In this document: positions 1 through 64,000 of the stretch, piece by piece
Numbering within the stretch: the stretch's first letter is position 1
Layout: each line of letters begins with the position of its first letter
Assembly (NCBI GenBank): GCA_029262515.1
Contig: JAJCZH010000026.1
Location: 1-64,000 of the forward strand
From: Deltaproteobacteria bacterium
Lineage (GTDB): Bacteria; Desulfobacterota; GWC2-55-46; JADFVP01
DNA length: 64,000 nucleotides
Direction of reading: 5' to 3'
Position numbers and translations under genes: made by a program
The notes under the pieces: generated by a model
What the model saw: only the letters and a program-made list of their open reading frames with translations
Databases searched by the model: none
What the model was told of the DNA's origin: nothing

Positions 1-663
1 CTCGATATGGGCAACCACGAGGTGGTCTGTAGCGAGGCCGGTGAGCTGCCGTACTATACGCGGGCCATCTCTCACGAAGAAACAGAGATAATCGATACCG
101 AAACCACCGACTCTCTTGGCAAGGATAACTGCCTCGAATTCTCTTTTGGTCCGCTTAGGGCAACAGAGAGGGTACTCGGGTACAGAAAGAAGAACATCTA
201 CTCTGACGAAGAGATGGGCGAGTACCTGCTCGAACTGCCGGCGAGTATCTTCGCAACAACAGGCGTCTGGTTCAAGGTTTCTGAAGACCTGCTCGACACT
301 GTTACCATTGAGGGTTACAGTTCGACCGGCGGCCTCCACGCCCTTGAGCACGCCATGATAGCCACCCTGCCGCTCTTTGCGCTCTGCGACCGTATGGACC
401 TAGGCGGAGTCAGCTACGCCTTCAACGAAGAGCTGAAAAGCCCTGCGGTCTTTATATATGACGGCCACGAAGGAGGCGTAGGACTGACGCGGCGCGGTTT
501 CGACTGCTTCGAAGAATGGCTGCAAACCACGTTACTGTTGATGGAAGAGTGCGAGTGCGAGGTCTCTTGCCCGTCATGCACGCAGGACTCGAACTGCGGC
601 AACAATAACGAACCGCTCGACAAGAGGGTTGCTATAGCTATACTGAAATCCTGGTTAAAATAA
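1..663 (+). CDS. DUF1998-containing DEAD/DEAH helicase, C-terminal part (5' truncated)
   Basis: The frame is open from the first base, so the gene starts outside the window and only the last ~220 residues are seen. They match the C-terminal DUF1998 region of YprA/MrfA-type superfamily 2 helicases. A segment reading HALEHAM is followed by FIYDGHEGGVGLTRRGF, and then comes a Cys cluster (CECEVSCPSCTQDSNCG) that in this family binds a metal. The helicase motor domains are not visible. Such proteins are linked to DNA repair; that role is inferred from the family. The downstream gene is convergent. Confidence 0.8.
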   Translation, partial: LDMGNHEVVCSEAGELPYYTRAISHEETEIIDTETTDSLGKDNCLEFSFGPLRATERVLGYRKKNIYSDEEMGEYLLELPASIFATTGVWFKVSEDLLDTVTIEGYSSTGGLHALEHAMIATLPLFALCDRMDLGGVSYAFNEELKSPAVFIYDGHEGGVGLTRRGFDCFEEWLQTTLLLMEECECEVSCPSCTQDSNCGNNNEPLDKRVAIAILKSWLK

Positions 664-711
664 TAGTACGGACTGTAATTGAAACACGTAAGGCAGGTTC
701 TCTAACCGATA

Positions 712-1029
712 CTATCCAAAAGACTTCAGAAGGCTTCTTCGAAAATTACGCTGCCTCTTCAGGTACCACTCACGGCTCTGCGCCTTAGCCCTGGTCGTAT
801 ACTGCTCAGCATAAAGCAGCGACCAGCTCCTGCCTCTCGTTGAGCGCGCGCCCCTGCCCGAATTATGGAGCTCAAGCCGTTTATCAAGGTCGAGCGTCCA
901 GCCGACATAACTTCTCTTGCCCCCTGCCCCGTCACTTCCGAGCACATAGACATAACTCAGCTCTGCGCCAGATGAGAGAGGTTCTTCAGGCCCCTTGATG
1001 TCACTATGTTCAGGTTCTTTCTTTGGCAA
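712..1029 (-). CDS. GIY-YIG nuclease-like protein (UPF0213/YhbQ type)
   Basis: A 105-residue protein with a single GIY-YIG domain: YVYVLGS, then RSYVGWT about 13 residues later, then the conserved helix LDKRLELHNSGRGARSTRG and a late Glu in AKAQSREWYLKRQ. The N-terminal ~25 residues are charged and probably disordered. Stand-alone proteins of this size (YhbQ/UPF0213) are common and their substrates are mostly unknown, so nuclease activity is a family-level inference. It is separated from leuB by an intrinsic terminator and so is probably transcribed independently. Confidence 0.8.
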   Translation of the reverse strand: MPKKEPEHSDIKGPEEPLSSGAELSYVYVLGSDGAGGKRSYVGWTLDLDKRLELHNSGRGARSTRGRSWSLLYAEQYTTRAKAQSREWYLKRQRNFRRSLLKSFG

Positions 1030-1052
1030 TTCGACTCACCTGTAAAATAGAA

Positions 1053-1088
1053 CAAAGAAAAAACCCCGCACCTGTCGGTACGGGGTTT
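1053..1088 (-). terminator. Intrinsic terminator after leuB
   Basis: Read on the minus strand, the arms AAACCCCG and CGGGGTTT (window 1081-1088 and 1061-1068) form an 8-bp stem with a 12-nt loop. They run directly into a U-rich tract (TTTTTTCTTTG). It lies 26 bases after the leuB stop and closes the long ilv-leu run. Confidence 0.85.
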
Positions 1089-1114
1089 ACTTTACGAAAA
1101 ATAGAAGAGTACCG

Positions 1115-2278
1115 CTATAGCTCTCTTGCGTCGGGAGCGAACTTTGCGCTCTGGTCCTCTGTGTCAGGCTCAATAGTGGATAGGATCCGCACAAGCTCTT
1201 CGACAACCGCATCCCCCATCTCGGAGCACGTAACTTCCCTGACCCCTTCGGCCTCTTCGTACATTATATCTTTTGTCCTCAGTCCCTTTTTAAGCACGGC
1301 CTCAACGGCGTTTTCTATAATTACCGCAGCCCTATCGAGATTAAAGCTGTACCGGAGCATCATTGCGGTCGAGAGGATCATGCCTATGGGATTGGCTATG
1401 TTCTGACCTGCGATATCGGGGGCGCTACCGTGAATAGGCTCGTACATAGCGCGGTTACGATTGGGGCCGAGACTCGCAGAACCCAACATTCCTATGGAGC
1501 CAGTCAGCATTGCGGCCTCGTCTGAGAGTATGTCGCCAAAGGTATTCTCGGTCACTATAACACCGAACTGTTTCGGATTTCTTATAAGCTGCATGGCACA
1601 GTTATCAACATACATGTGACTCAACTCTACCTCCGGATAATCGGCAGAGACGTTTGTAACTACTTTGCGCCAGAGTTCGGAAGCCTCCAGTACGTTCGCC
1701 TTGTCAACGCTACAGAGTTTTTCTCCGCGCATCTTGGCGACCTCGAACGCAACCACGGCAATCCGCTCAATCTCGTCTGTAGTATAGACCATGGTGTTGA
1801 AACCGCGCTCCGTACCGTTCGGCAGTGCTTCAATTCCCTTCGGCTCACCGAAGTACATGCCACCGGTCAGCTCCCTGACGACCATAATATCAACGCCTTC
1901 TATAACCTCGCTCTTTAAAGTAGAGGCGGAAATGAGTGAGTCGAATATCTTGGCAGGTCTCAGGTTGGCAAAGAGCTGGAGCTCTTTTCTCAGTTTCAAA
2001 AGCGCACGCTCCGGCCTGAGGTCGTACTCAATAGCCTCCCATTTCGGCCCGCCGACAGCGCCGAGCAGAACCGCGTCGCTTCTGAAGACCTCGTCGAGCA
2101 CATCGTCGGTCAAGGGGGTGCCAAACTTGTCATAAGAGGCTCCGCCGATTAGCTGTTCATTAAAGGTCCAGTAAATGTTAAAGTTACTCTTTACTGCCAT
2201 CATGACCTTCTTTGCCTCGGCCATAATCTCGGGTCCGATACCGTCACCGGCAAGTACTGCAATCTTAAAACGCTTCAC
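1115..2278 (-). CDS. leuB: 3-isopropylmalate dehydrogenase LeuB
   Basis: A cytosolic NAD-dependent decarboxylating dehydrogenase of leucine synthesis, converting 3-isopropylmalate to 2-oxoisocaproate after spontaneous decarboxylation. The start reads [20 protein letters not shown]. The substrate motif [12 protein letters not shown] and the NAD-binding end motif [18 protein letters not shown] are intact. At 387 residues it is slightly longer than the usual ~360, because of an acidic C-terminal tail after the last core helix. It is the last gene of the leuA-leuC-leuD-leuB run and is followed by a clear terminator. Confidence 0.96.
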
Positions 2279-2344
2279 CTTTGAAACTCCTCTTCTGAAT
2301 AGATAGTAACAGGTTTAAATAAACAGGCCGACAGTTAAAGTGCT

Positions 2345-2569
2345 CTACGCTCCCATTAGCTCGACTTCAGCAATACGCCCAAGCGCCTCTAAAAAGGGCG
2401 CGGAACCGGTAAAGGGAATAACTACCGTTGAGCGGCGGTCATTTGACAGTTCAGCTATCTGAATAAACTGCCCGCCTTCGTTCTCTCTAAGGTCTATAAA
2501 TATCGTCTTGTTCTCAATATGCAGCTTCTCGCTTTTTAGAACCGTACTCTTTGTTCCATCGCTCTTCAT
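2345..2569 (-). CDS. Small PUR-alpha-like nucleic-acid-binding protein
   Basis: A 74-residue protein that overlaps the leuD stop by 4 bases (ATGA), so it is translationally coupled to leuD. The pattern KLHIENKTIFIDLREN, GGQFIQIAELS, RSTVVIPF, then a terminal amphipathic helix (APFLEALGRIAEVE) resembles the PUR repeat (beta-strands plus helix) of bacterial DUF3276/PurA-like proteins, which bind single-stranded DNA or RNA. The family assignment rests on this pattern and is not certain. Its place between leuD and leuB suggests co-expression with leucine synthesis. Whether it regulates the operon is unknown. Confidence 0.6.
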   Translation of the reverse strand: MKSDGTKSTVLKSEKLHIENKTIFIDLRENEGGQFIQIAELSNDRRSTVVIPFTGSAPFLEALGRIAEVELMGA

Positions 2570-3060
2570 ACGAGACCTCTCTTTTTTATCGACTTCATCA
2601 GCCCGCCTGACTTCACAAGCTCCTGCATGAACGGGGGTACGGGACTTGCCACAAAACTCTTCTTGCGCGTAACATTCGTTACGGTGCCCGAGTCCATATC
2701 AACCTCTATCGTATCTCCCGGTTTGGTGACCTTAAAGATACCGTCGCATTCGAGTATCGGCAACCCCATATTGAAGGAGTTACGATAGAAGATACGCGCA
2801 AAACTCGGAGCTATGACACACGAGATACCGCAACCCTTAATAGCGATAGGAGCGTGTTCACGCGAAGAACCGCAGCCGAAGTTCTTGTCGGCAACGATAA
2901 CATCACCCTTCTTCACATTAGGCGCGAACTTGGGGTCTTCGTGCTCCATGCAGTTTTTGGCAAGTTCCTTCGGGTCGGTAGTGGTAAGGTAGACTGCCGG
3001 TATTATCTTATCGGTATCTATGTCCGAACCGAACTTCCATGCATTGCCTTTGAATTTCAT
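2566..3060 (-). CDS. leuD: 3-isopropylmalate dehydratase small subunit LeuD
   Basis: The swivel-domain subunit that pairs with LeuC to isomerise 2-isopropylmalate to 3-isopropylmalate. At 164 residues it has the length of the short bacterial/archaeal LeuD type. The start is GNAWKFGSDIDTDKIIPAVY, and the hallmark GCGSSREHAPIAIKG is followed by FARIFYRNSFNMGLPIL. It is separated from leuC by a methyltransferase gene, which is unusual, but all genes are co-directional. Confidence 0.95.
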   Translation of the reverse strand: MKFKGNAWKFGSDIDTDKIIPAVYLTTTDPKELAKNCMEHEDPKFAPNVKKGDVIVADKNFGCGSSREHAPIAIKGCGISCVIAPSFARIFYRNSFNMGLPILECDGIFKVTKPGDTIEVDMDSGTVTNVTRKKSFVASPVPPFMQELVKSGGLMKSIKKRGLV

Positions 3061-3150
3061 CTGAATTTCCTTTCTAAGAGAATATCGAGCTTATCTTTTG
3101 CCGAATACGAACGGTCACGGACCAATCCGGATCATCTGCGGGGCAAGTTA

Positions 3151-3795
3151 CTACTGCTTGAACGCGCTTATATACTGCATAGAGTCGCGCGCGACATATG
3201 TTCTATTAAATTCTACAAAACCGCTCTTTCTTATCATCGTCTGGATGTCCGAAACGAGCCAGCCCCAGACCGCGTCTCTCTGCGTTAGTGAAAAAAAGAG
3301 CTTCTGCCAGAGGCCCCTCAGGCCAACAGCAGCATGAAAATCGAACAGGATCAACTGACCGCCGTTTCTAAGAACTCGATACGCCTCTTTAAGCGCTACA
3401 CCTGCCTCTGTATCCGTAAGGCCGTGAAGCCCTAAAGAGATTATAACCGAATCAAAAGCAGAGTCTCTAAGCGGCAACGAGATGGCATCGGCCTGAACGA
3501 ACTTTACGTCAAACCCAGCTCTGTTTGCTTTCTCCATTGCGACACCCAACATATTTGCATCGATATCTAGCGCCGTCAGATTTGCCCCTGCCTCCGAGGC
3601 CAAAATAGAGAGTGTAGCAGTGCCCGCAAAGAGCTCCAGAACTTCTTTGCCATTTAAAGGCTCAGCGCTCTCAATAAGAGCGCCTCTCAACAGACTCTCT
3701 CCGCCTGCAAAGAGCGCAAAGAGAGAAAAACCAAGATCATAGACCGGAGCAAAGTAGTTTTTAGGAGTGTGCGCTTTTACCGTCCCTCTCACCAT
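3151..3795 (-). CDS. Class I SAM-dependent methyltransferase (UbiE/COQ5-like)
   Basis: A 214-residue Rossmann-fold methyltransferase. Motif I (VLELFAGTATLSILASEAG), the acidic residue in LTALDID, FVQADAISLPLRDSAFDSV and the post-I motif VLRNGGQLILFDFHA are all visible. The layout resembles UbiE/MenG and related small-molecule methyltransferases. It sits 45 bases after leuC and 90 before leuD, co-directional. No quinone gene is nearby to confirm a MenG/UbiE role, so the substrate is left open. Confidence 0.85.
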   Translation of the reverse strand: MVRGTVKAHTPKNYFAPVYDLGFSLFALFAGGESLLRGALIESAEPLNGKEVLELFAGTATLSILASEAGANLTALDIDANMLGVAMEKANRAGFDVKFVQADAISLPLRDSAFDSVIISLGLHGLTDTEAGVALKEAYRVLRNGGQLILFDFHAAVGLRGLWQKLFFSLTQRDAVWGWLVSDIQTMIRKSGFVEFNRTYVARDSMQYISAFKQ

Positions 3796-3840
3796 AGACT
3801 CTTTAGCTTTCGGCTCATACTCCCGGCTTATGATAGCCTT

Positions 3841-5118
3841 TTACTTCTTGCGCTTCACCATCTCGTCCGGGTGCGCTATAATGCCCTTAACCGCAGTAGC
3901 CGCAGCAACAGCCGGGTTTGCAAGGTATACTTCGCTCTTCGGGTGGCCCATTCTTCCGACAAAATTCCTGTTTGTCGTTGTCAGCGCCTTCTCGCCTTCG
4001 GCGAGAATTCCCATGTGGCCTCCGAGGCAGGGCCCACAGGTCGGCGGGCTTATTATGGCCCCTGCACTCATAAAGGTCTTGAAGAAACCCTTGTCCATCG
4101 CTTCCGAGTATATCTTCGGAGTAGCGGGAATAATTATCAGCCTTACATGATCCGATACTTTCTTGCCCTTTAGCAACTTGGCGGCCACTTCGAGGTCTTC
4201 AAACCTGCCGTTGGTGCAGGAACCGATAACAACCTGATCGATCCTCACCTTGCCGACATCGGATATGTTACGCGTATTCTCCGGAAGGTGCGGGAATGCG
4301 ACCTTCGGCTCTATCTTGGAGCAGTCGTACTCGATAACCTGTGCGTACTCTGCGTCCGGGTCACTCGTATAGAACTTGTACTTGCGCTCGGCGCGAGGTT
4401 TAACATACGCCTCGGTCACAGCGTCGGGAATGATTATCCCACTCTTTGCCCCGGCCTCTATAGCCATATTACACATAGAGAGGCGGCTGTCCATGCTGAG
4501 CCGCTCTATCGCCTTACCAGTAAACTCCATTGCGCGGTAGAGGGCGCCGTCTACGCCTATATCCCCTATGATATGGAGTATGAGGTCTTTTCCGGTAACC
4601 CATTTGTTGAGCTTGCCCTTGAAAACGAACTTTATGGTTTCGGGCACCTTGAACCAAAGCTCTCCGGTTATCATCGCTGCCGCAAGGTCGGTGGAGCCTA
4701 CGCCTGTAGAGAATGCGCCGAGCCCGCCGTAGGTGCAGGTATGCGAGTCAGCGCCTATTACGATATCTCCGGGCACAACAACGCCCTGCTCCGGTAAAAG
4801 GGCATGCTCTACGCCGGCATCTCCTCCGTCGTAGTAATGTGATATCTTCTGCTCATGGGCGAACTCACGCAGTATCTTGCACTGCTCGGCCGACTTGATA
4901 TCTTTATTAGGCGTAAAGTGGTCAGGCACCAGCACTACCTTGTTGCGGTTGAAGACCTTCTTTGCCCCGATCTTGCGAAACTCTTTTATCGCTATCGGCG
5001 CGGTAATATCGTTACCGAGCGCTATGTCGACCTTGGCGTTTATCAACTCACCCGGCGTAACAGACTTCTTACCGGCGTGCTTAGCAAGTATCTTCTCCGT
5101 TATGGTCATCGGTCTCAT
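3841..5118 (-). CDS. leuC: 3-isopropylmalate dehydratase large subunit LeuC
   Basis: An aconitase-family subunit carrying a [4Fe-4S] cluster. The cluster cysteines are in IGSCTNGR and in [11 protein letters not shown]. The substrate motif [18 protein letters not shown] is intact. The length (425) fits the ~420-residue bacterial/archaeal type that pairs with the short LeuD seen downstream. The start [16 protein letters not shown] has GGGA six bases upstream; the second Met (residue 4) is an alternative. Confidence 0.96.
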
Positions 5119-5216
5119 TGGTATTCCCGTCTCCTGTTCTTTATATTTAAGTTTCCAGACCGTGTAAGGTCAAAGTATTCGACTAACCCGAAAACTTCTG
5201 TTGCGCGCAACCTGAA

Positions 5217-6755
5217 TCAGATCAGATGTCCGCGGCTTTCGAGCTTCTTGTACTCAAGCCTGTTCAGGGCATTGATGTACGCCTTGGCGCTCGCCAGTAT
5301 TATATCCGTATGCGATCCTTGCCCGAGCACTATGCGCTCACCTTCCTGTACGCGCACGGTTACCTCGCCTAGCGCATCCGTGCCGCCGGTTATAGCGGTA
5401 ACCGAGTATCTAAGCAACTTCGAGCCTGTTCCGGTAATCGAGGAGATCGCCTTGAAGACCGCGTCAACAGGCCCGTCGCCGGTTAACGTCTCGGTAACCA
5501 GCGCACCGTTAAGCTCAATTCCGACTTCGGCCTCCGGCTGGATAGTAGTACCGCTTCTAACGTCAACATGTACGAGTTTGAACTTCTCGTCATACTCGGT
5601 CCTCAGTACCTCTTCCTGAACAATCGCCTCTATATCTTCGTCAAAGACCTCTTTCTTTTTATCCGCAAGGCTCTTGAAGCGCACGAAAGCCTTATTGAGA
5701 TCACTCTCATCGAGATCGAAACCGAGTTCACAGAGACGCTCCTTGAAAGCGTGGCGCCCGGAGTGCTTGCCGAGAACGAGCGTAGACTTCGAGAGCCCCA
5801 CGGACTCGGGAGTCATGATCTCGTACGTGCTCTTCTCCTTCAACAGGCCGTCCTGATGAATACCCGACTCGTGCGCAAAGGCGTTGTCGCCCACTATAGC
5901 CTTGTTGGCCTGAACCGACATGCCGGTTATGCCGCTAAGCAGACGCGAAGAGGGGTAGATCTGCTCTGTGTTGACGTTCGTGTCGAGTCCGAGCAGGTCT
6001 TTACGGGTCTTCAAGATCATGACGATCTCTTCAACAGAAGCGTTACCCGCCCGCTCGCCTATTCCGTTTATCGTGCACTCGACCTGACGCGCGCCGTTGG
6101 TTATGGCTGCCAGTGAGTTTGCTACCGCAAGACCTAAATCGTTATGGCAATGTACGGAGATGATCGCGTCCCCAATATTTGGAACGTTATCGACTATACC
6201 TTTTATGAGTTCGCCGAAGGAACCGGGCAGCGCATAACCGACCGTGTCAGGTATATTTACCGTCCTTGCTCCGGCAGCGATTACCGCCTCGATTACGCTC
6301 CAGAGATAAGCCGGCTCCGTACGAGAAGCATCCATGGGACTGAACTCCACATCATCGACATAACCTTTGGCGTGAGTTACCATATCGACCGCCCGCCTCA
6401 GCGCCTCGTCGCGCGTGAGTCTGAACTGGTGCTTAAGGTGAATATCCGAGGTTGAAATGAACGTGTGGATACGCGGCTTCGGTGCGCCTTTGAGCGCCTC
6501 CCAGGCCGAATCTATATCCTCTGGTTTAGCGCGCGCAAGCGAGCAGATGGTCGGCCCCTCCACTTCATGAGCGATGCGCCTGACCGCCTCGAAATCTCCG
6601 GGTGAACTGAACGCAAAACCTGCCTCTATTATATCAACGCCGAGACGCGCGAGCTGACGAGCCACCGTCATCTTCTCATCCACATTCATGGAAGCGCCGG
6701 GAGACTGCTCTCCGTCGCGAAGCGTTGTATCGAAAATTCTGACTATATTATCCAT
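5217..6755 (-). CDS. leuA: 2-isopropylmalate synthase LeuA
   Basis: The first committed enzyme of leucine synthesis (acetyl-CoA + 2-ketoisovalerate). The N-terminal TIM barrel shows [11 protein letters not shown] and the metal/active-site motifs [18 protein letters not shown] and [15 protein letters not shown]. The C-terminal ~120 residues form the LeuA regulatory domain, which binds leucine for feedback inhibition in this family. The length of 512 is typical. Citramalate synthase (CimA) is the main alternative; full leuBCD linkage favours LeuA. It lies 21 bases after pssA, so they probably share a transcript. Confidence 0.94.
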
Positions 6756-6776
6756 AACAGACCTTCTGTTCTTTAC

Positions 6777-7589
6777 CTATCTATGATGAAGTTTCAATTC
6801 CTGTTTTTCCAACTCTTCCTTGGCGGCGTTTGCCGCTTTCCTGCGTCTTCTATCGAGCAGCGTGGTAACCGGGCCCGACATGACATAAAGAAAAGATAGA
6901 ATAAACAGCATTAGCGGCGGCTCGGCGGCCACGGCAATCAACAGAAAAATAGCGCCTACCAGAAGCCCGAAAGGCATCCTCTGCGATAGATTCAACTCTT
7001 TAAAGCTGTGGTACTTGACGTTGCTTATCATAAGGAACGCCAATAAGTAGACGTATGCAAGAACAATAACGTACTTCGACACCTCATCTCCGAGGCCGAA
7101 GTGATTGTAGAGAAGGATAGTCGAAGAAATCAACATCGCGGCCGCAGGAACAGGCAGTCCGTTGAACCTCTTGTTCTCAATAGTTGAAACCTGCACATTG
7201 AACCGCGCAAGCCTTAGAGCCGCACAGACTACATATAAAAAGGCCGCAAGCCAGCCGTAACGGCCAAACGACCGAAGCCCCCATGTAAAGATCAGGAACC
7301 CGGGAGCAACGCCGAAGGCGATAAGGTCTGCGAGCGAATCGTACTCAACACCGAATTTGGACGACGTACCGGTAAGGCGCGCCACGCGGCCATCGAGGCA
7401 GTCGAAGACGCCGGAGATAATTATGGCTACCGCGGCATGAACGAAGTTACCGTCGAAACTGGCAACAATAGCGTAAAACCCGCCAAAGAGGCTGACCGAT
7501 GTAAGAATATTCGGCAGAAGATAGACACCCTTCTTCGCCCGCTTCTTTCTCTTACTCGGCGGTTCGCTATTTATCTCTTTGTCTAACAC
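6777..7589 (-). CDS. pssA: CDP-diacylglycerol--serine O-phosphatidyltransferase PssA
   Basis: A membrane enzyme making phosphatidylserine from CDP-diacylglycerol and serine. The CDP-alcohol phosphotransferase signature DG-x2-AR-x8-G-x3-D-x3-D is complete (DGRVARLTG, then FGVEYDSLADL). About six to eight hydrophobic helices follow a basic N-terminus (PSKRKKRAKKGVYLLPN). It is followed by leuA and preceded 14 bases away by psd, whose product decarboxylates PssA's product to phosphatidylethanolamine. Confidence 0.93.
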   Translation of the reverse strand: MLDKEINSEPPSKRKKRAKKGVYLLPNILTSVSLFGGFYAIVASFDGNFVHAAVAIIISGVFDCLDGRVARLTGTSSKFGVEYDSLADLIAFGVAPGFLIFTWGLRSFGRYGWLAAFLYVVCAALRLARFNVQVSTIENKRFNGLPVPAAAMLISSTILLYNHFGLGDEVSKYVIVLAYVYLLAFLMISNVKYHSFKELNLSQRMPFGLLVGAIFLLIAVAAEPPLMLFILSFLYVMSGPVTTLLDRRRRKAANAAKEELEKQELKLHHR

Positions 7590-7603
7590 TCAACACCCTC
7601 CTC

Positions 7604-8302
7604 TCAGCCGTCAAGACCGGGAGCTACTTCCTCTTCAGTCACATCAGACTCCGGCCAGAACGCGAGTATAGACGCTCCGGCCTGTACCTTCTGCCCGTAA
7701 CGGACCTGTATCTTGCAGTCGAGCGGCAGGTATACGTCTACCCTCGAGCCGAACCGGATGAGGCCGAAACGCTCTCCCTTGTCAAAGCTCATGCCAACGC
7801 CCGCGTAACAGACTATCCTGCGGGCGATCAGACCCGCAATCTGGTTAAAGGCATACTTCTGCCCGGTCGGCCCTTCGGCGATAACGCCGTTCTGCTCATT
7901 TAAGAGCGACGCCTTGTCGAGACTTGCCACAAGAAACTTGCCCGGATTGTACATGACGTCTACTACCCGTGAAGCAGCGGGAACCCGGTTGACATGAACG
8001 TTGAAGACCGACATGAAGATACTGATCTTCATGACTTCGGCATTCAGAAAACGGTCGTCGGTAACCCTGCGTATCTTTATCACCTTGCCGTCGGCAGGGC
8101 TTACTATTGCTGACGGGTCATCGGTTATCTCCCTGTCGGGGTCTCTGAAAAAGTAGATAACAAAGACTGTAACAAGGATGAAGAAGAGATCTATCCACCA
8201 TATATCGGTGATCATAAAGACCACGAGCATAATTGCGGCGGCTATGCCGATAAAAGGCAACCCCTCTTTCGCCACAGGCAGCATATAAGGCCTGTGGCTC
8301 AT
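7604..8302 (-). CDS. psd: Phosphatidylserine decarboxylase proenzyme (short, PSD-A type)
   Basis: Makes phosphatidylethanolamine by decarboxylating phosphatidylserine. The self-cleavage site that creates the pyruvoyl group is the Gly-Ser in LIRFGSRVDVYLP. Upstream are the conserved SPADGKVI and FMSVFNVHVNRVP motifs, with two hydrophobic N-terminal segments. The frame also contains a TTG at 8377 that would overlap ilvC. I chose the ATG at 8302 (MSHRPYMLPVAKEG) because it matches the family N-terminus and has AGGG six bases upstream. It neighbours pssA, the previous step. Confidence 0.9.
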   Translation of the reverse strand: MSHRPYMLPVAKEGLPFIGIAAAIMLVVFMITDIWWIDLFFILVTVFVIYFFRDPDREITDDPSAIVSPADGKVIKIRRVTDDRFLNAEVMKISIFMSVFNVHVNRVPAASRVVDVMYNPGKFLVASLDKASLLNEQNGVIAEGPTGQKYAFNQIAGLIARRIVCYAGVGMSFDKGERFGLIRFGSRVDVYLPLDCKIQVRYGQKVQAGASILAFWPESDVTEEEVAPGLDG

Positions 8303-8354
8303 CCGGTGCCCTACAACGTCCTCTGGCCCGGCCGAAAGCGCATCGTCCGACAGT

Positions 8355-9446
<1,092 letters not shown>

Positions 9447-9459
9447 TTACAATAAAAAC

Positions 9460-9948
9460 TTACTTATGGTGCTTGGGAGTGCGGGGCATGGCGATCCGCC
9501 CTGTGCTCACGATCTCTTTGATACCGAAAGGACGTAACAGCTCTTTAAAGGCCTCGACCTTCTCCTCGTCACCGGTAATCTCGATAGTATATGCGCGCGG
9601 GCTTACGTCAACCACCTTGGCTCTGAATATATCTACAATGCGCAGAACCTCTGCCCTGGTCTCGGCATTGGCCGTCACCTTGATCAGCAGAAGCTCTCTT
9701 TCTATATGCGGTTCGCCCTTAAAGTCGTGAACCTTTATGACGCTCACAAGCTTATTGAGTTGCTTGGTTATCTGCTCCAGAATAGCCTCGTCCCCGCTCG
9801 TCACGATAGTCATGCGAGATATCTTGGGGTCTACGGTCTCTGCCACGGTAAGGCTCTCAATATTAAAACCACGCCCCGAGAAGAGACCCGATATTCTCGA
9901 AAGTACTCCGAATTCATTTATTACAAGTACCGAAATCGTGTGACGCAC
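9460..9948 (-). CDS. ilvN: Acetolactate synthase small (regulatory) subunit
   Basis: A regulatory subunit that activates IlvB and confers valine feedback inhibition. The N-terminal ACT domain reads TISVLVINEFGVLSRISGLF followed by GFNIESLTV. The C-terminal ALS_ss_C domain holds the motif RELLLIKV. The length of 162 is typical of ilvH-type subunits. It lies between ilvB and ilvC. Confidence 0.95.
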   Translation of the reverse strand: MRHTISVLVINEFGVLSRISGLFSGRGFNIESLTVAETVDPKISRMTIVTSGDEAILEQITKQLNKLVSVIKVHDFKGEPHIERELLLIKVTANAETRAEVLRIVDIFRAKVVDVSPRAYTIEITGDEEKVEAFKELLRPFGIKEIVSTGRIAMPRTPKHHK

Positions 9949-10042
9949 AATGCCTCCGTCTTATTTCCAATTCGTAACTCTTAAAACAATACTTTAGCCG
10001 CACTAGCTGGACGCCTGTGAAAGAAAACCCGCTTGCAGCCCG

Positions 10043-11752
10043 TCAGACCAGCAGCATCTTGTTCAGCGGCTGTCCGGCAGGAACCATCGGATAGACGTTC
10101 TCTGCCGGGTCTACCCTGAAGTCCATGATAACGGGCCTGTCCTTGACCTTCATGGCCTCTTTAAGCACAGAGGCGACCTCGTCCCTCTTGCCCGTAGCGA
10201 GCCCCACGGCCCCGTACGCCTCGGCAAGCTTAACATAATCCGGAGCAACCGAAACGCAGGTATGGGAGTAGCGCTTATCGTAGAAGAACTCCTGCCACTG
10301 TCGCACCATGCCGAGTACGATGTTATTGAGGATAACAACCTTGACCGGCAGTTTGTATTGGACCGCGGTCGCAACCTCCTGAATATTCATCTGTATAGAG
10401 CCGTCTCCAGCTATATCGACAACCGTCCTCTTAGGGTAAGCCACCTGCGCGCCTATTGCCGCAGGAAGTCCGAAGCCCATGGTGCCGAGCCCGCCAGAGG
10501 TAAGATACGTGCGCGGCTTGTCGTAAAGAAAGAACTGCGCGGCCCACATCTGGTTCTGCCCTACCTCGGTGGTGATGATCGCGTCTCCATTGGTAGCCTT
10601 ATAGAGCTGCTCTATGACATACTGCGGCTTGAGCCTGCCCTTGGGGCTATCCTTGTACGAGAGCTTATGGGTCGAACTCCATTTATCGACCTGAGTATGC
10701 CAGTCGGCAATATTAGCCTTGTACTCTTTAAGCCCTTTTGCCGACGGTATAAGTTTTATAAGCTCCTTTAAAACGTTATTGACGTCGCCGACTATAGGAA
10801 CATCGACCTTTACGTTCTTGCTGATAGAAGTCGGGTCTATATCAATATGGATAATCTTCGCGTACTGCGCAAACTCCTCGGTCTTGCCGGTTACGCGGTC
10901 ATCGAAACGCGAACCGATAGCGATAAGGCAGTCGGTATTAGTAACCGCCATGTTCGCCGCATACGTTCCGTGCATGCCGAGCATTCCCATAAAGAGCTTA
11001 TTGGTGCCCGGAAATCCACCGAGGCCCATAAGGGTATTCGTCGTCGGCAGTTTCAGCTTCTCGCAAAATGTCTTGAGCGCAGCAGCGGCATCTGAGAGCA
11101 CGACTCCGCCTCCGGCGTAAACTACCGGCCTCTTCGACTTAAGGATTATATCCATCGCCTTCTTGATCTGGCGCAGATTACCCTTGTAGGTCGGATGGTA
11201 ACTGTTGAGCTCGACCGACTCCGGATACGAGTACTCTATTGAGGCATTGAGCACGTCCTTGGGCAGGTCTACGAGAACGGGTCCGGGACGCCCTGTGGTC
11301 GCGATATAAAAGGCCTCTTTAATAACCCTGGTGAGGTCCTTAATGTCCTTTACCAGATAATTGTGTTTGGTGCAGGGGCGCGTAATACCGACTATGTCGG
11401 CCTCTTGAAATGCATCATTGCCGATTAGCGCGGTAGGAACCTGCCCTGTAAAGACGACCATCGGTATAGAGTCCATGTAGGCGGTTGCGATTCCCGTAAC
11501 CGTATTTGTGGCGCCGGGGCCCGAGGTTACCAGAACTACTCCGGGGCGTCCGGTAGCACGCGCATAACCGTCGGCCATATGCACGGCGCCCTGCTCATGG
11601 CGAACGAGTATGTGCTTTAACGACGAATCGTATAGGGCATCATAGATCGGCAAGACCGCACCGCCGGGAAAACCGAAGATGGTGTCTACACTCTCTTCCT
11701 TGAGACATTCGAGAAAAATTTCCGCGCCCGTCAACTTCTTGCTTTTAGTCAT
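10043..11752 (-). CDS. ilvB: Acetolactate synthase large (catalytic) subunit
   Basis: A ThDP/FAD-dependent enzyme condensing pyruvate to acetolactate. The catalytic Glu is in [15 protein letters not shown]. The ThDP/Mg motif is [15 protein letters not shown] with the closing NN in VVILNN. FAD-region motifs ([10 protein letters not shown]) are intact. At 569 residues it is full length. It starts the ilvBNC block; the 110 bases upstream contain three AATACAG direct repeats but no convincing promoter. Confidence 0.97.
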
Positions 11753-11862
11753 TATGGTATCCGTTCCTAAATCTTATAAAAAACATGAATTGCCTGTATT
11801 CAGCTAAACTGTATTAAGCTATTGAAGTTAAAACCCTACTGTATTCAACTACAACAGGAGTA

Positions 11863-12171
11863 TTACGGCAACAAAAATCGTACAGGATCAAAACCGGCTA
11901 ATCGATCTACCGAAAATCTTACCCAATCTTCAATCCGGAAAGGGTAAAGAGATATGGACTCATAATTCCCATGTCTAAGTGCAACCCCCATAACCAAAAT
12001 CGACCCGCCATTAAAGTCAGCCACTATTTGAAACCAGCCCGGGTACCTAGACAAAGTCACAGAAAAATTGAGGCCCCTTACTTTAAAATCGCTCCGGTAT
12101 TTGCCGAGGTTACGCAGCGCGCGTAACGGGACAACCAGCCGGTGCTGATCTTCGGCTTCGGCTGTTTCCAC
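11863..12171 (-). CDS. Hypothetical protein overlapping the 3' end of ilvD
   Basis: A frame of up to 102 residues that overlaps the last 94 bases of ilvD if its GTG start at 12171 is used; a later GTG after the ilvD stop would give ~65 residues. The part outside ilvD reads like real protein ([19 protein letters not shown], then [18 protein letters not shown]) with alternating hydrophobic/charged residues. I do not recognise the family. It could be a small conserved gene or the remnant of a longer one between ilvD and ilvB. Confidence 0.35.
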
Positions 12172-13739
12172 TTTTTGCGCCTCTCGGCAAGCTCCTTCTT
12201 CGATACCTTTAGGTTGAGGCTTCTTGCCGGTATGTCGAGCTCGATTATGTCGCCGTTCTTAACAAGCGCTATAATACCGCCCTCCATCGCTTCCGGCGAG
12301 ACGTGGCCAATGCACGGCCCCCGTGTTCCGCCGGAGAAACGGCCGTCGGTCACAAGCGCGACCGACTCGCCTAACCCCATACCCATCAGCGTTGCCGTCG
12401 GCGCGAGCATCTCTCTCATTCCGGGGCCGCCCTTCGGGCCTTCGTACCTGACAACTACAAAGTCGCCCTTCTTTATCTTGCCTCCGAGTATAGCCTCCAT
12501 CGTGGCCTCTTCGGAATCGAAACAACGGGCCTTGCCCTTGAAGACCATCATGTTGTCGCTCACGCCGCTCTGCTTTACAACGGCTCCGAGCGGGGCGATA
12601 TTGCCTTTAAGTACGGCTATGCCGCCCTCAGCATGGTACGCCTCTTTTAACGGCTTGATTACCCTGCCGTCTATAAAATCGACACCCTTTACGATCTTTT
12701 TAATCCTGTCGCCCGAAACGGTCGGGTTGTCTTTTACCTTGCTGCCGAGTCTCTTAAGTACCGCACCTATTCCGCCGCTCCAGTGGAGATCTTCCATATA
12801 GTAGTTTCCGACAGGCTCTAGCGACGAGATATGCGGCGTCTCTTTGCTCAGCGTGTCGAAGAGTTCGAGCGGAAGATCGACACCTGCCTCATGGGCGATA
12901 GAGAGCAGGTGCAGCACCGTGTTGGAAGAGCCGCCGAGAGCAAGGTCCACTCTGATTGCGTTCTCGAAGGCCGCGCGAGTTAATATCTTTCGCGGCGTTA
13001 CGTCCTTCTTTACAAGTTCTACAATACGTGATCCGCTTGCATAAGCGATCCTGCGCTTTTCAGCCGACTGCGCCAGCGCGGTTCCGCACCACGGCAGGCT
13101 CATGCCCATCGTCTCGGTAAGGCAGTTCATTGTGTTTGCCGTATAGAGGCCCTGGCAGCTTCCGGCCCCGGGGCAAGCGCCCTGCTCGCACGAGTCGAGT
13201 TCGTCTTTGGTTATCTTGCCAGCGCGAAAACGGCCCATCGCCTCGAAGGTATTGCGAATAAACGAAGTCCTCTCACCGCGGTAGCGTCCAGTCATCATCG
13301 GACCCGCCGTTACAACTATCGCCGGAATATCGAGCCGGGCTGCGGCCATCAACATACCGGGGGTAATCTTGTCGCAGTTGGTCAGAAGCACAATACCGTC
13401 GAATGCGTGCGCCTCGGCAACGGACTCAATGGTATCGGCAATAAGCTCGCGTATCGGCAGCGAGTAATGCATGCCCTTGTGCCCCATAGAGATACCGTCG
13501 CAGACGCCAGGTATGCCAAAGAAGAACGGGTAACCGCCGCCGGTATGCACACCCTTTTCGATATACCGCTCGAGGTCGCGCATGCCGACATGGCCCGGAA
13601 TAAGGTCGGTAAAACTCGACGCTACCCCAATGAATGGAGTATCTTCCATAGCCTCTTTGGGAACACCTGTTGCATAAAGCAGTGCCCTGTGAGGAACCCT
13701 TTCGAGCCCCTTCTTGATCCTGTCACTACGACTCGGCAT
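12078..13739 (-). CDS. ilvD: Dihydroxy-acid dehydratase IlvD
   Basis: An Fe-S dehydratase converting dihydroxyacids to 2-keto acids in valine/isoleucine synthesis. The cluster cysteines lie in [13 protein letters not shown] and in [20 protein letters not shown]. The C-terminal motif [19 protein letters not shown] is intact. The length of 553 is typical. It is upstream of and co-directional with ilvB, and completes the ilv pathway apart from the aminotransferase, which is encoded at 32334. Confidence 0.96.
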
Positions 13740-13788
13740 AAAAATTACCCGATTTCTTTAATAGGTGAGTGATCGTAAATAATAAACG

Positions 13789-13836
13789 GGTGGTGCCAGG
13801 TCTCTTGAGTCTTACAGGAGACCTCGACACCACCAC
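13789..13836. other. Long imperfect inverted repeat upstream of ilvD
   Basis: The arms GGTGGTG + GGTCTC (13789-13804) and GAGACC + CACCACC (13819-13836) can fold into a stem interrupted by a small internal loop, with a ~14-nt loop at the top. It lies between the DUF465 gene and ilvD. No clear U-tract follows on either strand, so it may be a weak terminator of the DUF465 transcript or a leader structure for ilvD. Confidence 0.5.
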
Positions 13837-13850
13837 TGTCTGAGCCTTTG

Positions 13851-14069
13851 TTAAGCCTCGTACTTCGCTATTATTTCTTCCATCTCGTCCTTAAGGGCGA
13901 GTTTTAATTTTTTGTATTTTAACTTCTCCTGAAGTTCTTCGGGGCTCAGGTGCGCCCTGTTCTCAAGCGTGCTCACCTTCTGCTTATACTCTTTATGTTT
14001 GGTATACCTTCTCTTAAAGTCGATACTCTCTACCAGCAATTTTTCAAGTAAATCAGATTGAATTTCCAT
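13851..14069 (-). CDS. DUF465 (YdcH-like) small helical protein
   Basis: A 72-residue protein starting MEIQSDLLEKLLVES. The upstream sequence GGGAGGAGTA immediately before this ATG is an excellent ribosome binding site and decides the start over an ATG 14 codons upstream. The sequence is almost wholly helical and charged, with the DUF465 pattern (LLEESIDFKRRYTKHKEYKQ-like, then L-x(3)-LKDEMEEII). The family has no established biochemical function. It is flanked by hairpins on both sides, suggesting its own transcript. Confidence 0.8.
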   Translation of the reverse strand: MEIQSDLLEKLLVESIDFKRRYTKHKEYKQKVSTLENRAHLSPEELQEKLKYKKLKLALKDEMEEIIAKYEA

Positions 14070-14161
14070 TACTCCTCCCATTTTTTCAGACATTCGGGTT
14101 GATAACCGCATCCGAACTACTCCTGAAGCACAACAGTAACCAACCTGTACGTAGAAGGCCG

Positions 14162-14188
14162 TTAATCCGAAGTAATTTTTCGGATTAA
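14162..14188. terminator. Perfect 10-bp hairpin between tsaB and DUF465
   Basis: TTAATCCGAA (14162-14171) and TTCGGATTAA (14179-14188) form a perfect stem with a 7-nt loop in the gap between tsaB and the DUF465 gene. It probably ends the rpsB-to-tsaB transcripts. A U-tract is missing, so termination efficiency is uncertain. Confidence 0.5.
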
Positions 14189-14257
14189 TCGTACTATGGC
14201 CTATTCCAACTCATAATATTTTAGCGTAACAAGCAACAGTTGTCAATAAAAGTGCTG

Positions 14258-14977
14258 TTAAGTTGAGGGCTTTGTCCTGTTTAACTTGAGCCTGACCTCG
14301 GCCTCGGATTTTCTCAGGTAAAAAGGCGAAAAATCTACGGGTTTCAAACCTTTAGCGCCGCCCAAAAGCTCTTTATAAGCCAACTCCGCCACCGTACTCG
14401 CCTTGACGCACCATAACTCCGGCCCTGCTATCTGTTCCGGGCTCACGCTCTCAAGAAGGCGGTCGGAGTAAACCTTGAGCCCGGCTCCGGTAAAAAGAAC
14501 CTGCGAGGCTAGTCCTCGGGCGCTAATTTCATCTAAAAGGGCTTCTATACCGAGTGCCGACTCTTCGAAAACAGGAGTCGTCTCGCCACCCGGAAAGGAA
14601 TAGACCGCAGAATAGACCTGGCTCCGCCTTGCGTCGAGCAGAGGCACGGCTACATAACCCGTATCGCGAAGATTGAGCGCAAGGGCTTTTAATGTAGAGA
14701 CGCCTATAATCGGGCACCCGAGCGTCCAGGCAATACCCTTTGCTATAGAGACCCCGATTCTGAGCCCGGTAAAAGAACCCGGACCCATGGAGACCGCGAC
14801 AACGTCGATTCCGGAGGCCGCAATGCCGGAGGCAGCCATCATGGCCTCAATAGAGGGCATAAGCCACTCGGAGTGCGTGCCGACGTCCGGTGAGTTGGAC
14901 TCACTGATCAGGCATCCGTCTCTGACAAGGGCGATTGAGCCGGAGGTGCTTGAGGTATCTAGTGCGAGAATCAGCAC
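14258..14977 (-). CDS. tsaB: tRNA threonylcarbamoyladenosine biosynthesis protein TsaB
   Basis: A TsaB/YeaZ ASKHA-fold protein that works with TsaD and TsaE to make t6A at position 37 of ANN-decoding tRNAs. It starts LILALDTSSTSGSIALVRDG, with the family motif SMGPGSFTGLRIGVSIAKG. At 239 residues it is full length. It lies ~75 bases after rseP, co-directional. Confidence 0.93.
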   Translation of the reverse strand: MLILALDTSSTSGSIALVRDGCLISESNSPDVGTHSEWLMPSIEAMMAASGIAASGIDVVAVSMGPGSFTGLRIGVSIAKGIAWTLGCPIIGVSTLKALALNLRDTGYVAVPLLDARRSQVYSAVYSFPGGETTPVFEESALGIEALLDEISARGLASQVLFTGAGLKVYSDRLLESVSPEQIAGPELWCVKASTVAELAYKELLGGAKGLKPVDFSPFYLRKSEAEVRLKLNRTKPST

Positions 14978-15052
14978 GGGATTAAAACCTTGGGTAACGG
15001 GGATGGCGAGTTTATCGCCGATCCGATTAAAACCGGGCCGGCAAAAGCCCGG

Positions 15053-16357
15053 TTAGAAGAAGATACGCATGAAGTCGTTATAGGTCACCATAAGCATAAG
15101 CGCAATCAAGAGCACTACGCCTATCTGCTGGGCAACCCCCATAAAACGCTCGCTTAGAGGTTTACCCTTTATAGCCTCTATGCCGAAAAAGAGCAGGTGC
15201 CCTCCGTCGAGCACGGGAATCGGAAAGAGGTTTATGATGCCGAGCTGAAGACTTAAAAACGCGACCAGAGAGAGCAGGTCGGCTATGCCCGATTTCGCCG
15301 CGCTGCCGGCAACCTGCGCTATCATGATCGGGCCGCCGAGTGTCTTGAGCGAGTACTGTCCGACCACAAGCCCCTTTATTACGGCAAAGAGACGAGTAGT
15401 CATCTCAAAAGAGGAGTCGATGCCCTTGACAAAGGCCTCTGTGAAACCGTACCTCTTGAAGACCTGCGCCTCGTCCCTCGATATGCCAATAAGATAGACG
15501 TCGCGGTCGGCATTCCTCTGCGGTTCTATCTCTACGGAGAAGGTAGAGTCGCCGCGAGCAATAAGAAATGTCCGCTTGAGGCCGCTATTCTTTATGAGCC
15601 CTTCGAGTTCGGCCCAGTGTGTTATCTCCGTTCCGTCGATTGCAAGTATCGTGTCCCCGGGAAGCAGACCCGCCTCTTCGGCAGGATACCCTTTGTTGAC
15701 TCTGCCGATCGACGGTTTCATCGGCGGATGGATGCCTGCGTAACCGCCGCCAGTTGCCTCGGATGCTTCAGGAACGAGAGCCTTCGTAACCATCTCCGTA
15801 CCGCGTTCGATCAAGAGTTCGAGTTCAACGTTCGGGCTTAAGATTACCTTGGAGAGAAAGCTCTCCCAGTCGGCGACAGATGTGCCGTTTACGCTAAGCA
15901 CCTTGTCTCCCTTAACCACCCCTGCCTCGGAGGCCGGCGTGTCGGGCGCTACATAGGCGACTACCGGGGTCTGGTCGAGATAGGCCGGCACGCTAATGCC
16001 GATCATAAAGATGACGGGAAAGAGTATTACCGCAAGCACAAGGTTCATTATAGGTCCGGCAACGACTATCAGCGAACGGGTTCCGACCCGCTTGTGATTG
16101 AACGAGCGTGAGGTATCTACATCGTCTACCTCTTCGCCGGGATTCTCGCCTACCATCTTGACGTAACCGCCGAGCGGCAGAAGCGAGATCCTGTACTCTG
16201 TCTCGCCGTACGTAATGCCGAGCAGTTTAGGTCCGAAACCGAGTGAGAACTTCTCTACCCCGACGCCTGAGAACTTCGCTACGGCGAAGTGCCCCAGTTC
16301 GTGGATAAAGATAAGAATACCGAGTACTATTACAAAAGAGATGGTAGTGGTTATCAT
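15053..16357 (-). CDS. rseP: Site-2 zinc metalloprotease RseP
   Basis: An intramembrane protease of the RIP type. The zinc motif HELGH is near the N-terminus (IHELGHFAVAKFSG) and the second metal motif is LDGG in FPIPVLDGGHLL. Two PDZ domains lie between (around residues 125-195 and 205-275; the cores include GVVKGDKVLSVNG and GLLPGDTILAIDG). At 434 residues it matches gammaproteobacterial RseP with two PDZ domains. It sits downstream of dxr as in many proteobacteria. Confidence 0.95.
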   Translation of the reverse strand: MITTTISFVIVLGILIFIHELGHFAVAKFSGVGVEKFSLGFGPKLLGITYGETEYRISLLPLGGYVKMVGENPGEEVDDVDTSRSFNHKRVGTRSLIVVAGPIMNLVLAVILFPVIFMIGISVPAYLDQTPVVAYVAPDTPASEAGVVKGDKVLSVNGTSVADWESFLSKVILSPNVELELLIERGTEMVTKALVPEASEATGGGYAGIHPPMKPSIGRVNKGYPAEEAGLLPGDTILAIDGTEITHWAELEGLIKNSGLKRTFLIARGDSTFSVEIEPQRNADRDVYLIGISRDEAQVFKRYGFTEAFVKGIDSSFEMTTRLFAVIKGLVVGQYSLKTLGGPIMIAQVAGSAAKSGIADLLSLVAFLSLQLGIINLFPIPVLDGGHLLFFGIEAIKGKPLSERFMGVAQQIGVVLLIALMLMVTYNDFMRIFF

Positions 16358-16491
16358 TTTTTTTAAACTCTCTTTATTGGTTCCTGGTAGCTGGTGTCAA
16401 GCTTTCAGTATAACATACAAAAAAAATAAATTAACAACTTTTCAAAAAAACCGCTTTAGGTGCAGTTAAGTACAAAAAACAAATGAACAGA

Positions 16492-17646
16492 TCAGACCCC
16501 TTGAGACTCTACCGCCTCTGTGGCCGCCTCGCGGGCCCACCTGTCGGCCTCCACCACTTCCTCTATAGAGCACGGCTCTTGCGGGTTGTGGTTCTGCAGC
16601 ACCGTATCGAGAACTCTGTATATATCGGCAAAAGAGAGCCGATTATTAAGAAAAGCCTCAACAGCCACCTCGTCAGCACCGTTTAGTACTGCCGGGGCCA
16701 CCCCACCGGTGCGAAGCGTATCGAAAGCGAGCTTGAGGCACGGGAACCGATCGGTATCCGGCTCAAAGAAGGTAAGCGGCTCTTTTGTCAGATCGAGCCT
16801 CTGTGCTCCCGACTCAATGCGCGCCGGGTACCCGAGCGCATACGCAATAGGGCCCTTCATATCCGGGTTAGAGAGCTGAGAGACAATAGAGCCGTCTACG
16901 TACTCGACCATAGAGTGAACAATAGACTGAGGATGAACCACCACCGATATTTTCTCGGCCGGAAGGTCAAATAACCAGCGAGCCTCTATAACCTCAAGGC
17001 CTTTATTTACAAGCGTTGCCGAGTCTATGCTGATCTTCGCTCCCATAGCCCACTTCGGGTGCTTCAACGCTGTCTTGGGAGTTATTCCGGCAAACTCTTC
17101 TTTAGGGGTATTGAGAAACGGGCCGCCAGACGCAGTCAGCACTATCCGCTCCACATCCTCTTTACGGTGCCCTTTGAGAGACTGAAAGACCGCGCTGTGC
17201 TCGGAGTCGACCGGCAGTACAGTAACCCCGGCCCTCTCTACGGCCTCCATAAAGAGGTGTCCGGCCATAACAAGGGTCTCTTTATTCGCAAGCGCAATAT
17301 CCATGCCAGACTCTATTGCTGCCATGGTCGGCAACAGACCGGCTGCGCCGGAGATAGCGGAGAGCACCTGCGAGACACCGGGCGTGGTGGCTGCGGTAAT
17401 AGCGCTATCAACGCCGAAACCCACCTCTACGCTGCCGCCTACCAGCGTTCTCAGTTCACGGGCAGCCTGCTCAGTGGCAACAGAGACGTACTCCGGAGAG
17501 AACTCCTTGACCTGTTCATAAAGCAGCCCGACGTTACTTCCGGCAGCGAGCGCTTTGATATCGAAGGCGCCGGGGTTGGCCCTTACGACATCCAGAGTGC
17601 TTGTGCCTATAGAGCCGGTCGAGCCGAGCAGTGCCAGTTGTTTCAT
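16492..17646 (-). CDS. dxr: 1-deoxy-D-xylulose 5-phosphate reductoisomerase
   Basis: The second step of the MEP isoprenoid pathway. The NADPH motif LLGSTGSIGTSTLDVV is at the N-terminus, and LANKETLVMAG, DSEHSAVFQSLKG and TASGGPF form the metal/substrate sites. I start at the ATG of MKQLALLG, preceded by TTAAGGACTC; a longer frame to 17682 lacks support. It is followed by rseP and preceded by cdsA. Confidence 0.95.
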   Translation of the reverse strand: MKQLALLGSTGSIGTSTLDVVRANPGAFDIKALAAGSNVGLLYEQVKEFSPEYVSVATEQAARELRTLVGGSVEVGFGVDSAITAATTPGVSQVLSAISGAAGLLPTMAAIESGMDIALANKETLVMAGHLFMEAVERAGVTVLPVDSEHSAVFQSLKGHRKEDVERIVLTASGGPFLNTPKEEFAGITPKTALKHPKWAMGAKISIDSATLVNKGLEVIEARWLFDLPAEKISVVVHPQSIVHSMVEYVDGSIVSQLSNPDMKGPIAYALGYPARIESGAQRLDLTKEPLTFFEPDTDRFPCLKLAFDTLRTGGVAPAVLNGADEVAVEAFLNNRLSFADIYRVLDTVLQNHNPQEPCSIEEVVEADRWAREAATEAVESQGV

Positions 17647-17750
17647 AAAAGAGTCCTTAACGAGTATAGAGACTTGCCGCATTTAGTCAAAGTATAGAGT
17701 AAAAAAGTATAGATTGAAAAACGAGAGGACTTGAAACGGGTTTGCCCCGG

Positions 17751-18533
17751 CTAGAGCCAGAAAAAGTAGAGCACCGGAAGGGCGAAGAGCATACTGTCTA
17801 TGCGGTCCAGAAGCCCTCCGTGGCCCGGTATTATCGTGCCCGAGTCCTTTGCGCCCGCACTCCTCTTTATTATTGATTCGGCCAGGTCGCCTATAATGCC
17901 TGCAAGGCCTATGAGCAGGCAGAACAAAAAGAGCTCAACCTTGGCAACCTCGATGGAAGCAAAGTGGACATAGACAAAACCTGCTATTATACCGCCAAGT
18001 ATGCCTCCAATCGCACCCTCTATCGTCTTGCCCGGGCTTATCGACGGACAGAGTTTATGCCTGCCTACTGCCCTGCCGACAAAGTAAGCCGCAGAGTCGT
18101 TGACCCATATGATTACCAGCAGTAACAGTATCAACGAACTCGTGCCGATCACCCGGGTTGCGATTAGAAAGGTTATCGGCAGCCCGATGTATATGACCCC
18201 GAAGGTCCGTTTTGCAGTAAAATTGAAAATATCTCGTGGGTCTTTCCCGGTAAATATCCCGGCGAGAAAGAGTAACAAGAGCGTTAAGAGCAGTAGAGGC
18301 ACTAAAGCTATCTGCCCCGTGAGAAAGTAGACGCCAGGCAGCGCAAGGCCCAGGAGCACGGTCAACAGATCTACGAGGCCAGAGGGCGGCTCGCTTCTGG
18401 TAAGGCCGTTATACTCAAGCAGAGAGATGAATCCTATAGAGAGCGCCACCAAAACAAACCATGGCACAGGGGCAAAAAAGAGCACAAAGAGTACCGCCGG
18501 TATGAGCAGGCAGGCTGTAATTATCCTTTTCAA
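17751..18533 (-). CDS. cdsA: Phosphatidate cytidylyltransferase CdsA
   Basis: Makes CDP-diacylglycerol, the substrate of the PssA encoded at 6777. It is a polytopic membrane protein with about seven or eight hydrophobic segments. The family signature near the C-terminus is intact: KRSAGAKDSG, then PGHGGLLDRIDS. The length of 260 is normal. It stands between uppS and dxr, a classic order. Confidence 0.93.
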   Translation of the reverse strand: MKRIITACLLIPAVLFVLFFAPVPWFVLVALSIGFISLLEYNGLTRSEPPSGLVDLLTVLLGLALPGVYFLTGQIALVPLLLLTLLLLFLAGIFTGKDPRDIFNFTAKRTFGVIYIGLPITFLIATRVIGTSSLILLLLVIIWVNDSAAYFVGRAVGRHKLCPSISPGKTIEGAIGGILGGIIAGFVYVHFASIEVAKVELFLFCLLIGLAGIIGDLAESIIKRSAGAKDSGTIIPGHGGLLDRIDSMLFALPVLYFFWL

Positions 18534-18667
18534 GCACTCTCCTCGATAAAAATCTAAATAAAAAACCTAAAATAAAAAAAATGGCGAAGCAGAAACCGCC
18601 CCGGCCATTCACTCCCATACCGCCTTTGAGTTGCCGTCTGAAATCAACGACTCTGCACCTCTATTCT

Positions 18668-19411
18668 TCATCCCGTGCCTATAAACTCATGCTCCTTAAC
18701 GAGCCCGAAACGACGGTCCCTCGATTTGAAATCGCTAATCGCTTCCATAAGGTGTTCGCGCGTAAAGTCGGGCCAGAGCACGTCGGTGATATATATCTCG
18801 GTATAGGCAAGCTGCCAGAGCAGAAAATTGCTTATCCGCTTCTCGCCGCTTGTGCGGATCAAGAGATCGGGGTCGGGAGCCGTACCGGTGTTGAGGTGCC
18901 TGGAAAAAAGCTCTTCAGTTATATCTTCGGGTTTGAGAACGCCGCACGCCACCTTGCGGGCCAGTTCCTGCGCCGCGTTCGTTATCTCGGCCCTGCCCGA
19001 GTAACTGAGCGCCAACTGAAGGACCATACCGTCGTTCGAAGAGGTCTTGTCAATTAGATGCGCCACAACACTCTGCACGCTCTTTGGTAGATCCGTAATA
19101 TTGCCTATCGGGCTGAAGCGAATATTGTTCTTTACGAGCGTCTCTTCTTCCTTTAGCAGGTGCCGCTCCAGCATCTTCATCAGCAACCCGACCTCGTCCG
19201 CCGGACGCTTCCAGTTCTCTTTTGAGAAGGTATATAGCGTAAGGTACTTAATGCCGAGTTCGGAGCACTGCGTAACCGTATTCCGAGCGACATCAACGCC
19301 CTTGCGATGGCCGTTGATCCGGTTAAGGATACGCTTCTTGGCCCACCTTCCATTGCCGTCCATAATTATAGCGATATGGCGGGGCATCTTTTCATTAACA
19401 ACAGTGTCCAT
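18668..19411 (-). CDS. uppS: Undecaprenyl diphosphate synthase UppS
   Basis: A cis-prenyltransferase making the C55 lipid carrier for cell wall synthesis. The start motif HIAIIMDGNGRWAKKR contains the catalytic Asp and is followed by GHRKG. The C-terminal motif RTSGEKRISNFLLWQ and the Mg-binding Glu in YTEIY are intact. Length 247. The 239 bases upstream, before frr, hold no gene that I can see. Confidence 0.95.
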   Translation of the reverse strand: MDTVVNEKMPRHIAIIMDGNGRWAKKRILNRINGHRKGVDVARNTVTQCSELGIKYLTLYTFSKENWKRPADEVGLLMKMLERHLLKEEETLVKNNIRFSPIGNITDLPKSVQSVVAHLIDKTSSNDGMVLQLALSYSGRAEITNAAQELARKVACGVLKPEDITEELFSRHLNTGTAPDPDLLIRTSGEKRISNFLLWQLAYTEIYITDVLWPDFTREHLMEAISDFKSRDRRFGLVKEHEFIGTG

Positions 19412-19650
19412 ACGGTATAGTCAATGCCTTAAATTGAAAAAAAAGAGTAGAATTGACGGATACGGTTACGTATATGATAGCTGATACTCAGTAACACATA
19501 AGCCGGTAAAATTCAAGTAGACGATAAAGGCGTGGAGTGAATAACAGAGAGCGTATGAAAAATGCTTCCTGCGGTGCAAACAGGTAACAGGTACCACGAA
19601 AAAGAGAGACAAAACAGAAACGGCGAGGCATAGAACCCCGGGCCGGAAAA

Positions 19651-20208
19651 TCAGACCTCCATTATGTCGGCCTCTTTGCGCCCCAGTATTTCATCTACCA
19701 ACTTGACCTGCCCGTCGGTCTTCTCCTGTATTTCGGCAAGAGTCTTTTTCAGTTCGTCCTGGTTCAGTTCTTTATCTTTTTCGAGCTTCTTCGCCGCATC
19801 GTTGATATCGCGCCTGATGTTGCGCAGCTCTACCTTGCACTCTTCACCGTACTTCTTGGCAAGTTTAACTATATCCTTGCGCCGTTCCTCGGTAAGCTGA
19901 GGCACGCTGATACGTATAATCTTGCCATCGTTATTGGGCGTAAAACCGAGATCGGAGTTCATTATAGCTTTCTCTATTGCTCCGAGCTGCGTGATGTCCC
20001 ACGGCTGTATGATTACGGTACGGGGTTCTGGCTGCGAAAGAGATGCTACCTGGGCAAGCGGAGTGGACGTGCCGTAGTAGTCGAGCATAACGTTATCGAA
20101 AACCGAGAGCGAAGCCCTGCCGGTTCTAAGGGTGCCGAGGTTGCGCGAAAGCGCGTCAACCGCGTCGTCCATTCGTGTCTTGATATCTTTACTCAGTTCA
20201 GCATTCAT
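19651..20208 (-). CDS. frr: Ribosome recycling factor Frr
   Basis: Splits post-termination ribosomes with EF-G. The 185-residue protein from MNAELSKDIKTRMDDAV has the typical three-helix bundle sequence with RTGRASLSVFDNV and PPLTEERR-like VPQLTEERRKDIVKLAKK. The start is set by GAGGAG upstream; the longer frame to 20229 adds only seven residues with no binding site. Its neighbours are pyrH and uppS. Confidence 0.95.
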   Translation of the reverse strand: MNAELSKDIKTRMDDAVDALSRNLGTLRTGRASLSVFDNVMLDYYGTSTPLAQVASLSQPEPRTVIIQPWDITQLGAIEKAIMNSDLGFTPNNDGKIIRISVPQLTEERRKDIVKLAKKYGEECKVELRNIRRDINDAAKKLEKDKELNQDELKKTLAEIQEKTDGQVKLVDEILGRKEADIMEV

Positions 20209-20295
20209 AACAAAGACTCCTCGGTTCAACTAACAGTCAGATATAAATGACAAGCCGATTCTGCCGGTTTGGTTAAGAGATTATAGCGAAGAAGG

Positions 20296-21012
20296 TCAGG
20301 ATGAGACAAGCGTGCCTATGTCCGCTCCTTTTACAACCCTCATGAGGTTACCGGCCTCTTTGATATTGAAAACTATTATCGGCAGGTTATTATCCATACA
20401 GAGCGATATTGCGGTGGTATCCATGACCTGAAGGCCGTCTTTAAGCACGTCTATGTACTTTAGCCTGTCGTACCGCTTTGCACCCGGATTGACAACGGGG
20501 TCGGAGTCGTAAATACCGTCAACCTTGGTGCCTTTTAGGATCACGTCGGCATTGATTTCCATCGCTCTTAGCGAGGCAGCCGTATCGGTAGTGAAGTACG
20601 GGTTGCCGGTGCCTGCGGCAAAGATAACCACCCTGCCCTTGTCGAGATGGCGTACCGCGCGCCTTCTTATATACGGCTCGCCTATCTCTTTCATCTCTAT
20701 GGCCGAGAGCACCCTGGTATCGACGCCGCTCTTTTCTAAGGCCTCCTGCAGCATAAGGGCGTTAATAACGGTTGCGAGCATGCCGACATAATCGGCAGAA
20801 GCCCTGTCCATGCCTTCTGCGCTACCCGAAACACCTCTGAAGATATTGCCCCCGCCGATAACAACCGCTATCTCGACCTTAAGCTCCACTACCTGAGCAA
20901 TTTCAGCGGCAACCGCAGAGACTACCTCGGTCTCTATGCCGTACTCCTTGGAACCCATAAGGGCTTCGCCGGAGAGTTTTAAAAGTATACGTCTATATTT
21001 GGACTCTGCCAT
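20296..21012 (-). CDS. pyrH: Uridylate kinase PyrH
   Basis: The bacterial UMP kinase of the amino acid kinase fold. [32 protein letters not shown] and DGIYDSDP are all present. The length of 238 is normal. It is encoded between tsf and frr in the conserved translation block. Confidence 0.96.
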
Positions 21013-21114
21013 CTATGTATATTTCTCACATTGAGGCCCGTAAAACTGAAACAGAGCAAAAATCTCTAAAGAGAGAGTACGGCAAATGGCTTGAAGGCCT
21101 CCAAATAATCGAGC

Positions 21115-21759
21115 TTACTGCATAGAGGCAACCTCTTTGGCAAAGTCGTCGGTAGCTTTTTCAAGCCCTTCGCCGAGCTTAAAGCGCGCAAAACGCCTGA
21201 TCGATATATTCTCGCCAATAGAAGCGATAGTATCAACAACAAGTTTCTCAATGCTCCTGTCCGCATCTTTAACATACGGCTGCTCGAGCAGGCAGATCTC
21301 TTTGTAAAACTTATCTATCTTGCCGTCAACTATCTTGTCTATTATATGATCCGGCTTGCCGGACTCTTTTGCCTGAGCGGTAAATATCTGGCGCTCCTTC
21401 TCTATAAGGTCTGCCGGCACCTCGTCACGACGCGTATAGAGCGGGTTCATTGCGGCTATGTGCAGCGCAACCCCCTTGACAAGTTCCATGAAGTCTTCGG
21501 TCTTTGCGACAAAGTCGGTCTCGCTATTGACCTCGACAAGCACGCCTACCTTACCGCCCGAATGGATGTAAGAGTATACTATGCCCTCGGTAGTAGCCCT
21601 TCCGGACTTCTTGGCCGCAGATGCGAGTCCCTTCTCTCTAAGATAAGTGACTGCCTGCTCTAAATCACCTGAAGAGTCGGCCAAAGCCTTCTTGCAGTCC
21701 ATTATGCCGCAACCCGTCTTCTCTCTCAGTTCCTTTACCTTTACTGCTGAAATCTCCAT
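21115..21759 (-). CDS. tsf: Elongation factor Ts
   Basis: The nucleotide exchange factor for EF-Tu. It has the UBA-like N-terminus VKELREKTGCGIMDCKKAL and the core motif VNSETDFVAKTEDF. At 214 residues it is of the short type with a single dimerisation subdomain, common outside gammaproteobacteria. It is encoded between rpsB and pyrH. Confidence 0.95.
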   Translation of the reverse strand: MEISAVKVKELREKTGCGIMDCKKALADSSGDLEQAVTYLREKGLASAAKKSGRATTEGIVYSYIHSGGKVGVLVEVNSETDFVAKTEDFMELVKGVALHIAAMNPLYTRRDEVPADLIEKERQIFTAQAKESGKPDHIIDKIVDGKIDKFYKEICLLEQPYVKDADRSIEKLVVDTIASIGENISIRRFARFKLGEGLEKATDDFAKEVASMQ

Positions 21760-21836
21760 CTAACAAATCCCCCAAAAAAAATCTATGTTTAAAACACTTT
21801 TATAGTTATGCGTTTAACGCAAACCTATCTACAAGC

Positions 21837-22793
21837 CTACTCTGCTTTAGCTTTTTCCTCTTTGTCACCTGCTCCCGCCACTGCCGCCTTTGCAGGCGCT
21901 GCCGCCTTTGCAGGCACTGCTTCCTTTGCAGGCGCTGCTTCCTTTGCAGGCGCTGCCGCTTTTACAGGTGATGCCGCTTTTACAGGTGCTGTTTCCTTGG
22001 CTGACGCTGCCGCTTTTACAGGTGCTGTTTCCTTGGCTGGCGCTGCCTTTGCGGCCTTCTCAGCTTTGTCGGCCTCGACTTTGTCATTGGCAGCCTGAAG
22101 TTTCTCTTCATGAACCGCCTTGCCCTCAAGGCAGGCGTTCGCTACGGCACTGCTAAAGAGTTTAACCGCTCTGATAGCGTCGTCGTTGCCCGGTATAACA
22201 AAATCGATATCGTCCGGGTCGCAGTTCGAGTCGACTACGGCAACAACCTTAATTCCAAGGCGCTTGGCCTCTTTTATAGCAATCGCCTCTTTCTTAGAAT
22301 CAACAACAAAGAGAACGGACGGAACCTTCTTCATCTCCTTGACGCCGCCCAGGTACTTGTCGAGACGGGCCCGCTCACGCTCGAGCATCAGAAGCTCTTT
22401 CTTGGTTGACTGAGATGTCTCCTGGTTCTCATCCAAGCTCTCAAGCTCGTTGAGCCTCGCAATCGACTTCTTAACTGTTTGAAAGTTGGTCAGAAAACCG
22501 CCGACCCACCTGTTATTAATATAAAACATATCACAGCGTTTGGCCTCTTCCTCAATCGAGTTCTGAGCCTGCTTCTTGGTTCCGACAAAGAGTACTGAGC
22601 CGCCGTTGGAAGTAGCCGACTTTATATAGTCGTGCGCCTTCTCAAACAGGGTAACGGTCTGCTGAAGGTCTATAATATAGATACCGTTACGCGCTCCGAA
22701 AATATACGGCTTCATCTTCGGATTCCACCGCTTGGTCTGGTGTCCGAAATGAACGCCCGATTCCAACATCTGCTTCATAGTCAAATATGCCAT
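21837..22793 (-). CDS. rpsB: 30S ribosomal protein S2 with Ala/Lys/Pro-rich C-terminal tail
   Basis: The S2 core (residues ~1-225) shows [32 protein letters not shown] and the family ending [21 protein letters not shown]. The protein is 318 residues against the usual 230-260. The extra ~90 residues are a low-complexity tail of six-residue units such as AKEAAP and VKAAAP, ending in an acidic/basic mix ([10 protein letters not shown]). The tail is presumably disordered and surface-exposed on the small subunit. It is preceded by GAGGAAGT as binding site and by a leader hairpin. Confidence 0.95.
21889..22047 (-). repeat. Tandem 18-bp degenerate repeat inside rpsB
   Basis: About eight to nine copies of an 18-bp unit (for example GCTGCCGCTTTTACAGGT on the plus strand) encode the six-residue AKxAxP/VKAAAP units of the S2 tail. 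The copies fall into two subtypes, suggesting duplication of pairs. Confidence 0.75.
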
Positions 22794-22847
22794 GCTTTAC
22801 TTCCTCCTGAAAAAAAGATTGTTTTACCTCCGCACCGGCTGTGGACA

Positions 22848-22874
22848 CGGGACCCCTGAAAAGGGGCACACCCG
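22848..22874 (-). promoter_or_regulatory. Leader hairpin upstream of rpsB
   Basis: In the rpsB transcript, CGGG then CCCC pair with GGGG and CCCG across a short internal loop, closing a six-base loop (arms 22848-22856 and 22863-22874). It ends about 55 bases before the rpsB start. S2 represses its own mRNA through leader structures in other proteobacteria. A similar role here is inferred from position only. Confidence 0.4.
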
Positions 22875-22998
22875 TTCAAATCCGGAACGTGCGTATTTAA
22901 TCTAATATTCTTAACATAGCTACCGGGTGGTTGCAAGTTTTTTTAAGTATTTTGAGGTTCTTGGACGATTTCGGGAAAGAATAGCGGGGACAGGGTGT

Positions 22999-23670
22999 CT
23001 ACTGCTCTTCGAGTTCCCAGAACAGTTCCCCGTTACCGAGCATGCCGACGATCATCAGCTTCAAAAAAGCGCTCTTCTCGTTCGGGATAGGCTCGGTGCC
23101 GGAAGCCGAGTACTTGGGAAAACGGACGATATAACCGACGCTCCACGCATCCATGTACGGAAAGAGCGTAGAGGTCAACACGGAAGAGTTAGAGACCCGT
23201 TTTATAGAGACGGGAGAGAGCATGCTGCCGGAGGCGTCCGCGAGGTACAGCTTCCAGATAGAACTCTTTGAAATAAAATCATTAAGGTTCTTATCAGGGG
23301 TAGAGACGGAGAGAAAAAACTCGTTATAGAGCTCGGACTCTTCAAACTCGCGCGCCCGCATAGCCTCCCTTGAGCCCTCTTCAAGCCGGTACGCCTCTAT
23401 ATAACGGTCTACATATGCGTACCTGAACTCCCTGTTCCTGTAGGTTGCGCTTATAGAGAGCCGGACATCGATTCCGTCGTATATCTTGTCGGACCTGGTC
23501 CAGTTGTCGAGCAAATCCGCATAACGGGAAGCCCCGTTACCGACCGAAGCGCAGCCTGTCATGAAGACAAAAAGAGTAAACAGGAGCAAAGAGCATACGA
23601 GGCGGCCTGAAAGACCGTGCCACAGGGCGGCAATCATCTGCGCCCGACTCTTTTTAAAGACAATTGACAC
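22999..23670 (-). CDS. Lipoprotein of unknown function
   Basis: A 223-residue protein with a GTG start preceded by AAGGGG eight bases upstream. The N-terminus is basic, followed by a hydrophobic stretch (SLLLFTLFVFMTGC) and a lipobox Cys in TGCAS, so it should be a lipoprotein. The mature part is mixed alpha/beta with no motif I recognise (for example YVDRYIEAYRLEEGSREAMR). It lies between rpsB and a SUMF1-like gene, co-directional. Confidence 0.7.
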   Translation of the reverse strand: MSIVFKKSRAQMIAALWHGLSGRLVCSLLLFTLFVFMTGCASVGNGASRYADLLDNWTRSDKIYDGIDVRLSISATYRNREFRYAYVDRYIEAYRLEEGSREAMRAREFEESELYNEFFLSVSTPDKNLNDFISKSSIWKLYLADASGSMLSPVSIKRVSNSSVLTSTLFPYMDAWSVGYIVRFPKYSASGTEPIPNEKSAFLKLMIVGMLGNGELFWELEEQ

Positions 23671-23831
23671 CTGTAAACCCCTTAGAGCATTTCTATTTTA
23701 AAAAAACTACCATTCCCAAAACTACCGGTCGATTATTCCAATACCACCCGGCCCCATATCACCGACAAATCGCGCACAACAGGAGCTCTACAACTTGGCT
23801 TGGCGCAACCCGGTCAATTTGAGAGGCCGGG

Positions 23832-24686
23832 TTACTCGGCCAGACGGAAACCTAGACCGTGACTGGAGCGGGTCGGCTCAAAAGCATGCCTGTAGGTCGT
23901 ACGGGTCCTGTGGGGAGTCTCCACGTACGACCCGCCCCGAATCACCTTCCAGTTAGCTGAATCCGGCCCGTAAGGATCCGCCTTGGGGCTTTCTTTATAG
24001 AAATCAAAACCGAAGTAGTCATCTACCCATTCCCAGACATTGCCGCTCATATCGTAAAAACCGAGCGCATTCGGTTCACGTTCTTTAACGCGATGTAACT
24101 CTCCATCAGAATTATCCTCAAACCAGGAGTATTTCTTAAGCTGATTATCATCGTCTGTTCCGCTCCAGGCCATCTCCTTACCGCCCTCTCTGGCGGCATA
24201 CTCCCATTCCGCCTCGCTCGGAAGCCTGTAGAACCCTCCGGTACGCTCATTCAACTGTTCCAGAAAGCGGGTAGCCCAGAACCACGTGACCCTTGCAATC
24301 GGTTTCTGCATATCAGGCTCACCCATGGCGTTATAACCCATTACCGCCTCCCATAACTCCTGCGTAACCTCTGTCTCTGCAAGCCGATAATCAGAAACAC
24401 AGACCTCATGCACAGGCCTTTCATCCGGATCGCCAACACCTGCGAAGTCGCCCATCTCAAAGCAGCCACCTTGAACAAAGATCATTTTAAAAGGAGGTAT
24501 CTCCTTGACTTCAGCAGCCTTCTCTTCCGCCTCCCTCTGCATCTCTTCCATAATAGCCGCATCTTCGTCGTCCATACCTCCACCCGGTATAGGCGCCCCG
24601 CCCGGACCTGCGGCATACGAAGCAGAGAGAACAAAAACCTGCAATACCATGGCAATAAAAGCGACTCTAAATATCTTACTCAGCAC
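23832..24686 (-). CDS. SUMF1/FGE-fold protein, exported, without catalytic Cys pair
   Basis: The GTG start at 24686 is chosen because AAGGAGG lies just upstream and a signal peptide follows directly (LSKIFRVAFIAMVLQVFVLS, cleaved after SYAA). The mature protein has a Gly-rich linker, an acidic helix, then a formylglycine-generating-enzyme-sulfatase domain: GGCFEMGDFAG, ETEVTQELWEAVMG, RLPSEAEWEYAAR, SGNVWEWVDDYF, RGGSYVETPHRTRTT, GLGFRLAE. The Cys pair used by true FGE near RGGS is absent, so sulfatase activation is unlikely and a structural or binding role is more plausible. Confidence 0.8.
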   Translation of the reverse strand: MLSKIFRVAFIAMVLQVFVLSASYAAGPGGAPIPGGGMDDEDAAIMEEMQREAEEKAAEVKEIPPFKMIFVQGGCFEMGDFAGVGDPDERPVHEVCVSDYRLAETEVTQELWEAVMGYNAMGEPDMQKPIARVTWFWATRFLEQLNERTGGFYRLPSEAEWEYAAREGGKEMAWSGTDDDNQLKKYSWFEDNSDGELHRVKEREPNALGFYDMSGNVWEWVDDYFGFDFYKESPKADPYGPDSANWKVIRGGSYVETPHRTRTTYRHAFEPTRSSHGLGFRLAE

Positions 24687-24768
24687 AACAGACCTCCTTA
24701 TTTCTATACCGCTGCAAAGTTTAAGCAACCGTATTTCAGACTTTTCAGGTTTAGAATATAATAATGGA

Positions 24769-26190
24769 CTATTTAAAGAGCACCAGCTGCGGCGGCCTGC
24801 TCTCTTTAAAGATATCAACAGGGTAGTCTCCGGTAAAGCAGGCATCGCAGTGGCTCGGCTCAACTATGCCCCTGGCGCCGGCATCCTTGATCGCCCTGTA
24901 CAGACCCTCTACGCTCAAATACCCGAGCGTGTCCGACGTAATGTACTTGTTTATATCGGCAACACTCTGATTCGCTGCAATAAGCTTATCACGATCCGGA
25001 GTATCTATTCCATAATAACAGGGGTAGGTAGTCGGTGGAGAGCTAACCCTCATATGGACCTCTTTCGCCCCGGCTTCTCTCAGCATCTTTATTATCTTCA
25101 TGCTCGTCGTGCCCCTGACGATAGAGTCATCGACCACGATAACGCGCTTGCCTTCGAGTACGTCCCTAACGCCGTTGAGCTTCAACTTTACCCCGAAGTG
25201 GCGAATAGAGTCCTTCGGTTCAATAAAGGTCCTTCCTACATAATGGTTTCTGACTAAACCTAGTTCAAAGGGAAGCCCGGCGGCCTGGGCGTAACCGAGA
25301 GCGGCGGCGACACCGGAGTCGGGAACGGGAATAACCACGTCGGCCTCAACCGGATGCTCTTTTGCGAGCACCCTGCCGAACTCTTTTCTTACGTTATAGA
25401 CGTTGGCGCCAAAGATTGCCGAATCCGGGCGCGCAAAATAGATGAACTCGAAGATGCACGGCGTATGCTCTACCGGCGCGAAAGGTTTAAAGGACCTGAG
25501 GCCGTTTTTATCTATCGCTATCACCTCGCCCGGTTCTACGTCTCTGACGTACTCAGCGTCTATGAGGTCGAAAGCGCAGGTCTCGGACGCCACCACCCAG
25601 GCGTCTTTCAGCTTGCCGAGAGCGAGGGGCCTGAAACCGCGCGGGTCGCGTGCTGCCACAAGGGTCTCTTCAGTTAGAAATGCTATTGAGTAAGAGCCCT
25701 CCAGCCTGCCGAGAGCGTATATTATCCTGTCCGTCAGGTTGCGCTCTTTGCATGAGGCGATAAGGTGTACGACGGCCTCGGTATCCATTGTGGACTGGAA
25801 GATAGAGCCGTACGCCTCGAACTCGGCCCTTAATAGCAGCGAGTTTACTATATTGCCGTTGTGCGCAACGGCGATAGAGCCCCTTGAGTAATCAACCACA
25901 AAGGGCTGTGCGTTTCTCAGCTCGGAGTCGCCACTGGTCGAGTACCGAACGTGGCCGATAGCGGAGGTGCCTTCGAGGTGCTCGATATCTGTTTCGGTAA
26001 AGATGTCGGCAACAAGGCCGTTACCTTTGTGAACCTTCAGCCCCTCGCCCGCGCTCGATACTATTCCGGCGTTCTCCTGCCCCCGGTGCTGCAAGGCGTA
26101 GAGACCTAGATATGTCAGGTTTGCGGCCTCTTCGTGGCCGTATACGCCGAAGACGCCGCACTCGTCGTTGAACTTGTCTGCTCTGAACAT
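24769..26190 (-). CDS. purF: Amidophosphoribosyltransferase PurF
   Basis: The first step of purine synthesis (PRPP + Gln to phosphoribosylamine). A short propeptide precedes the N-terminal nucleophile Cys in [15 protein letters not shown]. The PRTase motif [18 protein letters not shown] is intact, and the C-terminal [11 protein letters not shown] resembles the Fe-S ligand region of Bacillus-type PurF. Length 473. A candidate promoter lies about 60 bases upstream. Confidence 0.96.
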
Positions 26191-26250
26191 TTCGGCCTTC
26201 TGGGTAGATGATGGAAAAGTCTTTGACGGAATCGCTTACATCATCCTGAT

Positions 26251-26279
26251 ATCTTATAAAAATATCACAATTTTTGCAA
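26251..26279 (-). promoter_or_regulatory. Candidate sigma-70 promoter of purF
   Basis: On the minus strand TTGCAA (26274-26279) and TAAGAT (26251-26256) are separated by exactly 17 bases. The predicted start is ~50 bases before the purF ATG. Confidence 0.45.
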
Positions 26280-26457
26280 GCCGTAACAGCACCAACTTGC
26301 TAGAAACGGCAATTATTAACCAACAGACTCTACTGTTTTTAATGGTGGATGTAGCCAACCCTGCGTGACAGTAAGTAGTATACACTGCCGCTTCTATTTA
26401 TGAGAAAGTGAAAATTGAGTTTTAAAAGCGGTTGGTATTGATTGCTAGAAGGTAAGG

Positions 26458-26612
26458 TGGTGGGCAGTGCCCACCATTACGTCATGCTGAACTCGATTCA
26501 GCATCTAAATACATAGCAAATAGTACTATAATTAAACCCAGACCCTGAATCGAGCTCAGGGTGACAGCACCTTTTTGTCGGGTTACGCTGCGCTAACCCA
26601 ACAAACCCGGTT
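26458..26612. repeat. MITE-like composite repeat, copy 1
   Basis: This ~155-bp unit is shared with 27636-27790. It contains, in order, GGTGGGCAGTGCCCACC, the palindrome TGCTGAACTCGATTCAGCA, a diverged A-rich spacer, the palindrome CCCTGAATCGAGCTCAGGG, and the REP core GGGTTACGCTGCGCTAACCC (26580-26599). The modules are well conserved and the spacer is not, which points to selection or recent transposition of the structured parts. Confidence 0.8.
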
Positions 26613-26621
26613 TCTTACATT

Positions 26622-26858
26622 TTAATCTTCCGGGAGTGCATCAAATTCATTTTTCTTATTTTCAAACCACTCTATCATTGCCTCAGGTTTTACCATAAGT
26701 TTTTTCATTTCATCCATTGCCTTCAAATGCTCTTCATCACCTTTTTGAAACATCTCCATTCCATGTTGCTTACTCATTTCCGCAATATCTTCAAAAGAGT
26801 TGGCATGAAATTCTTTATCACATGCTCCTCCGAGTTGTTTACAATTCATTGTTTTCAT
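26622..26858 (-). CDS. Small DUF1059-like protein
   Basis: A 78-residue protein starting MKTMNCKQLGGACDKEF, with CTC... no membrane segment. The Cys pair near the N-terminus followed by SFEDIAEMSKQHGMEMF matches the DUF1059 layout (CKxxGxxCD, then a helix ending in H-x(2-3)-M). DUF1059 proteins have no firm function. A good binding site (GGAGATAACAG) precedes the ATG. It lies between two REP/MITE-type repeats and may belong to the accessory stretch. Confidence 0.65.
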   Translation of the reverse strand: MKTMNCKQLGGACDKEFHANSFEDIAEMSKQHGMEMFQKGDEEHLKAMDEMKKLMVKPEAMIEWFENKKNEFDALPED

Positions 26859-26956
26859 CTGTTATCTCCTGTTTTTAGATATATTGTATCAGTTCATCGG
26901 TAGGGTATATTTTACCAACCCAACATCTTTTCATCCATACCTTATTCAGCAACTTT

Positions 26957-26978
26957 GTGGTGGGCGGTGCCCACCCTA
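26957..26978. repeat. Fragment of the MITE-like repeat end
   Basis: TGGTGGGCGGTGCCCACC is the same inverted repeat that starts the two composite repeats, followed by the CTACATGGCTG tail also seen at 27887 and near 56593. Confidence 0.6.
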
Positions 26979-27040
26979 CATGGCTGGAATACGGCCAATC
27001 AACCGGCACATCGATCAATCAGTGCTTTACAGAAAAGATG

Positions 27041-27064
27041 TTGGGTTATGCTACGCTAACCCAA
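27041..27064. repeat. REP palindrome
   Basis: TTGGGTTA and TAACCCAA arms around a TGCTACGC centre. This is a variant of the REP core that flanks the transposase gene at 30327. Confidence 0.8.
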
Positions 27065-27073
27065 TCTACCCGG

Positions 27074-27277
27074 CTACTTACGTTTGTTAATAATATATTT
27101 TCTGAATGACCTTAGTAATTCAACTAGGAAATAAATTGTAAAAAACCACGCTAGCACTCTTATCTTCGAGCTATAGCGATCAGGTTCAGTAAGAAACTCC
27201 TCTTGAACCACTACCGCTACAGCGATACAAAGCAAAACGACAAACACAAGACTACGCTTGCCTAACGAATTATTCAT
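27074..27277 (-). CDS. Small membrane protein, two TM segments
   Basis: A 67-residue protein with a hydrophobic segment near the N-terminus (LVFVVLLCIAVAVVV) and a second (VLAWFFTIYFLVELL), ending in a basic tail RKYIINKRK. Its ATG overlaps the stop of the preceding broken frame by four bases (ATGA), so the two were translationally coupled. I do not recognise a family. A membrane immunity or partner protein for the upstream product is one reading, not shown. Confidence 0.5.
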   Translation of the reverse strand: MNNSLGKRSLVFVVLLCIAVAVVVQEEFLTEPDRYSSKIRVLAWFFTIYFLVELLRSFRKYIINKRK

Positions 27278-27626
27278 TCAAGACTCCCAAAACTCCAGCC
27301 GACGGGGAGGCTTAGACTTATAGGCAGAGGTCTAACGCGGTTGTAATACTTATACTTATTCAAATTACGTTCCACATTATATTTATGGTGCAAAGCATTG
27401 GCTTTAAAAACTTCCGCCCCTACTATACTCCCTACATCTAACATACCAGCATTCGTTGGAGGAATTGTTAACAATGAATGTGAGATTGCTTCATTAACAT
27501 TCTGTCTTATTGCACAAGTTTGCGCTTTTCTCTTATATCTCTTCGCCATACGCTGATTCCATTCATACCACTCGTTGTACTTACTTCTTGATACATGGCA
27601 TCGGCAATAGCATCATCAAAACTCAT
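27274..27626 (-). pseudogene. Frame-disrupted small gene upstream of the membrane protein
   Basis: From the ATG at 27626 the frame reads MSFDDAIADAMYQ and then closes after 39 codons. From about 27586 the next frame reads SKYNEWYEWNQRMAKRYKRK and continues to 27274. Joining the two by a one-base correction near 27587 gives one ~117-residue basic protein. The downstream frame alone can start at the ATG of MAKRYKRK (27549). The family is unknown, and a sequencing error cannot be excluded. Confidence 0.45.
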
Positions 27627-27635
27627 CCCAGTCTG

Positions 27636-27790
27636 TAGGGTGGGCACTGCCCACCATTACGTCATGCTGAACTCGATTCAGCATCTGAATCCGAAGCAAA
27701 TACAACATTAAAAGACCAGACCCTGAATCGAGTTCAGGGTGACGATATCTTTTTGTCGGGCTACACCTCACCAACCCAACATCTTTACCC
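27636..27790. repeat. MITE-like composite repeat, copy 2
   Basis: The same module order as at 26458: GGTGGGCACTGCCCACC, TGCTGAACTCGATTCAGCA, spacer, CCCTGAATCGAGTTCAGGG, TTTTTGTCGGG and a degenerate REP core. Positions 27643-27688 are nearly identical to copy 1. Confidence 0.8.
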
Positions 27791-28003
27791 TACACAATAC
27801 AATCGGAACAATATCATACAAACTTGAATCTTTACTCACACAAACAAACAGCCGTGCGGGCTGGGGTAGTAAAACGTAACCCAACATACATGGCTGTTTA
27901 TTGTATCTGACTCGAAAGCAAGCTGTTGTTTATAGAAGTATCGGTATAATCGCCATGGTGTAGTCGCCATAAGGAATCAGGCGTCTAACAGGTGGTAAAG
28001 CAA
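27791..28003. other. Intergenic stretch with a decayed REP half
   Basis: No gene is visible. Around 27863-27896 it holds GGGTAGTAAAACGTAACCCAAC followed by the ATACATGGCTG tail, a diverged relative of the REP core. The rest is AT-rich without structure that I can name. Confidence 0.5.
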
Positions 28004-30250
<2,247 letters not shown>

Positions 30251-30291
30251 AAACTTCCAAATGTCCTTATTTAAATTCGTGTGGTCTTTAC

Positions 30292-30323
30292 GTAGGTTGG
30301 GTTAGCGAAGCGTAACCCAACAT
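30292..30323 (+). repeat. REP palindrome, left flank of the transposase
   Basis: GTAGG leads into the palindrome TTGGGTTAGCG-AA-GCGTAACCCAA and then CAT. It is an exact reverse complement of the right-flank copy. Confidence 0.9.
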
Positions 30324-30326
30324 CTT

Positions 30327-30869
30327 TTATTCATGTCCAACATCTGCCTCAAAATCAACCTTACTACCTGCGCCCCAATCATCTCCGTAAACACCGAGCT
30401 TAACATAGCGAGAAAAACTGGAATGTGCCCAATCTGACGGTGAGGCAACCAACCCGTGTTTTACCGGATTGTAATGGATGTAATCAACGTGCCTTGCAAA
30501 ATCATTTTCGTCTCTAATGCGGTGCTCCCAGAAACGGCGTTGCCATACTCCATGTTCGGCTTTTGAGAGTTTTGAAGCGTTTCCTGATTCTTTAAGACTT
30601 TTCAGACACCGCTTTGTAAAATAAGTTTTAATCAACCGCCACCGTATAGAAAAATCGCAGTCGTGTTCCGGCAATGTCCAGATATAATGAATGTGGTCGG
30701 GCAGAATCACATATGCATCAACCGTAAAAGGGTATTTACTTCTAATATGTTCAAAGGCTTCATTTATTAGCGTAATATTTTCCTCTGTATAAAATAGACT
30801 CTTTCTCTTATCTGTCACTACCGTAAAGAAAAAGGTTGCACCCTTTGCCTGTGACCGTCTGTACTGCAT
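30327..30869 (-). CDS. REP-associated tyrosine transposase (RAYT, Y1 HUH family)
   Basis: A 180-residue member of the TnpA_REP/IS200-like Y1 transposases. The HUH metal motif is in ILPDHIHYIWTLP. The C-terminal family block is HVDYIHYNPVKHGLV followed by DWAHSSFSRYV and GVYGDDWG. RAYTs cleave and join single-stranded REP hairpins. The flanking perfect inverted REPs and several diverged copies in the next 4 kb are the expected substrates. No frameshift or missing motif is seen, so it may be active. Confidence 0.9.
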   Translation of the reverse strand: MQYRRSQAKGATFFFTVVTDKRKSLFYTEENITLINEAFEHIRSKYPFTVDAYVILPDHIHYIWTLPEHDCDFSIRWRLIKTYFTKRCLKSLKESGNASKLSKAEHGVWQRRFWEHRIRDENDFARHVDYIHYNPVKHGLVASPSDWAHSSFSRYVKLGVYGDDWGAGSKVDFEADVGHE

Positions 30870-30885
30870 ATTTACCTGTAAAATA

Positions 30886-30917
30886 ATGTTGGGTTACGCT
30901 TCGCTAACCCAACCTAC
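30886..30917 (-). repeat. REP palindrome, right flank of the transposase
   Basis: An exact inverted copy of 30292-30323, located just before the transposase start. Confidence 0.9.
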
Positions 30918-30935
30918 CCGGCTTGCTTTGTAGTC

Positions 30936-30959
30936 ACGTAGGTTGGCGATACGCAACAT
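30936..30959 (+). repeat. Shortened REP copy
   Basis: ACGTAGGTTGG-CGATACG-CAACAT keeps the REP ends but has lost most of the central stem. It lies 18 bases from the right-flank REP in direct orientation to the left one. Confidence 0.65.
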
Positions 30960-30990
30960 ATTCGGCATTACAAAAAAATATGAACCATAA

Positions 30991-31725
30991 TTATGACAGC
31001 CTAACTATGTGCTTCATAAATGACGAAGTAATCTCAAAAATAAACTCAATTTCTTCTTCAATGACCGCGTCATCGTGCTTTACATAAGAATTTTGATACT
31101 TACAATAATAATCCATAAGCTTTACAAACATATTTGTTAACTCTCTTGAACCACCCTTTTCCTTAAGATGTACTCCCAAGCTCCCTATTTGTTTCTCTAA
31201 AGAATTATTATTTTTCAGAATGCCTTTAAGCAATAACTCAAGAGCTAAACGTAAGTCATCTAAGAGATTTCTCGTAAAAAGTTCATTCTGAAATTTTGAT
31301 AATGCACCCTGATAAAGCTTCAACACTTCAGGATAATCCTCAAGCCAATGCCTCGTTTCTTCAATCAGGCTTTCGTTGATACTAGACTCATCACCCGACA
31401 TAGAGAAATGAGCATAACGAGATAATAGTTTGAATTTTAGGTCTTTTACACTTTGATTCCCTTTGAACCTTTCCAGTTCACAAAGTTCTTTTATTACTTT
31501 ATATTGGTGTTCTGGAGAAAACCTAGCAATGTTCTCCTTAAGCGCTGTTCTTTTGTTAGGAGCTTCAAAAGGATATTCTGCATGTGGAATATCAACATTA
31601 AAGTCAACCGCATAGTCTGTGCAATACCTGGCTATGTCGGGTCCACTGAGACCGTCACTCGTTTCTCCAAGCACATTCGCAGCATGAGTAATAAATGCAC
31701 TTGGGATTGAATGTGAATCAAACAA
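30991..31725 (-). CDS. AbiJ-NTD/HEPN-like protein, possible abortive-infection gene
   Basis: The N-terminal half reads IPSAFITHAANVLGETSDGLSGPDIARYC, then PNKRTALKENIARF and KVIKELCE, a pattern like the N-terminal domains of AbiJ-type proteins. The C-terminal half is helical, with ELLLKGILKNN and SYVKHDDAVIEEEIEFIFE, like HEPN-type domains. The classification rests on pattern only. I place the start at the TTG (31725) because AGAGGAAAAAAG precedes it. The longer ATG frame to 31788 runs into a REP fragment, so its first ~12 residues would be repeat-derived. Confidence 0.5.
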   Translation of the reverse strand: MFDSHSIPSAFITHAANVLGETSDGLSGPDIARYCTDYAVDFNVDIPHAEYPFEAPNKRTALKENIARFSPEHQYKVIKELCELERFKGNQSVKDLKFKLLSRYAHFSMSGDESSINESLIEETRHWLEDYPEVLKLYQGALSKFQNELFTRNLLDDLRLALELLLKGILKNNNSLEKQIGSLGVHLKEKGGSRELTNMFVKLMDYYCKYQNSYVKHDDAVIEEEIEFIFEITSSFMKHIVRLS

Positions 31726-31756
31726 ACTCTTTTTTCCTCTCAAACTGTTAACAGAC

Positions 31757-31792
31757 ACGTAGGTTGGATAGTGCGGCTCATAACCCAATGTC
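31757..31792 (+). repeat. Diverged REP copy upstream of the AbiJ-like gene
   Basis: CGTAGGTTGG, a disrupted centre (ATAGTGCGGCTCA), and TAACCCAATGTC. Only the outer arms of the REP remain. It overlaps the extended frame of the gene at 30991. Confidence 0.7.
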
Positions 31793-31833
31793 TTTATACT
31801 ATCATCTTAAGAATTAAGGAGCGTCATTCTCTC

Positions 31834-32298
31834 CTACTTCTTCTCAAGGAACATTAATGAAGGAACAAAGGCTTTAGGAACAGGCCCACTCGAAGTTATT
31901 TCATGACGTTTTAACTTGGTTCCCTGCTTATTAGCGAGATCATGCCCTTCAGACAGAAAATGACGTATCATTCCCCTCTCAATAGTTCTTAAAGCTTTCT
32001 CCAAATTTTGTCCTCGTTTAGTTATGGCTTCTCCGACAATCAATACCCTCTGCCCATTCTTGGCATTCTCAAGGTGGCGCATTATATTGAGGTTATTAAA
32101 ATGCCCCTTGACACGCCCATAAACATCTACAGACTTTCCAACATAAAGAGCTTCGTATGATGTTCCATGTTTACGTGCGAAAATATAAATACCAGCACAT
32201 TCTTCTGGTATCTTATCCAAGTCCATCGTGTAACCAAACTTTTCCCTCTTATTTCTGTACAGAAGAATCGGCCTGTACCAGTCAATACTTAGGTTCAC
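31834..32298 (-). CDS. GIY-YIG domain protein
   Basis: A 154-residue protein with AGIYIFARKHGTSYEALYVG, then KSVDVYGRVKGHF, and a later Glu in KALRTIERGMIRHFL, matching a GIY-YIG nuclease fold. The N-terminal ~30 residues and a C-terminal tail (ITSSGPVPKAFVPSLMFL) are outside the domain. It differs from the GIY-YIG protein at 712 in sequence and length. It lies next to the AbiJ-like gene and could be a defence or mobile-element component. Confidence 0.7.
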   Translation of the reverse strand: MNLSIDWYRPILLYRNKREKFGYTMDLDKIPEECAGIYIFARKHGTSYEALYVGKSVDVYGRVKGHFNNLNIMRHLENAKNGQRVLIVGEAITKRGQNLEKALRTIERGMIRHFLSEGHDLANKQGTKLKRHEITSSGPVPKAFVPSLMFLEKK

Positions 32299-32333
32299 AA
32301 ATAGCCTCCCACTCTACAAGCTACAAGAACTGA

Positions 32334-33389
32334 TCACACCCCGTACATCCACTTGAACTCGTCTTCGGCTTCTTTATATTGAATCGCGACGATTGTATCG
32401 TAAAACCTGCGAGCAAGCTCGCCGGTCTTGCCGGAGTTTATCTCTATGGTCTCGCCCTTATGGCGTATAAGCCCGACAGGCGAGATGACGGCCGCGGTGC
32501 CGGAACCGAAGGCCTCTGTGAGGCTACCGTTTTTAGATGCCTTAAAGACCTCGTCAATCGACAGATGCCGTTCCTGAGTATGGAGACCCCACTTATGGGC
32601 TATCTGCAAGACAGAGTCGCGCGTGACTCCGGCCAGGATAGAACCGTCGAGCGACGGGGTTACCAGAGTATCGTCTATTACGAAGAAGATGTTCATGGCG
32701 CCGACCTCTTCGATGTAACGGCCCTCGCAGGCGTCGAGCCAGAGCACCTGAGAAAAACCCTCTTTGCGCGCCTCCTCGGCAGGCAAGAGGCTCGCGGCGT
32801 AATTGGCGGCGGTCTTTGCGGCGCCTACCCCGCCTCTGGCGGCGCGGACGTAACCGTCGGGCGTGGTGAGGCTGACCGGGTCGAGTCCTTCTTCATAATA
32901 CGCCCCGACCGGTGAAGCCATCATAAGCAGACGGTAAGTCTCGGCAATACGCACGCCTAGAAAATCATCGGCGCCGAAGATAAGCGGGCGCAGATAGAGC
33001 GAGTGGCCGCGCTTGTCAGGCACCCAGGCCCTATCTATATCGACCAGCCTGGAGGCTGCCTCCATAAAGAGGCCGAAGTCGACCTCCGGAATACAGAGCC
33101 TGGCGCACGAACGGTTGAGCCGGGCATGATACGTCTCGGGTCTAAAGATGCTGATGCTGCCGTCTGATGCCTTAAACGCCTTTAACCCGTCGAAGACGGA
33201 CTGGCCGTAATGGAGCGTGCAGTTGGCCGGTGATATGGTGATATCTTCAAACGGACGGATGGTGGGGTCTTGCCACTTACCGTCGAAAAAATCTGCCGAG
33301 AACATGTGGTCGGTAAAGAGCGTTCCGAAGAGTAGCTCCCCTTTATCCGCCTCTTCAATTCTGCTGTGATCGCTCTTAAGTATCTTCAC
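32334..33389 (-). CDS. ilvE: Branched-chain amino acid aminotransferase IlvE (BCAT type II)
   Basis: A PLP enzyme for the last step of valine, leucine and isoleucine synthesis. FGTLFTDHMFSADFFDG, LHYGQSVFDGLKAF, the PLP Lys in GVGAAKTAANYAAS and EEVGAMNIFFV fit the longer BCAT type. I use the GTG at 33389, behind AAGG, because the family begins close to the FGTLFTDHM segment. The frame extends to 33428 through a duplicated AAGGTTTTTAGT. It is unlinked to the ilv run at 8-14 kb. Confidence 0.93.
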   Translation of the reverse strand: MKILKSDHSRIEEADKGELLFGTLFTDHMFSADFFDGKWQDPTIRPFEDITISPANCTLHYGQSVFDGLKAFKASDGSISIFRPETYHARLNRSCARLCIPEVDFGLFMEAASRLVDIDRAWVPDKRGHSLYLRPLIFGADDFLGVRIAETYRLLMMASPVGAYYEEGLDPVSLTTPDGYVRAARGGVGAAKTAANYAASLLPAEEARKEGFSQVLWLDACEGRYIEEVGAMNIFFVIDDTLVTPSLDGSILAGVTRDSVLQIAHKWGLHTQERHLSIDEVFKASKNGSLTEAFGSGTAAVISPVGLIRHKGETIEINSGKTGELARRFYDTIVAIQYKEAEDEFKWMYGV

Positions 33390-33556
33390 TAAAAACCTTA
33401 CTAAAAACCTTATCGAGTATTGGGACAAATCCGGATGAAATAGACTTTAATTTTTAACTTATAAAGAGAGAAAAAACAAGTTTTACTTCGTCGCAAAGCC
33501 GCTCATTCTTTCCTCTTAACGCATTCTAAATTCTCTAAAATCGACTCAAAAATCTC

Positions 33557-34015
33557 TTAAATTCTCTGGTTTTCGCCACTATTCTCATGTTCTTTTATGG
33601 CGACTTTGGCACGCTGCAACAACCCTTTTTCATCGTCGAACTTAAGATGTGCTATAGCGTCGTCTATCTCGAACCAGCGGCACTCTTCTACTTCCCAGTC
33701 GTGATCCTCTACGGAGCCGCTCGTATATTCCATTAAAAAGAAGTAGACGATCTTGAAAACCTTGCGGCTGGTTCCTTCATCCTTAAACGTAAAGAAGTAC
33801 TCTATATAACCGAGATTCTTGATTATTTTACCATCCAAGCCGGTCTCTTCCTTTACCTCGCGGTGAGCGGTATAGGTAATCTTCTCGCCCTTTTCGACTC
33901 TTCCCTTCGGCAGTCCCCACGGCTTGCCGTCTTTAACCGAGATGAGAGCAACCTCGATTGAGGTACCGACTTTACGGTAGACAACGCCTCCTGCGGATAT
34001 CTCGCGGTTCGACAT
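33557..34015 (-). CDS. NUDIX hydrolase
   Basis: A 152-residue Nudix-fold protein with the complete Nudix box G-x5-E-x7-REUxEExGU (GRVEKGEKI, then AHREVKEETGLDG). The start SNREISAGGVVYRKVG and the WGLPKG segment before the box resemble diadenosine-polyphosphate or (d)NTP hydrolases. The substrate is not predictable. Its ATG abuts the queH stop. Confidence 0.88.
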   Translation of the reverse strand: MSNREISAGGVVYRKVGTSIEVALISVKDGKPWGLPKGRVEKGEKITYTAHREVKEETGLDGKIIKNLGYIEYFFTFKDEGTSRKVFKIVYFFLMEYTSGSVEDHDWEVEECRWFEIDDAIAHLKFDDEKGLLQRAKVAIKEHENSGENQRI

Positions 34016-34663
34016 CTACTTTGCCTTCTTACTAGCTGAGTACCGTTCGATTTTGGAGTAGATACAGCCGCAGTACTTCTGACGAAAGAGCCCGATTTCC
34101 TTAGATTTTTCAATACCTTCAACCCAGCCGACGCGGAAGTCCCGGTAGAAGAACTGAACGCCGTATTTGCGCGCAAGCTCCTGTGCCAGCTCTATTATCT
34201 CGGCATGGTTCTGGTATTTACTGTAGAGAAGAGATGATGTAAAGGCTTGATATCCGTGCTCTTTTGCCGCTTTAGCGGTAGCCTCCAGCCTCTCGGAATA
34301 GCAGAATGTACAGCGCTCGCCCTCGGGGGGCTTGCCCGTATCATCAACCGCACCGTCTACCGAGTCGATCATGCCTCGAATAAAGTCAACCGCGCGGTAC
34401 TCTTCATCATAAAGAACATCGAGCCCCATATGAGAGGCGAGCTGTTTGGTGCCTTCGAGCCTCCGTTCGAACTCGGCTCTCGGGTGTATGTTTGGATTGT
34501 AGAAGAAACCGTGCACATCGAACTCTTCCGTCAAGACCTCTTTGAGCGGAACGATAGAACACGGGCCGCAACACATGTGCACGAGTATTTTCTTTAACGG
34601 GTCTGTGTTGCCGGACGGCGCCGGAGCCGTTTCAAAAGAGTTTCTGCTGGAGCTTTTCATCAT
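34016..34663 (-). CDS. queH: Epoxyqueuosine reductase QueH
   Basis: Reduces epoxyqueuosine to queuosine in tRNA; QueH (DUF208) is the non-homologous counterpart of QueG. The cysteines HMCCGPC near the N-terminus, [11 protein letters not shown] and KYCGCIYS are the cluster/redox ligands of the family. It contains the conserved [16 protein letters not shown]. The first ~10 codons overlap the ruvB 3' end by 32 bases. It is translationally close to ruvB and Nudix. Confidence 0.92.
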
Positions 34664-35651
34664 ACGGCCTGTTTAGGTGCTCATACGCCTTAGCAGTGGC
34701 AATTCTGCCGCGCGGAGTACGGTTGATAAAACCTTCCTGAATGAGGAACGGCTCGTAGAGGTCCTCTATGGCGTCGCGCTCCTCATGTAATGCAGAGGCG
34801 ATAGCGTCAACGCCAACAGGGCCGCCGTTAAATGTATCGATAATAGTAAGAAGTATGCGGCGGTCCATCTTGTCAAAACCCTTCTCGTCTATCTCAAGCA
34901 TCGTAAGGGCATGGGAGGCGACCTCTTGCGTCACAACACCGTTGGCCTTTACCTCTGCATAATCCCTGACACGGCGAAGCAGCCTGTTGGCAATCCGCGG
35001 TGTTCCCCGTGACCGCCCTGCAATCTCCATGGCGCCGTCTTCTGAAACCTCTACATCGAGAATGCGAGCCGAGCGTTTGATTATAGTACCGATTTCCTCG
35101 GGAGAATAAAAATCGAACCTCAGAATAACCCCGAAACGGTCGCGAAGCGGCGAGGTCAGAAGCCCCGCCCTGGTGGTGGCGCCAACGAGCGTAAACTTCT
35201 GAATCTCTAACCTGACGGTACGGGCACTCGGCCCCTGCCCGATTATTATATCTATATGGTAGTCCTCCATAGCAGGGTAGAGCATCTCTTCGATAATCGG
35301 TGAAAGCCTGTGAATTTCATCGATAAAGAGTACGTCTTTAGTCTCTACATTTGTCAGAATAGCAGCGAGGTCGCCGGCCTTGTCGACCGCCGGGCCGGAG
35401 GTGACATTGATGTGACTGCCGAGCTCGTTTGAGATTATATGGGCAAGCGTAGTCTTACCTAGCCCGGGAGGACCGTAAAAGAGCACATGATCGAGGGCCT
35501 CTCCCCTGGCGCGAGCCGCAGAGATAAAGACCGCAAGGTTCTCCTTCAACCGGCTCTGGCCTATAAAATCGTCGAGTGTAGAGGGGCGCAGGCTCTCCTC
35601 AAAACTCTCCTCCCCGCCCAGCACAACCGAACTGTTCTCTCTCTCTTCCAT
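34632..35651 (-). CDS. ruvB: Holliday junction helicase RuvB
   Basis: The AAA+ motor of the RuvABC resolvasome. Walker [13 protein letters not shown], Walker [13 protein letters not shown], sensor 1 [18 protein letters not shown] and the C-terminal winged helix ([14 protein letters not shown]) are present. I choose the ATG of MEERENSS, behind AAGGA. The frame also holds an ATG at 35669 (with GGAGGT almost touching it) and a GTG at 35684. RuvA, RuvC and YebC precede it. Confidence 0.95.
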
Positions 35652-35727
35652 ATCTTCCTTAACTTCCATACCTCCCCAATACACTTACTAACAGCTTATC
35701 AACAACCTGCACACAACATATCAAGAC

Positions 35728-36327
35728 CTATAAAGACCTTAGAGATTCCTTAAAGAGCTGCTCAAAGGTCGGTTCCTCACCGAGTTTTTCTTTTGCTTTG
35801 GTAACCGCCTCTTCTGCCTGGATGCTCTTGTAACCGAGATTACCGAGCGCTGAGACCACGTCTCCTGCCACGCCGCCAGGCACTTTAACCGTGCCTGCCA
35901 TTTCCGCACCCATACCGATACTCAGCTCGGTCGCCTTCTCCTTCAACTCCAGTATCAACCTCTCTGCTGATTTGGCGCCTATTCCCGGAATCGACTTTAA
36001 CCTGACCTTGTCGCCATTCACTATAAAACCGAGAAGCTCCTCAACTGCAACGCCTGAGAGGATATTGCGCGCAAGTTTCGGCCCAACGCCCGACACGCTT
36101 ATGAGCAATGTAAAGACCTGCTTCTCGGCGGCAGTAAGAAAACCGTAGAGGCAGATAGAGTCCTCTTTATGGTGCGTATATGTGATGAGCGAGATCGGTT
36201 CGTGCAGTTCCGGCAGTCTGCAGAAGGTCGAAAGGGGTATAAAGAGCTCGTAGCCGACGCCGTTTACGTCTATGACCACTGACTCCGTACCCTTTGTGGC
36301 GAGTGTTCCGTTTATATGGGCTATCAT
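35728..36327 (-). CDS. ruvA: Holliday junction branch migration protein RuvA
   Basis: Binds four-way junctions and loads RuvB. It has the N-terminal OB fold (MIAHINGTLATKGTESVVID), helix-hairpin-helix segments (VSGVGPKLARNIL and IPGIGAKSAERLILEL) and domain III (LGNLGYKSIQAEEAVTKA) contacting RuvB. Length 199. Confidence 0.96.
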   Translation of the reverse strand: MIAHINGTLATKGTESVVIDVNGVGYELFIPLSTFCRLPELHEPISLITYTHHKEDSICLYGFLTAAEKQVFTLLISVSGVGPKLARNILSGVAVEELLGFIVNGDKVRLKSIPGIGAKSAERLILELKEKATELSIGMGAEMAGTVKVPGGVAGDVVSALGNLGYKSIQAEEAVTKAKEKLGEEPTFEQLFKESLRSL

Positions 36328-36386
36328 AGCAGTCCGTGTAGTCCGTTCCTGAATATATATTTGTAAAAAAAGCTAAAGCGCAACTT

Positions 36387-36896
36387 TCAGGCCTGAGCCA
36401 TACTCCTGCCCCGTACCCCGCCCATGTGGTTTATATGGCAGATAGCAACGGCGAGGGCATCGGCGGCATCCGCCCCCGTCGGTTCTGTGCTCTTTAAAAG
36501 AGCACAGACCATCTTCGATACCTGCACCTTGTCCGCGCTGCCAAAACCGGTAACGGCCAGCTTAACCTTTCTCGGATCGTACTCAAAGACCTCTATACCA
36601 TACTCGGCGGCGCTTAGTAACGCGGCTCCCCTGGCATGGGCCAGTACAACGGAGCTCCTGACGTTCTTGCCGAAAAAAAGCGACTCGACCGCCACACTCT
36701 CCGGCCCCCACTCTTTAATAACAGATCCGAGCCCCTCTTTTATAGCGAGCAGCTTCTCCGGCAGGCTTTTAAGGCGCTTAAGATCGAGTTCTCCCTCGGT
36801 TACAAGGCTAAGCTTGCCGCCGGCCCCTGCCTCCACGATGCCGTAACCGGTAACGTTACTTCCGGGGTCTATTCCGAGTATTTTGCCTTTAGCCAT
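36387..36896 (-). CDS. ruvC: Crossover junction endonuclease RuvC
   Basis: A resolvase with the RNase H fold. Acidic residues in LGIDPGSNVTGYG, AVESLFFGKNVRSS and DAADALAVAICH form the catalytic set. The length of 169 is normal. It begins one base after the yebC stop, so the two are probably coupled. Confidence 0.96.
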   Translation of the reverse strand: MAKGKILGIDPGSNVTGYGIVEAGAGGKLSLVTEGELDLKRLKSLPEKLLAIKEGLGSVIKEWGPESVAVESLFFGKNVRSSVVLAHARGAALLSAAEYGIEVFEYDPRKVKLAVTGFGSADKVQVSKMVCALLKSTEPTGADAADALAVAICHINHMGGVRGRSMAQA

Positions 36897-37649
36897 CTAG
36901 GAGTACTCTTCCATATCCGCGTCGGATATATCAAAATTGGCATAAACATCCTGCACGTCATCATGATCCTCAAGCTCTTCTAGCAATTTCAGAATACTGC
37001 CGACCTTCTTACCCTCAATCTTAACGGTATCCTTCGGTATCATCGTTATATCCGCGCTCCGGTACTTGAGACCGGCGGCATCGAGAGCATCTTTAACCTT
37101 ATGGAACTCGGTCGGTTCTGTGGCGACTTCGTAAACGGAATCTTCGTTATTAGTCTCCACATCGTCGGCGCCGGCCTCTATGGCCGCATCCATCAGCGCC
37201 TCTTCTTCAATAGAGTCTATATCAAAGAGAAAGTAACCCTTCTTCTCGAACATCCAGGCCACGGAGTTGCTGGTACCGAGAGAGCCTCCATACTTGGTAA
37301 AAGCGTGGCGAACATCGGAGGCCGTACGATTTTTGTTATCAGTCATGTACTCGACTATTACCGCAACGCCGCCGGGGCCGTACCCCTCGTATACTCCCTC
37401 TTCATAAGAGACGCCCTCCAGTTCGCCGGCGCCCTTCTTTATCGCGCGCTCGATATTGTCTGCCGGAAGGTTTTCGCTCTTAGCCTTGTCTACAGCCGTT
37501 CTGAGGCGCGGGTTACCGCCGACATCACTACCGCCCATCTTGGCGGCAATCATTATCTCTTTAACAAGCTTTGTAAATACTCTGCCTCTTTTGGCATCCG
37601 TACGCGCTTTCTTATGCTTTATATTGGCCCATTTGGAGTGTCCCGCCAT
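36897..37649 (-). CDS. yebC: YebC/TACO1-family protein
   Basis: A YebC/PmpR family protein, 250 residues, starting [20 protein letters not shown]. Family members are reported as transcription regulators and, more recently, as factors helping translation of proline stretches. Neither role is visible from sequence. It heads the yebC-ruvC-ruvA-ruvB gene order. Confidence 0.95.
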
Positions 37650-37858
37650 GTAATAGAATCTCCCCGATAAAATTTATTTCAATAATATGGAATGGTTTTA
37701 CGTGTAGCAAGCCGTGTCGGTACGCCTGCATATTTAAAGAAAATAACATAAACAAGCGAAATTTTCAATTTTCATCTTTTTATAAAGGACAAGTATATTA
37801 ATTAGATGGAAGCTAGGCAAGAGAGCCGCGGAGGCATGGAATAGATCGAGCGATACTA
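37650..37858. other. Intergenic region between the NtrX-like gene and yebC
   Basis: 209 bases with no gene. It is AT-rich near 37735-37800 and probably holds the yebC-ruv promoter. I see no convincing -35/-10 pair. Confidence 0.4.
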
Positions 37859-39211
37859 CTAATCGTGTTCAATGCCGTAGCTGCGGATCTTCCTATAGAG
37901 GTGGCTCCGCTCTATGCCTATCGCTTGAGCCGTCTTGGAGATATTGCCGTTGAACTCTTTAAGTTTCATGATGATAAAATCTCTTTCAAAGTCGTTACGG
38001 GCCTCCTTGAGCTGCGCGGTGGCATACGGCGAAGACTTTTCCAAAGACTCCGTACCCTTAATATAAGCAGGCAGATCAACAGGGGTAATCTCGGTCGAAG
38101 GAACCATAATTACGAGCCGCTCTATCAGGTTCCGGAGCTCGCGTACGTTACCGGGCCAGCTGTATTTTAAAAGATAAACGAGAGCATCGTCCGTAATGAC
38201 CGGGGCCTCCTTTGCGCTTCGTATAGCGAACTCTGCAATATAATGTTCTATGAAAAGCCCGATATCGTCAACACGATCCCTTAAGGGCGGCATATGGAAA
38301 GGTATTACGTTTAAGCGGTAATAGAGGTCCTCACGGAAGTTGCCGCTCTTGATCTCATCCTTCAAATTCTTATTAGTCGCGGCAATAACGCGTACGTCAA
38401 CCTGTATCGGCTCTGTGCCGCCGACACGCGTAAAACTCTGCTCTTGCAGTATTCTCAGCACCTTTGCCTGCGTCTTGAGGCTCATATCCGCGATCTCATC
38501 GAGAAAGATCGTTCCCCCGTCCGCGATATCGAACTTACCGAGCTTCATGGAGATCGCCGAGGTGAATGCGCCCTTTTCATGGCCGAAGAGCTCGCTCTCT
38601 ATAAGCTCTTCGGGGATTGCGGCGCAGTTAACCTCTACAAAGGGCTTTGGCGCACGTTCCGAATAAAGGTGAAGGTTTCTGGCAATAAACTCCTTACCCG
38701 TACCGTTCTCCCCTGTAATCATTATCCATGAGTTGGTCGGGGCCGCCCGTTTGATATCCTCTTTAATAGCGTTTATAATCTCGCTCTTGCCTATTATATT
38801 GAACTTCTTCAGTTCGCGCGACCTCAGTTCCTGGTTCTCACTTGAAAGCCTGTGCTGCTCAAGGGCGTGCTCTACCGTAAGAATAACCTTATCTAGAGAG
38901 AGCGGTTTCTCTATAAAGTCGTACGCGCCGAGTTTCGTCGTCTTTACGGCCGTCTCTATGTTGGCATGGCCTGAGATCATGATGACGGGCAGGTCCGGGT
39001 AAGACTCTTTTATCTCTCTTAACGCTTCGACACCGTCTTTACCCGGCATCCAGATGTCTAACAGCACGAGGTCGGGCCTCTTTTTCGCAAGCCTCCTCAA
39101 GGCATCTTCGGCAGTGGCAGCGAGGTGAACGGTATAACCTTCGTCTCTTAGTACCCCGGCAAGCGCCTCTCTTATTCTCTTTTCATCATCGACAACCAGT
39201 ATGGTCTTCAT
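37859..39211 (-). CDS. NtrX-like sigma-54 response regulator
   Basis: 450 residues in three domains. The receiver has the phosphoacceptor Asp in LVLLDIWMPG. The AAA+ domain has Walker A in GENGTGKEFIARNLHL, the sigma-54-contacting GAFTSA in HEKGAFTSAISM, and Walker B in GGTIFLDEIADM. The C-terminal Fis-type HTH is NISKTAQAIGIERSHLYRKI. It overlaps the kinase gene by four bases. Its targets are sigma-54 promoters; one candidate lies before the PEP-CTERM gene at 56986, though a different regulator may serve that. Confidence 0.92.
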   Translation of the reverse strand: MKTILVVDDEKRIREALAGVLRDEGYTVHLAATAEDALRRLAKKRPDLVLLDIWMPGKDGVEALREIKESYPDLPVIMISGHANIETAVKTTKLGAYDFIEKPLSLDKVILTVEHALEQHRLSSENQELRSRELKKFNIIGKSEIINAIKEDIKRAAPTNSWIMITGENGTGKEFIARNLHLYSERAPKPFVEVNCAAIPEELIESELFGHEKGAFTSAISMKLGKFDIADGGTIFLDEIADMSLKTQAKVLRILQEQSFTRVGGTEPIQVDVRVIAATNKNLKDEIKSGNFREDLYYRLNVIPFHMPPLRDRVDDIGLFIEHYIAEFAIRSAKEAPVITDDALVYLLKYSWPGNVRELRNLIERLVIMVPSTEITPVDLPAYIKGTESLEKSSPYATAQLKEARNDFERDFIIMKLKEFNGNISKTAQAIGIERSHLYRKIRSYGIEHD

Positions 39212-41433
39212 ATACTTACCGTCTTTATCGGAAGCTCAATTATAAAACGGGTCCCGGCCGGAGAGTTCTTTTTAACCCGGATATATCCATTGTGGTCTGA
39301 AATAATATTACTAACTATCGCAAGGCCGAGCCCTGTGCCGCTCCGCTTTGTTGAAAAGTAAGGCTCAAAGAGGCGCTCTTTGTCTGCCGTCTCTATACCG
39401 ACACCGTTATCAGCCACCTCTAGTTTTGCCACATCTAACTCCTTAACATACCCTGTAACCACTCGGATAATACCACCTGTGGATATAGATGCCACAGAAT
39501 TATCTATCAGGTTTATCAACACCCTCTTAATCTGATCCCTGTCCATATCAAAAACAGGCAAGCCATTATCGACTTTGAACTCAAAAAGAATCTCCTTATG
39601 AGCCGACTTATAAAAAGCGACCGTCTCCTCTACTATCTCGTTCAGATCGTTCGGCTCCGGGTTGGAGGCAGGCATTCTGGCAAAACTCGAAAACTCGTTT
39701 ACCAGAACTTTCAGCTCATCAACCTGCGTGATGATCGTATTGGTGCAGTCGTCGAAGACGTTGGGGCTGTCGTTAAATTTTTCAGAGTACTTCTTCCTCA
39801 ACCGCTGCGCCGAGAGCTTGATAGGAGTCAGCGGGTTTTTGATTTCATGAGCAATTCTTCTTGCAACCTCCTTCCACGCAAACATCCTCTGTGTCTTCAG
39901 AAGGTGAGTAAGGTCATCGAGCACGGCCACCATGCCGATATAACTGCCCTTCTCATCTCTAAGCGCGTTGAGGTTTACCAGCACGGTAACAGAAGTGCCC
40001 TGCACATCAACCTTCATCTGCTTCTCAAGGGTTTCGCCCCCAATCTGGCTCATCTCGCGAATCATGTCCCTGAAGACCTCTCTGTCCTCCGGCCTCAACA
40101 CATCCTTGTAGCTACGCTCTATAGAGCTCTTGGCGTCGGTACCGAGTATGTCGGCGGCAACCCTATTGAGCGCCGTAATGTTACCGATCTTGTCGATAGA
40201 GATAACTCCGGCAGAGACGTTACCGAGCACGATCTCGATGTAGCGCCTCCTCTGTTCGAGCTCCATGTTGGTCTGCCTGAGATCGAGGTTCGCCTCCTCC
40301 AGGCGCGACTTGCTCGCCTTGAGGTCTTCGGTCATACGGTTAAAAGACTTCACCAGCAGGCCTATTTCGTCGTTCGACTCTCCTTCGATCTTATAATCGA
40401 GATTGCCGCTCGCAACGGCGTGCGTACCTTCCGCCAGTTCGTATATAGGCACCGTCAACCCCTTTGCCAGATACCTGCCGACCCAGATAGCAAAGAAAAG
40501 AATGAGCAGAGTAATGATCAGGAGTATCGTGAAGTAAGAGGCCTTGACCGGGTTCCTGAGAAGCTTTAGCTGCTTGTAACCCTCAAAGGCCGTACTGATC
40601 TCCTTCATCTTGTCTATAAGGCTTCTCGGCACGTAATGGCTGACGACAACAGCGCCGGAGATTATTTCGGTATCCGAAATAACACGTACGGGGTAAACCC
40701 CGCGCACAACGTCTCCAACGCCCAAGGTCTGCACGAAACTCGACGCCTCGCCTCCGAGCGCCTTCTCTACATGGACATAATCGATATCTGGCACCATATT
40801 CTTATTGACAGACGTTGAGATCGAGTACGTTATCTTCTCTCCTTGGGGAGAGTATATCTCTATGGTCGAGTAGTCGTTCTCCTCCAACCTCACATTGACA
40901 AAGTTTTTAAGCTCCTCTCCCGTTTCCATCAACTCTCTTCTCGCCAGGGTAAACGAGAGGGTGCGCGCGCCGGACATTACCCTGTCGGTCATATCCTGGT
41001 AGTAGCTCTGCGCTAGTTCGAGCGACTCGGAGAGCGAATCCTCTATCTTTATCGCAAACCAGCCGTCGATACTCTTGTTGATAAAACCTATGACAACGAA
41101 GAACAGAATAAAGGTAGGTATGATCGTGAGCCCGATAAAGGAGAAAATGAGTTTGGTCATCAGCTTCGAGCCCATGACCTTGCTTCTACGCTCAAAAAAG
41201 AGTTTGACGGTGTTTCTCAGAACCAGAAAAATCAACAGCGTCAACAGAATAATATTTATGTTGATAAGTCCGAGAAGCAGTATATTGGTGGGGATAGGAA
41301 TATCGGGACTGATTATCGAGAGGTTCGACTCCAGATAAGTCAGCAAAATGATGGCAGGAACGATTATCAGGATTATTACAAACTCCCGACGCCTTCTTTT
41401 ATGCTCTGTGTCTGGTAATTTAGTGCCGCTCAT
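39208..41433 (-). CDS. NtrY-like membrane sensor histidine kinase
   Basis: 741 residues. Two to three TM helices at the N-terminus (for example FVIILIIVPAIILLTYL) and one near residue ~300 bound a periplasmic sensor part. HAMP, a coiled coil, PAS (NVSAGVISIDKIGNITALNR), HisKA with the phospho-His in ARRIAHEIKNPLTPIKLSA, and HATPase (VLINLIDNSVASI, VADNGVGIE, GTGLGLAIV) follow. It matches NtrY of NtrYX systems, linked to nitrogen or redox control in other proteobacteria. Confidence 0.92.
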   Translation of the reverse strand: MSGTKLPDTEHKRRRREFVIILIIVPAIILLTYLESNLSIISPDIPIPTNILLLGLININIILLTLLIFLVLRNTVKLFFERRSKVMGSKLMTKLIFSFIGLTIIPTFILFFVVIGFINKSIDGWFAIKIEDSLSESLELAQSYYQDMTDRVMSGARTLSFTLARRELMETGEELKNFVNVRLEENDYSTIEIYSPQGEKITYSISTSVNKNMVPDIDYVHVEKALGGEASSFVQTLGVGDVVRGVYPVRVISDTEIISGAVVVSHYVPRSLIDKMKEISTAFEGYKQLKLLRNPVKASYFTILLIITLLILFFAIWVGRYLAKGLTVPIYELAEGTHAVASGNLDYKIEGESNDEIGLLVKSFNRMTEDLKASKSRLEEANLDLRQTNMELEQRRRYIEIVLGNVSAGVISIDKIGNITALNRVAADILGTDAKSSIERSYKDVLRPEDREVFRDMIREMSQIGGETLEKQMKVDVQGTSVTVLVNLNALRDEKGSYIGMVAVLDDLTHLLKTQRMFAWKEVARRIAHEIKNPLTPIKLSAQRLRKKYSEKFNDSPNVFDDCTNTIITQVDELKVLVNEFSSFARMPASNPEPNDLNEIVEETVAFYKSAHKEILFEFKVDNGLPVFDMDRDQIKRVLINLIDNSVASISTGGIIRVVTGYVKELDVAKLEVADNGVGIETADKERLFEPYFSTKRSGTGLGLAIVSNIISDHNGYIRVKKNSPAGTRFIIELPIKTVSI

Positions 41434-41436
41434 ACT

Positions 41437-41994
41437 CTATCGATAGGTAAAGCTGTGATAGTACCAGTCGGTCTCGAAGTCCCATAATTTAACGAAGAAG
41501 AGAAGGTAGTCGAGTGAAAAGGGAAGCTTTACCGTACTCAGCTCGGCTTTTACTCTAAAGTCGTACTTGACTCCACTCTTCATTGGAGCGGTGACTCGGA
41601 GCGCAACCGAGTCGACAACGGACATCAGCAGCTTCATCTCCTCTAAGTCAGCCGTCCTGAGCACTTCACCACCACGCTCATCAAGTTTAACGGTGTACTC
41701 CTGCTTTAGGGTATCGTACTTTACCGTATGCATGAAGACCCGGTCCGCAAAGCGCTCGTCGAACCAGAAGAGGCCGTGAGAGAGATTGACCTCAGCACGA
41801 AAGGTAAAAGAGGTCGGCACGCCGCTATTAATCGCCTCATCTATCTGAGGCGTAAATGCGTTTTTAACTACGAAAGAGGTCTTGACTCCGTCTTCGAAGT
41901 TAACATCGAGAGAATCGATCTCCGCTGTTGCCGAAAATGCGGCTACAGGAAGAAGAAGCGTAAATAATATGGTATATATTAAGGACCGGATCAA
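41437..41994 (-). CDS. DUF4390 exported protein
   Basis: A 185-residue protein with a signal peptide (IYTILFTLLLPVAAFSATA). The mature part is beta-rich and matches DUF4390, which habitually lies next to NtrY-type kinases. Its stop lies three bases before the NtrY start. The function is unknown; a periplasmic accessory role for the kinase is suggested by synteny only. Confidence 0.8.
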   Translation of the reverse strand: MIRSLIYTILFTLLLPVAAFSATAEIDSLDVNFEDGVKTSFVVKNAFTPQIDEAINSGVPTSFTFRAEVNLSHGLFWFDERFADRVFMHTVKYDTLKQEYTVKLDERGGEVLRTADLEEMKLLMSVVDSVALRVTAPMKSGVKYDFRVKAELSTVKLPFSLDYLLFFVKLWDFETDWYYHSFTYR

Positions 41995-42228
41995 TTCTGC
42001 CTCGCCGGAATTAACGGAGTGTACTAAAGGTATCTGGTAAAAGGTACGGAAATATCACAAAACTCATTCAACTAAACAGTAAGAACAACGTAAAAGCATT
42101 AAGTACTATACTATAGGAATATAACCAATCCGGAAGCAAAAAGCAAGGCATGCCATAGTATGAGCCGCTGGTTGCGGACCATATTGGAGTATAGGGCTAT
42201 TGATAGAAAAGAAAATTAATTATATGGG
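41995..42228. other. Intergenic region between cytochrome 1 and DUF4390
   Basis: No gene. The minus strand around 42105-42135 has TTGCTT and TATAGT 18 bases apart, a possible promoter for the DUF4390-ntrYX transcript. Near 42158-42180, CCATATTGG and CGCAACCAGCG resemble the sequence downstream of cytochrome 2 (43672-43695), so the tandem duplication includes 3' flanks. Confidence 0.4.
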
Positions 42229-43254
42229 TTACTTATCGTGACAGGTTCTGCATACTGCGCTACCGGAGTTACCGCCCACGCGGCGAAGAAAGTTGCCGTC
42301 CGTACACTCCTCGCCGCTCGGCCCCCCGCTATTGCACCACTCTAGATTAAAGAGGCCGGTGTTCCAGTCAGCTTCAACCTCGTCCCAGCTGAGATTTCTA
42401 AAGTGCGGGTCATGGCATGAAGTACACTCTACCTTTCCGTCACGAAGCAGATCGGCAATAGTAGCGGTATCGGAAATAAACCCGTTGACAGCCCAGCGGT
42501 TCTGAGACATGTTATTGAGCAGTGCCGGATCACCTGAGCCGCTCAACTCACTAACGAGATCGATAGATGCGATAACAGTGTTGGGCGGTCTTAACCCGTT
42601 ATCAGTAAGACCTTCATTATAAAGTATCGACACCGGGTGGTCATTAGTGAGGTCGGTGCCGACCGAGAGCCTGTCTGCCGGGTTCTCGGGGCCGGGACCG
42701 TACATAAAGAGGGTATGACATAAGAAACACGTTCCGGTCTCGGAAGTATCGAAATGGTCCGACTGAACAGAGCCAAATCCAAATATCGGCATTCTGAAAG
42801 CCCAGTTACGGTCCTGCCCGCCAGCTACTATTCCATCTTTACCCGGTGTGTTAACTATAGTATCCCACGTAGTGATTCCGTCATGGCACGACAGGCATGC
42901 AAGTGAAGTTGAGCCAATATCCGTACTATTTACCGTAGTACCACTTGATGTGGTTCCATAAGCGGTAAAAGCGGTGAGCGCCTGAGAACCTCTGTTCCAA
43001 AGAGGCCGGATGGGATTTACGCCGGCACCTCTATTCGCGAAGTGCGGAGTATGACAAAAGATACAGGCCTCGGTAGTTATATTCGGATCAACAGTAATAA
43101 GCCGCCCATAGTTGCCCATATTATGGCGCGATGACATGATACCGCTTGCAGCGATTCCTGACGGATAGTCATCTACCGTAGTTGCACCGGCATACGGTAC
43201 TGATACAGATACCGAAAGAGATATAAAAAGTATCATAAGTACTCTTACAATCAT
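42229..43254 (-). CDS. Five-heme c-type cytochrome 1
   Basis: A 341-residue secreted protein (signal RVLMILFISLSVSVSVPYAG). Five CxxCH heme sites: CIFCHTPH, CLSCHDG, CFLCHTL, CTSCHDPH, and CRTCHDK at the very C-terminus. It is a paralogue of the cytochrome at 43739, with conserved blocks such as GIAASGIMSSRHNMGNYGR and SDTATIADLLRDGKVECTSC. Between hemes it is Gly/Asn/Ser-rich. Presumed periplasmic electron carrier; partners unknown. The ATG overlaps the stop of a 10-codon upstream frame, and the leader carries a terminator. Confidence 0.88.
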   Translation of the reverse strand: MIVRVLMILFISLSVSVSVPYAGATTVDDYPSGIAASGIMSSRHNMGNYGRLITVDPNITTEACIFCHTPHFANRGAGVNPIRPLWNRGSQALTAFTAYGTTSSGTTVNSTDIGSTSLACLSCHDGITTWDTIVNTPGKDGIVAGGQDRNWAFRMPIFGFGSVQSDHFDTSETGTCFLCHTLFMYGPGPENPADRLSVGTDLTNDHPVSILYNEGLTDNGLRPPNTVIASIDLVSELSGSGDPALLNNMSQNRWAVNGFISDTATIADLLRDGKVECTSCHDPHFRNLSWDEVEADWNTGLFNLEWCNSGGPSGEECTDGNFLRRVGGNSGSAVCRTCHDK

Positions 43255-43283
43255 AAAATCGGCCTATTCCGGTCACCGGCCAT
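43251..43283 (-). other. Ten-codon upstream frame, cytochrome 1
   Basis: ATG to TGA encoding MAGDRNRPIL; its TGA overlaps the cytochrome ATG (ATGA). The same arrangement occurs at cytochrome 2. There is no clear Shine-Dalgarno before it, so translation is uncertain. Confidence 0.3.
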
Positions 43284-43395
43284 GAGAGACCCGGGATTTA
43301 TGCAAAAAAAAAGCCAGCAATACATCCAAAAAGGAGTACTGAGGCGCTCATTACCAATAAGTAACAGCCCACCGTGAGCCGAAACAACAAACATG
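43255..43395 (-). promoter_or_regulatory. Attenuator-type leader of cytochrome 1
   Basis: A ~140-nt 5' leader between the promoter and the cytochrome start, conserved in sequence and order with 44735-44876. It contains a hairpin with GCUC/GGGC core (43365-43381), the intrinsic terminator (43304-43345), then CCGG-loop-CCGG near the start codon. No known riboswitch consensus was recognised. Confidence 0.7.
43304..43345 (-). terminator. Intrinsic terminator within the cytochrome 1 leader
   Basis: RNA arms GCC-U-CAGUAC-UCC and GGA-U-GUAUUG-CU-GGC with a U5 loop (43313-43345), followed at once by nine U (43304-43312). It lies between promoter and start codon, so it must be bypassed for expression. 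Confidence 0.8.
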
Positions 43396-43401
43396 ATATA
43401 A

Positions 43402-43430
43402 ACTATACAATAAATTTACTTAATAGTCAA
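43402..43430 (-). promoter_or_regulatory. Sigma-70-type promoter of cytochrome 1
   Basis: TTGACT (43425-43430) and TATAGT (43402-43407), spacer exactly 17. The expected start is ~43395, 140 nt before the cytochrome ATG. Confidence 0.75.
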
Positions 43431-43738
43431 ACTATTATATCATCTACCAGCACTGTAAATATGTAGAAAAGGTATAAAAATCAAAGAAAATATGCAATAT
43501 CACATCAGAACATGTTATAGCATTGCAGTAAGTAGCATTATGGAATCAATGTATCATGATACATCAGATTGACAAATTGAAGTGTTTGCTTACCACGCAT
43601 CCAATAGAACAAAACCTGGCGAGCACCGTAACTGGCCAAGATATATATTAGTATAATTTGGTCGTGCCTGTATTTCGCTTGCAGCGAACCATATGGCAGA
43701 TAGAGTAGATTAATAAAGATAAAAGGAGGTTGTACAGG
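43431..43738. other. Intergenic region between the two cytochromes
   Basis: No gene is seen. It holds a perfect 16-bp palindrome ATGTATCATGATACAT at 43549-43564, about 120 bases upstream of the cytochrome 1 promoter, a possible operator. CCATATGG at 43690 with CGCTTGCAGCG next to it is shared with the 3' flank of cytochrome 1. Confidence 0.45.
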
Positions 43739-44734
43739 TTATTTTTCGTGACAGGTTCGGCATATGCCGCTTGCCGAGTTGCCTCCAATTCGTCTCAGGA
43801 AGAGACCATCGGAACAATCTTCCAAGTCACTACACCAACCTACTCCACTTGTCGGGGGTGGTATAATATAAGTCGAGTCGGCCTCGTCCCAGCTCTTGTT
43901 GCTAAAATGCGGATCGTGACACGAGGTACACTCTACCCTGTCGTTGCGTAAAAGATCTGCTACGGTGGCAGTATCGGATATAAATCCTTTTACAGCCCAT
44001 CGGTTCTGCGAAAGATTATACAGCAGCGCCGGATCACCTGAGCTGCTCAACTCACTAACGAGATCGATAGATGAGATAACTGTGCTGGCCGGTCTTAACC
44101 CGGCGTCAGGAAGAGCTTCGTTGTAGAGTACAGAGACCGGGTGATCGTTCGACAGATCGGTTCCTATATTCATACTTGATATGTAATCAAGACTATAAGT
44201 CGTAGCCGCATTATGACACAACGAACAGATTTGGGAAGGACCGGTATGAAAAGCATCAAGGGTGACAACATCCATATTCGGATAGATGGCGCCGAACGGC
44301 ATATTAAAACCCCAGCCCCTGTCCGCTCCGCCCTGAGTTATTCCGCCCTTACCCGGAGTATTTACAATGTCGTCGAAGGTTGTCACGCCATCATGACAGG
44401 AGAGACAAGCGAGTGACGGACCGGCGACAGTGCTTACATTACTGCCGCTGATAGTCGACCCATAAGCGGTAAATGTGCTACCGGGTGTGCCCCTGTTCCA
44501 TAAAGGGCCTTCTGATGTGCTCGAATGATGAGGCGTATGACAGAAAATACAGATTTCGGTAGTTGAACCGGTTCTTATAACCCTGCCGAACGCACCGAGG
44601 TTGTGACGGGAAGAGACTATACCGCTTGCAGCGAGTCCTGTAGGGTAGTCATCTACCGTCAACGCATCGGCATCCTGTGCTGAGACAGTTACCGAAACAG
44701 ATATAAAAAGTATTATAAGTACTCTTCCAATCAC
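43739..44734 (-). CDS. Five-heme c-type cytochrome 2
   Basis: A 331-residue paralogue of the cytochrome at 42229. GTG start, signal peptide RVLIILFISVSVTVSAQDADA, and heme sites CIFCHTPH, CLSCHDG, CSLCHNA, CTSCHDPH and terminal CRTCHEK. The region between hemes 2 and 4 is the most diverged. Tandem duplication included the 5' leader and part of the 3' flank. Maturation is presumably by the system II genes immediately upstream (45415-49261). Confidence 0.88.
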   Translation of the reverse strand: MIGRVLIILFISVSVTVSAQDADALTVDDYPTGLAASGIVSSRHNLGAFGRVIRTGSTTEICIFCHTPHHSSTSEGPLWNRGTPGSTFTAYGSTISGSNVSTVAGPSLACLSCHDGVTTFDDIVNTPGKGGITQGGADRGWGFNMPFGAIYPNMDVVTLDAFHTGPSQICSLCHNAATTYSLDYISSMNIGTDLSNDHPVSVLYNEALPDAGLRPASTVISSIDLVSELSSSGDPALLYNLSQNRWAVKGFISDTATVADLLRNDRVECTSCHDPHFSNKSWDEADSTYIIPPPTSGVGWCSDLEDCSDGLFLRRIGGNSASGICRTCHEK

Positions 44735-44763
44735 AGAATCGGCCTACTCCGGTTGCCGGCCAT
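44731..44763 (-). other. Ten-codon upstream frame, cytochrome 2
   Basis: ATG to TGA encoding MAGNRSRPIL; the TGA overlaps the GTG start of the cytochrome (GTGA). It is seven or eight of ten residues identical to the copy at 43251. Confidence 0.3.
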
Positions 44764-44876
44764 GAGAGAACCGGGATTTATGCAAAAAAAAAGCCAGCAA
44801 TACACCCTAAAAGGAGTACTGAGGCATTCGTTGCCGGTAAGTGACGGCCCACCGTGAGCCGGTACAAACGTCTACT
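44735..44876 (-). promoter_or_regulatory. Attenuator-type leader of cytochrome 2
   Basis: Homologous to the leader at 43255-43395. In the hairpin at 44845-44861 a G-U pair of copy 1 is G-C here, and the terminator loop-closing pair changes U-A to U-G, so the differences keep the minus-strand RNA fold. Confidence 0.7.
44784..44825 (-). terminator. Intrinsic terminator within the cytochrome 2 leader
   Basis: Arms GCC-U-CAGUAC-UCC and GGG-U-GUAUUG-CU-GGC around a UUUUA loop (44793-44825), followed by nine U (44784-44792). Confidence 0.8.
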
Positions 44877-44882
44877 TATATT

Positions 44883-44911
44883 ATTATACAGTAAAGCCGA
44901 GCAACCGTCAA
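44883..44911 (-). promoter_or_regulatory. Sigma-70-type promoter of cytochrome 2
   Basis: TTGACG (44906-44911) and a perfect TATAAT (44883-44888), spacer 17. The expected start is ~44876. Confidence 0.8.
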
Positions 44912-45052
44912 GGTTTACTTCAAGTATCATTGTCGCTATTCGGCTCGCTGTCTGAGAAAAAAACTATTAAAATCAGGCTATTATGTGACTAGAGGGGGCG
45001 GGATGTGAGTGCGCAGGAACCGAGGATGCTATAGCATCAGTGTGCTCGAAAA

Positions 45053-45391
45053 TCAGCTGATATGCGTCTTTTTATCCCACATACGCATTAAACTGTTTTT
45101 AATAAGCTCCTTACGTACCCTCTTCCTGAACTCCTCTTCATCCACTTTAAACTTAAAAGCCTTTTTTCCGTTGATAAAGATAGTCGGAATATCGTCTTTA
45201 TACCGCCTGAAAAGGTCATCATCCTTTCTTATATCTACTTCTTTAAAGCTGAAAGGGACATCCTCATTGACTCTGGTAATTATCTCGCACGCATCAGTGC
45301 AGGTCTCGCAAACACTGTTGCTTGCTATGCTCGAGTGAGTGCAGCATGAGCAATCTTTATTTGTGTAGACTTCAACCAGCAGATCTGACAT
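45053..45391 (-). CDS. Cys-rich glutaredoxin-like protein
   Basis: A 112-residue thioredoxin-fold protein starting LLVEVYTNKDCSCCTHSS, with further cysteines in CETCTDAC and the cis-Pro region DIPTIFINGKKAFKF. The order betaalpha...beta-beta-alpha fits DUF836/glutaredoxin-like proteins, but the helix after the active site carries seven cysteines in ~25 residues, unlike ordinary glutaredoxins. It begins ~25 bases after ccdA, so it is probably the last gene of the cytochrome maturation operon and may handle disulfides or metal there. Confidence 0.65.
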   Translation of the reverse strand: MSDLLVEVYTNKDCSCCTHSSIASNSVCETCTDACEIITRVNEDVPFSFKEVDIRKDDDLFRRYKDDIPTIFINGKKAFKFKVDEEEFRKRVRKELIKNSLMRMWDKKTHIS

Positions 45392-45414
45392 AGCTCTTTA
45401 CCAATCATCAAATA

Positions 45415-46146
45415 CTAACTCAATTGCGGCATAATACTGTTCAGGTACCCAGCTATAATAGCAAGAGAATTGGAAAAAATCAAGACCCCTGTTACTATGA
45501 GGAAAAGTCCCGTTACTATTGAGACTGCGCGCATATACCTTTTGAGTTTGTTGAAGTACTTGAGAAAGGTGTTGATACCGAGTGAAGTGAGCAAAAAAGG
45601 AATGGCAAGGCCGGCAGAGTACGCCACAAAAAGAGCCATTCCGGACCACGCCGATTCCGAGGTTGCCGCTACTGCAAAGATGGCCGAGAGGATCGGTCCA
45701 ATACATGGAGTCCATCCAGCGGCAAAACCGATACCGACAAGAAAAGAACCGAGCATGCCCGACGGTTTCTCTTTGAAGAAGTGGAGCCGCTTGTCGCGTT
45801 GCAAAATCTTGAAATTAATAACGCCGATTATATGGATACCGAGCACTATAATTATTATTCCGCCGATTCTGCGGACTATCTCCTGGTACTCCATGAAGAC
45901 GTTGCCTAGAAGCTGGGCCGATGAACCGAGAATTACTACGAAGACAGTAGTAAAGCCGAGGATAAACATAATGGAGTTTAACAGTATGACCTTCTTGAGG
46001 TTCTTGCCGTCATCGTCCGTCAACTCTTCAAACGAGATACCGGTGACAAATGAGATATACGACGGTACCAACGGCAGAACGCACGGAGAGATAAAAGAGA
46101 GAATACCCCCGAAAAAGGCCAACGGTATAGAGACTTCAGTAGTCAA
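45415..46146 (-). CDS. ccdA: Thiol:disulfide transport protein CcdA
   Basis: A six-TM membrane protein moving reducing equivalents from cytoplasmic thioredoxin to the cell exterior for heme-binding apocytochrome. The paired redox cysteines are in SFISPCVLPLVPSY and AAGWTPCIGPIL. The length of 243 fits CcdA rather than full DsbD. Its partner is the TlpA/ResA-like protein encoded just upstream. Confidence 0.92.
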   Translation of the reverse strand: MTTEVSIPLAFFGGILSFISPCVLPLVPSYISFVTGISFEELTDDDGKNLKKVILLNSIMFILGFTTVFVVILGSSAQLLGNVFMEYQEIVRRIGGIIIIVLGIHIIGVINFKILQRDKRLHFFKEKPSGMLGSFLVGIGFAAGWTPCIGPILSAIFAVAATSESAWSGMALFVAYSAGLAIPFLLTSLGINTFLKYFNKLKRYMRAVSIVTGLFLIVTGVLIFSNSLAIIAGYLNSIMPQLS

Positions 46147-46208
46147 ATAATCACCTCAATACACACTTACTTTCGAATAGAGAACGGTTGTTAACGGATA
46201 GAGGGTGC

Positions 46209-46853
46209 CTAGTACTGCTCGCCGCTCATCTCCTTGACCTTCTTTTCCTGTACCTTCTTGCCGCGCTCCAGGTAATACTCCGGGCTCTGCGCTCCGTTTG
46301 AGATGAGATCGAGTATCGTATAGATGCTCGACTCCTGAGCCCAATTTCTTGGTCCCATTACCTTTTCGGCTACGATACCGTTCTGGTCGAGGATAAAGGT
46401 CTCCGGCACGCCTGTTGTCATGTACCTTTCTTTTGTCTTGCCTCTCTTGTCATGCAGGATCGTAAAGCTGAGGCCGAACTTCTCGCCGAACTTCTTAACA
46501 ACTTCTCTCGGTTCGTTATCAACGCTTACCGCTACTATCTCGAACTTGTCTTTCGGCAGTGTATTGTACAGCGCCTGCATCGACGGCATCTCCTCTTCAC
46601 AAGGCTTGCACCATGTTGCCCAGAAGTTCAAAAAGACTACCTTGCCGCGAAAATCGCTGAGCTTAACCATCTTGCCGTCCATATCGGGAAGTTCGAACTC
46701 ATGAGCCTCTGTGCCTGTATTGACAGGTTCAAACGTCGACTTTCCGGTTACCACTATTACCACTGCGATAACGATTATCACGGCAATAATTACGCCGATT
46801 ACCGACTTGGGCAGTCCCCCGCCCTCTTCGTCCTTACTGATTTCGTCAGCCAT
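46209..46853 (-). CDS. TlpA/ResA-like thioredoxin, membrane anchored
   Basis: A 214-residue protein with one N-terminal TM helix (VIGVIIAVIIVIAVVIVV) and a periplasmic thioredoxin-like domain: active site FWATWCKPCEEEMPSM, then a cis-Pro region TTGVPETFILD. In system II, ResA/CcsX reduces the CxxCH cysteines before heme attachment. The C-terminal ~25 residues are charged. It is encoded between ccsB and ccdA. Confidence 0.9.
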   Translation of the reverse strand: MADEISKDEEGGGLPKSVIGVIIAVIIVIAVVIVVTGKSTFEPVNTGTEAHEFELPDMDGKMVKLSDFRGKVVFLNFWATWCKPCEEEMPSMQALYNTLPKDKFEIVAVSVDNEPREVVKKFGEKFGLSFTILHDKRGKTKERYMTTGVPETFILDQNGIVAEKVMGPRNWAQESSIYTILDLISNGAQSPEYYLERGKKVQEKKVKEMSGEQY

Positions 46854-46945
46854 AAGCGAATACAGACCTCGTAAATTGATTGGTTTCTACGGCCTTGTCC
46901 GGGTACTCACTTACTAACAGAGGTACCCGAAAACTGAGCCAGTTG

Positions 46946-47833
46946 TTATGCGTAGGCGTGAAGCCCCGGCAGTATAAAGCTTACTCCCCAGTAGAGGAAG
47001 ATAATTGCAAGGAAACCGAGCACCGCCAGCCATGCGGCCCGTCTGCCACGCCAGCCGCGCGTGACGCGGGCGTGGAGATATGAAGCGTAGATCAACCAGG
47101 TGATTGCCGACCAGGTCTCTTTAGGGTCCCAGCTCCACGGACGTCCCCATGCCTCGTTGGCCCAGATAGCACCTGTTACGATACCGAGAGTAAGGAACGG
47201 AAAACCCCACGCGATTGCTATGTAACTGAGCTCGTCGAGCATCTTGGAGTCAGGAAACCTGTCGAGCAAGTAGTTAGTCTTGCCCTTCACTTCATACTTG
47301 TTCTTTACGAGATAGGTGATCGCCAGACCGAAGGAGATGGCAAAAGCGGCGTACCCGATAAAGGTGCAAAATACATGGAAGTCCAACCAGCCGATGGCAT
47401 ACTTCTCAAGGCCGAACTTTTCGAGAAAGTTGACCATAAAGTGCCACTTGTTCTGAAGCGCCGGGTTGAGCGGCTCAACGCTCTTGAACCTGTACGGAAG
47501 CATCGAGGCAGAGAGCATCGCAAGAAACTCGAGCAGCATAATAACAGCGCCGAGGGACTTGAACTTGTACCTGTACTCCATGAGCAGGTAGCCGATATTG
47601 ACGGCCCAGACAAAGAGCACCATAGATTCAAAAAGGTTTGAAAACGGCGCATGCCCAGACTCGCCGGCACGCATGATAAGTACCATAGTGGTGGAGAAGA
47701 GCGTAACAAAGGCCATCGTAGTTGCAATCTGGCCGAGCCACTTCTTCTTCACAAACCAGTTGGCAATATAGACCAGAGCGGTTATCAGGTAGAATATAAA
47801 TGAAAAAGTAAAGAACACCAAAGACAGTATCAT
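46946..47833 (-). CDS. ccsB: Cytochrome c synthetase subunit CcsB/ResC (CcsA family)
   Basis: A polytopic protein (about eight TM) of the heme-handling CcsA/ResC/CcmC family. The WWD heme-binding motif is WGRPWSWDPKETWS, and conserved His residues flank it (for example DFHVFCTFIGY and YLHARVTRG). At 295 residues. With ResB it exports heme and attaches it to CxxCH sites outside the membrane. Confidence 0.92.
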   Translation of the reverse strand: MILSLVFFTFSFIFYLITALVYIANWFVKKKWLGQIATTMAFVTLFSTTMVLIMRAGESGHAPFSNLFESMVLFVWAVNIGYLLMEYRYKFKSLGAVIMLLEFLAMLSASMLPYRFKSVEPLNPALQNKWHFMVNFLEKFGLEKYAIGWLDFHVFCTFIGYAAFAISFGLAITYLVKNKYEVKGKTNYLLDRFPDSKMLDELSYIAIAWGFPFLTLGIVTGAIWANEAWGRPWSWDPKETWSAITWLIYASYLHARVTRGWRGRRAAWLAVLGFLAIIFLYWGVSFILPGLHAYA

Positions 47834-47851
47834 CAGAACCCCCCTAAAAAT

Positions 47852-49261
47852 CTATTTTTTATTATCGCCCTGCAACTTCTTGGCAATATTCTCTATCTCA
47901 CGTTCAAAAACAAAATTACTCTTATTTATCAACCCACCCAACGAAACCTCTGTGCCACCCTCAACCTTGCGAACGTGAACCCAGAGCCTTCTGTGATAGA
48001 TAAAGAAGGTCAGGAAGAAACCGGTGATCATTATAGAACAACCGAGCCATACAATGTTTACGCCCGGGTCCTTGTTGAGCGAAAGCCCGGAGTAGAGTAC
48101 GCCCATATAACCGCCAAAGACGATGTCTTCATCGGAGTCCGGTATAGCCGGGAATATCCCTGGATAATTCACAAAGATCCAGGGGCTCGATATCAGACGT
48201 TCCCCCCTGTAAACCTCTATCTGTATGGCAGGGTTCTCCGGTTCAGCTGATTTGGAAAATACCTGGTTACTCGCCTCATCATAAGCGAAGTCAGCCGCAA
48301 AACCGATCAGCTTTACATTGTACTCCGTATTAGGTATCGGGGTCAGTACTTGCCACTCTATATCGGTTACCGAGTAAAGCTCTTCGCTGTCCTTGCCGAT
48401 CATCGCAATGTTAGCGGACTTTACCCTGTTCCACGCATTGCCCCAAGTGGACTGATAGAAACGGACACCTTTGTAGTCGAGCGGCTCATTTACCCATATC
48501 TGCTTCGTAAGGACGTCCTTACCGTCCTCTACAACGGTCAAAAGGCTGTTGTACTGCTTGATCTGTCCCGTATCATAATACTCCATCCAGAACTTGTCGA
48601 GCCTCAAGTGATAATCGACATCCGGCACCCGAATGGTATCTCCGGTATAGACCACCTTAAAGTCCTTATAGCCGTAAAAGCCGCCTATAATAGCGCCGAA
48701 AAGAATAAGCAGAAGACTGACATGGGTAATGTCTGAACCGAAGCGGCCTATGACGCCGCGCCAGCCATAGATAAAATCCTCATCCTTTTCACTCTTGAAC
48801 TTAAGCGTCTTGTACCTGCTCTTCTTTAAAAGCTTCTCTACGTGCTCTCTGGTCTCCTCAAAACCGGCATTGAGCTTCACCGTCCGTTTGTTGGAAAACC
48901 TTTCGATTGTAGTGGCATCGAACTTAGAGGGTTTATGTTTTAAGAGCGACTTCCATTTGGTTGGAAAACGCTCGAAGGTGCAGACGATAATATTGAGGCA
49001 GAGAGTGAGGATAAGACCGTTGTACCACCACGTGTAGTACATATTGTTGATCTTAGCGTAGACGATAAACTTGGTCCAGCCCTCGCCATATGCCATCAGG
49101 TAGTTCTCTAACGGCTGGTTCTGCTCAACTACCGTACCGATAATAGAGACAAACGCAAGCAGAATAAGAACAGTGATCGTCAGTTTTAATGAAGAGAAGA
49201 ATTTCCATATTCCAGAGCCTATTTTCTGATGCAAGGCTTTATTCTCTTTAGCTTTAGCCAA
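47852..49261 (-). CDS. resB: Cytochrome c biogenesis protein ResB (Ccs1)
   Basis: 469 residues. TM segments (LTITVLILLAFVSIIGTVV, near residue 75, near 180, and near the C-terminus IVWLGCSIMITGFFLTFFIY) surround a large extracytoplasmic domain. It contains the family pattern VNEPLDYKGVRFYQSTWG. It works with CcsB as system II heme lyase. Its stop is 18 bases from the ccsB start. Confidence 0.92.
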   Translation of the reverse strand: MAKAKENKALHQKIGSGIWKFFSSLKLTITVLILLAFVSIIGTVVEQNQPLENYLMAYGEGWTKFIVYAKINNMYYTWWYNGLILTLCLNIIVCTFERFPTKWKSLLKHKPSKFDATTIERFSNKRTVKLNAGFEETREHVEKLLKKSRYKTLKFKSEKDEDFIYGWRGVIGRFGSDITHVSLLLILFGAIIGGFYGYKDFKVVYTGDTIRVPDVDYHLRLDKFWMEYYDTGQIKQYNSLLTVVEDGKDVLTKQIWVNEPLDYKGVRFYQSTWGNAWNRVKSANIAMIGKDSEELYSVTDIEWQVLTPIPNTEYNVKLIGFAADFAYDEASNQVFSKSAEPENPAIQIEVYRGERLISSPWIFVNYPGIFPAIPDSDEDIVFGGYMGVLYSGLSLNKDPGVNIVWLGCSIMITGFFLTFFIYHRRLWVHVRKVEGGTEVSLGGLINKSNFVFEREIENIAKKLQGDNKK

Positions 49262-49291
49262 ATTTTTGAACCTTTCTATGATGAGCAGACG

Positions 49292-49867
49292 TTACTGCTG
49301 CGACTGCTTTGATATCTGAACAAGGTACTCGTCTGCGGCCTTGCCGACGCGACTTTCCGGATTTATCGCCTTTGACTTCTCCCATGCGACCCTGGCCCCC
49401 TCGCGATCCGCCATGCCGTAAGCGAGAATAAAACCCTTGGTAAGCCAGATCTGCTGATGGTACGGGTTCTTCTCTATGCCGAGTTCGATATACTTAAGAC
49501 CCTCGGCAGACTGCCCCAGGTAATGGAGGGCGAGTCCAATCGCATTGTAACCCCAAGGCCTGTCAGAATCGATTTCAATCGCCGCCTTATAGTACTTTAT
49601 GGCATCCTCGAAATGCTTCTGCTCAAAGAGCGCATCTGCGAGGCTTACTGTAATCTCGAAGTTATCCGGATTCTCTTTCTGCTTGGCCTGAAGCTCCTTC
49701 AGCATGGCGGTACCGTTACCACCCTGCTGCCCGGTTCCTCCTGCCTCGTGATAGACTGTATCGCTTTTACCGCCAGACTTTGAACCTACCAGGTATCCGC
49801 CGACGCCAAAAACGATGGCAACTATAATAACTAAGACAAAGGTACTCGAATTTTTGGATGCCATCAT
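49292..49867 (-). CDS. Membrane-anchored TPR protein
   Basis: A 191-residue protein with one N-terminal TM (FVLVIIVAIVFGVGGYLVG), a Gly/Gln linker, then three TPR-like repeats (ADALFEQKHFEDAIKYYKAA, AIGLALHYLGQSAEGLKYI, and a third through WEKSKAINP). TPR domains in CcmH/CcmI and NrfG hold apocytochromes, so by position it may do so here. Its ATG overlaps the stop of the PCYCGC gene (ATGA). Confidence 0.75.
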   Translation of the reverse strand: MMASKNSSTFVLVIIVAIVFGVGGYLVGSKSGGKSDTVYHEAGGTGQQGGNGTAMLKELQAKQKENPDNFEITVSLADALFEQKHFEDAIKYYKAAIEIDSDRPWGYNAIGLALHYLGQSAEGLKYIELGIEKNPYHQQIWLTKGFILAYGMADREGARVAWEKSKAINPESRVGKAADEYLVQISKQSQQ

Positions 49868-50280
49868 TTCCTCATCTGTTTCTTACGGGCGTCTCTGATT
49901 TTGGAAAACTTTTCATCGACCACCTTCCTGATGGTCTGAACATCAGCGCCTTGCAAATGCATCTCTTTGGCCATAATGGCCTCGTTTATACATATGTCAC
50001 AGTATGCGCCGTGCTGATCTACATAACAGGTCAACAGGCTCTTGTGTCCCATATGCTTTTCACAGTCGCAGTAGCAGTAAAGGCTGTCGAGTACTTCGGG
50101 AATTTCAGCCGCGGCCTTGTACGCCTCGGCAGTATCTCCGGTAAAATAGTACGCAGGAAGCGTCTCTCTTGTCTCGCCGCCTCTTAAGGACTCGGCACTT
50201 ACTACCTCTTCTTTTCCACTTGAGCACGATACTGATACGGCTAGAATAAGTAGCAGGAATAAAGCCTTATAAGAACTCAT
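49864..50280 (-). CDS. PCYCGC-type Cys-rich lipoprotein
   Basis: I start at MSSYKALFLLLILAV, with lipobox Cys in VSVSCSSG; the frame extends 13 codons further upstream to 50319 without better support. The mature part has LYCYCDCEKHMGHKSLLTCY followed by YCDICINEA, the Cys spacing of the PCYCGC/CYCXC family. Members often sit next to cytochrome or sporulation genes; the Cys cluster may bind metal or heme-related thiols. It is first in the maturation operon. Confidence 0.75.
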   Translation of the reverse strand: MSSYKALFLLLILAVSVSCSSGKEEVVSAESLRGGETRETLPAYYFTGDTAEAYKAAAEIPEVLDSLYCYCDCEKHMGHKSLLTCYVDQHGAYCDICINEAIMAKEMHLQGADVQTIRKVVDEKFSKIRDARKKQMRK

Positions 50281-50576
50281 CGCTGCACTTCCATGATGTT
50301 TATTTCGGCTCTTATTCATAATGCTTTACACCTTTTTTCAGTAATGAACGATTTATGCGGATTTAAAGGTAACTAGTCGGATTCATTCGCTTATCAGCAC
50401 CGTTGCATCCCGGACAAACCTTATCCGGCAACCCAATAACCGCCGCAACACGGAACCCGAATATGACAGAGATTGTAACAGGCATGAATTAAATACGTAT
50501 TAACGGATGATTAGTTATTATATATGTGACCCCGCCAAGGTCCATTTGAGACTCACCCGGCAGGGTATCGGTTGGC
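50281..50576. other. Intergenic region between rnfB and the maturation operon
   Basis: No gene. The inverted segment CCGGACAAACC-TTATCCGG lies at about 50412-50431. I see no strong promoter, though one for the maturation operon must lie here or upstream. Confidence 0.35.
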
Positions 50577-51440
50577 TCAACCTGTCTTCAAAACAGCGCC
50601 TTTTTGCGCAGCTTCGAACCTCTCTTTAGTGACATCCTTCTCAACATCGAAGAGTATGCACTTGGTCGGACACCTCTTTATCGCATCCCCTCCAAGCGGG
50701 TCCGGCCCGTACTCTATTACGGCTATGTTGCTCTGCATTGCTATAGCGCCCTCGACCTCGCAATCCTTCGCACAGAGCGAGCAGGCTATACAGGCAACCG
50801 TGCAGACCTTCTTCGCCTTGGGGCCCTTGTCCTTATTTTTGCAATAGACGAAGAGCTTGTGCTCCTCGGGGTGCATCTCAATTATATCTCTCGGGCAGGC
50901 CTTTGCGCACGCCCCGCACCCGACGCATTTATCGTAAAAGACTACCGGTAGGCCGTTATCATCCATGCCCATTGCGCCGAAGTCGCAAGCGTCCACGCAC
51001 TCGCCGAGTCCGAGGCAGCCATAGACGCAACCCTTTCCACCGCCGCTTATATCAGCTGCGGTGCAGTTGACCTCACCGCGGTAAGTCGCCTTCTGTACCG
51101 CCTCAGCACTTCCACCCTTGCAGAGCACGACGGCAAGCATACGGGACTTGCTGCCGGCATCGACACCTAAGAGCGCGGCAATCTCATTAACTACATCCTC
51201 ACCGCCGGCAACGCAACCGCCGGGAGACATCTCACCCTTTATAAGGGCCTCGGCAAAAGCGCTACAACCCGGCACGCCGCAACCACCGCAGTTGGTTCCG
51301 GGAAGCATATCGGTCAATTTGTCTACCATGGGATCGGTCTTGACCTTGAGCTTGCTGTCAGCGAAGATAAGAAAAACCGCAAGGGCAGCGGCTATGCCGC
51401 CCATGGATACCGCCGAAACTATAATAGTTTCTATTACCAT
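50577..51440 (-). CDS. rnfB: Rnf electron transport complex subunit B
   Basis: The ferredoxin-type subunit that takes electrons from reduced ferredoxin. N-terminal TM (IETIIVSAVSMGGIAAALAV); then the four-Cys cluster region PGTNCGGCGVPGCSAFAEA ending GGC; then further Fe-S sites GCVYGCLGLGECVDAC, YDKCVGCGACAKACP and CIACSLCAKDCE. At 287 residues it is longer than enterobacterial RnfB (~190) and closer to clostridial/deltaproteobacterial forms. It is the last gene of the rnf run. Confidence 0.93.
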   Translation of the reverse strand: MVIETIIVSAVSMGGIAAALAVFLIFADSKLKVKTDPMVDKLTDMLPGTNCGGCGVPGCSAFAEALIKGEMSPGGCVAGGEDVVNEIAALLGVDAGSKSRMLAVVLCKGGSAEAVQKATYRGEVNCTAADISGGGKGCVYGCLGLGECVDACDFGAMGMDDNGLPVVFYDKCVGCGACAKACPRDIIEMHPEEHKLFVYCKNKDKGPKAKKVCTVACIACSLCAKDCEVEGAIAMQSNIAVIEYGPDPLGGDAIKRCPTKCILFDVEKDVTKERFEAAQKGAVLKTG

Positions 51441-51566
51441 CGTATTATACCTGTGCCTGCCATCTTTATACGACAGGGCTATTTAAGAGACCTTGGCGCC
51501 TAAAACCTTACGGCCGGCCTTTCTAATTAACTACGACAACTCACATCAAAATATTATAACATTAAA

Positions 51567-51586
51567 CGCCGCATAATAAAACGGCG
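51567..51586 (-). other. Hairpin between rnfA and rnfB
   Basis: CGCCG and CGGCG arms with a 10-base loop, followed on the minus strand by GUUUAAUG. It may be a partial terminator that tunes rnfB relative to rnfA, or a processing site. Confidence 0.35.
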
Positions 51587-51589
51587 CTC

Positions 51590-52177
51590 TTAACCCCTTA
51601 TCAGTCCGGCAAAACCCATAAACGCAAGGGCCATAAGTCCGGCCACCAGAAAGGTGATCGATGCGCCCTGAAAGACTTTCGGCACATCGGCAAACTCAAG
51701 CTCTTCCCTGATTCCCGACATCATAACGAGGGCGAGAGTAAAACCTACGCCAGTTGCAAAACCGAAGACTATAGACTCCAGGAAACCGTAATCACGTAAA
51801 ACCATAAAGAGCGCAAGACCGAGTATGGCGCAGTTGGTGGTTATAAGCGGAAGAAAAATACCGAGTGCCTTATAGAGGCTCGGACTCGATTTCTTGACAT
51901 ACATCTCCACAAACTGCACCAGCGAGGCGATAACGATGATGAACGAGACGTATTCGAGATACGGAACATTGAACTTTACAAGTATGTAATGGTATATCGG
52001 CCACGTTACCGCAGCGGTCAGCGTCATGACAAAGGTGGTAGCAAAACCCATGTTCAACGCGTTCTCCGTCTTGTTGGAGACGCCTATGAACGGACAGATA
52101 CCGAGGAAATAGGTTAGCACGAAGTTATTTATCAACGACGCGGATATGAAGATCATTAACAACTTAACCATCTGCAT
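51590..52177 (-). CDS. rnfA: Rnf complex subunit A
   Basis: A six-TM subunit homologous to RnfE/NqrE. The conserved SLINNFVLTYFLGICPFIG and PLITTNCAILG motifs carry the Cys residues that hold an intramembrane Fe-S cluster with RnfE. Length 195. Confidence 0.95.
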   Translation of the reverse strand: MQMVKLLMIFISASLINNFVLTYFLGICPFIGVSNKTENALNMGFATTFVMTLTAAVTWPIYHYILVKFNVPYLEYVSFIIVIASLVQFVEMYVKKSSPSLYKALGIFLPLITTNCAILGLALFMVLRDYGFLESIVFGFATGVGFTLALVMMSGIREELEFADVPKVFQGASITFLVAGLMALAFMGFAGLIRG

Positions 52178-52235
52178 GACTCCGAAAAAAATTACTTCAA
52201 CTTAGAACTTAAACAATACCAGAACTGACAAAACT

Positions 52236-52853
52236 TTAAGAAGCCTTGGCGGCTTTCTTGTCATTAATATAATTGACAAGCGCAATCAAACCGCCTAGCA
52301 CCAGAAAGGCTCCGGCAGGCAGAATCATTATGATCCACGGCTCGAACCAGCTGCCGAGAACCTGAAAGCCCATTATAGAACCGAAACCGAGCACCTCTCT
52401 GAGCCCGCCCATGATACAGAGGCTTATGGTAAAACCGACCCCAATGCCGAGCGAGTCCATCACGGTCGGCAGAACAGGGTTCTTGGCGGCAAAGGCCTCA
52501 ACCCTGCCGAGTATCATGCAGTTTACGATAATAAGCGGAATGTAAGGGCCGAGCGCCTTTGAAATTGCAGGAAACATCGCCGCCAGAAAGAGGTCGGTTA
52601 TGGTCACAAGGCTCGAGATGATAACAACGTAGGCCGGTATCCTGACCTCTGAGACAATCAGCTTTCTAAAGACAGAGACTATTACGTTTGCGCTGACCAT
52701 TACAAAGAGAGCCGCAAGGCCCATAGCAAGGCCGTTTACGAAAGAGTTGGTGACCGCGAGCGCAGGGCAGAGACCGAGCAGAACCCTGAACGGATGGATA
52801 TCCGCCCACAGCCCCTTCTTGAACTCATGTCCTAACGAATTGTGAGTTGCCAT
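52236..52853 (-). CDS. rnfE: Rnf complex subunit E
   Basis: A six-TM partner of RnfA. LGLCPALAVTNSFVNGLAM and PLIIVNCMILGRVEAFA match the family cysteines. Length 205. It is encoded between rnfG and rnfA. Confidence 0.95.
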   Translation of the reverse strand: MATHNSLGHEFKKGLWADIHPFRVLLGLCPALAVTNSFVNGLAMGLAALFVMVSANVIVSVFRKLIVSEVRIPAYVVIISSLVTITDLFLAAMFPAISKALGPYIPLIIVNCMILGRVEAFAAKNPVLPTVMDSLGIGVGFTISLCIMGGLREVLGFGSIMGFQVLGSWFEPWIIMILPAGAFLVLGGLIALVNYINDKKAAKAS

Positions 52854-52868
52854 AACAGTCCCTCTATA

Positions 52869-53498
52869 CTACTTCGCTTCTGTCGGTGCTGCCGGCTCAC
52901 TCTTTTCAGGTGCCACAGCACTAGTTACCTCTTCTCTAGAAAAGGCCTTTAAGACCTTAACAACAGCGTTGTTGATGTTCTTAACAACCGCATCGGACGA
53001 AATCGTCGCACCGGTTATAGCCTGGATCTGGTTCGGTTTGTCCGGCTTACGGTTCTTAATATATTCTATGCGCGGCTTAATATCAATACCGACAAACTGT
53101 CCCTCGAACTCCGGCTCCTTGATCCTGTTACCGAGCCCCGGGGTTTCGAGCTGGTCGAGTATCCTTATGCCGCTCAGCGTCAGGTAGTCCATATTCAACC
53201 CAACCATCAGGCCGATATTGCCGGCATAACCGACCCCGTTGGCCTTGAATGCTATGCCTACCGGCTCACCGGCGTCGCCTACTCCCTTGTAGATGACAAT
53301 GTGCTCTTCGCCTTCACCCTTCTCCAAAAGAACATAATCCTTCGCTTCGGGCAGCACGACAAAGATAGCCGCCTTCAGTTCCTGCTCCTTGTTGTAAAGG
53401 ATGCGCGGATTCGCCTTCTGGTAGACAAGCGCCAGACTGATACCGGACAGCAGACCGATTACCGTAAGGCAGAGAAACATTTTTACGACCTTATTCAA
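52869..53498 (-). CDS. rnfG: Rnf complex subunit G
   Basis: An FMN-binding subunit with one N-terminal TM helix (FLCLTVIGLLSGISLAL). The covalent FMN site is the Thr in ITGATISSDAVV, preceded by ETPGLGNRIKEPEF. Length 209, ending in an Ala/Pro/Glu-rich tail (APEKSEPAAPTEAK). Confidence 0.94.
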   Translation of the reverse strand: MNKVVKMFLCLTVIGLLSGISLALVYQKANPRILYNKEQELKAAIFVVLPEAKDYVLLEKGEGEEHIVIYKGVGDAGEPVGIAFKANGVGYAGNIGLMVGLNMDYLTLSGIRILDQLETPGLGNRIKEPEFEGQFVGIDIKPRIEYIKNRKPDKPNQIQAITGATISSDAVVKNINNAVVKVLKAFSREEVTSAVAPEKSEPAAPTEAK

Positions 53499-53567
53499 AC
53501 CTTAACTCCGTAATAAAGACGGCAGCAGCAAGACCTTAACTAAAAGGCTTCGGGGGCCGCCGGGAAC

Positions 53568-54722
53568 CTAGTGCGAATTTCGTTTCATGGTTCCGAAAAT
53601 CTTCGGCCTCGTATGCCTGTTGATGAGCGGAACAAAAGCGTTCATAAAGAGTATCGAGTACATTACCCCTTCGGGCAGTCCGCCAAAGAGCCTGATAACC
53701 ACCGCTAAAATACCTGCGCAGACAACGAAGATCCACTGCCCCTTGGGCGTAGTCGGCGAAGTGACCATATCTGTAACCATAAACCACGCGCCGAGCATCG
53801 CGCCGCCGGCGCAGAGATGAAAGAGCGGGTTTGCATATTTGGACGGATCTATCAGCCAGAAGATACCAGAGAACATTGCAATCGTGCCTAGGTAACCGAG
53901 CGGCAGCTTCCAGTTAATATAACCTTTGTACCGTAAAAAGAGCCCGCCTATCAGTATGGCTATTACGGAGGTCTCGCCCATGGAGCCGGCCACATTACCG
54001 GTAAACATATTCAGAACCGGAGAGAACTCGCCTTCGAACTTCAGTAGAGCCAGAGGTGTCGCAGCCGACACGGCGTCAACCGCGGCCTGAACCGTTCGCG
54101 GTTCCATCCACGAAGTAGACATTACCGGATAGGTCGCCATTAGGAAGGCGCGGCCTAAAAGCGCCGGGTTGAAGATGTTGTAACCGAGGCCGCCGAAGAG
54201 CTGCTTGCCGACCGCTACCGCAAAGAAAGAGCCTAGTATCGCTCCGAAGATCGAGAACCCGGGAGGCAGCATCAGCCCGAGCAGTATTCCGGTTATAGCG
54301 GCGCTGCCGTCGTAGATCTTTGTCGGGCGTTTTCTTGCCATCAAGAAGAGGTGCTCGGTAACGAGGCAGGTTACAAGACAGACGACGAGCAGAAGCACCG
54401 CCCTGAGGCCGTAGTAGTAGACCGAAGCAGCCATTGCCGGAACGAGCGCAAGCACGACGTTATGCATTATCTTCGGAATAGACTCGTCGTTTAGAAAGTG
54501 CGGGGAGGAGGAGACCACGAGTTTATCGGCAGACGGGGCCACTGGCGGTTCTGCCGGGGCCTTAGGCTTTGCAGGGGGCTTCGGTTTCGCAACAGCCTTG
54601 GGCGCGGGCTTTTCGGGCGCAGAGTCGGGAGTTGGAGTAGTCACCTTCTTCTCCACCGAACTCTCAGGCGTACTCTTAGGAGTATCCTGCGGCGTTTTAT
54701 TATCCTGTGTATCGTCAGCCAT
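53568..54722 (-). CDS. rnfD: Rnf complex subunit D with Pro/Ala/Lys-rich N-terminal extension
   Basis: A membrane subunit with about nine TM helices and the covalent FMN-threonine site in SAATPLALLKFEG. The first ~70 residues are a low-complexity extension rich in Pro, Ala, Lys and Thr (for example KPKPPAKPKAPAEPP) before the family start PHFLNDESIPKIMHNVV. The extension would be cytoplasmic and flexible. It accounts for the 384-residue length against ~320. Confidence 0.94.
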   Translation of the reverse strand: MADDTQDNKTPQDTPKSTPESSVEKKVTTPTPDSAPEKPAPKAVAKPKPPAKPKAPAEPPVAPSADKLVVSSSPHFLNDESIPKIMHNVVLALVPAMAASVYYYGLRAVLLLVVCLVTCLVTEHLFLMARKRPTKIYDGSAAITGILLGLMLPPGFSIFGAILGSFFAVAVGKQLFGGLGYNIFNPALLGRAFLMATYPVMSTSWMEPRTVQAAVDAVSAATPLALLKFEGEFSPVLNMFTGNVAGSMGETSVIAILIGGLFLRYKGYINWKLPLGYLGTIAMFSGIFWLIDPSKYANPLFHLCAGGAMLGAWFMVTDMVTSPTTPKGQWIFVVCAGILAVVIRLFGGLPEGVMYSILFMNAFVPLINRHTRPKIFGTMKRNSH

Positions 54723-54785
54723 CTTATATAAAACTCACTTGAAAAATTTCAAATCGATAGGATGCCGGTAGAGGGCGCTGCTCTG

Positions 54786-56156
54786 TTACTTGGCGCTCGC
54801 CTGCTCCGCCAGCTGTGCCTGTTCCTGCTGTGCCTGTTGATTCTGGCGAACCCTCAATTTACCGAGCCGTATCCACTGCAAAAGCGGCCTTTTTGACGGA
54901 CAGACATAAGAGCAACAGCCGCACTCAATACAGTCGAAACCGCCCCAACCGTTAAAATCATCGAGGCGCTGCATGTTTCCGTAATCGCCCAGCCTGTACG
55001 GCATAAGCGCCATAGGACAGGCCTCAACGCAACTTGCGCACCGAATGCACGCATCATACTTCTTCGGTTTGATGACTTCGCCCATAAGGGCCGTTATGCC
55101 AGAAGTACCTTTTATGACAGGAACATCGAGCTGCATCTGGGCTATACCCATCATAGGGCCGCCGTTCAGAACTTCGAACTCGCCGCCCTCTTTAAGTCCG
55201 CCGCACTGCTTTATGATCTCCTCAAAGGTAGTGCCTATTCTACAGAGCAGGTTTTTCGGCTCCTTAATACCGTTGCCGCTGACCGTTACCACCCGCTCGA
55301 TAAGCGGCTTGCCGTAATTGAGGGCATCGAAAATCGCGGCTGCCGTGCCTACGTTATTTACAACCACGCCAACGTCGAGTGGAAGTTTGCCCTTTGGAAC
55401 CTTGCGGTTTAAGGCGGCCTTTATAAGCATCTTCTCAGCACCCTGCGGGTACTTTGTCTCAAGCTCTATAACTTTTATATCGGTGCAGGACGGGCCGAGC
55501 GCCAACTTTATCGCCTCAATCGCATCCTTCTTATTATCCTCAATACCTATAAAACCGTTTGGCGCTCCTACGCCCTTCATAAGCGCGCGCATGCCCCAGA
55601 CAACCTTGTCAGCCTCTTCGAGCATAATTCTGTGGTCGGCCGTAAGGTACGGTTCGCACTCGCAGCCGTTAAGGACGATGGTATCTATCTTCTTTCCCTT
55701 CGGCGCATTGAGTTTTACGGCGGTCGGAAAACCGGCCCCTCCCATACCAACAATACCGCTCTCCCGTATGGTCGTGCGAATAGCGTCAGGAGTAAGGGAG
55801 GCTAGATCTACCGTAACCCCGCCTGATGTGCCCCAATCCTTCTTCTCACCGTCTCCGGTTATTACGATGGAGGGCACCTTCATGCCGACCGGGTGTTGAT
55901 AGAGGTCTATCTCTTTGACCTTTCCACTTATAGACGCATGAATAGGGGCTGAGACAAAGGCCTCCACATCGGCGATCTTCTGCCCCTCTTCTACCACATC
56001 ACCCTTCTTGACCAAAGCGGTACAGGGCGCGCCGGCGTGCTGCCTCAGAGGGATTATGACGGTCTTTGGAAGCGCCGCCGGGGTAATCGCCTTTGAAGAG
56101 GCCAGCTCTTTGTTATAAGCCGGGTGTATGCCTCTATCGAATGTTTTTAAGCCCAT
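54786..56156 (-). CDS. rnfC: Rnf complex subunit C
   Basis: The NADH-interacting peripheral subunit with FMN and two [4Fe-4S] clusters. GIVGMGGAGFPTAVKLNAP and NGCECEPYLTADHRIM form the nucleotide region; CIRCASCVEACPMAL and CIECGCCSYVCPSKRP hold the clusters. Length 456, ending in a short Gln/Ala-rich tail (QQAQQEQAQLAEQ). It is the first gene of rnfCDGEAB. Confidence 0.95.
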   Translation of the reverse strand: MGLKTFDRGIHPAYNKELASSKAITPAALPKTVIIPLRQHAGAPCTALVKKGDVVEEGQKIADVEAFVSAPIHASISGKVKEIDLYQHPVGMKVPSIVITGDGEKKDWGTSGGVTVDLASLTPDAIRTTIRESGIVGMGGAGFPTAVKLNAPKGKKIDTIVLNGCECEPYLTADHRIMLEEADKVVWGMRALMKGVGAPNGFIGIEDNKKDAIEAIKLALGPSCTDIKVIELETKYPQGAEKMLIKAALNRKVPKGKLPLDVGVVVNNVGTAAAIFDALNYGKPLIERVVTVSGNGIKEPKNLLCRIGTTFEEIIKQCGGLKEGGEFEVLNGGPMMGIAQMQLDVPVIKGTSGITALMGEVIKPKKYDACIRCASCVEACPMALMPYRLGDYGNMQRLDDFNGWGGFDCIECGCCSYVCPSKRPLLQWIRLGKLRVRQNQQAQQEQAQLAEQASAK

Positions 56157-56880
56157 AATTTTATTGGAGTTGAACTTTTATCAGTACCATTATACCGCCC
56201 ATTTAATCAAGAAAATTTTACTCTTGAATCAAGAAGCAGGCAGGCACAAAAAAACCGTGCGAACAGATACAGAAGCTCTTAAAGAGCCCCGCAAATGCCC
56301 AGACGGTCGGCAACCTACATATAACTTCCGCTCCACGGTGGTTCTATCCACCCAGTATCCCGTCAGTCACGAAAGTGTTTATATTTAATATACAGTAAAA
56401 GCTAAAAAGGGGCTTCTGTCAAGTAGTTCATATGAATAATGACTGTTTTTATGCCACAGTAGCACGGCAGAGAAGTGTCAATGGTACATAGTACACCTAC
56501 TTACTGCGCATCATCGAGGAAGTCATAGGTTTACCGATTAACAAAGGTATTAAAACTCCCGAAACAAATAATGGGCACAACCCAACCTGCATGGCTGTAG
56601 GACACCTTATAGTATTACAAAAAAATATATACACACAACCGCAGAAGTCTTACTGAGGCCTTAATATCATAAATGCAAAAAAACGGCATTAAAATTCTCT
56701 ACACTTACAGATAACTTAATAAACCACTAATATATGTGAATTAATTGGAATTCAGGTACTTATGCGCATTCATTCTAGTTATTTTTCTTACATTTCTTAT
56801 GCACTTTAAAAAATCAGAAGTTATGGCTTTTTTGCCTATCTAGTTAATAAAATCAGCCAGTTAGAAAGCATATGCAAACT
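56157..56880. other. Gene-poor region upstream of rnfC
   Basis: No intact gene. On the minus strand GGTATAATGG (56192-56201) is a possible rnf -10 without a good -35, and TTCTTGATT occurs twice (near 56208 and 56229), the outer one within CTTGATTCAAG, a possible operator. From ~56510 the plus strand reads LLRIIEEVIGLPINKGIKT in frame for about 50 codons to a stop, without a start, perhaps a gene remnant. A REP-like fragment (CAACCCAACCTGCATGGCTG) lies at 56579-56598. Confidence 0.4.
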
Positions 56881-56882
56881 CA

Positions 56883-56896
56883 GGCATGCTTTTTGC
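56883..56896 (+). promoter_or_regulatory. Candidate sigma-54 promoter of the PEP-CTERM gene
   Basis: AGGCATGCTTTTTGC has the invariant GG-N10-GC (56883-56884 and 56895-56896) within a GGCA-N6-TTGC-like context. It lies ~90 bases before the PEP-CTERM start. PEP-CTERM genes in other bacteria often use sigma-54 promoters under PrsK/PrsR. Confidence 0.6.
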
Positions 56897-56985
56897 GTAC
56901 ACTAAATAGAAAATTGTCTTCTTATTCCTATTTAGAGAAGAGGGCATAAGAGCTAAGTAAACAGACTAAGATAGGGTAAAATAAC

Positions 56986-57622
56986 ATGCTCAAAAAACTT
57001 TCAGTTTTAATTATGGCGATTGTTACGACTGTCGCTATCACAAACACCCAAGGCCTCCACATATGCTATTGGCATGGCTGAAGGTTCCAGCGTTCACGCC
57101 GCAATGGGTGGTTCACCGCACTACCCTACTCTGTGGGCCGGCATATAAGGCTACGGTACGGACTATCTTATTACTTACTTGACTTTCGACCTTACATCTA
57201 TCGGCAGTGGAGAGACGATAACGTCTATCTCCCTTTCCGGTTCCACAAGAACTTATTCTGGCGATTCGGTAATAAACGCTTACCACGTCAACGACGATTC
57301 ACTTGGCGGCCTTGGTTACCCGGGCCTCACTTATAACGGTTTTCATAACTATGACTCATACCTTGGTACCGAATCACAGAGCGGTATTGGCCCTTACAGC
57401 TGGGATATTTCAGCATACGATTACTCGGCTGACCTGGTAGATAACACCCTGACAATCGCACTCGCTTCGGATGCCCGTGCCACAGGTGGTCATTGGGTAA
57501 GCTTTAACAGGGACATGAGCCTGAACATCAATACGGCCTCCGTACCCGAACCCTCTACACTGCTCCTTCTCGGCAGCGACATAGCAGGCTTCGGATTTAT
57601 CAGGAAAAGATTCAAGAAGTAA
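56986..57622 (+). pseudogene. PEP-CTERM exopolysaccharide-sorted protein, broken
   Basis: The start MLKKLSVLIMAIVTTVAITN is a signal peptide. Within ~20 bases the coding continues in the next frame (KASTYAIGMAEGSSVHAAMG), which then meets an in-frame TAA at 57146-57148 and resumes GYGTDYLITYLTFDLTS. The rest is open to a complete PEP-CTERM signal: VPEPSTLLLLGSDIAGFGF then RKRFKK. Two lesions in the first third suggest a pseudogene. The intact C-terminus implies that the lineage has or had an exosortase (EpsH/XrtA) system. Confidence 0.7.
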
Positions 57623-57648
57623 GGCCTTAAATATAACAAGTACCAAAG

Positions 57649-57681
57649 CCCATCGGCCTTAAAAGCCGTTTGGGTTTTTTT
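57649..57681 (+). terminator. Intrinsic terminator after the PEP-CTERM gene
   Basis: CCC-AT-CGGC (57649-57657) pairs with GCCG-TTT-GGG (57665-57674), followed by seven T. It is well formed, so the transcription unit was functional recently. Confidence 0.75.
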
Positions 57682-57764
57682 CGGTAAAACCGTTGCATGC
57701 AGTGCTTGGGATGGAATATGCGTAGCACAGGAAATTTTCTTAAACTGCACTAAAACTTTCCGTA

Positions 57765-58700
57765 CTAATTCAGATCTCCAGCGCAGCGGAAACCTAAAAG
57801 TATATGCCTGAGATCACGAGGCCGCCCATGGCGCGCGGCAGAGCGTGTGACACCTGGCAGGTCGTCCCATGATCCCCCCTTGACGATAAAGGAGCCTTTT
57901 AAATCTCCGGCAGTAACCGGTGTTGATGTCCACTCAAAAACCTGTCCCGCCATGTCGTAGAGCCAGTAGGGGCTGATGCCAGCAGGGTACTCACCTACAG
58001 GCACTGTGTCGAAGGGGCCGTTATCGTAGCTGTTGAGCCTGGCCGGATCGAAAGTGTTACCCCAGGGAAAGAATCTCCCATCGATACCGCGGGCCGCTTT
58101 CTCCCATTCAGATTCCGTGGGTAGGCGCAGTACCCTTTCTTCTTTCGTGCCCCTCCAGCTACAGAACCGCTCAGCATCTTTATGGGTGACCAGAACAACC
58201 GGGTGCTCTGCCCTGCCTTCCGGATACTGCCCATCTCTCCACAAAAACCGCCTTACCGCACTGTATGGGTGAATAAGACCGTACCCTCTCCACGTTTCCT
58301 CATCAACAAAGGGAAAAGGGGTTTCAACCTCTTTTCCAGTATCTATAACACCAGTCTCTATAACAAAGGTCTGGTACGCCCGGTTGGTTACCGGGTAAAG
58401 GTCAACAATATAACCGGAGACCGATGGTTCGCTCTGCTGCTCGATCTCAAACCAACGGTTCTCTCTGGCAACGGAACTCTTGTGAATCAACTCATCGAGA
58501 CGATAACCAAACTCCCTCTCCGAAGGCGTGCTGCCCATAATGAAGATTCCAGCCGGGATATTTGCCATAGGGGTACGGGACAGTTTTTCACTCTGAGCAG
58601 TTGAGGCAGCGTAACGGCAGCCGGTAACTGACATTGCGGTGATTAAGATTACAATGACAAACAGGGAGGTCTGTATGAAAAATAATTTAAGAGACTCCAT
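57765..58700 (-). CDS. SUMF1/FGE-fold lipoprotein
   Basis: 311 residues. Signal peptide with lipobox (VILITAMSVTGCRYA). An FGE-sulfatase fold follows: IPAGIFIMGSTPSEREFG, VDLYPVTNRAYQTFV, HPVVLVTHKDAERFCSW, RLPTESEWEKAARG, YDMAGQVFEWTSTP, VKGGSWDDLPGVTRSAARH, LLGFRCAG. The Cys pair needed for formylglycine formation is absent around GGSW, so it is probably a non-catalytic surface/periplasmic member. It is the second SUMF1-fold protein in the window, with little similarity to the one at 23832 outside the fold motifs. Confidence 0.8.
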   Translation of the reverse strand: MESLKLFFIQTSLFVIVILITAMSVTGCRYAASTAQSEKLSRTPMANIPAGIFIMGSTPSEREFGYRLDELIHKSSVARENRWFEIEQQSEPSVSGYIVDLYPVTNRAYQTFVIETGVIDTGKEVETPFPFVDEETWRGYGLIHPYSAVRRFLWRDGQYPEGRAEHPVVLVTHKDAERFCSWRGTKEERVLRLPTESEWEKAARGIDGRFFPWGNTFDPARLNSYDNGPFDTVPVGEYPAGISPYWLYDMAGQVFEWTSTPVTAGDLKGSFIVKGGSWDDLPGVTRSAARHGRPRDLRHILLGFRCAGDLN

Positions 58701-58802
58701 AGCTGCTACCCGTTCTTACCATACTCATATCCTAAAACAGTGGAGCAGGTCAGGTCTTTAAGTTCTAATCAGCTGCTGCCGGAATGAACGGCCAGAGACC
58801 AC

Positions 58803-60551
58803 TTATTTTGCTGTTTTCAAGGCTTCATTGATAGCAACAAGCAGGTCTTGCTGCTCATACGGTTTCTGAAAAAACCCGTAACCACCCTTCTCTATAAACG
58901 GCCATTGCGACTCAATGTCGAGGTAACCGCTGGTAAAGATCACTTTAAGATCGGGTTTTTTTATCAACAACTCTTCAACCAACTGTACGCCGCTTCTATC
59001 CGGCAGTACCACATCGGTAAAGACCAGATCAATTTCACCCTTCTGCTCTTCAAAGATACCGATAGCTTCGGTAGCGCTCTTGGCCTGATGGACGAAGTAC
59101 CTATTTCCCACCAACATCCAGGCCACACTCTTGAGCAAGAAACCCTCATCCTCAACCAGCAATATACGCTCACCACACCCGACAGAGCCTGTCGGCTGAT
59201 AGTAACTACTTTCTACAGGGGCTGAGCTCTTCGCAGCGGGGAAATAGACTTTAAAAGCCGACCCTTTCTTCGGTTCGCTGGAGACCGTAATCGCACCGTT
59301 ATGTCCTTTTACTATTGTCGATACAACACTCAAACCCAGCCCCATACCCTTGCCGGTACCTTTCGTGGTAAAAAAAGGTTCGAACAGGTTCTCGACAACC
59401 GTGCTCTCTATGCCGTCACCCGAATCCTCGACCGTTATACAGACATACTTGCCCGGTGACGCGCCCGGCACATCGACGCATTTTTCGTCAATAGTAAAGT
59501 TATCCGCCTTCACGTTGATAACTCCACCGTCAACCTCCATAGAGTCCTTGGCATTGAGTACGAGGTTCATGATCACCTGATCTATATTACCTTTATCCGC
59601 AAAGATGTCCCACAGGTCCGGGGCAAGGCTTGTTTCGATGACTATATCCTCCTCAAGAATATGCCTGAGCGTATTGGCCATGCTCTCGACAACAGTTCCG
59701 GGTTTAAGCTGCTTGAATGTAGTCGGCTGGTTGCGTGTGGAAATAAGCAACTGGCGAGTGAGATTCGCGCCGCGCTCGGTAGTTGCGTTTATGACTTCGA
59801 GATACTCTTTCAACCGATCTAGAGAAAAATCTTCGGACAGGCCTTTTATGGACAGTCCGCTTAGAGTCTTTATTATCGTGAGCACGTTATTAAAGTCGTG
59901 GACAATGCCGCTTGCAAACCTGCCTGCTATTTCCATTTTCTGGGCCTGAAGAAGCTCTGTCTGAATCTTCTCTTTCTGCTCCTCTACACGTCTTCTCTCT
60001 TCGATTTCGGTTATCAAAAGTTCATTGGCAAACTCAAGTTTTGCGGTCCGCTCTTCAACCAACACCTCTAGATTATCTTTTATGCCCTTGAGCTCCTCTT
60101 CGGCCTGCTTACGCCGCGTTATATCTCTAATAATCACCTGTATGCATAACTCTCCCTTGTAGACAACAGGAATCGGCCTTGTTTCACCGTAAAATTCAGA
60201 GCCGTCGAGCCTGATAAATTTGTGCTCTACGGTATTTCTCAGTCTGCTGACGTCATTATTGGCATAATCTTCTAACATCTCCTTAATCTTGTTCTGTACC
60301 AGATCGAGGCCGTCGGGATGCACAAATACCATTGCATCTGACCCTACAATTTCTTCGGGACCCTTCGCGCCCAGCAACCTGACTCCGGAACTATCTATGT
60401 ACAGTATCTTGCCCTCAAGATTATGAACGACTATACTGTCCGGCGACTGTTCAACGAGCATACTGTAACGGAGTTCACTCTCTTTAAGCTCTTTCTCTAC
60501 CCGCTCAAGCTTCTCTTGCACAGATGATATTTTATCGGGTTCTTTGTCCAT
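58803..60551 (-). CDS. Cytosolic PAS hybrid histidine kinase with receiver domain
   Basis: 582 residues and no TM helix. A PAS/PAC domain (SMLVEQSPDSIVVHNLEGKI to FIRLDGSEFYGETRPIP), a coiled coil, HisKA of the HDFNN type (SGIVHDFNNVLTIIKTLSG), HATPase (NLVLNAKDSM, VEDSGDGIE, GKGMGLGLSVV) and a C-terminal receiver with phospho-Asp in LVFTDVVLPDRSG. No regulator gene is adjacent, so its output is unknown. Confidence 0.88.
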   Translation of the reverse strand: MDKEPDKISSVQEKLERVEKELKESELRYSMLVEQSPDSIVVHNLEGKILYIDSSGVRLLGAKGPEEIVGSDAMVFVHPDGLDLVQNKIKEMLEDYANNDVSRLRNTVEHKFIRLDGSEFYGETRPIPVVYKGELCIQVIIRDITRRKQAEEELKGIKDNLEVLVEERTAKLEFANELLITEIEERRRVEEQKEKIQTELLQAQKMEIAGRFASGIVHDFNNVLTIIKTLSGLSIKGLSEDFSLDRLKEYLEVINATTERGANLTRQLLISTRNQPTTFKQLKPGTVVESMANTLRHILEEDIVIETSLAPDLWDIFADKGNIDQVIMNLVLNAKDSMEVDGGVINVKADNFTIDEKCVDVPGASPGKYVCITVEDSGDGIESTVVENLFEPFFTTKGTGKGMGLGLSVVSTIVKGHNGAITVSSEPKKGSAFKVYFPAAKSSAPVESSYYQPTGSVGCGERILLVEDEGFLLKSVAWMLVGNRYFVHQAKSATEAIGIFEEQKGEIDLVFTDVVLPDRSGVQLVEELLIKKPDLKVIFTSGYLDIESQWPFIEKGGYGFFQKPYEQQDLLVAINEALKTAK

Positions 60552-60652
60552 CTCATGTCCCTTTTAAAGAGCTGTTGGTCCGCACCAAACTACCGATGGC
60601 CTGCTATCATTTCAGTATCTAGTTGCCGACAACCTAAAAATATAGAACCGGA

Positions 60653-60687
60653 GTAGAGCGTAACAAGAGTCTTCAAGTACGCTCTAC
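60653..60687. other. Perfect 10-bp inverted repeat between the kinase and htrA-like genes
   Basis: GTAGAGCGTA (60653-60662) and TACGCTCTAC (60678-60687) with a 15-base spacer. It could act as the terminator of the protease gene, although no U-tract is adjacent. Confidence 0.45.
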
Positions 60688-60743
60688 GCATTTGCAACTC
60701 GGTTACAAAGAGCAGGCAGATACGGTATAGCGGAAAAACAGTA

Positions 60744-61895
60744 CTACCTGATGCGCGGCCTGCGCTCTAGGGTTACGTCGATCTCTTTACGCCGTCCATC
60801 CCTTAAAAGACCGACCTTTACAACCGTGCCCGGATATTTAGAGGATACATGCTCATTAAACGCCTCCATCTTCTCTACCTTCTTGCCGTCTATATCTACT
60901 ATAAAATCACCACCTGTGGCCACCTGTAACTGCCCTTTTTTTACCGGCAGGTTGACCAGACCTGTCGCCCCTCTTACCCCGGCCTTACCGGCAGGGCTCA
61001 ACTCAAAAACAGAAGCGACCAGGATACCCGGCACCTTGAATTCGAGACGTCCGGCAAGCTCAAGATCCATATCCTGGCCGGTAAACCCTATCCAGACATT
61101 CGGTTTATACTCGCCAAGGCGTGCGATCCCCGCGATGCTCTTCTCAATAACCGATACAGGTATGGCGAGCCCGACGCCTACGGAGCCCGGAACGGGGCTG
61201 AAGATAGCGGCATTCAACCCGACCATCTCGGAATTCCCGTTCAACAGCGGCCCGCCTGAGCTTCCGGGGTTTGTGGCTGCGTCTGTCTGTATAAGCCCCT
61301 CTACTACAGCGCCGCTCGACGCCCTGATTCTGCGGCTCGTTGAACTTACTATGCCTACACTAAGGCTCTTCTCCAGCCCGAAGGGATTACCGATAGCTAG
61401 AACCTTGGAACCGACCTTCAACTCTTCGCCACGGGCAAAACGGACCGGGTAAAGAAGCTGCTCCGGGGCATCTATCTTCAGTACGGCTATATCCGTATCG
61501 ACATCAACCCCTACGATACCGGCCTCGTAATTCGTACCGTCATAGAGCCTGACACTGAGCTTAAGGGCTCCGTCTATGAGATGAAGGCTCGTAAGCACGC
61601 GACCCGACTTGTCTATAACAATCCCTGCCCCGGCATCCTCCATCGGTATGGCGCGGTAGAAAGCATCGTAACGTACGGTCGTATTGGTTATATTAACCAC
61701 TGAGCGCGAGGCAGACTCGTAGACCCTTATATTCTCCGCCTCATCGCTACCAAGGGCGTTGAGCTGTGCAGGTAAAATAAGTGAGACAACTAAGAGAAGA
61801 GCTGAAAGTAGCGATGTAGACAATAACAGCGCTCTTCTCTCTATCTGCGCTCTTTTTATCTGAGCTTTCTCTAACCGGTTATAAATAAAAAACAT
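60744..61895 (-). CDS. HtrA/Deg-like serine protease, membrane anchored
   Basis: S1C trypsin-like protease followed by one PDZ domain. The start at MFFIYNRLEKAQ has AGGTG just upstream and fits the predicted transcription start; a TTG-started frame reaches 61925. An N-terminal TM anchor (LLSTSLLSALLLVVSLIL) precedes the triad: His in LTSLHLIDGA, Asp in VDVDTDIAVLKID, Ser in ATNPGSSGGPLLNG. The PDZ core is SPAGKAGVRGATGLV. It is probably a periplasmic quality-control protease, divergent from the six-heme cytochrome. Confidence 0.88.
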   Translation of the reverse strand: MFFIYNRLEKAQIKRAQIERRALLLSTSLLSALLLVVSLILPAQLNALGSDEAENIRVYESASRSVVNITNTTVRYDAFYRAIPMEDAGAGIVIDKSGRVLTSLHLIDGALKLSVRLYDGTNYEAGIVGVDVDTDIAVLKIDAPEQLLYPVRFARGEELKVGSKVLAIGNPFGLEKSLSVGIVSSTSRRIRASSGAVVEGLIQTDAATNPGSSGGPLLNGNSEMVGLNAAIFSPVPGSVGVGLAIPVSVIEKSIAGIARLGEYKPNVWIGFTGQDMDLELAGRLEFKVPGILVASVFELSPAGKAGVRGATGLVNLPVKKGQLQVATGGDFIVDIDGKKVEKMEAFNEHVSSKYPGTVVKVGLLRDGRRKEIDVTLERRPRIR

Positions 61896-61930
61896 AAACA
61901 CCTGGATTTGTATTGGACATTTCAAACAAA

Positions 61931-61959
61931 TTTATAGTACATTTTTGAACCGACGACAA
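61931..61959 (-). promoter_or_regulatory. Sigma-70-type promoter of the HtrA-like gene
   Basis: TTGTCG (61954-61959) and TATAAA (61931-61936), spacer 17. The predicted start is ~61924, ~30 bases before the chosen ATG. Confidence 0.55.
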
Positions 61960-62042
61960 GAACTAAGAGTGACCGCGACAGAACACCCTTGCAGACTCTT
62001 TTAACCGAGCTTTAACCACCCTTATCTGATAATATAAAAATC

Positions 62043-63239
62043 ATGCATACCACTACCATATTCTGCCGACTTCGGCGCTCTCTGTTACTACTGACAGTAG
62101 CGGCAATCGCGCTGGTACTTATCTCTGCTCCGTACTCAAATGCAATCACGCTGCCCGAGACCGAGCACAGCGCTTTTCTGAACGATTTCAGCGAAGGCTA
62201 CAGGGCGGGTAAAACCCACTTTATCACCAACCTGATAAAAGAGAACCAGCGCAAGGTACGCCCGGTGGTACGTACGCTTATAGAAGAGGCGAAGAATAGA
62301 GATTATAACGAGCGCATGGAGCTGCTCGACATAGCCAACGCTATTGCCGCCATGCACAAGCACTGGAACTACGACGAAGAGCCGCTGAAAGAGGTGGAGG
62401 CGGTTCTCAAAGCAGAACTTGAGCGCGAACAGGCGCGGGCGGCAGAGGCTGCAAAGTGGGCCGCATTCGAGAAGTACCCCGGCAACCTGCTCTTTAGAAC
62501 AAATCCCGAAAGCCTTGAGAGGAACAGAGTGGCTCCGGTCGTCTTTGCGCACTGGAAACACAGGCTGCTCTTCGAGTGCTCGGCCTGCCACGACTCTCTC
62601 TTTAGTATAGATAGAAGCGCCAGCGCTATGACACCAGCAACCGCGCACAAAAAAGAGTTCTGCGGCGCATGCCACGACTCCAAAACCGCCTTCGGCCTGA
62701 TGAACTACGAGACCGACTGCATCCGTTGCCACAATACGGAAACAGAAGAGAACAAGCAGGTCTATACCGCAAAATACGACCTCGGTCTCTCCTCCAAGAA
62801 AGCTGGCCAGCTCGGAGGAAAACTCGGCAAGCTAAAAGACGGGAAACTGCCAGAAGACCGCTTTGGAGACATTAACTGGGTTGAGCTTGGTAATAGCGGA
62901 GCTTACAAGCCGGTCTCTAAAAAAATGACTGGCGCCGAGAAGAGTTCAAGCGCCATCCTCTTCGAGGTTCCCCCGGCCGCAGCATGGATAGGGGCCGTAC
63001 CGTTCAGGCATAAACAACATAGCCCGGGCATCGAGTGCTCCACCTGCCACTCATCTCTATACGCGAAAAAGGCTGGAGGCAGCAAACACGCCACAATGGA
63101 AAGTATGGCCGATGGAAAATCGTGCGGAGCCTGCCACAACAAGGTCTCGTTCAAACTCGCCGACTGCATGCGCTGCCATACGAACGGCCTCTCGGACGAA
63201 GAGCTTGGCAAGATGCTGAAAAGAGATACCGGAGAGTAA
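62043..63239 (+). CDS. Six-heme c-type cytochrome with two three-heme (c7-like) modules
   Basis: 398 residues. Signal peptide SLLLLTVAAIALVLISA. After a helical N-terminal third there are two repeats: VVFAHWKHRLLFECSACH, CGACHDSK, CIRCHNT, and VPFRHKQHSPGIECSTCH, CGACHNK, CMRCHTN. Each has three CxxCH sites and upstream F-x-H-x2-H ligands, as in cytochrome c7/c3-type and 'nanowire' three-heme domains. It is a probable periplasmic or outer-surface electron carrier, with no visible relation to the five-heme pair at 42-45 kb except class. Confidence 0.88.
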   Translation: MHTTTIFCRLRRSLLLLTVAAIALVLISAPYSNAITLPETEHSAFLNDFSEGYRAGKTHFITNLIKENQRKVRPVVRTLIEEAKNRDYNERMELLDIANAIAAMHKHWNYDEEPLKEVEAVLKAELEREQARAAEAAKWAAFEKYPGNLLFRTNPESLERNRVAPVVFAHWKHRLLFECSACHDSLFSIDRSASAMTPATAHKKEFCGACHDSKTAFGLMNYETDCIRCHNTETEENKQVYTAKYDLGLSSKKAGQLGGKLGKLKDGKLPEDRFGDINWVELGNSGAYKPVSKKMTGAEKSSSAILFEVPPAAAWIGAVPFRHKQHSPGIECSTCHSSLYAKKAGGSKHATMESMADGKSCGACHNKVSFKLADCMRCHTNGLSDEELGKMLKRDTGE

Positions 63240-63380
63240 CACGGCGAGCAGCTGCTACTCAGAAAAAGCGGCCATAGGGTAGAGAACTCTACTTATCTGC
63301 CTGCTTCATGCAGGTAAAGAAAAAACTATCCTGACTGTAAACCAGATATCTGTCCTGCCTTACCTGTCATAATCTCCAGC
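63240..63380. other. Convergent intergenic region
   Basis: The cytochrome (plus) and selenoprotein (minus) genes end here. CCTGC-TTCAT-GCAGG at 63300-63314 is a small perfect hairpin; neither strand shows a U-tract right after it, so its role as terminator is doubtful. Confidence 0.35.
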
Positions 63381-64000
63381 TTAGACAGTAAAACTGTTAT
63401 TGAGGTCTTCGTGCCGCCGCCACCTAAATGGCAGGTCGACTATCGTGCCCGGCACCTTGATCTCGACCAGGGCCTTTAAGGCGCTAAGCAGAACCGTCGC
63501 CTGCTGCTCTACATTGCCAGGCTCGCCAACGGGGTGCCCCATAGGCCAGTGCAGAAAGACCGCCCTCGGCGCCTTGACATCCTCTGTAAGTTTTCTGACT
63601 ATCGTAATAGCGATCGTAGGAATACCGGCCGCCTCTATCTCTCGCTGTATCAGTCCGACGGACCGATTGCAGGTGACTCAACCGGGTGTCAACAGAACTA
63701 TATCAACGCCATCGGCTACAAGGTTACGGGCTATCTCCGGGGCACTCTTCGTTACAAGCGTCTCCACATGCTCCCCTGTTATATGGCCCATGCAAGAGTA
63801 GTTGGTTGGAGCGAGCGAGCCCAGCACGCCGCCATCCACAAGCTCCCTTATACGTGTTACCGGAAAGACTACGTTTATGTCGCGCCCGGCGCTGCTATGG
63901 TCGTAGTAGTCGTGGGTTATCATGTACTGGTCCAGCGGGGTATCCATCGGCATGGCCCTGTATGTAGGGTCGCCGTCAGGATCGACCATGTCGTAAGGAG
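63381..64000 (-). CDS. GrdB-family selenoprotein (glycine/betaine/sarcosine reductase selenoprotein B-like), 5' truncated
   Basis: The frame enters from the right edge and runs to a TAA at 63381, with one in-frame TGA at 63678-63680. Before it are family-like segments GDPTYRAMPMDTPLDQYMI, THDYYDHSSAGRDINVVFP, TNYSCMGHITGE and VDGVDIVLLTPG. After it come VTCNRSVGLIQREIEAAGI and HWPMGHPVGEPG. Reading TGA as Sec gives a U-V-T-C redox motif like the UxxC of GrdB. Both sides are equally protein-like, and a SECIS-like hairpin follows. The substrate is unknown; GrdA/GrdC genes are not in the window. Confidence 0.85.
63649..63667 (-). promoter_or_regulatory. SECIS-like hairpin after the in-frame UGA
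   Basis: In the mRNA AUCGGUCC-GUC-GGACUGAU forms an eight-pair stem (one G-U) with a three-base loop. It begins 11 nt and its loop lies ~19 nt after the UGA, inside the coding sequence, in the position used by bacterial SECIS elements. Confidence 0.7.

What the first reader, a model, noticed from the sequence alone, without database searches (positions are those of the whole stretch)
30292..30917. Complete REPtron: RAYT gene between perfect inverted REPs
The 32-bp flanks are identical in inverted orientation, and the transposase has its HUH and C-terminal motifs. Identity of the flanks suggests recent activity or selection. The REP core here (TTGGGTTAGCG-AA-GCGTAACCCAA) is long and almost perfectly symmetric, unlike the mismatch-containing REPs of enterobacteria.
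Basis: partly seen in the sequence, partly recalled or inferred. Interest (0 to 1): 0.55.

Follow-up and report, generated by a model that had tools for sequence, protein, structure and literature searches.

The report
Ordinary REP transposase between inverted REPs
A small gene for a single-strand DNA transposase sits between two identical, inward-facing hairpin repeats that recur at low copy number in this genome; this is a typical member of a known kind of element, although its repeats are also woven into mosaics with a second class of palindromes.

Summary
A 180-aa RAYT gene (window 30327-30869, minus strand) lies between two exact 32-bp inverted copies of a GTAG-tagged palindrome, here called REP1. 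It passes NCBIfam's RAYT equivalog cut-off (191.8 against 80 bits); its only PDB match is E. coli TnpA_REP, 4ER8 (1.2e-39). This is a group-2 REPtron, a known kind.

(1) The palindrome is not symmetric at its centre: of the 11 positions quoted per arm, the inner 3 do not pair in register. (2) Identical flanks are not special: 20 of 97 RAYT loci have an identical core on both sides. (3) Copies are few: 11 at up to 3 mismatches in 2.5 Mb.

A second RAYT in this genome is flanked by a different REP. Among 77 RAYT loci with a classifiable REP, REP type follows the RAYT tree (18 changes; 200 shuffles, minimum 36).

One side observation may be new: REP1 and the second REP adjoin CGTC-tagged palindromes (5 of 9 CGTC clusters within 60 bp), which are reported to lack a dedicated transposase. 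No clean empty site was found, so recent activity is unproven.

The parts
30327..30869 (-). RAYT (TnpA_REP-type HUH/Y1 transposase), 180 aa
   Evidence: ORF; NCBIfam NF047646 191.8 bits (cut-off 80); Pfam Y1_Tnp 24.6 bits (cut-off 23); PDB 4er8 E 1.2e-39
30292..30323 (+). REP1 copy downstream of the gene's 3' end, GTAG outermost, facing the gene
   Evidence: exact 32-bp inverted match; fold
30886..30917 (-). REP1 copy upstream of the gene's start, GTAG outermost, facing the gene
   Evidence: exact 32-bp inverted match
30687..30698 (-). HUH motif DHIH (aa 58-61)
   Evidence: aligned to 4er8
30468..30491 (-). catalytic tyrosine motif HVDYIHYN (aa 127-134)
   Evidence: aligned to 4er8
27040..27069 (-). 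REP1 copy, 2 mismatches
26577..26606 (-). REP1 copy, 3 mismatches, part of composite unit a
27635..27655 (+). REP2 copy (the REP that flanks the genome's second RAYT), part of composite unit b
26959..26979 (-). REP2 copy, 1 mismatch
26459..26479 (.). degenerate REP2 copy (3 mismatches), part of composite unit a
26480..26566 (.). CGTC-tagged head-head palindrome dimer of composite unit a
27660..27744 (.). CGTC-tagged head-head palindrome dimer of composite unit b

Best explanation
This is a group-2 REPtron. The RAYT is a single-strand HUH/Y1 nuclease that most likely binds the GTAG-tagged strand of REP1, folded as a hairpin, when it is single-stranded. It would then cut next to it and transfer it to new sites, giving the dispersed REP1 copies; the gene itself rarely or never moves as a unit. 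Shown here: gene, motifs, inward-facing REPs, dispersed copies, a second RAYT flanked by its own REP, and REP type following the RAYT tree. Inferred from published experiments on E. coli, Stenotrophomonas and Marinomonas relatives: binding, cutting, strand transfer.
For: NCBIfam RAYT equivalog 191.8 bits. The only PDB hit is TnpA_REP of E. coli over residues 2-175, including the C-terminal extension that PMC8266576 gives to group 2. 11 REP1 copies in the own genome, 0 in the reversed control. RAYT2 at C8:87866-88309 (84 of 176 aligned residues identical to RAYT1) is flanked by REP2; REP2 has 16 hits, some one site read on both strands, against 1 in the control. Inward GTAG hairpins on both sides in 43 of 79 named RAYT loci, against 1 of 71, 0 of 74, 0 of 73 and 0 of 72 at four shifted positions. 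REP body type needs 18 changes on the RAYT tree, minimum 36 in 200 shuffles (77 rows).
Against: No activity shown. No clean empty site: in G003 (same family) purL is followed directly by the NUDIX gene, but ilvE and other genes are missing there too, and the G001 and G002 contigs end near the site. REP1 is present in genomes with no RAYT found, e.g. 22 copies in G001 (81% complete). 36 of 79 named RAYT loci lack a strict inward hairpin pair. On the 57 rows with a host phylum, REP type and phylum each change 15 times on the tree, so REP type is not tied to RAYT more tightly than host phylum is. The copy number is low for a REP family.
Confidence: 0.9

Rival explanations
1. An autonomous insertion sequence (IS200/IS605-like) whose 32-bp inverted repeats are its ends; the whole unit transposes.
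For: Y1 transposase fold and perfect inverted flanks give an IS-like look.
Against: Only one copy of this gene in the genome; the only other family match is RAYT2, 48% identical, with a different REP. Each flank is itself a complete GTAG hairpin that occurs elsewhere, 11 copies in all. RAYT equivalog score 191.8.
Confidence: 0.05
2. The REP1 copies are maintained for a host function (transcription termination or mRNA protection at gene ends), and the RAYT is a domesticated gene kept for another role, no longer spreading REP1.
For: REP1 is present in 13 of the 40 genomes lacking a RAYT of at least 150 bits. PMC8049555 calls RAYTs domesticated, single-copy, vertically inherited genes not observed on plasmids (passages).
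Against: Low and uneven copy number between congeners (11, 22 and 2 in G000, G001 and G002; G001 is 81% complete). RAYTs of one tree clade with one REP type come from different phyla (for example the starred clade of the window RAYT holds rows labelled Planctomycetota and Myxococcota), which looks like mobility; a misbinned contig cannot be excluded for the 4.7-kb Planctomycetota record. The same passages of PMC8049555 say that RAYTs still replicate REPINs.
Confidence: 0.25

Closest known systems
E. coli REPtron / TnpA_REP (PDB 4ER8), group 2
   Same: HUH and tyrosine motifs and C-terminal extension (72 of 157 aligned residues identical); GTAG tag; GTAG-tagged hairpins around the gene (PMC8266576: passages and Discussion part 1 of 2)
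   Different: REP body GTTGGGTTA with a GCGAAGCG centre that does not pair in register, instead of the AA/GC mismatch; the residue aligned with bulge-contacting K82 is T here (numbering by the chain as aligned); 11 copies at up to 3 mismatches
GTAG super-family of REPs and REPtrons (Di Nocera et al. 2013, PMC3733652)
   Same: unpaired 5' GTAG, hairpin, REPtron; [quoted passage not shown]
   Different: I could not match REP1 to one of their 24 families, whose consensus sequences are in figures not held. GTAG units adjoining CGTC dimers are not described in the sections I read (5, 6, 7, 16 and part 1 of 2 of 17); section 7 does say that Neisseria CGTC-1 elements lie in mosaic regions interleaved with other repeat families
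Y1 subclasses of Quentin et al. 2018 (PMC6006769)
   Same: RAYT flanked by GT[AG]G hairpins in a REPtron-like arrangement (passages and section 13)
   Different: subclass not assigned here; the paper puts the E. coli protein in 2.2

Membership tests
REPtron with group-2 RAYT | RAYT protein family membership | tested here: met
   NF047646 191.8 bits, cut-off 80
REPtron with group-2 RAYT | HUH motif and single catalytic tyrosine | tested here: met
REPtron with group-2 RAYT | C-terminal extension of group 2 | tested here: met
   alignment to 4er8 runs to residue 175 of 180; group definition read in PMC8266576
REPtron with group-2 RAYT | GTAG-tagged hairpins flanking the gene, inward-facing | tested here: met
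REPtron with group-2 RAYT | REP stem with an irregularity | tested here: inconclusive
   one unpaired base on the 5' side in the minimum-energy fold (frequency 0.28), a plain 9-bp stem with an 8-nt loop in the centroid; by eye, some homologous REPs read better with an unpaired G on the 3' side
REPtron with group-2 RAYT | REP dispersed in the genome | tested here: met
   11 copies, few
REPtron with group-2 RAYT | strand-specific binding and cutting of REP | not testable with these tools
   needs purified protein
IS200/IS605 autonomous insertion sequence | whole element present in several copies | tested here: not met
   one copy of this gene; the second family member has other REPs
IS200/IS605 autonomous insertion sequence | empty sites show excision of the whole unit | tested here: inconclusive
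   no clean empty site

The most novel reading that the evidence does not exclude
GTAG REPs and CGTC palindromes of this genus form composite mobile units (REP1, CGTC dimer, REP2) that the RAYTs spread, so that CGTC palindromes, reported to have no dedicated transposase, are carried as cargo by RAYT. In two pairwise alignments linking three sites, about 124 bp are 85% identical; the C23/C26a alignment runs from the GTC tag of the CGTC dimer to the far end of the REP1 stem.
Probability: 0.2. Interest if true: 0.55.

Novelty: new member of a known kind. Interest (0 to 1): 0.27.

Why it matters
As a REPtron it is ordinary. It adds a genome with two RAYTs, each next to its own REP type, and a set of RAYT-REP pairs from several phyla in which the REP body follows the RAYT tree: material for working out which residues read which REP. 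The mosaic of GTAG and CGTC palindromes bears on how CGTC repeats, for which no transposase is reported, spread.

Tried and rejected
Flank identity as a sign of recent movement: rejected, since 20 of 97 RAYT loci have identical cores. Empty site at purL: tried in G001, G002 and G003, not clean. Residue code for REP recognition: the class 'irregular or perfect stem' changes only 5 times on the tree, and one test column (Ec position 78) gave 3 independent pairs on starred branches and 5 on all branches, too few for a result; columns were not scanned systematically, so no claim is made. Plasmid relatives: one record, 16% of the query. Searches in print: the string GTAGGTTGGGTT gave one unrelated mouse paper in the listing; the words CGTC, GTAG, palindromic, REP and mosaic together gave only PMC3733652 and PMC6006769. 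That is all that stands behind 'may be new'; REP sequences in figures are not searched.

Rows dropped. Of the 106 loci scanned the nine distant ones, L128-L136, were left out of the 97 and of the tree; four of the nine had no hairpin (L132, L133, L135, L136) and two had one (L128, L131). In one search one of 80 loci fell out for a short flank, and more at the shifted positions. In one search only 77 of 97 loci had a hairpin fitting G[ACGT][TC]G[GC]; the other 20 were not counted.

Full report
What is there. Window 30292-30917 holds an ORF of 180 codons on the minus strand (30327-30869) between two exact 32-bp inverted copies of GTAGGTTGGGTTAGCGAAGCGTAACCCAACAT. The GTAG ends point outward and the hairpins face the gene. 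All exact inverted 24-mers more than 200 bp apart in the window come from this pair, and the core is not expected by chance (mean 0.00 in 100 shuffles).

The protein. NCBIfam names it REP-associated tyrosine transposase (191.8 bits, cut-off 80); Pfam gives Y1_Tnp, just over its cut-off (24.6 against 23). The single PDB match at E up to 10 is 4er8, E. coli TnpA_REP, 1.2e-39. The match includes HUH, the tyrosine motif and the C-terminal extension that PMC8266576 (Discussion, part 1 of 2) ascribes to group 2. So this is a group-2 RAYT.

The REP. As single-stranded DNA its minimum-energy fold leaves GTAG unpaired and has 9 bp, one unpaired base on the 5' side, 2 bp and a 3-nt loop (-8.7 kcal/mol, z -5.5, 0 of 200 shuffles as good). 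The centroid has only the 9 bp around an 8-nt loop, so the upper part is not settled. By eye, some homologous REPs vary in the inner part with compensating changes beside an unpaired G on the 3' side (GCC-TTT-GGC-G in L029, GCGC-GTCA-GCGC-G in L053); this was not counted. PMC8266576 reports that unpaired positions matter for E. coli TnpA_REP; the residue aligned with its K82 is T in the window protein.

In the genome. The own genome (2,497,218 bases, 38 contigs) has 11 copies at up to 3 mismatches (control 0), four of them within 4.4 kb in this window. It has two RAYTs over the cut-off, 84 of 176 aligned residues identical. RAYT2 is flanked by another REP, GTAGGGTGGGCACTGCCCACC, here called REP2, with 16 hits at up to 3 mismatches, some of them one site read on both strands (control 1).

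In relatives. Of 59 genomes (own included) 40 have a match to the RAYT family, 32 of them over its cut-off, and 31 have REP1 (reversed control 0 in all 59). With my threshold of 150 bits, 19 genomes have a RAYT of this sort, 18 of them with REP1; of the other 40, 13 have REP1, one of these (G016) with a broken RAYT in two pieces (tabulated by me). Many of the 19 carry RAYTs flanked by other REP types, so the table shows shared lineages rather than matched pairs. RAYTs flanked by REP1-like hairpins occur in G000, G026, G039 (two, by the coordinates), G042, G044 and, with one hairpin at a contig end, G019. Within the 59, REP1 is confined to families f1 and f6 and genome G019. Congeners G001 (22 copies, 81% complete) and G002 (2 copies, 98%) have no RAYT match. 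REPINs in E. coli genomes without a RAYT gene are described in PMC8049555 (passages).

Across phyla. An inward GT[AG]G hairpin with at least 7 perfect pairs is present on both sides in 43 of 79, against 1 of 71, 0 of 74, 0 of 73 and 0 of 72 at positions shifted by -2000, -1200, 1200 and 2000 bases. With a looser scan of 97 loci (80 named, two own, 15 of relatives), 68 have both, 89 at least one and 20 an identical core on both sides. On the RAYT tree (98 rows with E. coli, quick method, 28 open forks of 95) the REP body changes 18 times among 77 classifiable rows; 200 shuffles gave a minimum of 36 and a mean of 40.9. On the 57 rows with a phylum, REP body and host phylum each change 15 times (shuffle minima 25 and 24), so by this count REP type follows the RAYT no better than host phylum does. 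The window RAYT falls with REPs of the GTTGGGTT type (7 rows, 97, starred) and RAYT2 with REPs of the GGTGGGC or GGTGCGC type (14 rows, 95, starred).

Empty site. In G003 (same family) purL is followed by the NUDIX gene directly, without REPtron, 265-aa ORF, GIY-YIG gene or ilvE; the G001 and G002 contigs end. The names purL, ilvE and NUDIX are my reading of the sequences, not from a family search. More than one event separates the two orders, so this neither shows nor excludes recent insertion.

Mosaics with CGTC palindromes. The own genome has 16 CGTC-tagged palindromes (control 0) in 9 clusters. Five of 9 lie within 60 bp of one of 23 REP1 or REP2 sites; were the clusters random in a tenth of the genome the chance would be 3.6e-7 (the test was set up after seeing the pattern). 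A looser scan finds REP1-like hairpins within 25 bp of three more, with 2, 3 and 5 edits. Units C26a and C26b (both in the window) share 124 bp at 85%, from REP2 to the start of REP1; C26a and C23 share 124 bp at 85%, from the GTC tag of the CGTC dimer to the far end of the REP1 stem. Of the 11 units compared the only other alignment over 40 bp joins two units of G001 lying side by side (136 bp, 95%) (units were cut with short flanks). REP1 and REP2 swap sides or orientation between units, which speaks for separate landings rather than one moving unit. In congener G001, 6 of 9 regions brought in through REP1 have a CGTC palindrome within 40 bp of REP1 or REP2, one of them with 4 mismatches. 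Against generality: 0 of 3 G002 loci and 0 of 10 f6 loci with REP1 scanned have a CGTC palindrome; of 24 CGTC loci from nine other genomes one (L204, G021) has a true GTAG REP within 60 bp and one (L192) only a hairpin made by the CGTC arm itself; G011 has 104 CGTC copies but no REP1. The mosaic is thus largely a feature of this genus, and mosaics of CGTC elements with other repeats are known in Neisseria (PMC3733652 section 7). The same paper states that CGTC repeats are not associated with transposase genes (section 16). Whether the RAYT moves the composite, or REPs and CGTC units merely tend to land beside each other, is open.

Verdict. A new member of a known kind, well supported; recent activity unproven; one side observation worth a test. 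On rechecking I corrected facts (REP fold now inconclusive, number of tree rows, CGTC loci of other genomes) but left the odds as they were: the REPtron verdict does not rest on them, and the novel case was already low.

Noticed in passing
L013 (own genome C8:86366-89809): RAYT2 with its REP2 pair lies between guaA and a 251-bp copy of the guaA 3' end at 88% identity; the copy ends within 10 bp of the REP. The name guaA is my reading of the sequence, not from a family search.
   Followed up: partly
window 26455-27785: Cluster of REP1, REP2 and CGTC palindromes, including two near-copies of one composite unit.
   Followed up: partly
own genome C5, C34, C20 loci (L170, L181, L185): A third palindromic repeat, with TTGCGAG..GAAGCAATC, also stands next to CGTC units; seen by eye.
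   Followed up: no
window 30991-31788 (-): 265-aa ORF without Pfam or NCBIfam match at E up to 0.001, beside the REPtron.
   Followed up: no
window 31834-32298 (-): Small protein with GIY-YIG nuclease domain.
   Followed up: no
window 30938-30960 and 31757-31796: Degenerate GTAGGTTGG-led stretches next to the REPtron, possible decayed REPs, seen by eye.
   Followed up: no

Follow-up and report, generated by a model that had tools for sequence, protein, structure and literature searches.

Outside a few models such as Geobacter and Shewanella, little is known about how bacteria regulate the production of multiheme cytochromes. In Geobacter, GEMM riboswitches for c-di-GMP or cGAMP precede cytochromes (PMC6456294, PMC8835794). 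Another kind of RNA-level control is found in the ANTAR dual-hairpin antiterminators, such as EutV/eut of Enterococcus, NasR/nasF and AmiR/amiE (PMC3369931, PMC8934654), whose targets carry two promoter-proximal stem-loops, the second with a 3-bp stem whose 3' strand is common to an intrinsic terminator. Targets of EutV follow the consensus AGC-AANGRR-GCUY, with 3-bp stems, and in the EutV crystal structure G4 of the loop is read by the protein, while A1 makes no specific contact (PMC3369931, PMC8934654). ANTAR targets have been defined as two stem-loops joined by a linker of 2–25 nt, and in actinobacterial ANTAR RNAs the reported conservation of both A1 and G4 is merely above 50% (PMC8164766). 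An antitermination regulator of respiratory genes is also known in Bradyrhizobium, where NasT controls nap and nos (PMC6759348). No report of ANTAR antitermination linked to multiheme cytochromes was found in the open-licence literature searched. Here, we describe cytochrome leaders which, in our reading, probably constitute an ANTAR-type attenuator of an electron-transfer regulon; this reading rests on comparison, with no binding or transcription data.

The window, that is, the whole stretch of DNA that was analysed, comprises 64,000 nucleotides of a Deltaproteobacteria bacterium (GenBank assembly GCA_029262515.1, contig JAJCZH010000026.1, positions 1 to 64,000). The first leader and its gene are laid out as follows:

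43402–43430, minus strand: sigma-70-type promoter of cytochrome 1, TTGACT-17-TATAGT, its placement relative to the RNA element kept in homologues
43365–43381, minus strand: P2, the first hairpin, CGGCUC-ACGGU-GGGCUG, with loop core A-N-G-R
43343–43355, minus strand: P3, the second hairpin, GGU-AAUGAGC-GCC, with three base pairs, its 3' strand GCC also belonging to the terminator
43313–43345, minus strand: intrinsic terminator hairpin, folded energy -13.2 kcal/mol
43304–43312, minus strand: terminator U tract, nine U directly after the terminator stem
42229–43254, minus strand: cytochrome 1, a multiheme c-type cytochrome of 341 aa with paired CXXCH motifs and an ATG start

The promoter agrees with the consensus at 10 of 12 positions, and transcription is expected to start near 43395, about 50 nt before the terminator. 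A sequence-only reading of the region had claimed this arrangement, namely a 17-spaced promoter, then some 50 nt of RNA and a nine-U terminator, and finally another 50 nt or so before the start codon; the claim held, the distance from the last U to the ATG being 49 nt. With a stem followed immediately by a run of U, placed between promoter and gene, the criterion for a transcription attenuator is met. The pattern scanner missed this terminator, the stem of which has an internal loop, and the site that it did list, 43381–43365, is the first regulatory hairpin rather than a terminator. No promoter-like site between the terminator and the cytochrome 1 gene was listed by the promoter scan. On its own, the scan was barely above chance (21 promoter-like matches in the region against 13.3 ± 3.2 expected), so that the question was left to comparative evidence. 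At 43550–43563, about 120 bases upstream of the promoter, there is a perfect 14-base palindrome, TGTATCATGATACA; it is the sole copy in the window, allowing up to one mismatch, and could be a regulator site. The segment from the U tract to the start codon (43255–43303) is conserved between the two neighbouring cytochromes of the window and can fold G+C-rich hairpins near the start, which leaves room for a second, translational layer of control.

The second of these cytochromes lies upstream, and its leader, which shares 88% identity with the cytochrome 1 leader, repeats the same layout:

44883–44911, minus strand: promoter of cytochrome 2, TTGACG-17-TATAAT
44845–44861, minus strand: P2, the first hairpin
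44823–44835, minus strand: P3, the second hairpin, GGC-AACGAAU-GCC
44793–44825, minus strand: terminator hairpin, -12.9 kcal/mol
44784–44792, minus strand: U tract of nine U
43739–44734, minus strand: cytochrome 2, 331 aa with a GTG start, of the same family as cytochrome 1

The possibility that the hairpin before cytochrome 1 serves as the terminator of the upstream cytochrome 2 gene was considered and rejected, since it sits behind a conserved promoter; this gene-terminator reading was also rejected on the ground that the element precedes other genes elsewhere.

Leaders matching that of cytochrome 1 precede its orthologues both in a congener and in another family within the order, and the upstream regions of cytochrome homologues revealed the element in many genera. 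A first covariance model (R1) was built from an alignment of 24 leaders, all of cytochromes and including both from the window; of the 48 genomes of the order, 34 gave matches with this model, at slightly more than 100 places in total, and the source genome accounts for seven of these places. A second model (R2), built from 77 copies, found the element in 41/63 genomes of the class. Of 395 genomes sampled from the phylum, 12 gave a match, 11 of them within the class; outside the class, only one of about 380 sampled phylum genomes carried it. A distant blastn search of a plasmid collection gave no match, and protein-based retrieval from named genomes returned one distant acidobacterial relative, in which the element is absent. 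By downstream gene, the 77 copies are divided among cytochromes (46), a PocR-GAF-GGDEF diguanylate cyclase (18) and other genes or contig ends (13), some of the contig-end copies showing the start of a cytochrome. The element was found by R1 before orthologous PocR-GAF-GGDEF genes, one per genome in many genomes, with E values of about 1e-11 to 1e-4, and in the source genome such a copy lies at C20:65962. Because R1 had been trained on cytochrome leaders only, these matches constitute independent support. A -10 box lies upstream of the element in 51 of the 77 copies, in 38 of the 51 at 20–25 nt before P2, so that transcription should start upstream of the terminator. Computational comparison, in the absence of transcription data, thus shows that the cytochrome leader is a real, conserved attenuator. 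The inference of the sequence-only reading that a terminator in this position calls for antitermination is supported, and the reading is extended from one gene to a class-wide regulon.

The consensus structure consists of P2, GGCUC-ANGRY-GGGCC, and P3, GG(C/U)-loop-GCC, separated by a variable linker of 5–15 nt. Compensatory changes occur in four of the five pairs of the P2 stem (76 distinct sequences). In P2 and the terminator taken together, 91.2% of the pairs are standard, double-change cells number 197 where shuffles give 58.9 ± 8.6, and covariation is 0.478, compared with 0.198 ± 0.011 in shuffled alignments and at most 0.14 when the pairing is slid; the alignment had been fitted to the model, and is therefore biased towards it. 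Over the full set there is also support for an outer stem, P1, in 52/77 copies against 36.1 ± 3.7 with shuffled partners. The pairing of P3 is kept in nearly all copies, but is mostly invariant, without double-sided covariation in its three core pairs; covariation thus neither proves nor disproves P3, and invariance is what would be expected of a strand that pairs in two structures. As for the loops, that of P2 has G in 77/77 and A in 75/77 copies, and can be read either as a hexaloop, N-A-N-G-R-Y, or as a pentaloop closed by C-G; P2 hexaloops occur in five leaders (L118, L122, L127, L180 and L182), and in other families of the class P2 can form a hexaloop, in f8 and f11 for example GAUGGU or GAUGAA, and P3 can be GAUGAU. 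The loop of P3, of 5–8 nt and mostly 6 or 7, has A-N-G in 76/77 copies and G at position 4 in 75/77. Position 1 is variable in P3 (G 43, A 20, U 9, C 5) and mostly C in P2.

Since the GCC strand is both the 3' strand of P3 and the base of the terminator, the two folds are mutually exclusive. When P3 is forced, the terminator loses its three basal pairs, and a gap of five nt separates what is left of its stem from the U tract. This costs 3.4–3.7 kcal/mol in the cytochrome 1 leader and almost nothing in that of cytochrome 2, and the median difference between the P3 and terminator states over the 77 copies is 2.0 kcal/mol. From these folding energies, it is predicted that a modest stabilisation of P3 would flip the switch.

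These features agree in several respects with the ANTAR dual-hairpin antiterminators. The cytochrome element, too, has two promoter-proximal stem-loops with a second stem of three base pairs, a near-invariant G4 in the loop, a linker within the reported range and a second hairpin whose 3' strand also belongs to an intrinsic terminator. Compared with the EutV consensus, A2, N3, G4 and R5 are shared, but position 1 differs: the A1 criterion of canonical targets is not met, P3 having A1 in only 20 of the 77 copies. The lack of specific A1 contact in the EutV structure suggests that A1 may be dispensable here, although this is an inference. Further differences from canonical or known ANTAR targets are the P3 loops that are not all hexaloops, the extra outer stem in many copies, the nature of the controlled genes (multiheme cytochromes and a diguanylate cyclase), and the existence of receiver-less ANTAR genes adjoining the target. 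As position 1 is mostly G or C, the element is best regarded as a probable variant of ANTAR targets rather than as a textbook member. Bradyrhizobium NasT offers a parallel as an antitermination regulator of respiratory genes, but there, in an alphaproteobacterium, the genes controlled serve denitrification, and the leaders are not those of multiheme cytochromes. The resemblance to Geobacter lies in RNA-level control in c-type cytochrome leaders, and not in the RNA itself, which has another architecture and no covariance match to GEMM.

ANTAR proteins accompany the element. ANTAR domains were found in all 47 genomes of the order that were tested and in none of 14 controls. Some genera possess small stand-alone ANTAR proteins (about 100–160 aa, with no receiver), and 14 of 15 such genes adjoin a cytochrome of this family, several of them in the same direction and just downstream; the one exception has a cytochrome c peroxidase-like gene nearby, a gene named from sequence reading only. 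In the 77-copy set, the leaders located beside stand-alone ANTAR genes number five, and they alone have C as the first base of the P3 loop. This match is suggestive, but with only two genera involved it does not amount to a test. The stand-alone proteins examined have no aromatic residue at position 164, and for this reason may bind differently, if they bind at all. No stand-alone ANTAR was found in the source genome, which encodes two receiver-ANTAR proteins, and one of these, the response regulator at C4:3066-3713, is proposed as the reader there. The C4 protein retains the EutV RNA-contact residues around G4 (R142, K143, K147, K149 and E160, with Y164 as F); it is without M172, N173, R175 and R177, the loss of which abolished binding in EutV. 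Among good genomes, a C4-type receiver-ANTAR is present in 30/31 with the element versus 10/14 without it (p = 0.027, uncorrected for phylogeny), while the other ANTAR paralogue shows no association with the element (p = 1). The C4-type co-occurrence test is a weak one, and in several genomes a C4-type protein is present with no element detected.

In the proposed mechanism, the nascent RNA would by default fold the terminator, with its GCC/GGC base directly against the nine U, and transcription would stop after about 90 nt. An activated ANTAR dimer would bind both small hairpins through their loops and hold the GCC strand in P3 (GGC-loop-GCC). The terminator would then lose its three basal pairs, the upper stem would no longer abut the U tract, and the polymerase would read on into the cytochrome gene. 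ANTAR binding, antitermination rather than termination, and the C4 protein as reader in the source genome are all inferred.

The main rival to this mechanism is a new metabolite riboswitch, in which the two hairpins would form a ligand pocket and the ligand, perhaps a cyclic dinucleotide, a haem-related compound or a redox ligand, would stabilise P3 against the terminator. In its favour, Rfam searches of the window, at gathering thresholds and with E up to 5, gave neither GEMM nor any other relevant family at the leader, and the homologous leaders had no relevant Rfam match either; moreover, a GGDEF cyclase is among the two main targets, which echoes cGAMP/GEMM control of cytochromes in Geobacter (PMC6456294, PMC8835794), and P1 has support across the full set. 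Against it, near-invariant bases besides the switch strand and the U tract are few, being confined to the two loops and the adjoining stem pairs, and the linker ranges over 5–15 nt, which one would not usually expect of a ligand pocket; and the stand-alone ANTAR genes beside cytochromes are left unexplained. We consider this explanation unlikely, but it cannot be excluded. A bolder form, in which one small ligand couples the cytochromes with the PocR-GAF-GGDEF cyclase and the adjoining ANTAR genes act elsewhere, also seems improbable. The sequence-only reading had left a riboswitch, a protein-bound attenuator and a processive antiterminator as candidates and had seen no GEMM consensus. The latter point held, as the covariance scan matched no known riboswitch class at the leader, and the comparative evidence favours a protein-bound attenuator of the ANTAR type. 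Elsewhere in the window, a ZTP riboswitch (Rfam RF01750, 59 bits) is located at 56290–56380 on the minus strand, about 130 nt upstream of an RnfC-like gene (54786–56156), which we take to be part of an rnf operon headed by this riboswitch, the gene names coming from sequence reading only.

A very unlikely alternative is control of termination by some other RNA-binding protein, most obviously CsrA, that recognises AUGGA-like loops. AUGGA is a CsrA-type core; it is found in the second loop of many copies, and CsrA is encoded in the source genome. However, many copies have A in place of the second G of GGA (AUGAA, ACGAA, AUGAU), so that the loops do not satisfy the GGA-core criterion, and CsrA is absent from the complete element-bearing genomes G018, G033 and G009, with no association overall (p = 0.53). 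On these two grounds, loop variation and absence from complete genomes, CsrA was rejected as the regulator. Also hard to sustain is the view that there is no switch, so that the terminator would merely leak without being regulated, or a small RNA would be the end product. Short transcripts of about 90 nt from the promoter are expected under any model, but this view is opposed by the conserved dual hairpins, the common GCC strand, the near-balanced energies and the occurrence of the element before two different gene families in many genera.

If the ANTAR-type attenuator is confirmed, many cytochromes of a whole class, along with a diguanylate cyclase, would be under one RNA-level switch. The element would further offer many natural ANTAR-like targets whose loop code differs, together with receiver-less ANTARs that adjoin their presumed targets, which makes the rules of loop recognition directly testable. 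The regulon is possibly wider than the cytochromes and the PocR-GAF-GGDEF gene. Lower-scoring model matches lie before other genes in L109, L118, L120, L122 and L125; the gene downstream of L109 encodes a receiver-GGDEF protein (Pfam), that after L122 is taken to be a pilin-like protein, and those after L118, L120 and L125 are taken to be other genes, in these last four cases by sequence reading only. In the source genome, further leader copies (L110, L111 and L114, on contigs C2, C17 and C11) lie near contig ends before near-identical cytochrome starts, a pattern that may point to a repeated cytochrome gene which broke the assembly. In L032, from about position 820, several tandem copies of a short unit follow downstream of the terminator; the unit includes GGCTCACGCAGGTGGGC, a sequence resembling the P2 hairpin.

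Follow-up and report, generated by a model that had tools for sequence, protein, structure and literature searches.

The window, by which we mean the whole 64,000-nucleotide stretch of contig JAJCZH010000026.1 analysed here, ends inside a gene predicted to encode a PrdB-like selenoprotein. The gene starts with an ATG codon at C26:64193 of the contig, 193 bases past the window edge, and stops with a TAA codon at positions 63383-63381 of the minus strand. Translation of this frame yields a protein of 270 residues with only one in-frame TGA, at residue 172 (LLTPG-U-VTC-NRSVGLIQ), past which conserved protein extends for about 98 residues. An earlier note, made from the sequence of the window, had described a frame broken by a single TGA, without naming the strand, and a U-V-T-C motif at the break. 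The minus-strand frame agrees with this description, and the codons directly after the TGA are GTC ACC TGC. The 103-residue fragment that the note expected from gene callers proved to be an artefact of the window edge; the true fragment ahead of the UGA, which an ordinary gene caller would give, has 171 residues.

Features of the window, with coordinates counted from its first nucleotide.
Feature	Position	Strand	Basis
PrdB-like selenoprotein gene (in-window part, about residues 66-270 and stop)	63381..64000	minus	ORF; read-through translation; Pfam GRDB and NCBIfam PrdB/various_sel_PB matches
In-frame UGA, assigned to selenocysteine 172, opening the U-V-T-C motif	63678..63680	minus	TGA at the aligned codon of homologous loci except one genome; Cys (TGC) in two alphaproteobacterial homologues
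Cys175 codon (TGC), presumed resolving partner in the UxxC motif	63669..63671	minus	Column invariant across 46 family members
SECIS-like hairpin AUCGGUCC-GUC-GGACUGAU	63649..63667	minus	8 bp, 3-nt apical loop; RNAalifold consensus
Multihaem (CxxCH) cytochrome c-type protein	62043..63239	plus
Small secreted-looking protein	57179..57622	plus	C-terminal PEP-CTERM-type motif (VPEPSTLLLLGSDIAGFGFIRKR)
ZMP/ZTP riboswitch	56290..56380	minus	RF01750, 59 bits
rnfC	54786..56156	minus

The multihaem cytochrome gene is convergent with the selenoprotein gene. Elsewhere in the window, the ZMP/ZTP riboswitch lies directly upstream of the start of rnfC, which is followed by further genes in an apparent rnf operon. 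Control of an Rnf complex by ZTP is, to our knowledge, unusual, and a literature search for this pairing found nothing.

The read-through protein matches the Pfam family GRDB (PF07355) with 48.7 bits, against a gathering cut-off of 22, and TIGR01918 with 72.1 bits (cut-off 65.45). The best NCBIfam model is PrdB (TIGR04483), whose score of 206.4 bits falls under the equivalog cut-off of 300; the same model was matched by all 46 family members scanned. The GrdB model TIGR01917 gave 69.5 bits against a cut-off of 602, and matches to the GrdB, GrdF and GrdH models are restricted to their C-terminal halves (the last ~200 of 431-435 positions) and score well under the equivalog cut-offs. Thus, the GrdB-family label proposed in the earlier note stands at the level of the GRDB superfamily, but the protein is nearer to PrdB than to GrdB and its active-site signature is unlike both. 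Residues invariant in 46 members (numbered as in the homologue L025) are H66, H100-D-Y-Y-D-H105, M141-G-H143, U178 and C181. PrdB and GrdB share an HGGYD motif instead, and GGGG or VGN stands where the PrdB-like family has GHI. On these comparisons the protein is a member of the GRDB/PrdB superfamily that is closest to PrdB, and it most likely belongs to neither glycine nor D-proline reductase.

The partners of these reductases are missing as well. The model for the PrdA/GrdE pyruvoyl subunit (PF09338) had no match in the genome that carries the gene (2.5 Mb in 38 contigs, 98% complete), in 191 of 196 relatives or in 41 of 44 wider genomes with a PrdB-like gene, PrdA absence being read from this one Pfam model in draft genomes. 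GrdA, which the earlier note had suggested as a partner, is also absent from the gene's own genome (GRDA, PF04723); it was found in 9 of the 196 relatives. No prdA, prdC, prdD or proline racemase gene occurs among the neighbours of the PrdB-like gene, and clustering of the ORFs around 50-odd loci produced no shared operon. The largest neighbour cluster resembles generic ABC ATPases and the next resembles sensor kinases and response regulators, as read by eye. A small cytochrome upstream (L002:4341-4730, minus strand) and the multihaem cytochrome downstream are kept in near relatives only. Conservation of neighbouring genes thus stops at the closest relatives, and the organization of the locus fits a single-gene function. 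Annotated PrdB genes adjoin prdA on plasmids of Enterococcus, Ligilactobacillus and Terrisporobacter. The prdB gene of a Peptoclostridium acidaminophilum plasmid (L113:5013-5726) has no prdA within the flanking 5 kb, and its product groups with true PrdB.

Among the alternatives to a stand-alone enzyme, a genuine D-proline reductase subunit PrdB, with a PrdA partner that was missed or has diverged, accounts for the choice of PrdB as closest NCBIfam model, for the 37-42% identity to annotated PrdB over most of the protein and for the filing of such sequences as "proline reductase PrdB" in surveys. Against it are the score under the cut-off, the lack of a PF09338 protein in the gene's own genome and in most carriers, and the presence of HDYYDH and GHI in place of HGGYD and GGGG. 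Moreover, the prdA, prdC, prdD and racemase neighbours are absent, whereas the plasmid PrdB genes examined mostly adjoin prdA. We regard this explanation as improbable. A GrdB-type subunit of glycine, sarcosine or betaine reductase, the reading of the earlier note, finds support in the Pfam GRDB match and the common UxxC motif; it is contradicted by the partial and low-scoring alignment to the GrdB models, by the lack of grdA and grdE in the genome and by the lack of HGGYD in the protein, and appears very improbable. Altered residues on the presumed substrate side, combined with the loss of the pyruvoyl partner, suggest that the PrdB-like protein may act on a different substrate.

Conservation of the UGA codon was analysed in 84,980 species genomes, scanned with peptide patterns that each lie wholly on one side of the TGA. 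The scan recovered 57 loci encoding relatives. Among the 196 relatives, 74 genomes have a match, nearly all matches with the TGA. Wherever the match of a locus covers the aligned codon, this codon is TGA, except in two copies from one genome (G020), where GGA (Gly) replaces it at L027:6508-6510 (L092 is the same locus by sequence). The remainder of the gene and the hairpin are intact in this carrier, and the GGA could reflect a recent mutation, decay or an assembly error. The TGA is kept at the same codon across Desulfobacterota/Deltaproteobacteria, Nitrospirota, Chloroflexota, Gemmatimonadota and others; titles of the carrier records include Deltaproteobacteria, Nitrospirae, Nitrospinota, Chloroflexi, Gemmatimonadetes and SAR324. 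Distant alphaproteobacterial homologues from Roseomonas and Haematobacter have TGC (Cys) at this position, a replacement that the earlier note had proposed to look for, and homologues continue past it. Relative to the nearest sequence, substitutions at first, second and third codon positions number 11/4/41 after the TGA and 16/11/61 before it, third positions dominating on both sides, which points to purifying selection downstream of the TGA. Because this codon is TGA from locus to locus and conserved protein continues after it, the in-frame TGA is not due to chance. One Thermodesulfovibrionia bin has two PrdB-like selenoprotein genes about 2.4 kb apart (L048:4821 and L048:7260), of which the second shares just 38% identity with the query.

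The UGA is followed by a SECIS-like hairpin whose first paired base lies 11 nt after it. In a gap-free alignment of 48 loci covering 48 nt from the UGA, the 8-pair form has standard pairs in 94% of cells. Compensatory changes amount to 15 double changes, compared with 3.6 in shuffled alignments, these cells counting related sequences rather than independent events; three pairs are changed on both sides. In one case, CAG TCC..GGA CTG becomes CAA TCC..GGA TTG, a double change that is synonymous on both sides. In another (TCC..GGA to ACG..GGT), a Ser to Thr replacement is balanced by a synonymous change in a Gly codon. Such synonymous and cross-codon double changes seem hard to explain by selection on the protein alone. 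Rfam gave no SECIS match within the window, and the stability of the hairpin in the single sequence is unremarkable (z-score -1.09). Directly downstream of the UGA, the conserved hairpin is placed as a SECIS element would be, and its binding by SelB is predicted.

The earlier note had reasoned that the selenocysteine genes must lie outside the window, and this is where they are found. Neither outcome that the note would have counted as a refutation, a genome free of selenocysteine machinery or homologues ending at the UGA, was thus observed. The genome has selA (487 bits) and tRNA-Sec (67.4 bits), and a search of its contigs identified selB and selD. The selD gene (G000:C8:239042-239965, locus L020) adjoins selB and is probably itself a selenoprotein gene, since one in-frame TGA interrupts it. 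Within the class, 38 genomes have both the PrdB-like gene and selA, 4 the gene only, 6 selA only and 15 neither (Fisher one-sided p = 1e-6, a value that ignores phylogenetic relatedness). Carriers from Herpetosiphon and Chloroploca have selA too; the cultured strain Herpetosiphon aurantiacus DSM 785 (locus L071) is among the organisms with the gene. Four of eight examined carriers without a selA match still have tRNA-Sec above the gathering score; thus, missing assembly pieces account for part of the exceptions. In a few carriers (G004, G040, G215 and G218) selA or tRNA-Sec went undetected, which speaks against the selenocysteine reading; most of these are fragmented metagenome bins, but G004 is rated 97% complete.

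These data bear on two further alternatives. If the TGA were a real stop, the gene would be a pseudogene, the product of a sequencing error or a source of a truncated 171-residue protein. The unremarkable stability of the single hairpin sequence would suit this view, but the spread of the same TGA codon over several phyla, the selection past it, the cysteine found at the position elsewhere and the full set of sel genes are at odds with it. The conservation pattern already refutes a real stop, unless all of the independent assemblies share one error, and we consider this exceedingly unlikely. Reading of the UGA by a suppressor or as tryptophan can be dismissed with similar assurance, given the presence of tRNA-Sec, selA, selB and selD, the occurrence of Cys rather than Trp in homologues and the conserved hairpin after the UGA; no evidence in favour of such a reading came to light. 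Insertion of selenocysteine at positions 63678-63680, as first proposed in the note, is therefore nearly certain.

In a maximum-likelihood tree of 74 rows, the four PrdB rows nest within the stand-alone family, and a topology constrained to unite the stand-alone members in a group that excludes PrdB was rejected (p-AU 0.012). The nesting depends partly on three rows (L061, L075 and L076); when these, the nearest ones, were removed together with GrdB, PrdB still fell inside the family on a long branch, with 87-89% bootstrap support. Descent of true PrdB from inside the stand-alone family is thus favoured, with moderate support, rather than proven. For L025, a close homologue, AlphaFold2 gave a confident model (pLDDT 90.1, pTM 0.90); it had no Foldseek match in the PDB at E <= 0.001, and a sequence search of the PDB found no credible match. 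The best VIA-align hit, microcystinase C, reached a Z of 8.9, near the range expected of common alpha/beta arrangements, and no function was read from it.

We consider it very likely that the gene encodes a stand-alone PrdB-like selenoprotein. SelB carrying Sec-tRNA-Sec, guided by the hairpin just downstream, would insert selenocysteine at the UGA, and the protein, in contrast to GrdB and PrdB, would need no pyruvoyl subunit to act. We are likewise highly confident that it is a stand-alone reductase distinct from the GrdB and PrdB complexes, and selenol-thiol chemistry is the most likely basis of its predicted activity. From the UxxC motif and what is known of GrdB and PrdB, we infer that Sec172, through its selenolate, attacks or reduces a small substrate held close to the invariant HDYYDH and GHI residues. 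Cys175 would then resolve the product as a selenenyl-sulfide, to be re-reduced presumably by a thioredoxin-type donor. More tentatively, and as a proposal that could well prove wrong, PrdA-independent selenoproteins of this type (HDYYDH/GHI/UxxC), widespread in Deltaproteobacteria/Desulfobacterota, Nitrospirota, Chloroflexota and others, may perform an uncharacterised stand-alone reduction, and clostridial D-proline reductase may owe its catalytic subunit to recruitment from inside the family, upon the gain of a pyruvoyl partner. If so, a selenium-dependent reductase without a pyruvoyl subunit would alter the picture of how Stickland reductases originated. In practical terms, annotation of carrier genomes is prone to credit them with glycine or proline reductase, or to split the gene in two at the UGA.

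Among known systems, PrdB offers the closest comparison. It belongs to the same superfamily and length class, and has a UGA-encoded selenocysteine in a UxxC motif with similar flanking sequence. Beyond the score and the missing PrdA, the two differ in the signature (HDYYDH and MGHI against HGGYD and MGGGG) and in about 30 family-specific N-terminal residues (KNKLLARVITRFP...) that PrdB lacks. GrdB, GrdF and GrdH are the substrate subunits of glycine, sarcosine and betaine reductase. They have a homologous C-terminal half with the UxxC selenocysteine motif (PF07355, TIGR01917/TIGR01918). Unlike the PrdB-like protein, GrdB is about 435 residues long, with an N-terminal domain that has no counterpart here; it needs GrdE and GrdA, both absent from this genome, and its motif reads UGTCTRC rather than UVTCNRS. 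The alphaproteobacterial proteins annotated as "glycine/sarcosine/betaine reductase selenoprotein B family protein" (for example Roseomonas WP_207415257.1 and Haematobacter WP_035710215.1) are of the same superfamily and also have no visible reductase operon, but they carry CxxC, with Cys for Sec at the aligned position, are ~30% identical and lack HDYYDH. In Roseomonas haemaphysalidis, the gene for the homologue (L115:4887-5795) has as its convergent neighbour a gene for a SelO adenylyltransferase (5800-7272).

Recoding of UGA in a PrdB-like gene is in itself ordinary, because UxxC selenoproteins named "proline reductase PrdB" had appeared in earlier surveys. They were reported as abundant in Sargasso Sea and GOS metagenomes (PMC1088965, PMC2398784), "proline reductase" selenoproteins were described in Anaeromyxobacter and Geobacter uraniireducens (PMC1794560), and TIGR04483 was retained as D-proline reductase in a 2026 review (PMC13188914). 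What makes the present finding interesting is independence from PrdA: a literature search on "PrdB-like" selenoproteins returned nothing, and in the papers examined we found no description of survey-type PrdB sequences that bear an altered signature and come from genomes lacking PrdA. Matched by description, the survey sequences are, like ours, UxxC selenoproteins of non-clostridial bacteria, and they very probably include relatives of the gene studied here. They are filed there as proline reductase, and counts of abundant environmental "proline reductase PrdB" may be tallying a different enzyme.
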